Source: an uncultured Erysipelotrichaceae bacterium
GTDB taxonomy: Bacteria; Bacillota_I; Bacilli_A; Erysipelotrichales; Erysipelotrichaceae
Direction of reading: 5' to 3'
Assembly: GCA_902786245.1 (NCBI GenBank)
Contig: CADABS010000052.1
Coordinates: forward strand, 1 to 33,166
DNA: 33,166 nucleotides
The notes under the pieces were generated by a model. The model ran no database searches, was not told where the DNA came from, and saw only the letters and a list, made by a program, of their open reading frames with translations. The position numbers and the translations under genes were made by a program. The stretch's first letter is position 1; the number at the start of each line of letters is the position of its first letter. This document shows, one piece after another, positions 1 through 33,166 of this stretch.

Positions 1-347
1 TTTTCTATCTTGCTGATGAGGACATCCTTGCGGTCATGAAACAGTGTGTAGTAGTAATCATAATTCTGTTCCAGAGAAGCATACAGGGTTTTAAGATAGG
101 ATTCTGTTTTGAACAGAAGAGCTTCCTTATCTTCAAATGTTGACACCAGCCTGCTGACCGCGGCATCTTCCAGCTGATCATTCAGATCATAGATGTCCTG
201 ATAATAGCGGTAAAAGGTAGCACGAATGCACATTGCCAGTTCACAGACGTCATTGACTTTGATTTTTTCCAGCGGTTTTTTCTTTCTTAATTCCATGTAG
301 GCTTCACGGATGGCCTTTTTTGTTTTATATACACGTAAATCTTCCAT
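1..347 (-). CDS. TetR/AcrR-family transcriptional regulator (partial, C-terminus beyond window edge)
   Basis: The reverse strand from 347 to the left edge is open for about 115 codons. It starts at an ATG preceded by AGGAG with 5-nt spacing. The N-terminus has the TetR pattern: a basic first helix (KTKKAIREAYMELRKKKPLE), then KIKVNDVCELA, then a recognition-helix region with ATFYRYYQDIYDL. The C-terminal ligand-binding part is cut off, so the inducer cannot be guessed. It is divergent from the radical SAM gene, with only about 150 bp between the two starts. That spacer holds a palindrome that fits a TetR operator, so it probably represses its own gene and the radical SAM/metK pair (inference). 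Confidence 0.85.
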   Translation of the reverse strand, partial: MEDLRVYKTKKAIREAYMELRKKKPLEKIKVNDVCELAMCIRATFYRYYQDIYDLNDQLEDAAVSRLVSTFEDKEALLFKTESYLKTLYASLEQNYDYYYTLFHDRKDVLISKIE

Positions 348-377
348 AATGTCTCCTATAAATACAGAATTGATCGT

Positions 378-440
378 TTGTATCTTATCATACTGTCAAG
401 TAAAGTTGAATATTGATAATAAGATACAATTGTATGATAA
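378..440. promoter_or_regulatory. putative TetR operator cluster between divergent genes
   Basis: Bases 419-440 form a 22-bp palindrome with one mismatched pair, centred on the perfect 12-mer ATACAATTGTAT (424-435). The same half-site, TTGTATCTTAT, occurs again at 378-388 and is the exact reverse complement of 419-429. Three copies of one half-site in the spacer between a TetR gene and its divergent neighbour is the usual layout of an autoregulated TetR operator. Binding itself is inferred. Confidence 0.55.
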
Positions 441-501
441 TGCAATTATTCTGGATAAAGATAAATTTTTGAAATATTTATTTTCAGAGAGGAGGCAAAA
501 A

Positions 502-1893
502 ATGAACGAAATACAACATAAGGCAGAAAGAAAAGCGTTTGAAATCGTATTAAAAAAGATCGTCAGAAAAGGCAAAAATGAAAGTGCCTCACAGATGGCT
601 GAGTCGATCCTGAAGATCATGAAAGGGATCCTGGGTGATTCGTGGAAAGAGAGCAGCTACGCTGTTTTCCAGGAAATCGCAGACAATCCCGACAGCAAGT
701 GGGCAAGATATGTTGACCGTCTGATCAGCGAAGCTGACCCGGACATCATAACGACTTTTCTGACCAATGCGGCCTATGAAGGCGGCTTTAGAGGATACAA
801 GACCACGGAAGAAATGGCTGAGAAATATGACTGTAACGTACCGTGGCTTATCCTTATGGATCCGACCAGTGCCTGCAATCTGCACTGCATCGGCTGCTGG
901 GCTGCTGAATACGGCTATAAGCAGAATCTCTCTTTTGAGGTCATGGACCGCACAATTTCTGAAGCCAAGGAACTTGGCACGCATGCCGTTCTGTTTACCG
1001 GAGGCGAACCGCTGGTAAGGAAAAAAGACATCATCAGATTATGCGAGAAGCATCCTGATGTGGCTTTCCATGCTTTCACTAACGGCACTTTGATCGATAA
1101 ACAGTTCTGTGAAGATCTATTAAGAGTAAAGAACTTCATGGTATCGGTATCGGTGGAGGGATTTGAAGAGAGCACGGATTCTCGCAGAGGACAGGGGACC
1201 TATGCCAAGGTCATCAAGGCCATGGATCTGATGCACAGCTACCGTATTCCTTATGGCTTAAGCATCTGTTATACAGCTAACAACTATAAGGATGTTACCA
1301 GTGATGAATTTCTGGATATGGTCATTGAAAAGGGCTGTTACTTTGCCTGGTATTTCCACTATATGCCGGTAGGCATGAATTCCGGGCCGGAACTGCTGCT
1401 GAATCCGGAACAGAGAATGTATGTTCTCAACAGGATCAGAGAGATCAGAGGCATGGAAGGCGGCAAGGAAATCTTCGCGATTGACTTCCAGAATGACGGT
1501 GAATTTGTCACAGGCTGTGTTGCCGGCGGCAAGCGTTACCTGCATATCAATGCGGCAGGAGATGTGGAACCATGTGTGTTCATCCACTATTCATCAGCCA
1601 ATATCAATGAGAAATCCTTCATGGAATGCCTGCAGCAGCCATTATTCAAGGCTTACAGGAAAAACATGCCGTTCAATGATAACTATCTCAGACCGTGTCC
1701 GATGCTGGAAAACCCGCAGTTCATCCGTGAAATGGTTAATTCCACAGGAGCGAAATCTACTGACCTGGAAGCTCCGGAAAGCGTTGAACATCTGACTGAA
1801 AAAACAGAAGCATATGCTGAAGCATGGAAACCGTATGCGGAAAAGTACTGGAACGAACATTATCCAAGCGGACACAGGGAAGACTATGATTAA
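502..1893 (+). CDS. radical SAM protein with SPASM-like C-terminal cysteines
   Basis: The 463-residue protein starts at 502, where GAGAGGAGG lies 7 nt upstream; longer in-frame extensions have no ribosome site and cross the operator. The radical SAM signature CxxxCxxC is CNLHCIGC (Cys125, Cys129, Cys132), followed by GGEP for SAM binding. The first ~115 residues form a helical N-terminal domain. Later cysteines (VTGCVAGG, EPCVF, RPCPML) suggest an auxiliary Fe-S cluster as in SPASM/twitch proteins. It overlaps the downstream metK start by 8 bp, so the two are translationally coupled. The substrate is not visible. Related Bacillota radical SAM proteins include lipid-tail coupling enzymes and peptide maturases, but no precursor peptide or lipid gene is adjacent. 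Family call firm, function open. Confidence 0.85.
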   Translation: MNEIQHKAERKAFEIVLKKIVRKGKNESASQMAESILKIMKGILGDSWKESSYAVFQEIADNPDSKWARYVDRLISEADPDIITTFLTNAAYEGGFRGYKTTEEMAEKYDCNVPWLILMDPTSACNLHCIGCWAAEYGYKQNLSFEVMDRTISEAKELGTHAVLFTGGEPLVRKKDIIRLCEKHPDVAFHAFTNGTLIDKQFCEDLLRVKNFMVSVSVEGFEESTDSRRGQGTYAKVIKAMDLMHSYRIPYGLSICYTANNYKDVTSDEFLDMVIEKGCYFAWYFHYMPVGMNSGPELLLNPEQRMYVLNRIREIRGMEGGKEIFAIDFQNDGEFVTGCVAGGKRYLHINAAGDVEPCVFIHYSSANINEKSFMECLQQPLFKAYRKNMPFNDNYLRPCPMLENPQFIREMVNSTGAKSTDLEAPESVEHLTEKTEAYAEAWKPYAEKYWNEHYPSGHREDYD

Positions 1894-2971
1894 ACATTAT
1901 TTTACCAGTGAAAGTGTTACGGATGGACATCCGGACAAGATCTGCGATCAAATCGCGGATGCGATACTGGATGAAGCATTAAGACAGGATCCGGATTCCC
2001 ATATGGCTGTAGAAGCATCGATCAAAGATGATCTGGTGATGGTCTTCGGTGAATGCACAACCAAGGCTGACATTGATTATGAAGCGGTAGCTTTACAGGT
2101 GATCAGGGAAATAGGATACCAGGAAGAGTATCATGTGATGACCAAGATCGCTCAGCAGTCTTTGGAAATCACACAGGCGGTTGCTCACGATGAAATATCG
2201 GCAGGTGACCAGGGAATCATGTTTGGCTATGCCTGCAATGAAACAGAAGCACTGATGCCTGCACCGATCTATTATGCCCATAAGCTTACAAAAGCGTTAT
2301 CTGATTATAAAAAGAAAGATGCCCGTTTCAGGCCCGATGGCAAATCTCAGGTAACAGTAGAATATCAGGATGGAAAAGTAAAAAGAATTGATACTATTGT
2401 TATTTCAGCACAACATACCCATGAGATGACACAAGAAGAACTGAGAGACATTATTCTGAGTAACATCGTCAAAAGTGTTATCCCCAGACATCTGATGGAC
2501 GAGAATACCAGGATATATGTTAACCCATCGGGCTCGTTTGTGCTGGGCGGTTCCTGGGGAGATTCCGGCACTACCGGCAGGAAGATCGTCTGTGACTCTT
2601 ACGGCGGTATGGGCAGAGTAGGAGGGGGATGTTTCTCTTCCAAGGATCCCAGCAAGGTGGACAGAAGCGCAGCGTATTACTGCCGCTATGTAGCCAAAAA
2701 TGTCGTTGCTCACGGCCTTGCCGACAGGTGTGAAGTAGGCGTTGCCTATGCGATAGGAATGAGCAATCCGGTATCACTGCTTATCGATACTTTCGGAACC
2801 GCTAAAGTATCAGAAGAAGAGATCTATAAGTTTGTTAATGACAATTTCTCATTTAAGGTGAAAGATATCATTACGGAGCTTGATCTTAAGAAGCCGATAT
2901 ACCGGAATACGACTAATTTCGGCCATTTCGGCAGAGAGGGCTTTTCCTGGGAAAGGATCAAATCTGTTTAA
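1886..2971 (+). CDS. metK: S-adenosylmethionine synthetase, divergent paralogue type
   Basis: Makes SAM from methionine and ATP. The ATG at 1886 gives 361 residues starting MIKHYFTSESVTDGHPDKI; a longer in-frame start lies inside the radical SAM gene and is unlikely. Family motifs seen: GHPDKICDQIADAILD, SAGDQGIMFGYA, FRPDGKSQVT, GDSGTTGRK and KDPSKVDRSAAY, with the catalytic lysines of the last three kept. It is shorter than typical housekeeping MetK (about 380-400), and the usual glycine-rich loop GGPxGDAGLTGRK is GGSWGDSGTTGRK while AHGGGAFSGKD is RVGGGCFSSKD. The overlap with a radical SAM gene suggests a dedicated SAM supply. Whether a second, canonical metK exists elsewhere cannot be seen here. 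Confidence 0.88.
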   Translation: MIKHYFTSESVTDGHPDKICDQIADAILDEALRQDPDSHMAVEASIKDDLVMVFGECTTKADIDYEAVALQVIREIGYQEEYHVMTKIAQQSLEITQAVAHDEISAGDQGIMFGYACNETEALMPAPIYYAHKLTKALSDYKKKDARFRPDGKSQVTVEYQDGKVKRIDTIVISAQHTHEMTQEELRDIILSNIVKSVIPRHLMDENTRIYVNPSGSFVLGGSWGDSGTTGRKIVCDSYGGMGRVGGGCFSSKDPSKVDRSAAYYCRYVAKNVVAHGLADRCEVGVAYAIGMSNPVSLLIDTFGTAKVSEEEIYKFVNDNFSFKVKDIITELDLKKPIYRNTTNFGHFGREGFSWERIKSV

Positions 2972-2999
2972 AGACTGTAACAGTAATAGAATAAAACGT

Positions 3000-3045
3000 A
3001 AAAGCAGGCATATGGTCATTGATCAGAATGCCTGCTTTTAGTGCA
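3000..3045 (+). terminator. intrinsic terminator after metK
   Basis: A 12-bp perfect stem, AAAAGCAGGCAT (3000-3011) with ATGCCTGCTTTT (3028-3039), closes a 16-nt loop 28 bp after the metK stop. The U-tract is built into the 3' arm. Confidence 0.75.
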
Positions 3046-3159
3046 GGTGTTCGAAAACTCCAGAAATCATTAAAAACAGATTTGTGCAGTATGCTATGGA
3101 TTGGTGTAAGCTTATGACTATGTTGACTGCATGGATGTCATGAAGGACATGCTGTTGCA

Positions 3160-3205
3160 AAAAGAAAAAGGAAGCACCAAGTTGCTGCATTGAGCTGATG
3201 CTTCC
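3160..3205 (-). terminator. intrinsic terminator for the leftward WYL/parA remnant
   Basis: Read leftward, GGAAGCA (3199-3205) pairs with TGCTTCC (3170-3176) and is followed by a TTTTTCTTTTT tract. It lies directly downstream of the truncated WYL gene, so the original transcription unit ended here. Bases 3046-3159 hold nothing I recognise. Confidence 0.7.
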
Positions 3206-3219
3206 TGAGAGAACGGGCT

Positions 3220-3600
3220 TTATTGATTGTCCAGATATCCGGTCAGGGCAGACTGAAGATCCTTTGCAAACTCACTTCGAAGATCTTCCGGTTCCAGGAT
3301 CTGAATGGAATCCAGAAACTGCTGCGCCAGGAATATTGCACCTTTCTTGCTGGTCCGGGTAGATAGCACGAATTTGCCATCCTCTCTTTTGGAAATGAAG
3401 ACATCCCGGCCGAAGATGTCGATCATCTGATCCAGGATTTTCTCATTGCACAGGAAGCTCACCGGGATCATTTCGCCAGCATACATAAAGAGCTTGTTCT
3501 TGGCATATTCATAGGGGTCCTCGATCTTCGGCAGCTTCCTCATCTGCTGCTCGATCAGGATCCCGCTGCTCATGCGGTCGATCCGGTAATGTATGAAGTC
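3220..3600 (-). pseudogene. C-terminal remnant of a WYL-domain transcriptional regulator
   Basis: The reading frame ends with the C-terminal half of a YafY-type WYL regulator. FIHYRIDRM matches the end of the WYL fold (F-HYR-DRM), followed by a WCX-like tail with GEMIPVSFLCNE, MIDIFGRDVFI and LDSIQILEPEDLR. The N-terminal winged helix and the first part of the WYL domain are missing. The frame upstream runs into parA sequence in a different frame. The nominal ATG at 3573 has no ribosome site and starts mid-domain. I read it as a dead fragment joined to parA by deletion or recombination. Confidence 0.7.
3580..3597. repeat. 18-bp direct repeat, copy 1 (partner 3861-3878)
   Basis: GATCCGGTAATGTATGAA here and GATCCGGTAATGCATGAA at 3861-3878 differ at one base and have the same orientation. 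Copy 1 is the F-HYR-I codons of the WYL remnant. The pair brackets the parA fragment, as if a segment recombined into a WYL gene. Confidence 0.6.
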
Positions 3601-3760
3601 AGTATAAGCAGGCAGTAAGATTTGCCTGAGGATCCAGATCGATCAAGAGTACTTTCTTTCCGGCTTTTGCTAAACCGATACCCAAGTGCTCTGTAGTTGT
3701 GGTCTTACCGACGCCGCCTTTCTGGTTGGCAACAGCAACGACCTTGCATTTCGATTGCAT
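3599..3760 (-). pseudogene. truncated ParA/Soj-type partition ATPase
   Basis: The frame begins [16 protein letters not shown] and contains the deviant Walker A of Par[18 protein letters not shown], then [14 protein letters not shown] (Walker A' / switch). It stops after about 53 residues of an expected 250-270. The break coincides with the WYL remnant frame taking over. The ATG at 3760 is chosen over an in-frame GTG at 3784 because that GTG is part of the ribosome site GGAAAGGAGA. Typical of plasmids and integrative elements; here a fossil of one. Confidence 0.8.
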
Positions 3761-3770
3761 AAATATAAAA

Positions 3771-3813
3771 AATCTCCTTTCCACATGGCCGTATGGCTAT
3801 GTAAAAGGAGATT
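3771..3813 (-). promoter_or_regulatory. terminator-like hairpin enclosing the parA ribosome site
   Basis: Read leftward, AATCTCCTTT (3804-3813) pairs with AAAGGAGATT (3771-3780), and the inner arms (ACATAGCC with GGCCATGT) extend the stem to about 19 bp around a 4-nt loop. The 3' arm carries the AAGGAGA ribosome site and runs into six T residues. The structure could therefore stop transcription or hide the ribosome site just before the parA start. Confidence 0.6.
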
Positions 3814-3860
3814 GTTTCAATGTATGAGTCAGCGGCAAACCTGGAATTTGACGATCTGAT

Positions 3861-3878
3861 GATCCGGTAATGCATGAA
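3861..3878. repeat. 18-bp direct repeat, copy 2 (partner 3580-3597)
   Basis: It matches 3580-3597 at 17 of 18 positions. In the leftward frame it also reads F-M-H-Y-R-I, but the flanking frame is not recognisably WYL, so only this short block is shared. Confidence 0.55.
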
Positions 3879-3984
3879 CACAATGTCTTGCGGAAAACAA
3901 GTAAATCCCTCTTTTTCGGCAGAATCAAAGAATCAAATACTTAGATTCTGTCGATTCCGACTTTTCCACGTAAAGAAATCAACA

Positions 3985-4008
3985 AGGGCTGTCTTTTGGG
4001 GCAGCCCT
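3985..4008 (-). terminator. terminator after oleate hydratase
   Basis: AGGGCTG and CAGCCCT form the arms of a hairpin with a CCCCAAAAGA-type loop. Read leftward it is followed by TTGTTGATTTCTTT, an imperfect U-tract. It lies 22 bp past the stop of the leftward oleate hydratase gene. Confidence 0.6.
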
Positions 4009-4030
4009 GTTTTGATCATGTTGAAAAAGT

Positions 4031-5806
4031 TCAGATCACGCGGTATTCCTTCAGCAGTTTTTCCACATCGGTGCCTTTGACTAAGTCAAGCACTTTGCCG
4101 ATGGCGATCTTCTCGATCAGGCCAAGCTTCATTTCGGTAATAGGCTTGCCATCCCGCATACTGATCGTTGCCTTCAGAAGATCACGAACATCATAGATAC
4201 TGCCCCAGACCTCAGGAACACCGCGATCCACGTTCATAAGCGTATAGACTGCCACCATGGCCGTGCGCATTGAATACTCCGTAGTGAACACGGTATCTCT
4301 TTCGACTTCAGCGAAATTGCCGATGAAGGCGAAGTTCACTGCACCTTCAGGAATGACGTCCGGCCTGTCGCCTGCAGCGCGCGGCATGAAATATGCACTT
4401 GCAAAGGGCATCATGACGGGGATTGTTCTGGCACTGTTGGAAGCCAGTTCCCCGATCTGATCCTCGGGGACTCCGATATGATACAGCCATTCCATACAGA
4501 TCTCCCTGCCGGTGCAGTCACGCATACTTTTCTTGACGTAATCACCGGGGCGATCGGTGAACAGTCCATAGAGCCATACCAGACACTGGTCTTTCGGCTG
4601 GGAATGGAACTGAGGCTGGCGATTGATTGTCCAGCTCAGGAGCCATCCGGAATCTCTGGCTGTCACAATACCGCCTGTGACGACCTTGCCTGACAGCGGA
4701 TCCCGCTGGCAGATGTTCTTGATATAAGGCAGGATCTTGTCATCGAGCGTGTTGACAGTTACACCCATCCAGTTGCATTCTTCCGGATTGCCATAGAATT
4801 TTTCCGGGTGCCCGAAAGCAGAATCCTGCGCAGCGATCTTACGCCACAGGTCAAAAGATCCACCCGGCCTGATCTCCGTGATGTATTCGCAGGTCTTATC
4901 CTGCCCGCCGATAGAGGAGTTCTCAACATTGCTGCCGTTGGTAATGAAGAGATAATCGTTCTCTCCCAGATCCAGGAATGTCGTGTGGCCGTCCGCAAGA
5001 AGCTCCACACGTTTTGCTATCTTTTTTTCGCCGTGAATTTCAAAGCGCACATCCATGACCTGTGTGTTGAAATGGAAATTTACGCCGTGGCTCTCCAGGT
5101 ACCTGACCATGGGGAGAATCATTGACTCATACTGGTTGTACTTTGTAAAGCGCAGTGCCCGCAGGTCAGGCAGACCGTCGATGTGGTGGATAAAGCGCTG
5201 CATATAGCGTTTCATTTCCAATGCGCTGTTGCAGTCGTAGAAGGCGAACATAGTCCGCCAGTATGTCCAGAAATTGCTGTCCAGCACCTCAGAGTCCAGT
5301 ACATCTGTGATGCGTTTTCCTTCCAGAGCCTCATCCGGTGTAAAGATCAGGTGTGTCAGCTGAAGAGCAGCCTTGTCACTCAGGCAGAACTTCCCGTCCG
5401 TATGAGCATTCTGACCCTGCTTCTCTGTCACGCGGCAAAGCGAGTAGTTGGGGTCGGCTTTGTTCAGCCAGTAATATTCATCGAGTACACTGACACCCTC
5501 CGTCTCGATCGACGGGATCGACCGAAACAGATCCCACATGACTTCGAAATGGTTATCCATCTCCCTGCCGCCGCGCATGACGTAGCCGATCTCAGGATAG
5601 TTCCAACCGTCGCATGCGCCGCCGGCAATCGGGTCGCGGTCAAAGAAGTGTATGTTTTTTCCGGGCATCTGCGCGTCGCGCACCAGGAAACATCCGGCTG
5701 AGAGAGCGGCAAGTCCGGTTCCGACAAAGTAAGCGCGCTTGTGCTCAATCCCTTCCGGCTTCAGTGGCCGCGCAAAGGCTTCATAATTTCCGCTGGAATA
5801 GTACAT
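4031..5806 (-). CDS. ohyA: oleate hydratase (FAD-dependent, MCRA family)
   Basis: Adds water to the cis-9 double bond of oleate, giving 10-hydroxystearate, which detoxifies host unsaturated fatty acids. The 591-residue length is normal. Near the N-terminus YFVGTGLAALSAG is the FAD-binding glycine motif, and FFDRDPIAGGACDGW follows. YVMRGGREMDNHFE holds the conserved acid: Glu82 matches by numbering the catalytic Glu82 of Staphylococcus aureus OhyA. The C-terminal NFAFIGNFAEVERDTVFTTEYS stretch is also family-typical. The start is supported by AAAAAGGAGG 7 nt upstream. A TetR gene lies 121 bp upstream on the same strand and probably controls it in response to fatty acids (inference). Confidence 0.95.
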   Translation of the reverse strand: MYYSSGNYEAFARPLKPEGIEHKRAYFVGTGLAALSAGCFLVRDAQMPGKNIHFFDRDPIAGGACDGWNYPEIGYVMRGGREMDNHFEVMWDLFRSIPSIETEGVSVLDEYYWLNKADPNYSLCRVTEKQGQNAHTDGKFCLSDKAALQLTHLIFTPDEALEGKRITDVLDSEVLDSNFWTYWRTMFAFYDCNSALEMKRYMQRFIHHIDGLPDLRALRFTKYNQYESMILPMVRYLESHGVNFHFNTQVMDVRFEIHGEKKIAKRVELLADGHTTFLDLGENDYLFITNGSNVENSSIGGQDKTCEYITEIRPGGSFDLWRKIAAQDSAFGHPEKFYGNPEECNWMGVTVNTLDDKILPYIKNICQRDPLSGKVVTGGIVTARDSGWLLSWTINRQPQFHSQPKDQCLVWLYGLFTDRPGDYVKKSMRDCTGREICMEWLYHIGVPEDQIGELASNSARTIPVMMPFASAYFMPRAAGDRPDVIPEGAVNFAFIGNFAEVERDTVFTTEYSMRTAMVAVYTLMNVDRGVPEVWGSIYDVRDLLKATISMRDGKPITEMKLGLIEKIAIGKVLDLVKGTDVEKLLKEYRVI

Positions 5807-5927
5807 GAGATTACCTCCTTTTTGATTTTATGCTCTCATCATACTCGCGGAAATACAGTGCTTCGATAATCAGACAGGCACAGGTGATGAGGAATTCAGC
5901 ATTCAGGAGGAATTGAAGAGTTTTTTA

Positions 5928-6509
5928 TCAAATCTGCTTCGTTGATGGAGATTTATCCATGCAGTACTTTTTCAATGCACGTTTTATATCTCCCTCGATC
6001 AACTCGCTGAGCCTGGATACAATCTCTTCCGGATCCGGTTTCATATCCTGGTGAATCCATTCAAGCATCAGACCAACAAACCCATATTTATAGAAATCCG
6101 CGATGAAGGCTTTATCCTCTTCACGGACTGTCATTCCCTGCGAACACTCTTCGATTACATTTATCAGCAGATCGTACACAACACGGTAAAGATATTGCTC
6201 GATCTGCTCACGGCTGACATGCCGGTAGACATTCAGAATAAAGGGCTTGTTTTCACGGACTGCATAAAAAACATTCAGAAATCCCTGCTCCCATGTAGCA
6301 TAGGTCTTGTTTCCCTCGATGGCCTTGCGGGCATCCTCCTCGCATGACCACTCAATGAGATCATAAATATCCTTGAAATGATAGTAGAAAGTCATCCGAT
6401 TGATCCCGCAATCCTCCGTGATATCACTGATCGTGATCTTGGTAACCGGCTTTTGAAGAAGAAGATTTTTCAGCGACTGCTCCAACGCTCTTTTCGTTAT
6501 TTGAGACAC
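5928..6509 (-). CDS. TetR/AcrR-family regulator (DhaS-like)
   Basis: The 193-residue protein starts at a GTG (6507-6509) with GGGAGG 9 nt upstream; a longer in-frame reading to 6623 has no ribosome site. Residues ~2-50 are the TetR helix-turn-helix: ITKRALEQSLKNLLLQKPVT, ITISDITEDCGINRMTFYYHFKDIYDL. The C-terminal domain (FILNVYRHVSREQIEQYLY, YKYGFVGLMLEWI) is like the DhaS/Firmicutes-type TetR family. It precedes the oleate hydratase gene on the same strand, so control of ohyA is the obvious guess. No clear palindrome stood out in the 121-bp gap. Confidence 0.85.
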   Translation of the reverse strand: MSQITKRALEQSLKNLLLQKPVTKITISDITEDCGINRMTFYYHFKDIYDLIEWSCEEDARKAIEGNKTYATWEQGFLNVFYAVRENKPFILNVYRHVSREQIEQYLYRVVYDLLINVIEECSQGMTVREEDKAFIADFYKYGFVGLMLEWIHQDMKPDPEEIVSRLSELIEGDIKRALKKYCMDKSPSTKQI

Positions 6510-6638
6510 AACGTTAACCTCCCTATTGAAATAGAAGTTTCCTTCTGTCATTTGCATGAGAGTAAAACAGAGGAGACTGATTTGATTCTGTACTGCTTGA
6601 TCTGCATCGACAATTTTCTTCAATAAATCACGATTTGC

Positions 6639-6842
6639 TTATCTCTTCCTGTTCAGGATCGCTTCCTCTGCTTCCTTGCGAGTAGGGTAGATCCTGGACT
6701 CTCTTACTTTAACACCACCGCCGTTTTCAAAGCGGATCGTATAGAAGCCTCCGGTATACTTCAGAACGGTCGCTTCCTTGATCAGGTTCTTGTTTCCTCC
6801 GGTAAGAAAGACTTTCTGTCCCGGCTGATATTTACCGTTCAT
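6639..6842 (-). CDS. small SH3/KOW-like hypothetical protein
   Basis: 67 residues, with AAGGAGG 7 nt before the ATG. The sequence alternates short strands (KYQPGQKVFL, EATVLKYTGGFYTIRF, GGGVKVRESRIYP) and ends in a basic helix, which looks like a small beta-barrel of the KOW/SH3 type with charged tail. Such proteins are common cargo next to phage-type integrases; a tyrosine recombinase gene lies 140 bp away. No function can be assigned. Confidence 0.65.
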   Translation of the reverse strand: MNGKYQPGQKVFLTGGNKNLIKEATVLKYTGGFYTIRFENGGGVKVRESRIYPTRKEAEEAILNRKR

Positions 6843-6909
6843 GAGATACCTCCTTGAAGATATTATACAGCCCGGTGAAACAGGGGTGTAGCAATCACTT
6901 GGCTGTATG

Positions 6910-6951
6910 TAGAAAGAAGAAAGGATCCCGTCAGATAATGATCAGGATCCT
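6910..6951 (-). terminator. terminator after tyrosine recombinase
   Basis: Read leftward, AGGATCC (6945-6951) pairs with GGATCCT (6922-6928), followed by TTCTTCTTTCT. It lies about 30 bp beyond the integrase stop codon. Confidence 0.55.
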
Positions 6952-6981
6952 CGATTTGCTCATGTCCCGCCTGTTATAACG

Positions 6982-8034
6982 TTATTCCTTATCAGTATTG
7001 TAGGATTCAAACATTTCCTTCATCAGCTTTTCATAATCATCTGTTGCTCTTTTCATGATCTTCTTTGATGCATCGACATAGATCTGCATAGTCGTCTCGA
7101 TGTCACTATGACCGAGCAATGCCTGCATTGCTTTTATGTTGATGTTGGCTTCATTCAATCTAGTACCGAATGTATGCCGTAGCATATGGCAATGGATCGA
7201 CGGAAGCAGCAAGGGTTTCTGTCCGGGCTTTGCATTATCCAGGACCTGCTCATTACAGTCTTTCACAATATTTTTGAGTGCTGCGTTAAGTGTTGTCTGC
7301 GCATAAGTCAGTCCGAAGCGGTTCAGGAAGACGAAATCATCATAACCTTCAACATTGGCACAGCAGGTTATGCCATGAGATTCCTGATACTGTTTTTCCT
7401 GTTCAAATGCTTCCTTGACCATAGAGATCATTTCAACTTTTCTCTCACCGGCACGGGTCTTTGTTTTGTTCATGACCAAGTGACATTTGTGATCATCCAT
7501 GTTCCGGTAATTGACCAAGGTCTTGTTCACACGGATATAGTCATTTTCAAAATCGATGTCTTCCCATTGAAGGGCAGTGACTTCTCCTACACGAAGTCCA
7601 GCCATCATCATGACGATGAAGATCGGATACCAATGGCGGTGCTCATTGCTTGTTCTCAGATATGAAGCAAAGAGGACTTCCTCCTCGGCAGTAAGAGAAG
7701 ACACTTTCTTGCTCTCTCTGGCATGCTCGTTCATCAGTTCTTTTAATGCCTTGTCGGCAGGATTATAACGGATAATATCATCATCGACCGCTAGTTCCAG
7801 CATCTGATGTATTACACAGTGCACATTATCGATCGTGGCAGCTTTCATTCCGTTTTCATAGAGTTGATTATAGAAGGTTTTGAGATCTGAGCGTTTTAAT
7901 TCCAGGATCTTTGCGTTGCCGATAGTATCCATAGCAAATTTTTCGTACATGTATTGATAGTTGTGGAAAGTGCTTTCCTTCAACCCTCGTTTGACAGATT
8001 TCCATAGAGCATTAAAAAGAGTGAATTCTATCAA
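6982..8034 (-). CDS. tyrosine recombinase/integrase, 5'-truncated
   Basis: Phage/ICE-type integrase. The catalytic domain is complete: MAGLRVGEVTALQW (first Arg), NKTKTRAGERKV (beta-hairpin Lys), CHMLRHTFGTRL (HxxR), LLGHSDIETTMQIYVDAS (His and nucleophile Tyr). The core-binding domain begins right at the ORF start (FNALWKSVKRGLKESTFHNY). Tn916-type relatives carry another ~60-70 residues of arm-type DNA-binding domain before this. Here the frame opens only with a TTG, has no ribosome site, and meets a stop two codons upstream (8041-8043). So the 5' end was lost at about 8035-8045. Catalysis may survive, but the element is probably immobile. Confidence 0.8.
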   Translation of the reverse strand: MIEFTLFNALWKSVKRGLKESTFHNYQYMYEKFAMDTIGNAKILELKRSDLKTFYNQLYENGMKAATIDNVHCVIHQMLELAVDDDIIRYNPADKALKELMNEHARESKKVSSLTAEEEVLFASYLRTSNEHRHWYPIFIVMMMAGLRVGEVTALQWEDIDFENDYIRVNKTLVNYRNMDDHKCHLVMNKTKTRAGERKVEMISMVKEAFEQEKQYQESHGITCCANVEGYDDFVFLNRFGLTYAQTTLNAALKNIVKDCNEQVLDNAKPGQKPLLLPSIHCHMLRHTFGTRLNEANINIKAMQALLGHSDIETTMQIYVDASKKIMKRATDDYEKLMKEMFESYNTDKE

Positions 8035-8043
8035 GGAAAGCTA

Positions 8044-8236
8044 GATATTCCAGTAAACCATTTTTTAAGAAATGGAATTGGCCACAACAATGTCACATGC
8101 TTAACGGATCCTGCACGTATCTTCACTTTCAGTCGTTATTTCTTGTCTTCATGGTCGGGAAGACGGATATTGCACTTCCTGGTAAGGCGCATAGCTGAGA
8201 AGCAAGCCGCTTTAACTTAACAACTAAATAGTTTGC
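8044..8236. other. gene-free junction next to the truncated integrase
   Basis: No intact gene. Leftward, one frame reads MRLTRKCNIRLPDHEDKK, a stop, then about 30 sensible residues including VTLLWPIPFLKKW before another stop beside the integrase break. This could be a decayed small gene, but I recognise no family. The stretch probably contains the end of one mobile element and the start of the next. Confidence 0.3.
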
Positions 8237-8288
8237 AAAACTCCCTTGAATCACCGGCACAATAACGAGCCACATTCAAGGGAGTTTT
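8237..8288. terminator. 15-bp perfect inverted repeat, bidirectional terminator candidate
   Basis: AAAACTCCCTTGAAT (8237-8251) and ATTCAAGGGAGTTTT (8274-8288) are exact reverse complements around 22 nt, with T-rich ends on both strands. The 3' arm CAAGGGAGTTTT is nearly identical to the ribosome-site region of the XRE gene 150 bp downstream. Confidence 0.5.
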
Positions 8289-8296
8289 ATTTGGTG

Positions 8297-8424
8297 TTGC
8301 GACTGAAATTTGACCTGGTTTTGACAGCAGAGCGACTTGAGTTATGTTTTGCGACTGATGTATGACCATCCCTGCGACAGGTCGGAGACGCCCTTGTAAT
8401 AGGATTGTGACTGTAATCGCGATT
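8297..8424. repeat. three TTGYGACTG repeats plus a palindrome upstream of the XRE gene
   Basis: TTGCGACTG occurs at 8297-8305 and 8349-8357 and TTGTGACTG at 8405-8413, at 52 and 56-bp steps. The first two extend to TTGCGACTGAAATTTGAC and TTGCGACTGATGTATGAC. AATCGCGATT (8415-8424) is a perfect palindrome starting 37 bp before the XRE start. Together they look like repressor-binding sites or recombinase arm sites; which one is not decided by sequence. Confidence 0.5.
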
Positions 8425-8451
8425 GCAATTTAAAGACAAGGGAGTTTTTTT

Positions 8452-8748
8452 ATGAGCTTTAACCAGAAAGAAATCGGCCAGCGGGTGAACGAACTTCGTA
8501 CTGGCCATCAGCTCAGCCTGGATCAACTGGCTGATGCTGTTAATTGCACTCGCGATCATCTTTACAGAGCAGAACGTGGAGAACCCAGGCACGGCTTTTC
8601 TATCGATATTCTGATTGAGATTGCGCGATACTTTGATGTCAGCCTGGATTATCTGATTCTCGGTGTGGAAGGAAATAATCATGCCATCCGGGAGGAGCTG
8701 ATACGTATCTCAGGCGAATTAAGAATGCTTTGTGGAAAGATAATCTGA
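8452..8748 (+). CDS. XRE/Cro-CI-family HTH regulator
   Basis: 98 residues with the HTH_3 fold in the first ~70: IGQRVNELRTGHQLSLDQLADAVNCTRDHLYRAERGE, then the second helix pair IDILIEIARYFDVSLDYLILG. The C-terminal ~28 residues are a short helix. The ribosome site ACAAGGGAG followed by seven T lies directly before the ATG and can pair with CCCTTGT at 8391-8397. It probably represses its own promoter and controls the element (recombinase, MazF) downstream, judging from the upstream palindrome. Confidence 0.88.
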   Translation: MSFNQKEIGQRVNELRTGHQLSLDQLADAVNCTRDHLYRAERGEPRHGFSIDILIEIARYFDVSLDYLILGVEGNNHAIREELIRISGELRMLCGKII

Positions 8749-9192
8749 ACGGCGCAGAGCGCCATATTCCATGGCGTACCACGCCGATGAACTGAAAGGA
8801 AGGAGAACATAGAATATGACCATAAGCAGCCTGTATCACGAAGTATCACACTGCTTGTATGTTCCTTGACAAATACTGCGTCAGAACCAGATGCAGTCAC
8901 AAGCAGTAACGAAAACGTTAAGCAGAGGAATAGCCATGTAAGCAGGTACGCCATGACCCTTATTGGCGAGCGAGAATATCTGGACTTATAAGCGGCCTGA
9001 TGCAAAGGGCTGCAGCGATGACAACTCTGCCGACAATGATACTCCCGTATGGCCATGGTTCGAGTGAAAGGAATAACTCCGCAAGCTGTGGGTGCGGCCG
9101 GTTGAAGAACCACCGGAGGCTGAAATGCCTGTGATGCTACGCAATAGCTATTCATACTGCTGAAAAGAGATCACAATCACAAAACTATTCAG
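8749..9192 (+). other. hairpin-rich region without a convincing gene; candidate structured RNA
   Basis: Just after the XRE stop come GGCGC-AGA-GCGCC (8751-8763) and GGCGT-ACC-ACGCC (8773-8785). Then follow AAGCAG/CTGCTT (8824-8856), CTGCGTC/GATGCAG (8876-8896), TAACG-AAAA-CGTTA (8907-8920), CGCCA/TGGCG (8949-8968), CCGCA/TGCGG (9079-9097) and GGTT-GAAG-AACC (9100-9111). Short open frames occur in all three forward frames: a frame open from 8791 to 8991, one ending at 9067 with TPVWPWFE, a 44-residue one at 9000-9134 with SCGCGR, and MPVMLRNSYSYC at 9125-9163 behind GGAGG. None dominates. A strong hairpin follows at 9193. It could be a noncoding RNA or a decayed small gene. Confidence 0.3.
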
Positions 9193-9242
9193 GTGTCCGG
9201 ATCTGAGCTGTTAGCGCAGTTCGGATCCGGACACTGTTTCTT
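9193..9242 (+). terminator. strong 18-bp hairpin upstream of mazF
   Basis: 9193-9210 pairs with 9217-9234 over 18 bp (two G-U pairs; the outer 11 bp are GTGTCCGGATC/GATCCGGACAC) around a 6-nt loop. TGTTTCTT follows. It may terminate the upstream transcript or act as an attenuator in the mazF leader, since the mazF ribosome site begins 16 nt later. Confidence 0.6.
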
Positions 9243-9260
9243 AAAAACAGGAGGACCCCA

Positions 9261-9671
9261 ATGGCAGAAGTAATTGAGATGTATCAAGGGATACCCTCCG
9301 ATTGGGTATATCATCGAGGAGATATTTACATAGCGAATCTGAATCCATACACCGGGGCAGAACAAGGCGGAATACGCCCGGTTGTCGTTCTGCAGAACAA
9401 CATAGGAAATCTCCATAGCCCGACACTTATCGTTGCGGCGATGACCAAAGAAATTAAACGAACAGATCTTCCTACACATGTCTATATCAGACCGGCTGGA
9501 AATCTGAAGAAGCCCTCTATTATTGTCCTGGAACAGATCCGAACAATCGATAAATCCCGTGTACATCGCTATGTCGGCAGGCTATCACCGATGCAGATGG
9601 ATCTGGTCGATAGAGGGATCAGAAGAAGTCTTGGACTTGACAACGAACCGGAATATGATGACGCTTCATAG
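9261..9671 (+). CDS. MazF/PemK-family toxin endoribonuclease, no antitoxin adjacent
   Basis: 136 residues, ATG behind CAGGAGG. After a ~16-residue leader the PemK fold is clear: VYHRGDIYIANLNPYTGAEQ (family RRGD-Y-A-L-P--GSEQ), GGIRPVVVLQNN, SPTLIVAAMT, LPTHVYI, IIVLEQIRTIDKSRV and a final GIRRSLGL helix. MazF proteins cleave single-stranded RNA at short motifs. The normal upstream MazE/RHH antitoxin is absent; the next upstream gene is the XRE repressor, 500 bp away. It may be a tamed MazF-like cargo protein of serine-recombinase elements, or the antitoxin may be non-canonical. Confidence 0.9.
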   Translation: MAEVIEMYQGIPSDWVYHRGDIYIANLNPYTGAEQGGIRPVVVLQNNIGNLHSPTLIVAAMTKEIKRTDLPTHVYIRPAGNLKKPSIIVLEQIRTIDKSRVHRYVGRLSPMQMDLVDRGIRRSLGLDNEPEYDDAS

Positions 9672-9744
9672 AGGTGATATACTTTTTACCGGAATTGGCA
9701 TCCTAAACAAAACAATCAAAACGAAATACACTGGCGGCAGGTAA
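9655..9744 (+). CDS. 29-residue peptide overlapping the end of mazF
   Basis: Starts at ATGATG (9655) 14 nt before the mazF stop, which suggests coupling, and reads MMTLHRGDILFTGIGILNK to a stop at 9742-9744. HRGDILFTG echoes the MazF opening HRGDIYIAN, so it may be a remnant of a second PemK-type gene rather than a functional peptide. No family recognised. Confidence 0.3.
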   Translation: MMTLHRGDILFTGIGILNKTIKTKYTGGR

Positions 9745-9749
9745 GAAAA

Positions 9750-9785
9750 TCATACCTCCGCCTGTTTTATTAGATGGAGGTATGA
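9750..9785 (+). promoter_or_regulatory. hairpin that hides the ribosome site of the next small gene
   Basis: TCATACCTCC (9750-9759) is the exact complement of GGAGGTATGA (9776-9785). The second arm is the ribosome site of the ATG at 9787. When paired, translation of the 56-residue protein would be shut off. Confidence 0.55.
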
Positions 9786-9786
9786 A

Positions 9787-9957
9787 ATGCAAGCCGTAAT
9801 TCATGTTGGCGAAGAGAGCGAACCGTATGTAAAGCTCCTCGTCCAGAAAAGAGTCGATCTAGCAATAAAGATCGTAGAGACCTGGCAGACAGAACAGCTG
9901 AAGGCTCTTCTCACTGAATGGAAGAAGGACCATCCGGCTGAATTGAAGGCTGCATAG
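9787..9957 (+). CDS. small helical protein upstream of serine recombinase
   Basis: 56 residues, with GGAGG 6 nt before the ATG. After a short strand (MQAVIHVGEESEP) it is one long amphipathic helical stretch (VKLLVQKRVDLAIKIVETWQ, LKALLTEWKKDHP). It lies 44 bp before the recombinase on the same strand, so it is likely co-transcribed and part of the element. Candidate for a recombination directionality factor or accessory protein, but it is not basic enough to call DNA-binding. No family recognised. Confidence 0.6.
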   Translation: MQAVIHVGEESEPYVKLLVQKRVDLAIKIVETWQTEQLKALLTEWKKDHPAELKAA

Positions 9958-9959
9958 GT

Positions 9960-9983
9960 CATGGAGGCATCTGAGCCTCCATG
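9960..9983 (+). promoter_or_regulatory. hairpin between small ORF and recombinase
   Basis: CATGGAGGC (9960-9968) and GCCTCCATG (9975-9983) form a perfect 9-bp stem with a 6-nt loop, directly before the recombinase ribosome site GAAGGAGG. There is no U-tract, so an RNA-stability or attenuation element is more likely than a terminator. Confidence 0.45.
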
Positions 9984-10001
9984 CGAAGGAGGTAATTCGA
10001 A

Positions 10002-11951
10002 ATGAGAAGACGAAGGACTGCCGCTATGGGTGAAGACACCCGGAAGGTAGCCATCTACACCCGAAAATCTGTTATCACAAACAAAGGTGACAGTATCGGC
10101 GTACAGCTGAAACAGAGTGCTGATTATGCTATGAGCCAGCTGAAGCTGCCGGAAGATTATGAGTTTGAACAGTACAGTGACAAAGGTCTGAGCGGCTACT
10201 ATGCTGACAGGCCTGATTTTCAGAGGATGCTCCATGATATTGATTCCGGCAAGATCCGGGCTGTTGCCTGTTACAAGCTGGACCGGATCAGTCGTAAAAC
10301 ATCGGATCTGATGAGACTGCTGGAGTATCTGGAAAAGAACGATGTCGTCCTTCTTGTCTGCTCTAACAACATCAATACCCAGATCAGCACATCCAAGATC
10401 ATCATCCAGGTGCTCGCGATCATCGCCGAGTTTGAGCGCGATATTCTAACAGAACGTATTCAGGATAACCTGATGGAACTATCCAAGGATGGACGTTGGA
10501 TGGGCGGACAGACACCGACCGGATTTGACAAGCAGAGAGTTGCAACCGGCAGCGGGAAAAACAAAAGCGCTGTCAGTTTCCTCGTCCCGATCCCGGAACA
10601 GAGGGAACAGGTACAGCTGATTTTCAAAAAGTTTCTGGAAACACGATCATATAACCGGACAAAGGTTTACATGAATGAAAATGGCTATGTTACCAAGAAC
10701 GGACTTCCATACCGTATGCGGGCTATCAGCGATATTCTTCATAATCCGGTATATTGTACAGCTGACCCGACTTCTTATCAGTTCTTTTTTGACAACGGTG
10801 CCAATGTTGCGGGAAACATTGAAGATTTCGATGGAAAACATGCATTAAGCGGTTATAATAAAACCGACCACGTAAAAGACGAACACGAAGATTCGACTTT
10901 CTTCAATCCAAAGTTCACGCAGCTCTCTTTCCGGAAGCCAATTAACGATTGGATCATATCAGTTGGAAAGCATGAGCCTTTTATTTCTTCGGAAGACTGG
11001 ATTGCTGCACAGCAATTGATGAAGGACATCGAAGAGCAGCATAATCGCCCGCACCGTGCGACTAACGCTTTACTTTCAGGTTTGATGATCTGTCCGAAAT
11101 GCGGCAAAGTCCTGAATGTGGTTTCTGAATCCGGTCGCTGGACCAGAGGAAGACCTCGTTTCAAGTACGTATGCCCCGGACATCGAAAAAAGGAATGCGA
11201 TTACCTGGCTGTTGATGGCGTTAAGTTGGATGATCAGGTGGTGAGACAGCTCGCTGCCTTAGTGGATGAGCAGAAGGAGACTTATTTCAAGCTGATTGAA
11301 GCAAGGATCCGGGAGCTTACAAGATCAGATGCTTCGGAACGTGAATACCAGGAAACGAAGAAAGATATCGAAAAGATCAAGGCGGATATTGCTGCACAGA
11401 TCAGGAACTTGCGTGAAGCAGATGACGTTCTCAGAAAATTCATCCAGGATGATGTGACAGAGATGTCCGCAGAACTCAGCCGGAAAGAAGCAGTTTTGCT
11501 GAAACTTGAAGAGGAACGCGGTGATAATTCACAGACCATCGAGGATCTTTCTCAGGTCAAGAAAAAACTGGCGGATTTCAAGGAATCATGGAAGACGGCA
11601 ACACCGGAAGAACTCATGTCAATGGTCCGGGCGGTCGTCGAAAGAGTCTACGTTGTCTATGAAGACGATGAACCTATTGCTCACATATTTTTGAAAGGTT
11701 GTATCAAGGAAGACTATACCAGCTTCTTTGATACAGCTGGTTACATACCTTTTACTGGCAATGGGGTATTAAAGGTCAATTTGTGTGTGATTCAGCGCCA
11801 TGAAAATGACGCAGAAGAAGAAATACACACACAAATGACGCAACCGGACAAGTATCGGGAACTGCATTCATACATATGCCGGGGTGCAGCTGCGGGCGGA
11901 ATGCGGCCGGCAGATGCGGATCCTGCGGTCAAAGTACGGACAGGATTATGA
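10002..11951 (+). CDS. large serine recombinase (site-specific integrase)
   Basis: 649 residues, ATG behind AAGGAGG. The resolvase domain (about 14-155) has the nucleophile in VAIYTRKSV (Ser23), then YSDKGLSGYYADRPDFQRML and YKLDRISRKTSDL. The recombinase domain (about 165-290) follows. A zinc ribbon (CPKCG near residue 366, CPGHRKKEC about 25 further) and a coiled coil (about 420-540) complete the large-serine-integrase plan. Such enzymes join attP and attB without host factors. The last ~30 codons are out-of-frame macrodomain sequence, so the right attachment site lies inside the 3' end of this gene and the stop codon is supplied by the host gene. Confidence 0.95.
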   Translation: MRRRRTAAMGEDTRKVAIYTRKSVITNKGDSIGVQLKQSADYAMSQLKLPEDYEFEQYSDKGLSGYYADRPDFQRMLHDIDSGKIRAVACYKLDRISRKTSDLMRLLEYLEKNDVVLLVCSNNINTQISTSKIIIQVLAIIAEFERDILTERIQDNLMELSKDGRWMGGQTPTGFDKQRVATGSGKNKSAVSFLVPIPEQREQVQLIFKKFLETRSYNRTKVYMNENGYVTKNGLPYRMRAISDILHNPVYCTADPTSYQFFFDNGANVAGNIEDFDGKHALSGYNKTDHVKDEHEDSTFFNPKFTQLSFRKPINDWIISVGKHEPFISSEDWIAAQQLMKDIEEQHNRPHRATNALLSGLMICPKCGKVLNVVSESGRWTRGRPRFKYVCPGHRKKECDYLAVDGVKLDDQVVRQLAALVDEQKETYFKLIEARIRELTRSDASEREYQETKKDIEKIKADIAAQIRNLREADDVLRKFIQDDVTEMSAELSRKEAVLLKLEEERGDNSQTIEDLSQVKKKLADFKESWKTATPEELMSMVRAVVERVYVVYEDDEPIAHIFLKGCIKEDYTSFFDTAGYIPFTGNGVLKVNLCVIQRHENDAEEEIHTQMTQPDKYRELHSYICRGAAAGGMRPADADPAVKVRTGL

Positions 11952-12330
11952 ACAGCCTGTTGCAGTGCCGATGATCACAGACGGATACAATCTTCCTTCG
12001 AAGAAAGTGATCCATGTCGTCGGACCTATCGTATCCGGAAACCTGACAGAGGAACTGGAACAGAATCTGGCAGACTGCTATAAAAATGTTCTTGCCATGT
12101 GTCAGGAACATCAGTTGAAGACCGTTGCTTTCTGCTGTATTTCCACCGGTGTCTTCCGCTTTCCCAATCAGCGGGCTGCGGAGATTGCCGTACAGACAGT
12201 GACGGAATGGCTCACGGAACATCCGGATTCCCCGGAACGGGTCATCTTCAATGTGTTCAAAGATGAAGACAGAAAATACTATGAACAGGAATTGTTTCAG
12301 CCGTGCAATGAACAGACGGAAAGAAGGTGA
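11839..12330 (+). pseudogene. 3' half of a zinc-type macrodomain gene (SirTM-operon type), interrupted by the element
   Basis: In frame from just after a stop at 11836-11838, homology starts at NCIHTYAGVQLRAEC and runs on through PTDGYN-like VPMITDGYNLPSKKVIHVVG, then TVAFCCISTGVFRFPNQRAA and VIFNVFKDED. These are the second half of the macrodomains that remove SirTM-made ADP-ribose. The first half, with the N-A-A-N ligand motif and the Cys/His zinc ligands, is missing. Its place is taken by the recombinase gene. About 150-160 of some 260 residues remain, with no ribosome site at the nominal GTG (11884). The 3' end overlaps or touches the sirtuin start. Confidence 0.85.
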
Positions 12331-12335
12331 AAGTC

Positions 12336-13244
12336 ATGTCCGGTCAGACGGAATTTGAAGAAAACATCAGAAAACTGCGGAAGGCACTGGATGATGCGGA
12401 GGCTGTTGTCATCGGTGCAGGTGCAGGTCTTTCGACATCCGCAGGATTTATTTATGCAGGTGAGCGCTTTGACAGATATTTCTCCGACTTTGCGCAGAAA
12501 TACGGTTTCCGGGATATGTACTCCGGCGGTTTCTATGACTATCCCGATGCAGGAACCCGTTGGGCATTCTGGTCAAGAAACATCTGGATCAACCGGTATA
12601 TGGATCCGCCGAAGCACGTATATGAAAATCTGTACAGCCTGGTACAGGATAAGGATTATTATGTGATTACGACCAATGTCGACCATTGTTTTCAGAAAGC
12701 AGGCTTTGATAAAAAACGGCTGTTTTACACACAGGGCGACTACGGTCTCTTCCAGTGCTCAAAGCCCTGTCATCAGAAGACGTATGACAACGAAGAAACC
12801 GTCCGGAAAATGATTCTGGCACAGGGCTATATGATCACAGATACAAATGAACTCATCGTTGAGCCGGGGAAAGAACCCCGTATGACCGTACCGGAAGAAC
12901 TGATTCCGGTATGTCCGGTGTGCGGCGAACCGATGGCGATGAATCTCAGAGCAGATGACACATTCGTACAGGATGCAGGCTGGGATGAGGCAGCCGGGAG
13001 ATACACGGACTTCCTGAAGAAACATCAGGATGCGAAAGTACTGTTTCTGGAACTGGGAGTCGGATTCAATACACCGGGTATTATCAAAATACCGTTTATC
13101 CGGATGACGGACGCACGGAAACATGCTGTATATGCGTGTCTGAACCTCCATGATGCATATGCACCGGATCTGATTGCGGATAAATCCATCTGTATCAATG
13201 CGGATATCGGCGATGTAATCGCATCGCTGCAGACAGGCGCATGA
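12336..13244 (+). CDS. sirTM: SirTM (class M sirtuin), protein ADP-ribosyltransferase
   Basis: 302 residues from the ATG at 12336 (GAAGG 8 nt upstream); a GTG at 12327 overlapping the macrodomain stop as GTGA is the alternative. Sirtuin NAD motifs are present: VVIGAGAGLSTSAGFIYAG, YVITTNVDHCFQKAGFD, TQGDYGLFQC. Zinc ligands are CSKPCH and, after an insertion, CPVCGEP. FLELGVGFNTPG is the C-terminal Rossmann strand. In characterised relatives SirTM ADP-ribosylates a lipoylated GcvH-L partner as an oxidative-stress response. Partner and ligase genes are not in the window. The gene looks intact although its operon is broken upstream, so transcription may now depend on the element. Confidence 0.92.
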   Translation: MSGQTEFEENIRKLRKALDDAEAVVIGAGAGLSTSAGFIYAGERFDRYFSDFAQKYGFRDMYSGGFYDYPDAGTRWAFWSRNIWINRYMDPPKHVYENLYSLVQDKDYYVITTNVDHCFQKAGFDKKRLFYTQGDYGLFQCSKPCHQKTYDNEETVRKMILAQGYMITDTNELIVEPGKEPRMTVPEELIPVCPVCGEPMAMNLRADDTFVQDAGWDEAAGRYTDFLKKHQDAKVLFLELGVGFNTPGIIKIPFIRMTDARKHAVYACLNLHDAYAPDLIADKSICINADIGDVIASLQTGA

Positions 13245-13538
13245 TCAGCAATATTAGCCACCCATCCTGAGAAATCAGAAGGTGCGTTCATACCTGCTGT
13301 CACAGATTTCTTTACGTATGCAAAGAAATGATATCCGTGCTGTGATTGTGCATTGCAGTACAGCAGCTTCCAAAGCAGGCAAGACGCTTCAGATGCATTT
13401 CCGCTTTCTGTCAATCATTCTAGCAGAACCATGCAGGAATATCATGCATGGTAACTGAGAATGCGGTGTCCTGTACAGGTGTTATGGGAATCCTGTATTT
13501 ATGCTATGATTCATGATAGAAACCAGGAGGTACTTCGA
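13245..13538. other. intergenic stretch with two inverted repeats
   Basis: No convincing gene on either strand. ATTTCTTT/AAAGAAAT (13306-13329) is nested in TCACAG/CTGTGA (13300-13345). ACCATGCA/TGCATGGT (13428-13452) is a second perfect 8-bp repeat. Neither has a U-tract on the forward strand. AGGAGG at 13525-13530 belongs to the next gene. Confidence 0.45.
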
Positions 13539-14408
13539 ATGCTTGCGGATTATCATATTCACTGCGAATTTTCAGATGATTCCAGAGAAACCATGGATGC
13601 CCAGATCGCCAGGGCAATTGCGCTTGGACTGGATGAAATCTGTTTTACCGACCATGTCGATTACGGCATCAAAAAAGACTGGGATGAAGGAGATATTGCC
13701 TGGCGGGGCGGCGACGGGATCGGAACATCCGTGACAGATATGGACCCGATGGCCAATGTCAATTATCCGGAGTATTTCTCGAAGATCGACCGGATGCGGG
13801 AAACATACAAAGGAAAGATCACGATCAAAAAAGGCCTGGAATTCGGAATCCAGACCATCACCGCTGACCGCTATCAGAAACTGTATGAAAAGTATCAGAA
13901 CGAACTGGATTGTGTTCTTCTTTCCATGCATCAGGTGGATAACCAGGAATTCTGGACCCAGGATTTCCAGCGCGGCAGAACCCAGAAAGAGTATAACGAA
14001 AAGTACTACCGGGAAATCTATGAAGTCATGAAGATCTTCAAAAACTACAGCGTTCTTGCCCATCTTGATCTTCTTGTCAGATACGATCCGGCCGGCAGAT
14101 ATCCCTTTGAAGCATGCCGGGATCAGATTGCGGAGATCCTGAAACTGGCCATTGCGGATGGGAAGGGAATCGAACTGAATACATCTTCCTGGCACTACGG
14201 TCTGGATGACATCCAGCCTTCCCGGGATATCTGGAGATTATATAAAGATCTCGGCGGAAGAATTCTGACAATCGGTTCGGATGCGCACAGCACGAAATAC
14301 CTGGCGGATCATCTCCAGGATGCCCGCAGGATCCTGCATGAAGAACTCGGCTTTGAAGAATTCTGCACCTTTGAGAAGATGAAGCCGGTCTTCCACCGGT
14401 TTGACTGA
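13539..14408 (+). CDS. PHP-domain phosphoesterase, histidinol-phosphatase type
   Basis: 289 residues from the ATG at 13539, with AGGAGG 8 nt upstream. PHP metal motifs in order: ADYHIHCEFSDDS, FTDHVDY, KKGLEFGIQ, MHQVDNQEFW, LAHLDLLVRY, GSDAHSTKYL. This set and the length match the HisK/HisJ histidinol-phosphatase family. No histidine biosynthesis genes are nearby, so a general phosphatase role is as likely as histidine synthesis. It has its own terminator and converges on degV. Confidence 0.88.
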   Translation: MLADYHIHCEFSDDSRETMDAQIARAIALGLDEICFTDHVDYGIKKDWDEGDIAWRGGDGIGTSVTDMDPMANVNYPEYFSKIDRMRETYKGKITIKKGLEFGIQTITADRYQKLYEKYQNELDCVLLSMHQVDNQEFWTQDFQRGRTQKEYNEKYYREIYEVMKIFKNYSVLAHLDLLVRYDPAGRYPFEACRDQIAEILKLAIADGKGIELNTSSWHYGLDDIQPSRDIWRLYKDLGGRILTIGSDAHSTKYLADHLQDARRILHEELGFEEFCTFEKMKPVFHRFD

Positions 14409-14430
14409 AAGATCCATATATAAAGAACTG

Positions 14431-14454
14431 CACCGGGGGATTCCCCGGTGTTTT
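14431..14454. terminator. bidirectional terminator between PHP gene and degV
   Basis: CACCGGGG-GATT-CCCCGGTG forms an 8-bp GC-rich stem with a tetraloop, followed by TTTT. It sits in the 51-bp gap between convergent genes and probably serves both. Confidence 0.75.
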
Positions 14455-14459
14455 CATGT

Positions 14460-15284
14460 TCATACTTCGCAGCTGATGACGATGCCTCTGCGTTCCATAT
14501 AATAGCTGCACAGGCCTCTGGCAGGATAAATCTCAATATCCGAAAAGGGATATTCTTTCAGTACGCATTCCTTCAGTTTCTCTGCAAGTTCTTCGTTATC
14601 CACATGCGTGATCACGGCTCTGCCGCCATGATAGCCGGCTTTGACCATATCCTGCAGCAGCGTGCGGATCGCCTTCTTTTCGCCTCTGGCTTTGCCGGTG
14701 ACACTGATCTTTCCTTCTTCCGAAGCAGTGCCGATGACCGAGATATTCAATACACATAAAGCAGCGGCAGCGGCTTTGGAAACTCTTCCGTTCATGCTGA
14801 GATTGTGCAGAGAAAAGAAGGAAAAGAACAGACGTGTGTGCTGCATATATTCACGGATCATCCGGTCTGTTTCTTCAAAACTGTGTCCTGCCTTTACAGA
14901 TGCGGCCAGTTTTTTCAGAATCAGGATCTCCTCGGCACCGGTGGAGAGGGAGTCGATGATGGAAATCTTTGCGTCCGGATGGTCTTCTTTGTATATCTCT
15001 GCTGCGCTCATGGCGCTGTTATAGGATCCGGAAAGAGCGCTGGTGACGGTCAGAACAAAGATTTCATCTGCGCCTTCAAATGCGCTGCGCCACTGATCGA
15101 TGGACGGGCAGGATGTATACGACCTGCCTCTGTATTTTTCAAGTTCATCCAGCATCTCTCTGATGTTCAGTCTGTCATCATCCGTATAGCTGCGTTCATC
15201 TGTATAAATGCACAGCGGAACGGTATGGAAGTCTTCACAGTCCAGTGTATACAGGTCACAGGATGAGTCTGCGATGATTCTCAT
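14460..15284 (-). CDS. DegV-family fatty-acid-binding protein (FakB-like)
   Basis: 274 residues, with AAAAGGAGG 7 nt before the ATG. DegV motifs: MRIIADSSCDL at the start, SYTSCPSIDQW (TSxPS lipid-binding loop), VTSALSGSYNSAMSAAE, then DSLSTGAEEILIL. DegV/FakB proteins hold a fatty acid for phosphorylation by FakA. No fakA is visible, so it would act with a kinase encoded elsewhere. It is divergent from a TetR gene across a palindrome-rich spacer, suggesting lipid-responsive control. Confidence 0.92.
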   Translation of the reverse strand: MRIIADSSCDLYTLDCEDFHTVPLCIYTDERSYTDDDRLNIREMLDELEKYRGRSYTSCPSIDQWRSAFEGADEIFVLTVTSALSGSYNSAMSAAEIYKEDHPDAKISIIDSLSTGAEEILILKKLAASVKAGHSFEETDRMIREYMQHTRLFFSFFSLHNLSMNGRVSKAAAAALCVLNISVIGTASEEGKISVTGKARGEKKAIRTLLQDMVKAGYHGGRAVITHVDNEELAEKLKECVLKEYPFSDIEIYPARGLCSYYMERRGIVISCEV

Positions 15285-15331
15285 GTGTGTACCTCCTTTT
15301 CAGCAAATCAGAATTATAGGCAGGGAAAACC

Positions 15332-15399
15332 TGTGTTAAAATGAACACAACAGGGCAAACTGTAACACATATTACAGAAAGGGGGTTTCTGTAACATAT
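15332..15399. promoter_or_regulatory. operator cluster between degV and TetR gene
   Basis: TGTGTT/AACACA (15332-15349) is an inverted repeat. CTGTAACACAT (15360-15370) and CTGTAACATAT (15389-15399) are direct repeats, with an inverted copy ATATTACAG (15369-15377) between them. ACAGAAA-GGGGG-TTTCTGT (15374-15392) forms a hairpin that places the only G-rich ribosome site in its loop, 7 nt before the TetR ATG. This suggests autoregulation by TetR and possible RNA-level control. Confidence 0.5.
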
Positions 15400-15948
15400 A
15401 TGAAAATCAAGACGGATCTGAACAGCCGGACACTGGCTACCCGCATGGCAATCGGAAACGCGATCCTGGATGAACTGGAACAGAAAGAGTTTTCGAAAAT
15501 CAAGGTGGCACAGGTCATCCGCATTGCCGGTGTATCGAGGATGTCGTTTTACCGGTACTATGAAAATCTGTATGATGCACTGTGCGATTATCTGAATATC
15601 ATCGTCAACGGATACATGATCGAAGGAAAAGAAATCGAGAATCCGGGCGTCTATATGCAATTGGAACATATCGAGTTTTCCCTGAATTACTTTGACCGCT
15701 ATTCCCGGTATTTTCTGGTTCTCAACCGGCACGGGCTGTATACGGTCCTGATCGATGCGGTCAATGAATATATGATGAAAAACATTCTGCCGGCCAGAAA
15801 ACTGCATATGTATGAACTGTATGCCTATGCCGGAGGATTGCTGAATTCATTTCTGAAGTGGGAAGAAGACGGGAAGCGGGAAAGCGCGCATAATGTCGCA
15901 ATGATGATCTACCGCCTGTATAACCATTCGGAAGACCATGAGATATAA
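15400..15948 (+). CDS. TetR/AcrR-family regulator
   Basis: 182 residues. The TetR helix-turn-helix is at about residues 10-58: TRMAIGNAILDELEQKEFSK, IKVAQVIRIAGVSRMSFYRYYENLYDAL. The rest is the all-helical ligand domain with the FLVLNRHGLYTVLIDAVNEY stretch seen in Firmicutes TetR proteins. It is divergent from degV and 17 bp before a small membrane protein, which may be in the same operon together with the second PHP gene. Confidence 0.85.
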   Translation: MKIKTDLNSRTLATRMAIGNAILDELEQKEFSKIKVAQVIRIAGVSRMSFYRYYENLYDALCDYLNIIVNGYMIEGKEIENPGVYMQLEHIEFSLNYFDRYSRYFLVLNRHGLYTVLIDAVNEYMMKNILPARKLHMYELYAYAGGLLNSFLKWEEDGKRESAHNVAMMIYRLYNHSEDHEI

Positions 15949-15965
15949 GCGGAAAGAGGAATACT

Positions 15966-16154
15966 ATGTACAGAATCATGCTTAAACTTGCCGGTGCTGC
16001 GGCAGCCACAGCAGCAATCGCGGCGGTGACGATCGTTTCATCCGTGAAAGCAGCGAAAAAAGCAGAAAAGATCTTTACGGAAAACACCCGGAAAGATGAA
16101 AAGGCGGAGAACGATGAATTATCCGCCGGAAGGTGTAGTAAGATAGAGAAGTAA
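15966..16154 (+). CDS. small single-pass membrane protein
   Basis: 62 residues, AAAGAGG ahead of the ATG. Residues ~4-27 are an Ala/Val/Ile-rich transmembrane helix (MLKLAGAAAATAAIAAVTIV), followed by a basic then charged tail. It is one base from the following PHP gene, so the two are surely co-translated. Function unknown; possibly a membrane anchor or small regulator. Confidence 0.65.
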   Translation: MYRIMLKLAGAAAATAAIAAVTIVSSVKAAKKAEKIFTENTRKDEKAENDELSAGRCSKIEK

Positions 16155-16155
16155 T

Positions 16156-17010
16156 ATGGATAAAAGATGTGACCTTCATTGCCATTCGACATATTCCGAC
16201 GGAACGGATACCCCGGCGGAACTGATTTCCCTTGCGGAAAAGCAGGGTCTTTCGGCGCTGGCTCTGACCGATCACAATACAGCCGGCGGGCTGAAGGAAT
16301 TCGTGGAAGCAGGACGGAAAAGCTCCGTGATCCCGGTGCCGGGATGTGAGTTCACGACCGAATGGAATCATAAGGAAATTCATATCGTCGGTCTGTTTTT
16401 CAGAGAAGAATACTGGCCGGAAATCGATGACTTTCTGGAACTGGCACATCTGGCCAAGATCAACAGCAACCGCAAGCTGATTGAAAATCTCAATGCGGCC
16501 GGATACGAAATCAATGAAGAAGAAGTCAGTGCACTGACCGACGGCGATGATTACAACCGGGCTCATATTGCCAGGACACTGATGAACAAAGGCTATGTTT
16601 CCAGCACCTCGGAAGCCTTTGACGGTCTGCTCAAAGAGGGAAACGGATTCTATATTCCGCCCAAGAGAATTACATCGCTGGCAGCCATCCGCTTCATCAA
16701 GACATACCGGGCAACGGCAATTATGGCCCATCCGCTGCTGAATCTGAATGAAGAGGAAATGAAGCAGTTTCTGCCCCAGGCAAAAGAAGCAGGTCTGGAC
16801 GCAATCGAAACGAAATATACGGAATTTGATGAAGAAATGTCAAAGACCGCATTGCGTCTGGCTTCCCAGTTCGGACTGAAGCAGAGCGGCGGAACGGATT
16901 ATCACGGCCAGAACAAGCCCTGGATTTCACTGGGCACGGGCCGGGGAAACCTGAATATACCGTATTCGTTTTACAGCACGATGCGGGACTGCGCAGACTA
17001 TAACGAATAG
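16156..17010 (+). CDS. PHP-domain metal-dependent phosphoesterase (YciV/RNase AM-like)
   Basis: 284 residues. CDLHCHSTYSDGTDTP, ALALTDHNTAGG, VPGCEFTTEWNHKEIHIVG, IMAHPLLNL and GGTDYHGQNK are the five metal-binding blocks of the TrpH/YciV group, whose studied members are 5'-3' exoribonucleases or nucleoside 3',5'-bisphosphate phosphatases. The gene begins one base after a small membrane protein. Its TAG stop shares the first G of an inserted IS copy (GGGGCTG), so the last few residues may have been altered by the insertion. Confidence 0.88.
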   Translation: MDKRCDLHCHSTYSDGTDTPAELISLAEKQGLSALALTDHNTAGGLKEFVEAGRKSSVIPVPGCEFTTEWNHKEIHIVGLFFREEYWPEIDDFLELAHLAKINSNRKLIENLNAAGYEINEEEVSALTDGDDYNRAHIARTLMNKGYVSSTSEAFDGLLKEGNGFYIPPKRITSLAAIRFIKTYRATAIMAHPLLNLNEEEMKQFLPQAKEAGLDAIETKYTEFDEEMSKTALRLASQFGLKQSGGTDYHGQNKPWISLGTGRGNLNIPYSFYSTMRDCADYNE

Positions 17011-17689
17011 GGGCTGTAACGAGTAAGAGGATTTTGTAAAAAAATCCGCTCTTACAAAAGGTTACGGCCTCTTTTTTTCGTTCCGATGAAAGAAAAGAGC
17101 CTTATCCGAATCGAGCGGATCTATGCCTGAATCTGACTGTGCCGGCTAACGAAATCCATCAGCTCAGTCACTTTTGGACCGTTAACTCTGTTCGCCCGAA
17201 CTCTGTTCCAGTACAGAAGGTGAAATCTTCGCATGTTTTTCCCAGCGCATACATGTAGATCTCAGTTTTTACACCAGATTCTCCGACCCGGCGCATTTTG
17301 TCGTATTCCCAGTTATGTTTTTTATCACCGAAGATGCCTTCACTGTATACCTGACGCTGAGTCATGACCTCTTTTCCAAACTCCGTATCCAGATTGTCAC
17401 GGACTTCTTTCTTCCATTCATTCAGCTGAACGCATCTCTGAATTCTTCTGACCCCGCTTTTGGACCTGGTACATTCTGAGGCGAACGGACAGCCCTGACA
17501 ATGGTCATTGACTAAGGTCTCCATCTGCCTGGGATATACTCCCCGTGTCTCTGTTCTTACTTTCTCTACACGGAATGCATGTCCGGTCGGACAGACTGGC
17601 AGTCCATCCTCGTTATCCGGAAAATGAATCGCCTTGAATCTGTTTCTGTCATTTCGACTCGATTTATCGGGACTTACTCGTTACAGTCC
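17010..17689. mobile_element. internally deleted IS1182-family element, copy 1
   Basis: The left end (17010-17107) is identical to 25592-25689, and the right end (17652-17689) is identical to 26571-26608. The ends form terminal inverted repeats (GGGGCTGTAACGAGTAAG against CTTACTCGTTACAGTCC). An A/T-rich hairpin lies inside the left end (AAGAGGATTTT... with ...AAAATCCGCTCTT). Only the C-terminal part of the transposase remains between them. No target duplication is obvious. Confidence 0.85.
17168..17650 (-). pseudogene. C-terminal fragment of IS1182-family transposase
   Basis: Leftward frame from the deletion joint: FKAIHFPDNEDGLPVCPTGH, RVEKVRTETRGVYP, CQGCPFASECTRSKSGVRRI, then EVMTQRQVYSEGIFGDKKHN and ending TVQK. 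The C-x2-C-x4-C knuckle followed by the R-x-VE-FG-K-N block is the hallmark of IS1182-family C-termini. The frame is open to 17650, where the right IS end begins abruptly. The N-terminal half, including the DDE start, is deleted. The missing half survives in copy 2 at 25644-26306. Confidence 0.82.
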
Positions 17690-17829
17690 TTTTTCTGTTT
17701 TTGGACAGAAACACGAGATTGTATCGGATTTAACAAATGCCGGAGCGTCTTTGACATTTCGTATGTCTTTTAATGCGGATATTATGAAATCACAGGATGT
17801 TTCAAAATAGTTAAAACGGAGGTTCTGCA

Positions 17830-18420
17830 ATGAAAAAAGGACTGGAATACTATCTTCCCAATACTGAAAAATACAGGGAAATGATCGACTATGATTATAA
17901 ATTTCTGTGCGCGTTCAAGCATAAGGATGCACTGCCGGAATCGTATCTGAAAGACTACGAATGGCAGGTGACAAAGGCGTACAGGAAATATCAGGCAAAT
18001 CTGGATACGGCCTGGAAAGACTACTACCTGCGGAAGCTGAAGAAACTGGAAAAGAAAACGGGTGTCAGCTTTGAAGGCAATCCTTCCATCGGAAAGGGAT
18101 TCATTCTCGGACATTGGGGAAAGGTTGTCATCAACGGCAAGGCAAAGTTCGGCAATCAGTTCTTCGTCACTCATAATGTCACGATCGGCAGGGATATCCG
18201 CGGCAGGCGGAAAGGCGTGCCCGAGTTCGGCGACCGGGTCGTCATCCGGACGAATTCCTGCGTCGTCGGGAATATTCATATCGGAAATGATGTGCTGATC
18301 GCACCGAATACGTTTGTCAATTTCGATGTCCCGGATCACAGCGTCGTCATCGGCAACCCGGCTACGATCCATCACCGGGACAATGCGACCGAAGGACATC
18401 TTCCGGATATGGATCTCTGA
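17830..18420 (+). CDS. serine acetyltransferase-like left-handed beta-helix acyltransferase
   Basis: 196 residues, CGGAGG 7 nt before the ATG. After an ~80-residue helical N-terminus come hexapeptide repeats: NPSIGKGFILGHWGKVVING, FFVTHNVTIGRD, GVPEFGDRVVIRTNSCVVGN, HIGNDVLIAPNTFVNFDVPD, SVVIGNPA. The G-HWG-VVI and THNVTIG parts are as in CysE-type enzymes, but it is short and lacks the full CysE N-domain, so another acyl acceptor is possible. An AraC gene follows after 20 bp. Confidence 0.8.
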   Translation: MKKGLEYYLPNTEKYREMIDYDYKFLCAFKHKDALPESYLKDYEWQVTKAYRKYQANLDTAWKDYYLRKLKKLEKKTGVSFEGNPSIGKGFILGHWGKVVINGKAKFGNQFFVTHNVTIGRDIRGRRKGVPEFGDRVVIRTNSCVVGNIHIGNDVLIAPNTFVNFDVPDHSVVIGNPATIHHRDNATEGHLPDMDL

Positions 18421-18440
18421 TCCGGCAGAAAGATACGCTT

Positions 18441-19211
18441 ATGGAACTTTTGGAAAATCTTCGTTTTGAATCGATTGCCCGCTTCCTGGCCAAATCCTAT
18501 GCCAGTGGAACGCAGCGACACATTCTCAGCAGACTGTACTACGGCTTTATCTTCTGCCCAGAGGGAAAGGTCATCTTCCGCAAGGACGGAAATGAATATC
18601 TCTGTGACCCCGGCCATGTCATCGTTTCGCCCAAATACGGCAACTATGAATTCACGGTGGAAGAAGATACCGTGCTGGCAATGATCGACTTTGAACTCTT
18701 TGCCGGTCAGTATGAACAGATCTACAGCATACCGGTTGCGGAAACCGATACGTTTTACCAGAATTTCCTGCACACGAAAAACCGCTATCTCTACCGCAAA
18801 TCGTCCTTTGAACTGATGGGGCTGAGCACGCTGTATGACATTACGGCACGGATGAACGGATACGGCACAAAGAACCAGAAATACAAAGTTATTGAAACGG
18901 CGGAGAAATATCTGCAGGCAAACAGCTGCGATCCTGCCCTGAACATGGAAGAAGCTGCCAGAAGTTCCAATGTGTCGGAAGCGTATTTCCGGCGGCTGTT
19001 CAAGGAGAAATACAGCATGTCGCCGTACCAGTATATTCTCGAGATCCGCATCAACAAGGCAAAGGAAATGCTTTTGATGGATGAGGCGAGCGTATCGGAG
19101 ATTTCCGAAGCCTGCGGGTTCTCGAATCTGTACAGTTTTTCCCGCTCATTCAAGGAGAATGTCGGGGTATCGCCGGTGACGTTCAAAAAGCGTCATCTTG
19201 TATCGGATTAG
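18441..19211 (+). CDS. AraC-family transcriptional regulator
   Basis: 256 residues. The N-terminal ~130 residues are a cupin-like sensor (GKVIFRKDGNEYLCDPGHVI). The C-terminal ~100 hold the two AraC helix-turn-helices: MEEAARSSNVSEAYFRRLFK and VSEISEACGFSNLYSFSRSF followed by GVSPVTFKKRH. It lies directly upstream of the muramic-acid PTS operon, which has a weak -35 promoter flanked by palindromes. So it is the likely activator of that operon, instead of the usual MurR/RpiR repressor (inference). Confidence 0.9.
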   Translation: MELLENLRFESIARFLAKSYASGTQRHILSRLYYGFIFCPEGKVIFRKDGNEYLCDPGHVIVSPKYGNYEFTVEEDTVLAMIDFELFAGQYEQIYSIPVAETDTFYQNFLHTKNRYLYRKSSFELMGLSTLYDITARMNGYGTKNQKYKVIETAEKYLQANSCDPALNMEEAARSSNVSEAYFRRLFKEKYSMSPYQYILEIRINKAKEMLLMDEASVSEISEACGFSNLYSFSRSFKENVGVSPVTFKKRHLVSD

Positions 19212-19231
19212 TTAAATCCATTCACGGTTAT

Positions 19232-19267
19232 CACATTTCAGCACGGATTTTCCGTGGCTATAATGTG
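19232..19267 (+). promoter_or_regulatory. promoter and nested operator of the MurNAc PTS operon
   Basis: TATAAT (19259-19264) is a perfect -10, but no good -35 lies 16-18 bp upstream (TTTCAG region). CACGGA-TTT-TCCGTG (19242-19256) occupies the spacer, and CACATT (19232-19237) with AATGTG (19262-19267) forms an outer inverted repeat. A good -10 with a poor -35 fits an activator-dependent promoter; a palindrome in the spacer could equally be a repressor site. The 140-nt leader down to 19407 has no gene. Confidence 0.55.
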
Positions 19268-19407
19268 AATGAAATCAGCGGAAAAGCAAAAGAAAATCGC
19301 AGACTGCAGAGAGTCGTCATGTCCGGCGTTTTCATTATGCCTTTTCGTGGTCAGTTGCGGTGAAACACTGCATTTCAAGGGGATTTCAGCGAAAGGAGGA
19401 CAGAATA

Positions 19408-20772
19408 ATGAGCGAAAAATCTCTGGCTGAAAAAATCATCGAAGGCCTGGGCGGCGCGGAAAACGTCGTCTCGGTGGAGAACTGCATGACGCGTCTCAGA
19501 ACGGTGATCAAAGACGCGTCAAAAGCAGACACAGAATCATTAAAAGCAATCAAGGGTGTACTGAGGATCGCCGGCACCGATCTTGAACCGCAGATCGTCG
19601 TCGGTCCGGGTGTGGCGGAAGCGGTCTGTTCCGAAATCAAAAACATGCCCGGCATCCGTCTTTCCGAAAACAAAGGCGACGCAATCATGACGAAGAAGTC
19701 GGCGACAGGCGTATTTGCCGTCTTCGCCCAAGTATTCACACCGCTGATTCCGGTATTTGCCGGAGCCGGTCTGATCTTCGGTATCATGAATATCTTCAAG
19801 GCGCTTTGGAATATCAATCCATCCCTGACGCTGTTCAACCCCAATGAGTCGACATTCATGTTCGCGATGAATGTTCTGGCTTCGACATTCTTCACATATC
19901 TGAATATCGCGGTGGCGGCCAGTGCCGCTAAAGTCATGGGCGGCAACCCGTATCTCGGCCTTGTCGCGGGCGGTATCATTATCAACCTGGGCGGTCTGGC
20001 CGGTCAGACGGGTCCCTTCGGCATTACATTCACGAACGGACGCGGCGGAACGCTGGCTGCGCTTGCGGCAGGTATCATGATCGCGCTTGTTGAAAAGAAA
20101 GTCAGGAGCGTATGTCCTGATGCGCTGAAGATCCATATTCCGCCTCTGGTATCAATCGTTACGGTCGGCCTGTTAACGATCTATATCGTTCAGCCGGTTG
20201 CCGGACTGATCGCAGATGCCATTACAAATGTATTCCTGTGGCTGCTGAACACGGTCGGACCGTTCGCGTATGGCATTATCGCCGCATTCTTCCTGCCGCT
20301 TGTCATGACAGGTATGCATCATGGTCTTTCTCCGGTACATACGACATTCATCGAACAGCTCGGCTATACGCCGCTGTATTCCTGCTGCTCGCTGGCAGGC
20401 GGCGGACAGGTCGGTGCCGCGCTTGCGCTGCTTGTCAGATACAAACATGAAAAGGGTCTGAAAGAAGCCTGCATCGGCGGACTTCCTGCCGGCATCCTCG
20501 GTATCGGCGAACCGCTGATCTTCGGTGTTTCTCTGCCGCTGGGCCTGCCGTTTGTGACAGCGTGCCTCGGCGCATTTGTCGGCGGCTGCGTGCTCGGACT
20601 GTTCCCGGGACAGGGCGCAATCACGATGAACGTCTCCGGTATCCTGGGAGGTCTGGTCAATACAAGACCCGGCGCGTACTACCTTGCATATGCGGTATCG
20701 GTAGCGGCGGCGTTTGTAATTACGTTCTTTGTCGGCGCGAAGGAAAAGGCGCTGGACAACTTCAGAGACTGA
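19408..20772 (+). CDS. murP: PTS transporter EIIBC, probable N-acetylmuramic acid (MurP-type)
   Basis: 454 residues, GAAAGGAGG ahead of the ATG at 19408. The N-terminal ~80 residues are the EIIB domain with the phospho-cysteine in VENCMTRLRT (Cys26). From about residue 100 it is a glucose/sucrose-superfamily EIIC with about ten membrane segments, GMHHGLSPVHTTFIEQLG and GIGEPLIFGVSLPL being the sugar-binding loops. It imports and phosphorylates a sugar at the membrane. The substrate assignment rests on the downstream MupG and MurQ genes; EIIA is a separate gene in the operon. Confidence 0.85.
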   Translation: MSEKSLAEKIIEGLGGAENVVSVENCMTRLRTVIKDASKADTESLKAIKGVLRIAGTDLEPQIVVGPGVAEAVCSEIKNMPGIRLSENKGDAIMTKKSATGVFAVFAQVFTPLIPVFAGAGLIFGIMNIFKALWNINPSLTLFNPNESTFMFAMNVLASTFFTYLNIAVAASAAKVMGGNPYLGLVAGGIIINLGGLAGQTGPFGITFTNGRGGTLAALAAGIMIALVEKKVRSVCPDALKIHIPPLVSIVTVGLLTIYIVQPVAGLIADAITNVFLWLLNTVGPFAYGIIAAFFLPLVMTGMHHGLSPVHTTFIEQLGYTPLYSCCSLAGGGQVGAALALLVRYKHEKGLKEACIGGLPAGILGIGEPLIFGVSLPLGLPFVTACLGAFVGGCVLGLFPGQGAITMNVSGILGGLVNTRPGAYYLAYAVSVAAAFVITFFVGAKEKALDNFRD

Positions 20773-20795
20773 GAAAACTGCCTTCTGTACATGGG

Positions 20796-20820
20796 ATGGG
20801 GTTCAATTGATGAACCCCAT
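20796..20820 (+). promoter_or_regulatory. 10-bp intercistronic hairpin after murP
   Basis: ATGGGGTTCA-ATTGA-TGAACCCCAT is a perfect 10-bp stem with a 5-nt loop and no U-tract. In this position it probably protects the upstream murP message or lowers read-through rather than ending the operon. Confidence 0.55.
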
Positions 20821-20842
20821 TCTCATCATGGCGGTATGAAGT

Positions 20843-21652
20843 ATGGAACTGAGCCGGATCATTCTGTATACCGATATCGACGGTACGGCAGCCAGTACCC
20901 GCAATGGAAAATCGGATGTATCAGAAAAAACAAAAGAAGCTTTGCGGGCATTTGTAAAAGAAGGCGGACTGTTTTCCGTCGCCAGCGGCAGAAGCCATGT
21001 CTCCGTCCGGAAACTGTTTCCGGATACGGAAATCAGCCTGCCGATGATCGAAGCCAACGGGGCAGCGGTTTTTGATGAAAAAAGCGGAACATATCTCAGC
21101 ACGCATGTCCTTGCGGCAGATGTCAAAAAAGAAATATATGAGTATGTGCAGTGTCACAGGGAACTGCACCTGACGGCAATGGATATGCTTGAAAGCCGGA
21201 AAGTCATTCTGCAGGATGACAGAGACAGCGTTTATATTGACTATCCGCGGCCGATGATCAGCCCGGCAGAATTCTTTGCGGAGAAAATGCTGAAATGCGC
21301 GTTCATCGCTGAGAAAGAAGCGATCGACGCGATGGTGCGGATAATGAACGGATATTGCCTGAGCCATCCGGTGAAAGCGGAAAGAAGCGCCGATATCTAT
21401 CTGGAAGTATTCGACGCTCAGGCCGGCAAGCAGAACGGCATCCGCGAAGTCAGAAAGAAACCTGGCCTGGCGGACAGAATGCTGGTCTGTGTCGGCGATT
21501 ATTACAATGATCTCGGCATGCTGGAGGAGGCGGATACGGCCGCCTGTCCGAAAGACGCCGCAGATGAAGTGAAACAGCTGTGCGATTATATCAGCCCATA
21601 CGGTCCTGAAGGAGCACTTGCGGATATCATCGCATATCTGAGAAGGAGATAA
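20843..21652 (+). CDS. HAD-superfamily (Cof-type) sugar phosphatase
   Basis: 269 residues. Motif I is YTDIDGTAAS (nucleophile Asp and acid Asp), motif II SVASGRSH, motif III a Lys in the GIREVRKKPGL region, and motif IV VCVGDYYNDLGML. The cap region in between is of the Cof type. It dephosphorylates small sugar phosphates or cofactors in the cytoplasm. Between murP and EIIA it may relieve sugar-phosphate stress or act on a MurNAc/GlcNAc phosphate (inference). Weak GGCGG ribosome site. Confidence 0.85.
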   Translation: MELSRIILYTDIDGTAASTRNGKSDVSEKTKEALRAFVKEGGLFSVASGRSHVSVRKLFPDTEISLPMIEANGAAVFDEKSGTYLSTHVLAADVKKEIYEYVQCHRELHLTAMDMLESRKVILQDDRDSVYIDYPRPMISPAEFFAEKMLKCAFIAEKEAIDAMVRIMNGYCLSHPVKAERSADIYLEVFDAQAGKQNGIREVRKKPGLADRMLVCVGDYYNDLGMLEEADTAACPKDAADEVKQLCDYISPYGPEGALADIIAYLRRR

Positions 21653-21659
21653 ACAGAAC

Positions 21660-22115
21660 ATGAAAGAAATTGCCAGTCCGTGCGAAGGAAAAATCCTGCC
21701 GCTGAAAGAATTCCCCGATGAAATCATCGCGGACGGAACGATGGGGGATGGTTTTACGGTCATGCTCAGCGGAAACAAAATCGTATCTCCTTTTGACGGA
21801 ACGGTGGCGGTACTGTATCCGACCGGACATGCCGTCTGCCTTGAATCAGATGACGGTGTCCAGATGATGATCCATATCGGAGCAGAAACCTATGCCCTGC
21901 AGGGCCTCAACCATGCCTGCGTAAAAGCCGGCCAGAGTGTAAAGAAGGGAGACCTTCTGATACGGACGGATGTGCGGAAGATGAAAAGAAAGACGGGTAG
22001 CTCGGCGGCGGCAGTTGTTTTCCTCAATGGGGAGAAAGTCACGGCGCTGCGCGAAAACAAAGATGTCAAATGCCTGGATCCGGCGGCGGAGATACAGGAG
22101 AACGATCATGTATAA
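21660..22115 (+). CDS. PTS glucose-family EIIA component
   Basis: 151 residues, AAGGAG 12 nt upstream. Crr-like: IVSPFDGTVAVLYPTGHAVC (His57) and VQMMIHIGAE (His72), with the 15-residue spacing of the two active-site histidines of EIIA-Glc. It passes phosphate from HPr to the EIIB of the murP product. An 8-bp overlap with mupG couples translation. Confidence 0.9.
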   Translation: MKEIASPCEGKILPLKEFPDEIIADGTMGDGFTVMLSGNKIVSPFDGTVAVLYPTGHAVCLESDDGVQMMIHIGAETYALQGLNHACVKAGQSVKKGDLLIRTDVRKMKRKTGSSAAAVVFLNGEKVTALRENKDVKCLDPAAEIQENDHV

Positions 22116-23235
22116 GGCAGCTGCAGTCTATCCCCATACGCTTTGTGGAAGCTATATCCGCAAGGTAGAGCAGGCAGTCAAAAGCGCATATGAACACGGG
22201 TTTACCGAAATATTCACCTCCGTTCATCTTCCCGAATATCCTTTTGAAGATCAGCTGGAAGCCTTTGCGCTGATTGCCCGGGAAGCGGATAAATACGGCC
22301 TGGAGATGACTGTGGATCTGGGCGGTCCGTATATCAGAAAGGTTCTTGAAGACGGATCCCTGAAGAAAAAAATGAAACAGATCCGTTTTGATTTCATCCG
22401 CCTTGATTACGGCTTTGAAGGCAATGAGGCAGAAGAGCTTTACCGGCTGTTTGACCTGAAGGGCTTCGTGCTCAACGCATCCATCTATTCGGAAGATGAG
22501 ATCCGCAGTCTTGTGTCTGCCTTGCGGAAGACCGATGAAAATATGGAACTGCGGGCATGCCATAACTTCTATGTGCTGAAGGATACGGGACTGGATGAAG
22601 CGTTCGCCATGCGTCAGCAGATGGTTTTTGAAGGATGCGGGATTCCTGTCTATTACTGCTTTTCCGGTACAGACAGTCTGCGCGGACCGCTTCATGAAGG
22701 CCTGGTCACCATCGAACGCCATCGGAACATGCGCACAGCGGAAGTCCTGGCGGAACTGATGGGCACATTTGAACCGGAAGGGCTTCTGATGTCAGATGAA
22801 TGGGCGTCGGATGAAGATTATGAGGAAATCAATGCCGTGCTTGCCGTATTTGAAACAGAGATGCATACGCCTGTGACGATCCCTGTCAGGATCGATTCCT
22901 CCTGCCGTGAAGAGGAAAAACGGATCCTTCTTGGCAGGCATGTGTTCCGCTGCGACTCACCTTCAAAGCTGCTGCGTTCCGCTGCTTCGCGGCAGATGGC
23001 GGAAACGGCTGAGAAAATCGATCCGGGCAATATGACGGAGCGGAAAAGAGGCGATGTGACGGTGGTGAATACCGGCGGACTCAGGTATTCCGGCGAACTG
23101 CAGGTATGCATGTGCGGGATGCCGGCGGATGAAAGGTTCAATGTCATAGCACACGTCATCCGCGAAGAAGACCTGCTGAAACTTGCCTGCTTCAGAAAAG
23201 GCATTGAATATGTCTTCACGGAGGAAGACGCGTGA
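22108..23235 (+). CDS. mupG: 6-phospho-N-acetylmuramidase (DUF871 family)
   Basis: 375 residues, AGGAG 7 nt before the ATG at 22108. The N-terminal TIM barrel (FTEIFTSVHLPE, YGLEMTVDLGG, IRLDYGF, ELRACHNFYV, GLVTIERHRN) and the C-terminal cyclophilin-like lobe (GDVTVVNTGGLRYSGELQVC) match MupG. MupG of S. aureus splits MurNAc-6P-GlcNAc, giving MurNAc-6P for MurQ. Adjacent PTS, EIIA and murQ genes support this. It overlaps the next gene by 4 bp (GTGA). Confidence 0.9.
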   Translation: MYKAAAVYPHTLCGSYIRKVEQAVKSAYEHGFTEIFTSVHLPEYPFEDQLEAFALIAREADKYGLEMTVDLGGPYIRKVLEDGSLKKKMKQIRFDFIRLDYGFEGNEAEELYRLFDLKGFVLNASIYSEDEIRSLVSALRKTDENMELRACHNFYVLKDTGLDEAFAMRQQMVFEGCGIPVYYCFSGTDSLRGPLHEGLVTIERHRNMRTAEVLAELMGTFEPEGLLMSDEWASDEDYEEINAVLAVFETEMHTPVTIPVRIDSSCREEEKRILLGRHVFRCDSPSKLLRSAASRQMAETAEKIDPGNMTERKRGDVTVVNTGGLRYSGELQVCMCGMPADERFNVIAHVIREEDLLKLACFRKGIEYVFTEEDA

Positions 23236-23675
23236 AAGTCAGGACGTCGGTCAGCGTTACGGCTGCGCAGTATTACAGGCATCTGTGCCGGGAGGCAGTC
23301 AAAGACATCCGTAAGGCATCGGGAAAAAACGTTACCCTGCAGGAACTGGAAGAAGGATATATGTATGTGCGGAAAATCACATACGGGAAACGTCCGGTGG
23401 ATATCCGGATGAAAGTCGGGCCGCTGATCGAAAACAGACTCTTCTGCGTCAGCTATGAGACAGAGGAGACAAAAGGCTCGTACAGCTATGATTTTTCAGA
23501 AGACAGCACAGGGACAGTCGTGACATACAGCGAAGATACGGAATATAAAGAACAGACGGTCGGCAATTATTTCGGCAGTCTGATAAAGAAGATGAGGACG
23601 AAAGCGACGCAGATGAAGATTCTGCGGAACATAGAAATGACGGAAACGTATATACAGAATCATGAAGGAGAATGA
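23232..23675 (+). CDS. DUF3284-like protein
   Basis: 147 residues starting at GTG within the mupG stop (GTGA overlap). The sequence is beta-rich in the middle (MYVRKITYGKRP, LFCVSYETEETKGSYSYDF, TVVTYSEDTEY) with a helical tail (NYFGSLIKKMRTKATQMKIL). This resembles the DUF3284 proteins that often accompany cellobiose/MurNAc PTS operons, with a START/polyketide-cyclase-like look. Function unknown; possibly lipid- or sugar-binding. Confidence 0.65.
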   Translation: MKVRTSVSVTAAQYYRHLCREAVKDIRKASGKNVTLQELEEGYMYVRKITYGKRPVDIRMKVGPLIENRLFCVSYETEETKGSYSYDFSEDSTGTVVTYSEDTEYKEQTVGNYFGSLIKKMRTKATQMKILRNIEMTETYIQNHEGE

Positions 23676-23680
23676 AGAAA

Positions 23681-24574
23681 ATGGTGGATATCAGACATCT
23701 TGGAACAGAGCAGAGAAACGATAAGACAAAAGACCTGGATACGATGAGCACAATGGAAATCATCCGGGTCATGAATGAGGAAGATCTCAATGTGGTGGCG
23801 GCTGTCAAAGAAGCTCTGCCACAGATCGAAACGGTTGTCGGGGCGATGGTCACGGCACTGAAAAACGGCGGCCGGATCATCTATGCCGGCTGTGGAACAT
23901 CCGGCAGAACCGGCATTATCGACGCGGTGGAATGCGGCCCGACGTTCAGCTGCACAACGGAATTTCTCGGTCTGATCGCCGGCGGCTACGGCGCGATCGT
24001 CAAGGCGGTAGAAGGCGCGGAAGACAAAGAAGAACTCTGTGTGCAGGATCTGAAGGACAATCACTTCTGCGAGAAGGACCTGCTTGTCGGCGTAGCGGCC
24101 AGCGGCAGAACGCCGTATGTCATCGGCGGAATCAAATACGCGAAGGAAATCGGCGCGAAGACGGCCTGTGTCTGCTGCAACATCGGCAGCCGGATCGGCG
24201 CCATGGTCGATTATCCGATCGAAGTCTATGCCGGACCGGAGATTCTGACCGGTTCCACCAGACTGAAATGCGGGACATGCCAGAAGGTTATTATCAATAT
24301 GCTTTCAACCTCTGCCATGGTCGCCATGGGCAAGGTATACAAGAACCTGATGGTCGATGTCATGGCTACCAATGAAAAGCTCGTGGAGCGCTGCCGTCAG
24401 ATCGTCATGGATGCGACCGGCTGCGATTATGAAACAGCGGATGAGACGCTGAAGAAGACGGACAATCACTGCAAGGAAGCGATCGTCATGATCCTTCTGC
24501 ATACAGATAAAGATACGGCAGAAGAGAAACTGCGCGAAGCAGACGGCTTTGTTCGCAAAGCGGTGCAGGCGTAG
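23681..24574 (+). CDS. murQ: N-acetylmuramic acid 6-phosphate etherase
   Basis: Cleaves the lactyl ether of MurNAc-6P to GlcNAc-6P. I use the ATG at 23681 because AAGGAG is 10 nt upstream; an ATG at 23672 is only one base from it. 297 residues with a SIS domain: RIIYAGCGTSGRTGIIDAVE, GVAASGRTPYVIGGI, GPEILTGSTRLKCGTCQKVI and KVYKNLMVDVMATNEKL. The family glutamate after TSGR...DA is kept. It completes the MupG-MurQ route to GlcNAc-6P; nagA/nagB are not here. Confidence 0.93.
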   Translation: MVDIRHLGTEQRNDKTKDLDTMSTMEIIRVMNEEDLNVVAAVKEALPQIETVVGAMVTALKNGGRIIYAGCGTSGRTGIIDAVECGPTFSCTTEFLGLIAGGYGAIVKAVEGAEDKEELCVQDLKDNHFCEKDLLVGVAASGRTPYVIGGIKYAKEIGAKTACVCCNIGSRIGAMVDYPIEVYAGPEILTGSTRLKCGTCQKVIINMLSTSAMVAMGKVYKNLMVDVMATNEKLVERCRQIVMDATGCDYETADETLKKTDNHCKEAIVMILLHTDKDTAEEKLREADGFVRKAVQA

Positions 24575-24598
24575 GCAGAAATACCCCCCTTTCTTAAC

Positions 24599-24628
24599 GG
24601 AACGTATGACCGTACGTTCCTTTTCTTA
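24599..24628 (+). terminator. terminator after murQ
   Basis: GGAACGTA and TACGTTCC make an 8-bp stem with a 6-nt loop, followed by TTTTCTT. It ends the MurNAc operon; the next ribosome site (CGGAGG) begins 3-4 nt later, so partial read-through into the acetyltransferase is possible. Confidence 0.75.
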
Positions 24629-24641
24629 AACGGAGGAAACC

Positions 24642-25580
24642 ATGGAAATCATTGAATACGATCAGAAATATGAGGCAGAGATCATAGCCCTCTGGAACAG
24701 AACATGCATATATGATCCGGTTACCGTGGAGAAGTTCAGAAACATGATCCTGCTGGATGAAAACTTCGATCCGTCCTTCTGCTGGATTGCCCTGGAAGAA
24801 GGAAAGGCAGCCGGATTCCTGTCAGCCATGAAACGGAAATATCCGTATGGAGAAAGAGGTCTGGAAGAAGACAAAGGCTGGATCCAGGTCATCTTTACGG
24901 ACAGGCCTGCGCAAAGGCATGGCATCGGCGGAAAGATGCTGGTGAAGGCAGAAAAAAAGCTGCGGGAAGCAGGTGCGAAGACGATCATTCTCGGCGCATA
25001 TTCTCCTTCCTATTTCTTCTATGGTCTAGACCCGGACCATTACGCGTCTTCTGTTTCATTTTTCCGCAAATACGGCTATACAGCAGGAGAAACGCATTAT
25101 TCCATGGGCATGGACCTGAGAGATTACCAGATGCCGGACAGGCTTCTGACGAAAAAGAAAAAAGCGGAAGAAAAGGGATACCGCTTCATCCCCTTTGATT
25201 ACAGCTATTGTGTTGCGCTGCCCGTATTCATGAAGGAAAACTTCGGCGGCGGATGGCGCAGGCACGCGATGGAAGCGATGCGCAGAGGAACTGCGGAAGA
25301 TGTGATCGTGCTCGCACTGAACCCGGAAGGAGAGATCATCGGCTGTGCCAACCGTGCTACAGACGGCAATCCATCCCGTTTCGGTCCGATCGGGATCGCG
25401 GAAGGATACCGTGACCGGGGGCTCGGTTCCGTTCTGCTGGGTACTGCCCTGGAAGAAATGCGCGGTAAAGGCATTGATGACATGTTCTTTATGACAACAG
25501 ATGAAGACGGCATGCGCTACTATCTGCGCAATGGTCTTCATGTGCTGCGCAGTTTTGTCTCCTGTCATAAAGATTTCTGA
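24642..25580 (+). CDS. tandem GNAT-family N-acetyltransferase
   Basis: 312 residues, with CGGAGG 6 nt before the ATG. Two GNAT folds lie in tandem: the N-terminal one has the acetyl-CoA loop DRPAQRHGIGGKML (R-x-x-G-I-G), and the C-terminal one GIAEGYRDRGLGSVLL. The N-terminal part contains a long loop with YSPSYFFYGLDPDHY as in related Bacillota proteins. Its place behind mupG/murQ suggests acetylation of an amino sugar or peptide from wall turnover, but the acceptor cannot be read from the sequence. Confidence 0.85.
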   Translation: MEIIEYDQKYEAEIIALWNRTCIYDPVTVEKFRNMILLDENFDPSFCWIALEEGKAAGFLSAMKRKYPYGERGLEEDKGWIQVIFTDRPAQRHGIGGKMLVKAEKKLREAGAKTIILGAYSPSYFFYGLDPDHYASSVSFFRKYGYTAGETHYSMGMDLRDYQMPDRLLTKKKKAEEKGYRFIPFDYSYCVALPVFMKENFGGGWRRHAMEAMRRGTAEDVIVLALNPEGEIIGCANRATDGNPSRFGPIGIAEGYRDRGLGSVLLGTALEEMRGKGIDDMFFMTTDEDGMRYYLRNGLHVLRSFVSCHKDF

Positions 25581-25643
25581 AAAAAGATAAAGGGGCTGTA
25601 ACGAGTAAGAGGATTTTGTAAAAAAATCCGCTCTTACAAAAGG

Positions 25644-26306
25644 TTACGGCCTCTTTTTTTCGTTCCGATGAAAGAAAAGAGCCTTATCCATTATTTCTTT
25701 AAGGAGTTCAAACACTTTTTTGTATGTTTTCCCCTGATATTTCTCACTGGATCCCCGCCATACAAATGACATCTTGTTGGCGTCCGCTTCTTCCTTTGTC
25801 CCATCGATCACTTCTGTCTTCGTGTCTATGTCATCCGGAAGTACTCTTTCCATGTATTTGTTCACCTCAGTCATGATCGTTTCCACACTGACTGCCAGAT
25901 CGTCATGAATGAACCGCTGGAATGACATAAAGGATGGTGTCTCGCCATCTCTGAATATCAGCCGGTAACGGATGTCGTTCCTGGCCAGATTTTCCATATC
26001 TCTGACGGAAGCGATACCGAGCTGTGTGTTGGCCAGTATTACTGCTTTAAGCATTTCCCGGCAGCCGAATCCATGGGAGCCGCGGCTGTTATTGACAACA
26101 TATCTGTAAACTCCTGACTCTGAAACCGCCATAAGTACCGTTCTGGCGATATCATCTTCCGGAATCAGAGTATTTCGATCCAATGTGACCGGAAGTTCCA
26201 GGGCAGTTTGTTCAAATGCGAATGGATTCGGATAACCATCCGCGCTATAATTGGTCTGTAAATTTGGCATAAATTTACTTTTGGGTGCGTTGCGGGTACA
26301 GCGCAT
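25644..26306 (-). pseudogene. N-terminal fragment of IS1182-family transposase
   Basis: Starts at ATG 26306 (MRCTRN) with GAGGAG 10 nt upstream. It reads the IS1182 N-terminal domain: LIPEDDIARTVLMAVSESG, SHGFGCREMLKAVILANTQL, GIASVRDMENLARNDIRYRL, ETPSFMSFQRFIHDD, then EVIDGTKEEADANKMSFVWR (first DDE Asp and the family ANK motif). After GKTYKKVFELLKE the frame runs into IS-end sequence and stops. With copy 1 it covers most of one transposase. Confidence 0.85.
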
Positions 26307-26310
26307 CCTT

Positions 26311-26493
26311 TTATTTCTCCTCTCTGATCTGCTTGCGAATAAGTTCTTTGACAGCACCCTGTTTGGATGGCTGTTTTTCAAGCCATTCAAGGATATCCTT
26401 GTCATTTTCCAGATGAAGTTTCATCTGGAACTGCTTCGTGTGCGAGGCATCATATTTTTTCTGAGCACGGTACTGAGCTTCTGATACAGGCAT
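26311..26493 (-). CDS. small ribbon-helix-helix-like protein carried by the IS
   Basis: 60 residues, AAGGAGG 4 nt before the ATG. A basic start (SEAQYRAQKKYDASHTKQFQ) leads to a strand MKLHLENDKD and helices ILEWLEKQPSKQGAVKELIRKQI, which looks like the RHH proteins of plasmids and phages. Its stop is 4 nt before the transposase ATG, whose ribosome site lies inside this gene, so the two are coupled. A passenger regulator of transposition is the simplest idea. An AT-rich palindrome lies 20 bp upstream. Confidence 0.7.
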   Translation of the reverse strand: MPVSEAQYRAQKKYDASHTKQFQMKLHLENDKDILEWLEKQPSKQGAVKELIRKQIREEK

Positions 26494-26512
26494 GTTTCCT
26501 CCTTATGATAAT

Positions 26513-26528
26513 ATATGTATACACATAT
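26513..26528. promoter_or_regulatory. candidate operator for the IS RHH-like protein
   Basis: ATATGT-ATAC-ACATAT is an inverted repeat with 6-bp arms, 20 bp upstream of the RHH-like gene start and inside the IS. RHH proteins often bind such short AT-rich repeats at their own promoters. Confidence 0.4.
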
Positions 26529-26614
26529 ACTATTGATTATACGTCAACTGAACAACATAAAAATCGAGCCTTTCGACTCGATTTATCGGGACTTACTCGT
26601 TACAGTCCCTTCTT

Positions 26615-28012
26615 TTATCTGTTTTGTGCATCCTGAATCGTATGATGGAGCAGCCAGAGAGCGAACAGGGATGCCAGTCCTTCGCCGACCGGAAGAGCAC
26701 AGGCAAGACCAATCTCCTGAAAGAGATGATCCAGCAGGAACATCATCGGGATGTAGAAGATGAGTTCTCTGACAAATGCATGGATCAGAGTCTCTCTGCC
26801 TTTTCCCATTGCCTGCATGCAATAGGAGGCATGATAGTTCATCATCTGCACCGGTGAGGCAAGACAGCGGATCCGCAGGAATACAGAGGCATAGGCGATT
26901 GTCTGCATCGCAGTTGCGGCATCGCCGGCTTTGATGCTCAGAAACATCTTTGCGGTACTGTCGGCGAACAGTTCGAAGAACAGGATACAGACAGCCGAGA
27001 CAGCGAGTCCGGCAAAGCGGGCAGTATTGATTGCCTTCTTCATACGGTCATGATCGCCGGAGGAATAGTTATAGGCAACGATCGGCAGCATTCCCTGGCA
27101 GATACCGACATTGACCGCATTCGGCAGACGCTCGACTTTCATAACGATGCCCATGGCAGCCAGAACCAGATCATTATGCGAGGATGCGATGATATTGACG
27201 CAGATATTGGCCAGATCGAACAGACCGGTCAGAAGCGCAGAAGGGACACCGACGGTAAATACGGCTTTGCGGTCGCGGGACTGTACTTGCAGTGCTTCTT
27301 TGAAAGAAAAGGACAGAGGCATCTCTCTGCCGGCTCTGCGGTAGGCATAGAGAAGATACAGACAGGAGATGGCATTGGAGAGGGCTGTTGCGATCGCTGC
27401 ACCGGTGACTTCCTGTCCTTTCGGCAGGATGACGAACATGAACAGAGGATCGAGGAAACAGTTCAGAATGCCGCCCATGGAAAGACCGAAACTGGCTTTG
27501 CCGGAGAAGCCGCTGTTGCGCAGAAGATGCGCAAGGGCCAGTGACAGGATGGCCGGCAGACTGCCGATGACGATGACGATCAGTGCATAACTGTGGGCAT
27601 AACCGATCGTCGCATCAGAAGCACCGAGAATCCGCAGGAGCGGATCCAGGAATACACCGGTCAGGGCGGAATATGTCAATGCCGTCGCAATGGCACCCCA
27701 GAAGCTGAATGCGCTGACGCTGCGAGCATCTCCTGTCTTTTTCTGTCCCATGAGTCTTGCGACATGGGAACCGCCGCCGATGCCGAAGAGATTGGACAGA
27801 GCGGTATTCATCATGACCATGGTCAGGGTGACGGAGGTAGCCGCCATCATATAGGAGTTTCCAGTCCGGCCGATAAAAAAAGCATCCACCACGTTATAGA
27901 TCAGATTGATCAGCTGGCTGATGACGGTCGGTACGGCCATCGTAAACAGTGCTTCAGGAATGGGAAGCTTTGAAAATAATTCGTCTTTGGAAATGTTCTT
28001 TGTCGTGTTCAT
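26615..28012 (-). CDS. MATE-family multidrug efflux transporter
   Basis: 465 residues from the ATG at 28012 (GGGGAA 8 nt upstream); longer in-frame readings are shadows of the reductase gene. Twelve membrane segments. Family features: FTMAVPTVISQLINLIYNVV, DAFFIGRTGNSYMMAA, NLFGIGGGSHVARLMGQKK, and the second half KVERLPNAVNVGICQGMLPI and ELIFYIPMMFLLDHLF. DinF/NorM-like Na+ or H+ driven drug export. The stop lies 7 bp from the IS copy, so its native terminator may have been displaced. Confidence 0.9.
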   Translation of the reverse strand: MNTTKNISKDELFSKLPIPEALFTMAVPTVISQLINLIYNVVDAFFIGRTGNSYMMAATSVTLTMVMMNTALSNLFGIGGGSHVARLMGQKKTGDARSVSAFSFWGAIATALTYSALTGVFLDPLLRILGASDATIGYAHSYALIVIVIGSLPAILSLALAHLLRNSGFSGKASFGLSMGGILNCFLDPLFMFVILPKGQEVTGAAIATALSNAISCLYLLYAYRRAGREMPLSFSFKEALQVQSRDRKAVFTVGVPSALLTGLFDLANICVNIIASSHNDLVLAAMGIVMKVERLPNAVNVGICQGMLPIVAYNYSSGDHDRMKKAINTARFAGLAVSAVCILFFELFADSTAKMFLSIKAGDAATAMQTIAYASVFLRIRCLASPVQMMNYHASYCMQAMGKGRETLIHAFVRELIFYIPMMFLLDHLFQEIGLACALPVGEGLASLFALWLLHHTIQDAQNR

Positions 28013-28150
28013 CTGTCTGTTCCCCGTTTTCAACACTGCAATTATAGTCTTCTTCCTGCGCAATGCAAAAGATTGTTTGCAAGGCAAAATCTTGTACAGG
28101 GTTTCTCTGTTCATATATGATTGGAATGACAGACAAAAAGGAGGCAGATA

Positions 28151-29071
28151 ATGAAATATGTACAATTGCCGCAGACAGATCTGAATGTTTCCAGAATCGC
28201 TCTGGGCTGTATGCGTATTGCCGGCAAAACCACAGATGAAGTCGAAGTTCTCGTGAAAAAAGCACTGGAGCTGGGAATCAATTTCTTCGATCATGCGGAT
28301 ATTTACGGCGGCGGCAGAAGCGAAGAACTGTTCGGCGAAGTGCTGAAGCGCAATCCGGAACTGCGGCAGAAGATGATCCTGCAGACAAAGTGCTCCATCA
28401 TTCCGGGAAAAATGTACGATCTTTCCAAAGAGCATATCCTCAGCAGCGTTGATAAATCTCTTGCCAGGCTGAACACGGATTACGTGGATGTACTGCTGCT
28501 GCACAGACCGGATGCCCTGTTTGAACCGCAGGAAGTCGCAGAGGCGTTCGATGAACTGTATGCCGCGAAGAAAGTACGCTGGTTCGGCGTATCCAACTTT
28601 ACACCCGGACAGATCCGGCTGCTGCAGAAGTATTCGAAGCACCCGATCGTCATCAACCAGCTTCAGCTTTCCATCGTTCATTCGGTCATGATCGATTCCG
28701 GACTGAATATGAACATGAAGGAAGACTGGGCCCAGGACAAAGACGGCGGCGTGCTGGATTTCTGCCGTCTCAATGATATTACGATCCAGGCATGGTCCAT
28801 CGTCCAGGCATCCTGGGCGGAAGGAAGCTTCATCAGCAATCCTTCCTATGAAAAGCTGAATACGGTACTGCAGAAACTCGGCGCAAAATACGGTGTATCC
28901 TCCAATGCCATTGCGGCAGCGTGGATCCTGCGCCATCCGGCCGGCATCCAGGCAATCACCGGAACGACCAGCCCGGCGCATCTGGAAGATACTGCCAGGG
29001 CAGCAGATATCTGCCTGACAAGGGAAGAATGGTATTCCCTGTACATGTCTTCCGGCAAGCCGCTGCCCTGA
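28151..29071 (+). CDS. aldo/keto reductase (YdhF-like)
   Basis: 306 residues, AAAAAGGAGG 6 nt upstream. TIM-barrel NADPH oxidoreductase with the tetrad: NFFDHADIYGGGRSEEL (Asp, Tyr), QTKCSI (Lys), VLLLHRPDAL (His). WFGVSNFTPGQI and the C-terminal QAITGTTSPAHLED (cofactor binding) are typical of the YdhF/OxyR-group reductases. It is followed by its own terminator. Confidence 0.92.
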   Translation: MKYVQLPQTDLNVSRIALGCMRIAGKTTDEVEVLVKKALELGINFFDHADIYGGGRSEELFGEVLKRNPELRQKMILQTKCSIIPGKMYDLSKEHILSSVDKSLARLNTDYVDVLLLHRPDALFEPQEVAEAFDELYAAKKVRWFGVSNFTPGQIRLLQKYSKHPIVINQLQLSIVHSVMIDSGLNMNMKEDWAQDKDGGVLDFCRLNDITIQAWSIVQASWAEGSFISNPSYEKLNTVLQKLGAKYGVSSNAIAAAWILRHPAGIQAITGTTSPAHLEDTARAADICLTREEWYSLYMSSGKPLP

Positions 29072-29099
29072 TCAGACAGATACGGTATTTCTTTCACAT

Positions 29100-29130
29100 G
29101 GAGGAGGCATTCAGCCTCTTCCGTTTTTTT
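29100..29130 (+). terminator. terminator after aldo/keto reductase
   Basis: GGAGGAGGC and GCCTCTTCC make a 9-bp stem (one G-U) with loop ATTCA, followed by seven T residues. Confidence 0.85.
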
Positions 29131-29164
29131 CTTCGCGTATACTGTTAAGAAGGAGGATGTGCAT

Positions 29165-29872
29165 ATGAAGAGATTTGAAAACAGAGTTGCCGCTGTCACG
29201 GGCGGTGCGCAGGGTATCGGAAAATGCATCGCCGAAGAATTCCGGAAGGAAGGCGCACAGGTCGAAATCATCGATCTGCAGGAAGGAGACTGGTTCTGCG
29301 GAGATATATCCGATCCGCATGTGCTGGAAGAATTCGCGGACATGGTGATCCGGAAACACGGGAAAATCGATTATCTGATCAACAATGCTCTGCCGCAGAT
29401 GAAGGGAATCGATACATGTACCTATGACGAATTCATGAATGCGCTGGCGGTCGGCGTGGCTGCTCCGTTTTATCTGTCCAAACTGTTCCGTCCGTATTTC
29501 AGCGATCATGGGTCGATTATCAATATTTCTTCTTCCAGAGACCGCATGAGCCAGCCGCAGACGGAAAGTTATACCGCTGCCAAGGGAGGCATCAGCGCTC
29601 TGACCCATGCCCTGGCGGTTTCCCTCGGGCCGAAGATCCGTGTTAATTCCATATCGCCGGGATGGATCGATACGCAGTACCGGGTGTATGAAGGACCGGA
29701 TGCGCTGCAGCAGCCTGCCGGCAGAGTCGGCAATCCGAAGGATATCGCAAACATGGTGCTGTATCTGTGTTCGGAAGAAGCCGGATTCATTGATGGAGAG
29801 AACATCTGCATCGACGGCGGGATGACGAAGCTCATGATCTACCATGGCGATCATGGCTGGAATCTGGAATGA
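29165..29872 (+). CDS. short-chain dehydrogenase/reductase (SDR)
   Basis: 235 residues from ATG 29165 with AGGAGG 8 nt upstream. VAAVTGGAQGIGKCIAEEF (NAD(P) glycine motif), IDYLINNALPQMK (NNA), SIINISSSRDR (catalytic Ser), SYTAAKGGISAL (YxxxK) and VNSISPGWIDTQ (P-G) are all present, so it should be active. The acidic IIDLQEGDW after the second strand favours NAD. Substrate unknown. Confidence 0.92.
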   Translation: MKRFENRVAAVTGGAQGIGKCIAEEFRKEGAQVEIIDLQEGDWFCGDISDPHVLEEFADMVIRKHGKIDYLINNALPQMKGIDTCTYDEFMNALAVGVAAPFYLSKLFRPYFSDHGSIINISSSRDRMSQPQTESYTAAKGGISALTHALAVSLGPKIRVNSISPGWIDTQYRVYEGPDALQQPAGRVGNPKDIANMVLYLCSEEAGFIDGENICIDGGMTKLMIYHGDHGWNLE

Positions 29873-29876
29873 TGTT

Positions 29877-29905
29877 TTGCCTAATCAGCCAAAAAACCTT
29901 ACTAT
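29877..29905 (+). promoter_or_regulatory. putative promoter of ktrB-ktrA
   Basis: TTGCCT (29877-29882), a 17-bp spacer and TACTAT (29900-29905) make a good sigma-A promoter, 22 bp before the ktrB start. Confidence 0.55.
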
Positions 29906-29926
29906 AGTAAAGAACAGAGAGCAGAT

Positions 29927-31348
29927 ATGAGTGAACCGATGAACCTGATTCCGATCAGCCGCAGAAAGACTTCATTTCTGGAAAGACTTGCAAAGGCATC
30001 CCGGCCGGAGATGCTGCTGCTGTATTCCTTCGCAACGATCATCCTGATCGGTTCTTTTCTGCTGTCTCTGCCGGTATCCAATGCCATCCGGCCTGCACCT
30101 TATATCGATAATCTGTTTACGGCAGTCAGCGCTGTCTGCGTTACCGGTCTTTCAACGGTTACGGCTGCTTCGCAGTACAGCACATTCGGCAAGATCGTCA
30201 TGATCTTTCTGATGCAGATCGGAGGTCTTGGACCGATGACGATCATCGCGGTCATCCTCCAGCAGAATCAGCAGCGCATGGATACGGTGGAGAAGAAACT
30301 CTTCGCCGCCGGTGCGGGAAAAAGCGATCTGCATGATGTGCCGCGCTATCTGCGCAGGATCATGCTGTATACACTGCTGTTCGAATCTGCCGGATTTGTT
30401 CTTCTGGGTCTGCGGATGACCGGTCTCTACGGGCTGAAAACAGGTCTGTTCAATGCCCTCTTCCTGTCTGTATCCGCCTTTACCAATGCCGGATTCGACT
30501 GTATCGGGGCAGACAGCCTGGTCCGCTTTGCCTCAGATCCCATCATCAATCTGACTGTCATGGCGCTGATCATCACCGGCGGTCTGGGATTCATGGTCTG
30601 GTTTGAACTGTCGGAAGTGACCCGCAGCCGGCTCGGTCAGGGCGATCTGTTTAGGACCAGATATAAATATCTTTCGGTACATGCCCGGGTTGTACTGCGG
30701 ACAACGGCGATCCTCCTGACGGCGGGTACGGTCCTGTTCCTGGCCCTGGAATTCAGAAACCCGATGCTTGCCGGCATGAGCGGTGCGGAAAAAATACTTG
30801 TCAGTATGTTCCAGTCCGTTACGCTGCGTACAGCCGGATTCTCGACCGTCGTCATCGGACGGTGCACAAGACCGACGCTGCTGATCATGTGCATATTCAT
30901 GCTGATCGGCGGATCGCCGGGAGGTACGGCCGGCGGAATGAAAACGACAACGGCAGCCGTTCTGTATAAGACCACGGTCAATGCGCTCGACCAGAAGCAC
31001 AAAGACGCTGTTATCGGACACCGCACCATTTCCGCATCTCTGCTGAAGCATGCGTTTATGGTCCTGTCCCTGTATATTTCCATTATCTTTGTGATGCTGC
31101 TGATCCTGACGATCAGCGAACCGGAAACACCGCTGCTCAATCTGATGTTCGAAGTCTTTTCCGCTATTGCGACGGTCGGTATCTCGACCGGCATTACCGC
31201 GATGCTTTCGGTGCCGGGAAGAATTGTCATCATGATCCTGATGTTCATCGGCAGACTCGGTCCGCTGAGTCTGTATGCCGCATTCCATAAACCGCCGAAA
31301 ATCAAGAATCATGTCACATATCCGGATGCAGAGATCATCATCGGATAA
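29927..31348 (+). CDS. ktrB: potassium uptake channel subunit KtrB/TrkH
   Basis: 473 residues, about eight membrane helices. Four pore loops with the selectivity-filter glycines: SAVCVTGLSTV, SAFTNAGFDC, SVTLRTAGFST, SAIATVGIST. GGSPGGTAGGMKTTT is the intramembrane gate loop of the third repeat (D3M2). With KtrA it forms a Na+-dependent K+ uptake system. KtrA follows after 12 bp. Confidence 0.93.
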   Translation: MSEPMNLIPISRRKTSFLERLAKASRPEMLLLYSFATIILIGSFLLSLPVSNAIRPAPYIDNLFTAVSAVCVTGLSTVTAASQYSTFGKIVMIFLMQIGGLGPMTIIAVILQQNQQRMDTVEKKLFAAGAGKSDLHDVPRYLRRIMLYTLLFESAGFVLLGLRMTGLYGLKTGLFNALFLSVSAFTNAGFDCIGADSLVRFASDPIINLTVMALIITGGLGFMVWFELSEVTRSRLGQGDLFRTRYKYLSVHARVVLRTTAILLTAGTVLFLALEFRNPMLAGMSGAEKILVSMFQSVTLRTAGFSTVVIGRCTRPTLLIMCIFMLIGGSPGGTAGGMKTTTAAVLYKTTVNALDQKHKDAVIGHRTISASLLKHAFMVLSLYISIIFVMLLILTISEPETPLLNLMFEVFSAIATVGISTGITAMLSVPGRIVIMILMFIGRLGPLSLYAAFHKPPKIKNHVTYPDAEIIIG

Positions 31349-31360
31349 CATGGAGGGTAT

Positions 31361-32029
31361 ATGTCTGAAAAGAAATCAAAACTGTATGTCGTCATCGGCC
31401 TGGGAAACTTCGGCAGCGCGATCGCGGAGACGATTGCCAATGCCGGCCAGGATGTCATCGCCATTGATAAAAGCATGCTGACCGTACAGAAAGTCGCAGA
31501 GACGGTTCCGAATACCGTCTGTGCAGATTCGCAGGATATTGAAATGCTGAAAGAAGCGGGTGTGCAGGATGCGGATGTCGCAATCGTATCGATGGGATCC
31601 TTTCTGGAAGCGAGCGTCATTACGATCCTGAATCTGAAAGAACTCGGCGTTCCGAAGATCATCGCCAAGGCCAGCAATGAACGCTATAAATATGTCATGG
31701 AACGGATCGGCGCATCTGCCGTCATCCAGCCGGAAAGCGAAATGGGACAGAGAGTCGCTATCTCTCTGATCAATCCGAAGATCATCGATATCTATCAGAT
31801 CACGAATGATTTTGTCATTATGGAAATCAAGGTTCCCGAATTATGGAAAGGAAAGCGTTTGGACCAGCTCAACCTGAGAGGAATCTATGGTGTCAATATC
31901 ATCGGTATCCGGAAAGACTATGAAAACCATGTCCGGACAAATATCAAAGGAGATACCGTTCTGGCACCGGAGGATTATCTGACAATTGCGGCGGATGCCG
32001 AAAGAATTGCTGCGCTGAATCTTGACTGA
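31361..32029 (+). CDS. ktrA: potassium uptake regulatory subunit KtrA (RCK domains)
   Basis: 222 residues, GGAGG ahead of the ATG. RCK_N Rossmann domain with VVIGLGNFGSAIAET, AIDKS and VCADSQD; then a helical linker and RCK_C (PELWKGKRLDQLNLRGIYGV). It binds nucleotides (ATP/ADP, NAD or c-di-AMP in relatives) and gates KtrB from the cytoplasm. Confidence 0.93.
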   Translation: MSEKKSKLYVVIGLGNFGSAIAETIANAGQDVIAIDKSMLTVQKVAETVPNTVCADSQDIEMLKEAGVQDADVAIVSMGSFLEASVITILNLKELGVPKIIAKASNERYKYVMERIGASAVIQPESEMGQRVAISLINPKIIDIYQITNDFVIMEIKVPELWKGKRLDQLNLRGIYGVNIIGIRKDYENHVRTNIKGDTVLAPEDYLTIAADAERIAALNLD

Positions 32030-32037
32030 CAGACCGT

Positions 32038-32367
32038 TTACGGTCTGTTTTCTGTTCCCCAGTCGCACAGCAGATCCAGGACTCTGACCAGGGAATGGCC
32101 TCTTTCCGTCAGGGTATATTCCACCTTCGGAGGAATCTGGGGATAGACGGTACGGATGATCAGATCATCCTTTTCCAGTTCCTTCAGATTCATGCTCAGT
32201 GTTTTATCGGATATATTTCCGATATATCTCTGCATTTCATTGAACCGCACCGGTTCATATTCCATCAGGCAGTAGAGGATGACCGGCTTGTATCTGCCAG
32301 AGATCAGAGAGAGCGTATAACTGTATCCGGTCTGGCTGAAATCTGCGCTTCGTATGTTCTTTTCCAT
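32038..32367 (-). CDS. HxlR-family transcriptional regulator
   Basis: 109 residues from ATG 32367; a longer in-frame reading has no support and crosses the operator. The HxlR winged helix is clear: YTLSLISGRYKPVILYCL, RFNEMQRYIGNISDKTLSMN, LKELEKDDLIIRTVYPQIPP, KVEYTLTERGHSL. These sense redox, aldehydes or electrophiles in studied relatives. It is divergent from a flavin-reductase-like gene, its probable target. Confidence 0.88.
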   Translation of the reverse strand: MEKNIRSADFSQTGYSYTLSLISGRYKPVILYCLMEYEPVRFNEMQRYIGNISDKTLSMNLKELEKDDLIIRTVYPQIPPKVEYTLTERGHSLVRVLDLLCDWGTENRP

Positions 32368-32385
32368 ATTGCTTACCTGTATGAA

Positions 32386-32410
32386 AGTACCTGTTGTTAA
32401 AGTGGGTACT
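32386..32410. promoter_or_regulatory. HxlR operator candidate
   Basis: AGTACC (32386-32391) and GGTACT (32405-32410) form an inverted repeat of 25 bp overall, centred in the 106-bp gap between divergent genes. HxlR regulators commonly use such GTAC-type sites. Confidence 0.5.
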
Positions 32411-32473
32411 TGTTCTGTATCCGGCTTAAATGTATCATCCGGATAGAAGAACGACAAGAAAGGAATACAGAAA

Positions 32474-33046
32474 ATGAAAAAAGATCTTGGAATTGTTGAT
32501 GCAGTATATCCGATGCCGGTGCTGATGGTCGCGGCTTATGATGAAAACGGCAAAGTCAATGTCATGAATGTTGCCTGGGGTCAGATCGCCGATGAAGACA
32601 AAATCATTCTGTTCATCGGGGAAGGAAAAAAGACATGGCTGAATATCATGGCAAGCAAGGCATTTACGGTAGCCATTGCGGATGAAGCACATGTTGAAGC
32701 AGCGGATTTCTTCGGTATTGCGACAGGCAATAAAATGGAAGACAAGTTTGAAAGAACCGGATACCATGCAGTTAAGAGCGATAAGGTCAATGCGCCGGTC
32801 ATTGAAGAATTCCCCGTCGTCATGGAATGCGAACTGCTGGAACATCTGAAAGATGAATATGTATCCGCAATCGTCGGAAAGATCGTCAATGTCAAGGCAG
32901 AAGAAAAGGTTCTGGATGAAAATGGCAAGGTCGATGTCACGAAACTTCATGCGCTGATGTTCGATCAGTTCAGAAACGGCTACTATGCGACAGGAGAAAA
33001 GGTTGCCCAGGCATGGAATGCCGGTGTCGGCCTGATGCGCAAATAG
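32474..33046 (+). CDS. flavin reductase-like / flavoredoxin family protein
   Basis: 190 residues, AAAGGAA upstream. FMN-binding split barrel: YPMPVLMVAAYDENGKVNVM, NVAWGQIADEDKIILFIGEG, KTWLNIMASKAFTVAIADE, FFGIATGNKMEDKFERTGYH, FPVVMECELLEHL. The KTW-NI--S--F-V pattern is that of flavoredoxins, which handle FMN-based electron transfer. Paired with HxlR, a redox or electrophile response is likely. Confidence 0.88.
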   Translation: MKKDLGIVDAVYPMPVLMVAAYDENGKVNVMNVAWGQIADEDKIILFIGEGKKTWLNIMASKAFTVAIADEAHVEAADFFGIATGNKMEDKFERTGYHAVKSDKVNAPVIEEFPVVMECELLEHLKDEYVSAIVGKIVNVKAEEKVLDENGKVDVTKLHALMFDQFRNGYYATGEKVAQAWNAGVGLMRK

Positions 33047-33108
33047 TTCAGCTCTGCATCCCGGTATAGGATCTTACGCAAAGTAAGTGAAACCAGGTCT
33101 TGAGTTGA

Positions 33109-33138
33109 GGAGGTACTCGGCAGAGTGCCTCCTTTTCC
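33109..33138 (+). terminator. terminator after flavoredoxin
   Basis: GGAGGTACTC and GAGTGCCTCC form a 10-bp stem (one G-U) with the tetraloop GGCA, then TTTTCC. Confidence 0.8.
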
Positions 33139-33166
33139 TATGGTCTTTAGCAAGGGCTAATATATG

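Follow-up and report, generated by a model that had tools for sequence, protein, structure and literature searches.

The closest described counterpart of the RNA treated here is canT, a 452-nt cis-acting processive antiterminator situated between orf8 and xis of Tn916 (Wirachman & Grossman 2024, PMC11658703). It is orientation-specific, needs no Tn916 protein or other Tn916 gene, cannot be supplied in trans, works on terminators from Tn916, B. subtilis, E. coli rrnB and lambda, and passes three terminators in a row (PMC11658703). The promoter, canT and int of Tn916 read toward the end of the element, and once the circle has formed this transcript runs over the junction and beyond terminator T1 to the transfer genes; single-sequence folds of canT allowed its authors no interpretation (PMC11658703). 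Another RNA-based antitermination system of a conjugative element is conAn of pLS20, with the difference that conAn also uses a protein (PMC11658703, PMC8955417). The HK022 put and Bacillus eps EAR RNAs, going by their descriptions, are likewise elements of processive antitermination in cis (PMC11658703).

We analysed the non-coding interval between the end of an HTH gene at 8748 and the start of mazF at 9261 in the window, the whole stretch of 33,166 nt of DNA that was examined. The original prediction for this interval was a noncoding RNA of a mobile element in which no known RNA class was recognized. The covariance-model search which it had called for gave a match above the cut-off, namely pemK RNA (RF02913) at 9033-9134 on the + strand, with 49.6 bits (gathering cut-off 34.8 bits), an E-value of 2e-07 and all model positions 1-61 of 61 covered, so that the statement about the class did not hold. 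RF02913 was the sole curated Rfam match and the Rfam search found no other family in the window. The family has been one without function, carrying in Rfam only the type Cis-reg.

The pemK motif inside canT of Tn916

pemK lies inside canT of Tn916. When the canT coordinates were mapped, the site of the inactivating mutation canT(S3), in which TGC takes the place of ATA beginning at nt 283 behind the orf8 stop (PMC11658703), fell exactly on pemK model positions 1-3, the counterpart of 9033-9035 in the window. The 162-nt canT deletion covers -53 to +108 of the pemK motif and removes it as a whole. An independent check was provided by the antisense orf5, which has 83 codons, of which codon 30 is GCA as in the published account (PMC11658703) and the Tyr codon 65 coincides with the S3 site. 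Among the pemK loci, L022, L023, L140, L120 and L121 contain Xis and Int sequences of the Tn916 type; over 901 bp, L140 matches plasmid records with the annotation Tn916 excisionase at 100% identity. S3 inactivates canT in the 452-nt fragment and has little effect in a 400-nt canT fragment (PMC11658703), so the 5' end of pemK may be needed only in some contexts. There is no mention of pemK in PMC11658703, and literature searches with RF02913, pemK RNA and canT gave no paper joining pemK with canT and none with the full architecture described below. Upstream of canT in the Tn916 copy at L140, at 3861-4090 (-), we also observed the Rfam family SQ2397 (RF03532), which regulates an HTH transcription factor in cis.

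The window RNA is very likely homologous to pemK/canT RNA. It has in common with Tn916 canT the RF02913 motif, a boxA-like sequence and the long-range helices PL, PM and PN (seen at L022/L140), and both RNAs are located between a small regulator gene and integration genes and are oriented toward the recombinase. They differ in what follows, mazF and a serine recombinase in the window and xis-int in Tn916, and in the divergent boxA, 20-nt insertion and different P1 apical loop of the window copy. In pLS20, compared for pemK/canT-like features only, no RF02913 match was found in positions 1-40000 at E up to 3, and neither such a boxA nor AUAAUGAUAC in positions 1-50000.

The larger RNA domain and its boxA-like element

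DNA homologues of the entire non-coding interval were found in only three other genomes, all of the same genus (98, 89 and 75% identity), and no DNA similarity of the window itself to plasmids was found. RF02913 is present in 47 of the 196 genomes of the family, with matches also in other families of the class, and in none of the 14 control genomes at E <= 0.001. About 90 pemK loci were collected and dereplicated to 58, nearly all of which share ordered blocks upstream of the Rfam motif: the boxA-like GTTCTTTGAMAACTGAATA, ACGUU, GAGCC, a CGCCAUGAC hairpin and then GAGCGA, another hairpin, and GCGAUGAC with AUAAUGAUAC directly after it. These blocks are not covered by Rfam, and no other family was found in the upstream half of ten loci. 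The Rfam motif is only the 3' part of a larger structured non-coding RNA domain, situated at about 8862-9161 (+) in the window. A boxA-like sequence, the long-range helices PL, PM and PN and the pemK junction make up this domain; the three helices, like hairpin P4, are outside the Rfam model.

When MAFFT alignments of the full RNA were folded with RNAalifold, PL and PM were indicated; these alignments were too gappy to be used alone, and the helices were therefore tested by comparing the best helix per locus between defined segments with that between the same segments mispaired from different loci. For PL the mean over 56 loci was 20.1 compared with 14.35 (sd 0.36) for mispaired strands, more than 15 SD, for PM it was 19.0 compared with 13.3 (z 16.7), and for PN (z 5.6) none of 5000 permutations was as high; the permutations keep composition and position but do not model relatedness, and the effects are large. 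PL pairs the strand before ACGUU with the strand after P4, in the window AGCAGUA (8902..8908) with UACUGCU (9155..9161), which forms the 3' end of the domain. PM joins the strand after ACGUU, itself at 8915..8919 between PL and PM, to the strand before AUAAUGAUAC, here GCAGAG (8922..8927) and CUCUGC (9025..9030). PN, made of CAGGUA (8943..8948) and UAUCUG (8977..8982), flanks the hairpin CGCCA-UGACCCUUAU-UGGCG with the conserved CGCCAUGAC (8949..8968), which is followed by GAGCGA. Further hairpin GGCCU-GAUGCAAA-GGGCU (8994..9011) varies in its stem and keeps its pairing in relatives G005 and G034, and the conserved GCGAUGAC is found at 9015..9022. Inspection by eye revealed compensatory changes between the window and G034 in PL, PM and PN alike, and a fold constrained to these three helices is just 2.4 kcal/mol above the optimum. 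All of these elements, like those of the pemK core, are on the + strand.

In the pemK core 88.3% of cells are paired and covariation is 0.531, compared with 0.251 after shuffling and at most 0.196 after sliding. Its three-way junction consists of the covarying P1, P2 and P3 and a closing Y-R pair, and the window row pairs at all four. P1 (9045-9050 with 9092-9097) bears an extended apical loop, P2 (9098..9116) has an AGAAC loop, P3 (9117..9130) is the covarying hairpin AGGC-UGAAAU-GCCU, and the junction is closed by 9042-9133 and 9044-9131. P3 is fully paired (3 bp) in 56 of the 58 loci, and roughly ten distinct combinations of pairs are represented among them. The hairpin P4, GCUA-CGCAA-UAGC, follows at 9136..9148. 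Folding energy was less informative: the 492-nt interval folds better than 100 of 100 shuffles (z -4.4), to which its terminal hairpin contributes much, and 8862-9170 alone is unremarkable (z -1.65) and was left out of the evidence.

The noncoding RNA of a mobile element that had been proposed is therefore supported by the Rfam match, by strong covariation in its helices, for which the original prediction had asked, by the lack of a coding signal and by integration modules adjoining it in many genomes. Neither of the outcomes that would have counted against it, a third-position substitution bias in one frame or a lack of covariation in the stems, was seen. The RNA is real, and its start is situated about 110 nt farther downstream than had been proposed. 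No significance could be confirmed for the two adjacent hairpins noted earlier, GGCGC-AGA-GCGCC (8752-8764) and GGCGT-ACC-ACGCC (8777-8789), each with a GC stem of 5 bp and a loop of 3 nt; they lie outside the conserved RNA, upstream of it, lose pairs in homologues and are broken in some of them, and belong to a fast-diverging segment (30% divergence from G034 upstream of 8862).

The conserved RNA begins with a boxA-like element, TTCCTTGACAAATA at 8862..8875 (+), recognized by 11-mer enrichment across loci. The boxA-like 11-mer occurs upstream in 36 of the 58 loci, compared with 0.49 expected from shuffles, and a close variant is present in most others. The consensus of the canT/pemK loci, TTCTTTGAAAACTGAATA, is found as an exact 18-mer in the 16S-23S rRNA spacer of relatives (L201, L202), and because of this identity we consider the boxA-like sequence to be that of the rRNA boxA region. 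At rRNA boxA, NusB and S10 are the factors involved. The difference is that the boxA of pemK/canT is tied to a large structured RNA and not to rRNA; the HK022 put and Bacillus eps EAR RNAs are not known to be linked to a boxA. The copy in the window, TTCCTTGACAA, is a variant of the consensus. An exact 18-mer was also seen at L203 in genome G014, a locus with no rRNA or pemK match, and possibly belongs to some other boxA-dependent element.

Genomic context and alternative explanations

Directly upstream of the RNA is a gene for an Xre-type HTH regulator (8452..8748, +; Pfam HTH_3, 1.3e-08), which takes the place of the sigma-factor/Orf7-Orf8-like genes of other pemK loci; a sigma-like gene is upstream in 38 of the 58. 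Between the RNA and mazF is a terminator-like hairpin (9192..9235, +) of 20 pairs and a GTTTCTT tail, which had been correctly anticipated and is kept in three relatives. The first gene after the RNA codes for a MazF/PemK-family toxin (9261..9671, +; Pfam PF02452, 2.4e-32). A conserved small gene of 56 aa follows (9787..9957, +), which has no Pfam match and a 61-aa relative in the same place at L169; its product could be an antitoxin or a recombination directionality factor. A large serine recombinase gene (10002..11951, +; Pfam Resolvase, Recombinase and Zn_ribbon_recom) forms the right end of the element. HTH gene, RNA, mazF and recombinase are thus all on the + strand.

Across loci, 44 of the 58 have a serine or tyrosine recombinase gene no more than 1.7 kb downstream of the RNA and on its strand, and none has one on the opposite strand; mazF is downstream in 16, and in a few a ParA/ParB-type gene is next after the RNA. 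This mixture of downstream genes indicates that the RNA serves integration and maintenance modules in general as a leader and is not specific for MazF. At L162, L170, L195 and L030 the RNA precedes parA/parB-type genes with no nearby recombinase, perhaps on plasmids or plasmid-like elements.

Such a distribution is difficult to reconcile with a gene-specific leader, similar to an attenuator or riboswitch, that would switch the 9192-9235 hairpin for mazF only and without processive modification of the polymerase. The Cis-reg type of pemK in Rfam, the terminator-like hairpin in front of mazF and the hairpins before mazF in many loci speak for such a leader. However, the RNA also precedes xis/int, serine recombinases and parA/parB at distances that are not fixed, its Tn916 member acts on unrelated terminators, three in a row, and no competing pairing of the RNA with the terminator was seen, which makes this explanation unlikely.

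It could also be argued that the window copy has decayed and is non-functional, as it is the one copy in the genome and its boxA and spacing are divergent: CCTT replaces CTTT in boxA, an insertion of about 20 nt separates boxA from PL, and the gap from PL to ACGUU is 5-6 nt and not 0-2 nt. Nevertheless, its PL, PM and PN are maintained by compensatory changes relative to G034, and its pemK part diverges from that relative more slowly than MazF does (8% vs. 24%), so decay is very improbable.

The original prediction had further suggested that the RNA could be a partner of the orphan MazF, i.e. an antitoxin of a type III-like toxin-antitoxin system. The RNA does adjoin mazF, and there is no recognizable protein antitoxin, but at 42 of the 58 loci no mazF was detected behind the RNA. 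Tn916 is among them: xis and int follow its canT, which acts in cis on terminators and cannot be supplied in trans. Moreover, the 56-aa gene after mazF could itself encode the antitoxin. An RNA dedicated to an adjacent RNase toxin is not what the 16 mazF loci among 58 depict, and we regard this role as most improbable. We give no more credence to a recombination-associated RNA, guide or bridge-like, acting with the serine recombinase or integrase: linkage to recombinase genes is strong, yet the partners are unrelated (serine and tyrosine recombinases, and also parA/parB), the variable segments are paired helices and not free guide loops, and both Tn916 canT mutants excise normally (2.04% and 1.82%, wild type 1.68%; PMC11658703). 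Coding function was rejected, in agreement with the earlier observation of short frames without a consistent start or family, because mismatches between the window and G005 show no third-position bias in the RNA (10/7/2 by frame position, compared with 6/8/38 for HTH and 12/9/39 for MazF), several indels between relatives break the frames, and each of the six frames has at least two stops in 4 of 4 homologues.

Proposed action of the RNA and other features of the element

By analogy with Tn916, the window copy probably acts in antitermination, and we consider it likely that it is a canT-type RNA which enables transcripts begun at the HTH promoter to continue through terminators to the MazF and serine recombinase genes. 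The layout of the window, with RNA and recombinase reading toward the element end, is as in Tn916. The RNA at about 8862-9161 would be transcribed with the message of the HTH gene, and on its exit from the elongating polymerase the boxA-like segment, presumably by recruiting NusB/S10, and the compact domain of PL, PM, PN and the pemK three-way junction would modify the enzyme. The modified RNA polymerase would then pass terminators, of which the hairpin at 9192-9235 before mazF is a candidate nearby target, and in the excised circle those beyond the attachment site may be further targets. In this way the expression of mazF, of the small gene and the recombinase gene behind it, and of genes on the far side of the circle junction would be tied to transcription that starts upstream of the RNA.

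The wider result is that an Rfam family so far an orphan forms the 3' part of an antiterminator known from experiments, and that this antiterminator has long-range helices and a boxA-like element. The family thereby gains a function, and canT gains a comparative structure, whose 5' pemK nucleotides already carry an inactivating mutation and which may help to interpret canT; a second gain is the boxA-like element, which points to a mechanism, and PMC11658703 has neither of the two. With about even odds, pemK RNA and canT represent a single class of antiterminator RNAs, self-contained and widespread among the mobile elements of this bacterial group. Such a class would borrow the boxA machinery (NusB/S10) of host rRNA, rely on a folded RNA domain where phage-type systems have an antitermination protein, and control conjugation as well as serine recombinases and the MazF and ParA/ParB maintenance modules. 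How excision, MazF, partition and transfer genes are controlled in a large group of mobile elements becomes directly testable.

Several other features of these loci deserve mention. Where mazF directly follows the RNA (L025, L027, L031, L123, L134, L137, L151, L166 and L191), the start of mazF has a hairpin and TACATA nearby. Of the 16 mazF loci, 13 contain TACATA, in four cases farther upstream, compared with 10 of the 42 others, and it is absent in the window. UACAU is a cleavage site of Bacillota MazF, and these sites may serve self-regulation.

GCGAC/TGAC repeats, most of them spaced by 10-12 bp, precede the HTH gene (8299..8378) where homology between the four elements begins, and are conserved in G005 and G034 with a different copy number; they are possible binding, operator or recombinase sites. 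In 4 of 4 genomes the right end of the element lies inside a macro-domain gene that has a sirtuin gene as its neighbour (11840-12330), and there the macro-domain gene is without its first 12-15 profile positions; it is a likely preferred attachment site of the serine recombinase. The left end, with any terminators there, is outside the window. Just left of the element, a tyrosine integrase gene at 6982-8034 (-) reads away from it and belongs either to a second integrative element or to a part of a larger one.
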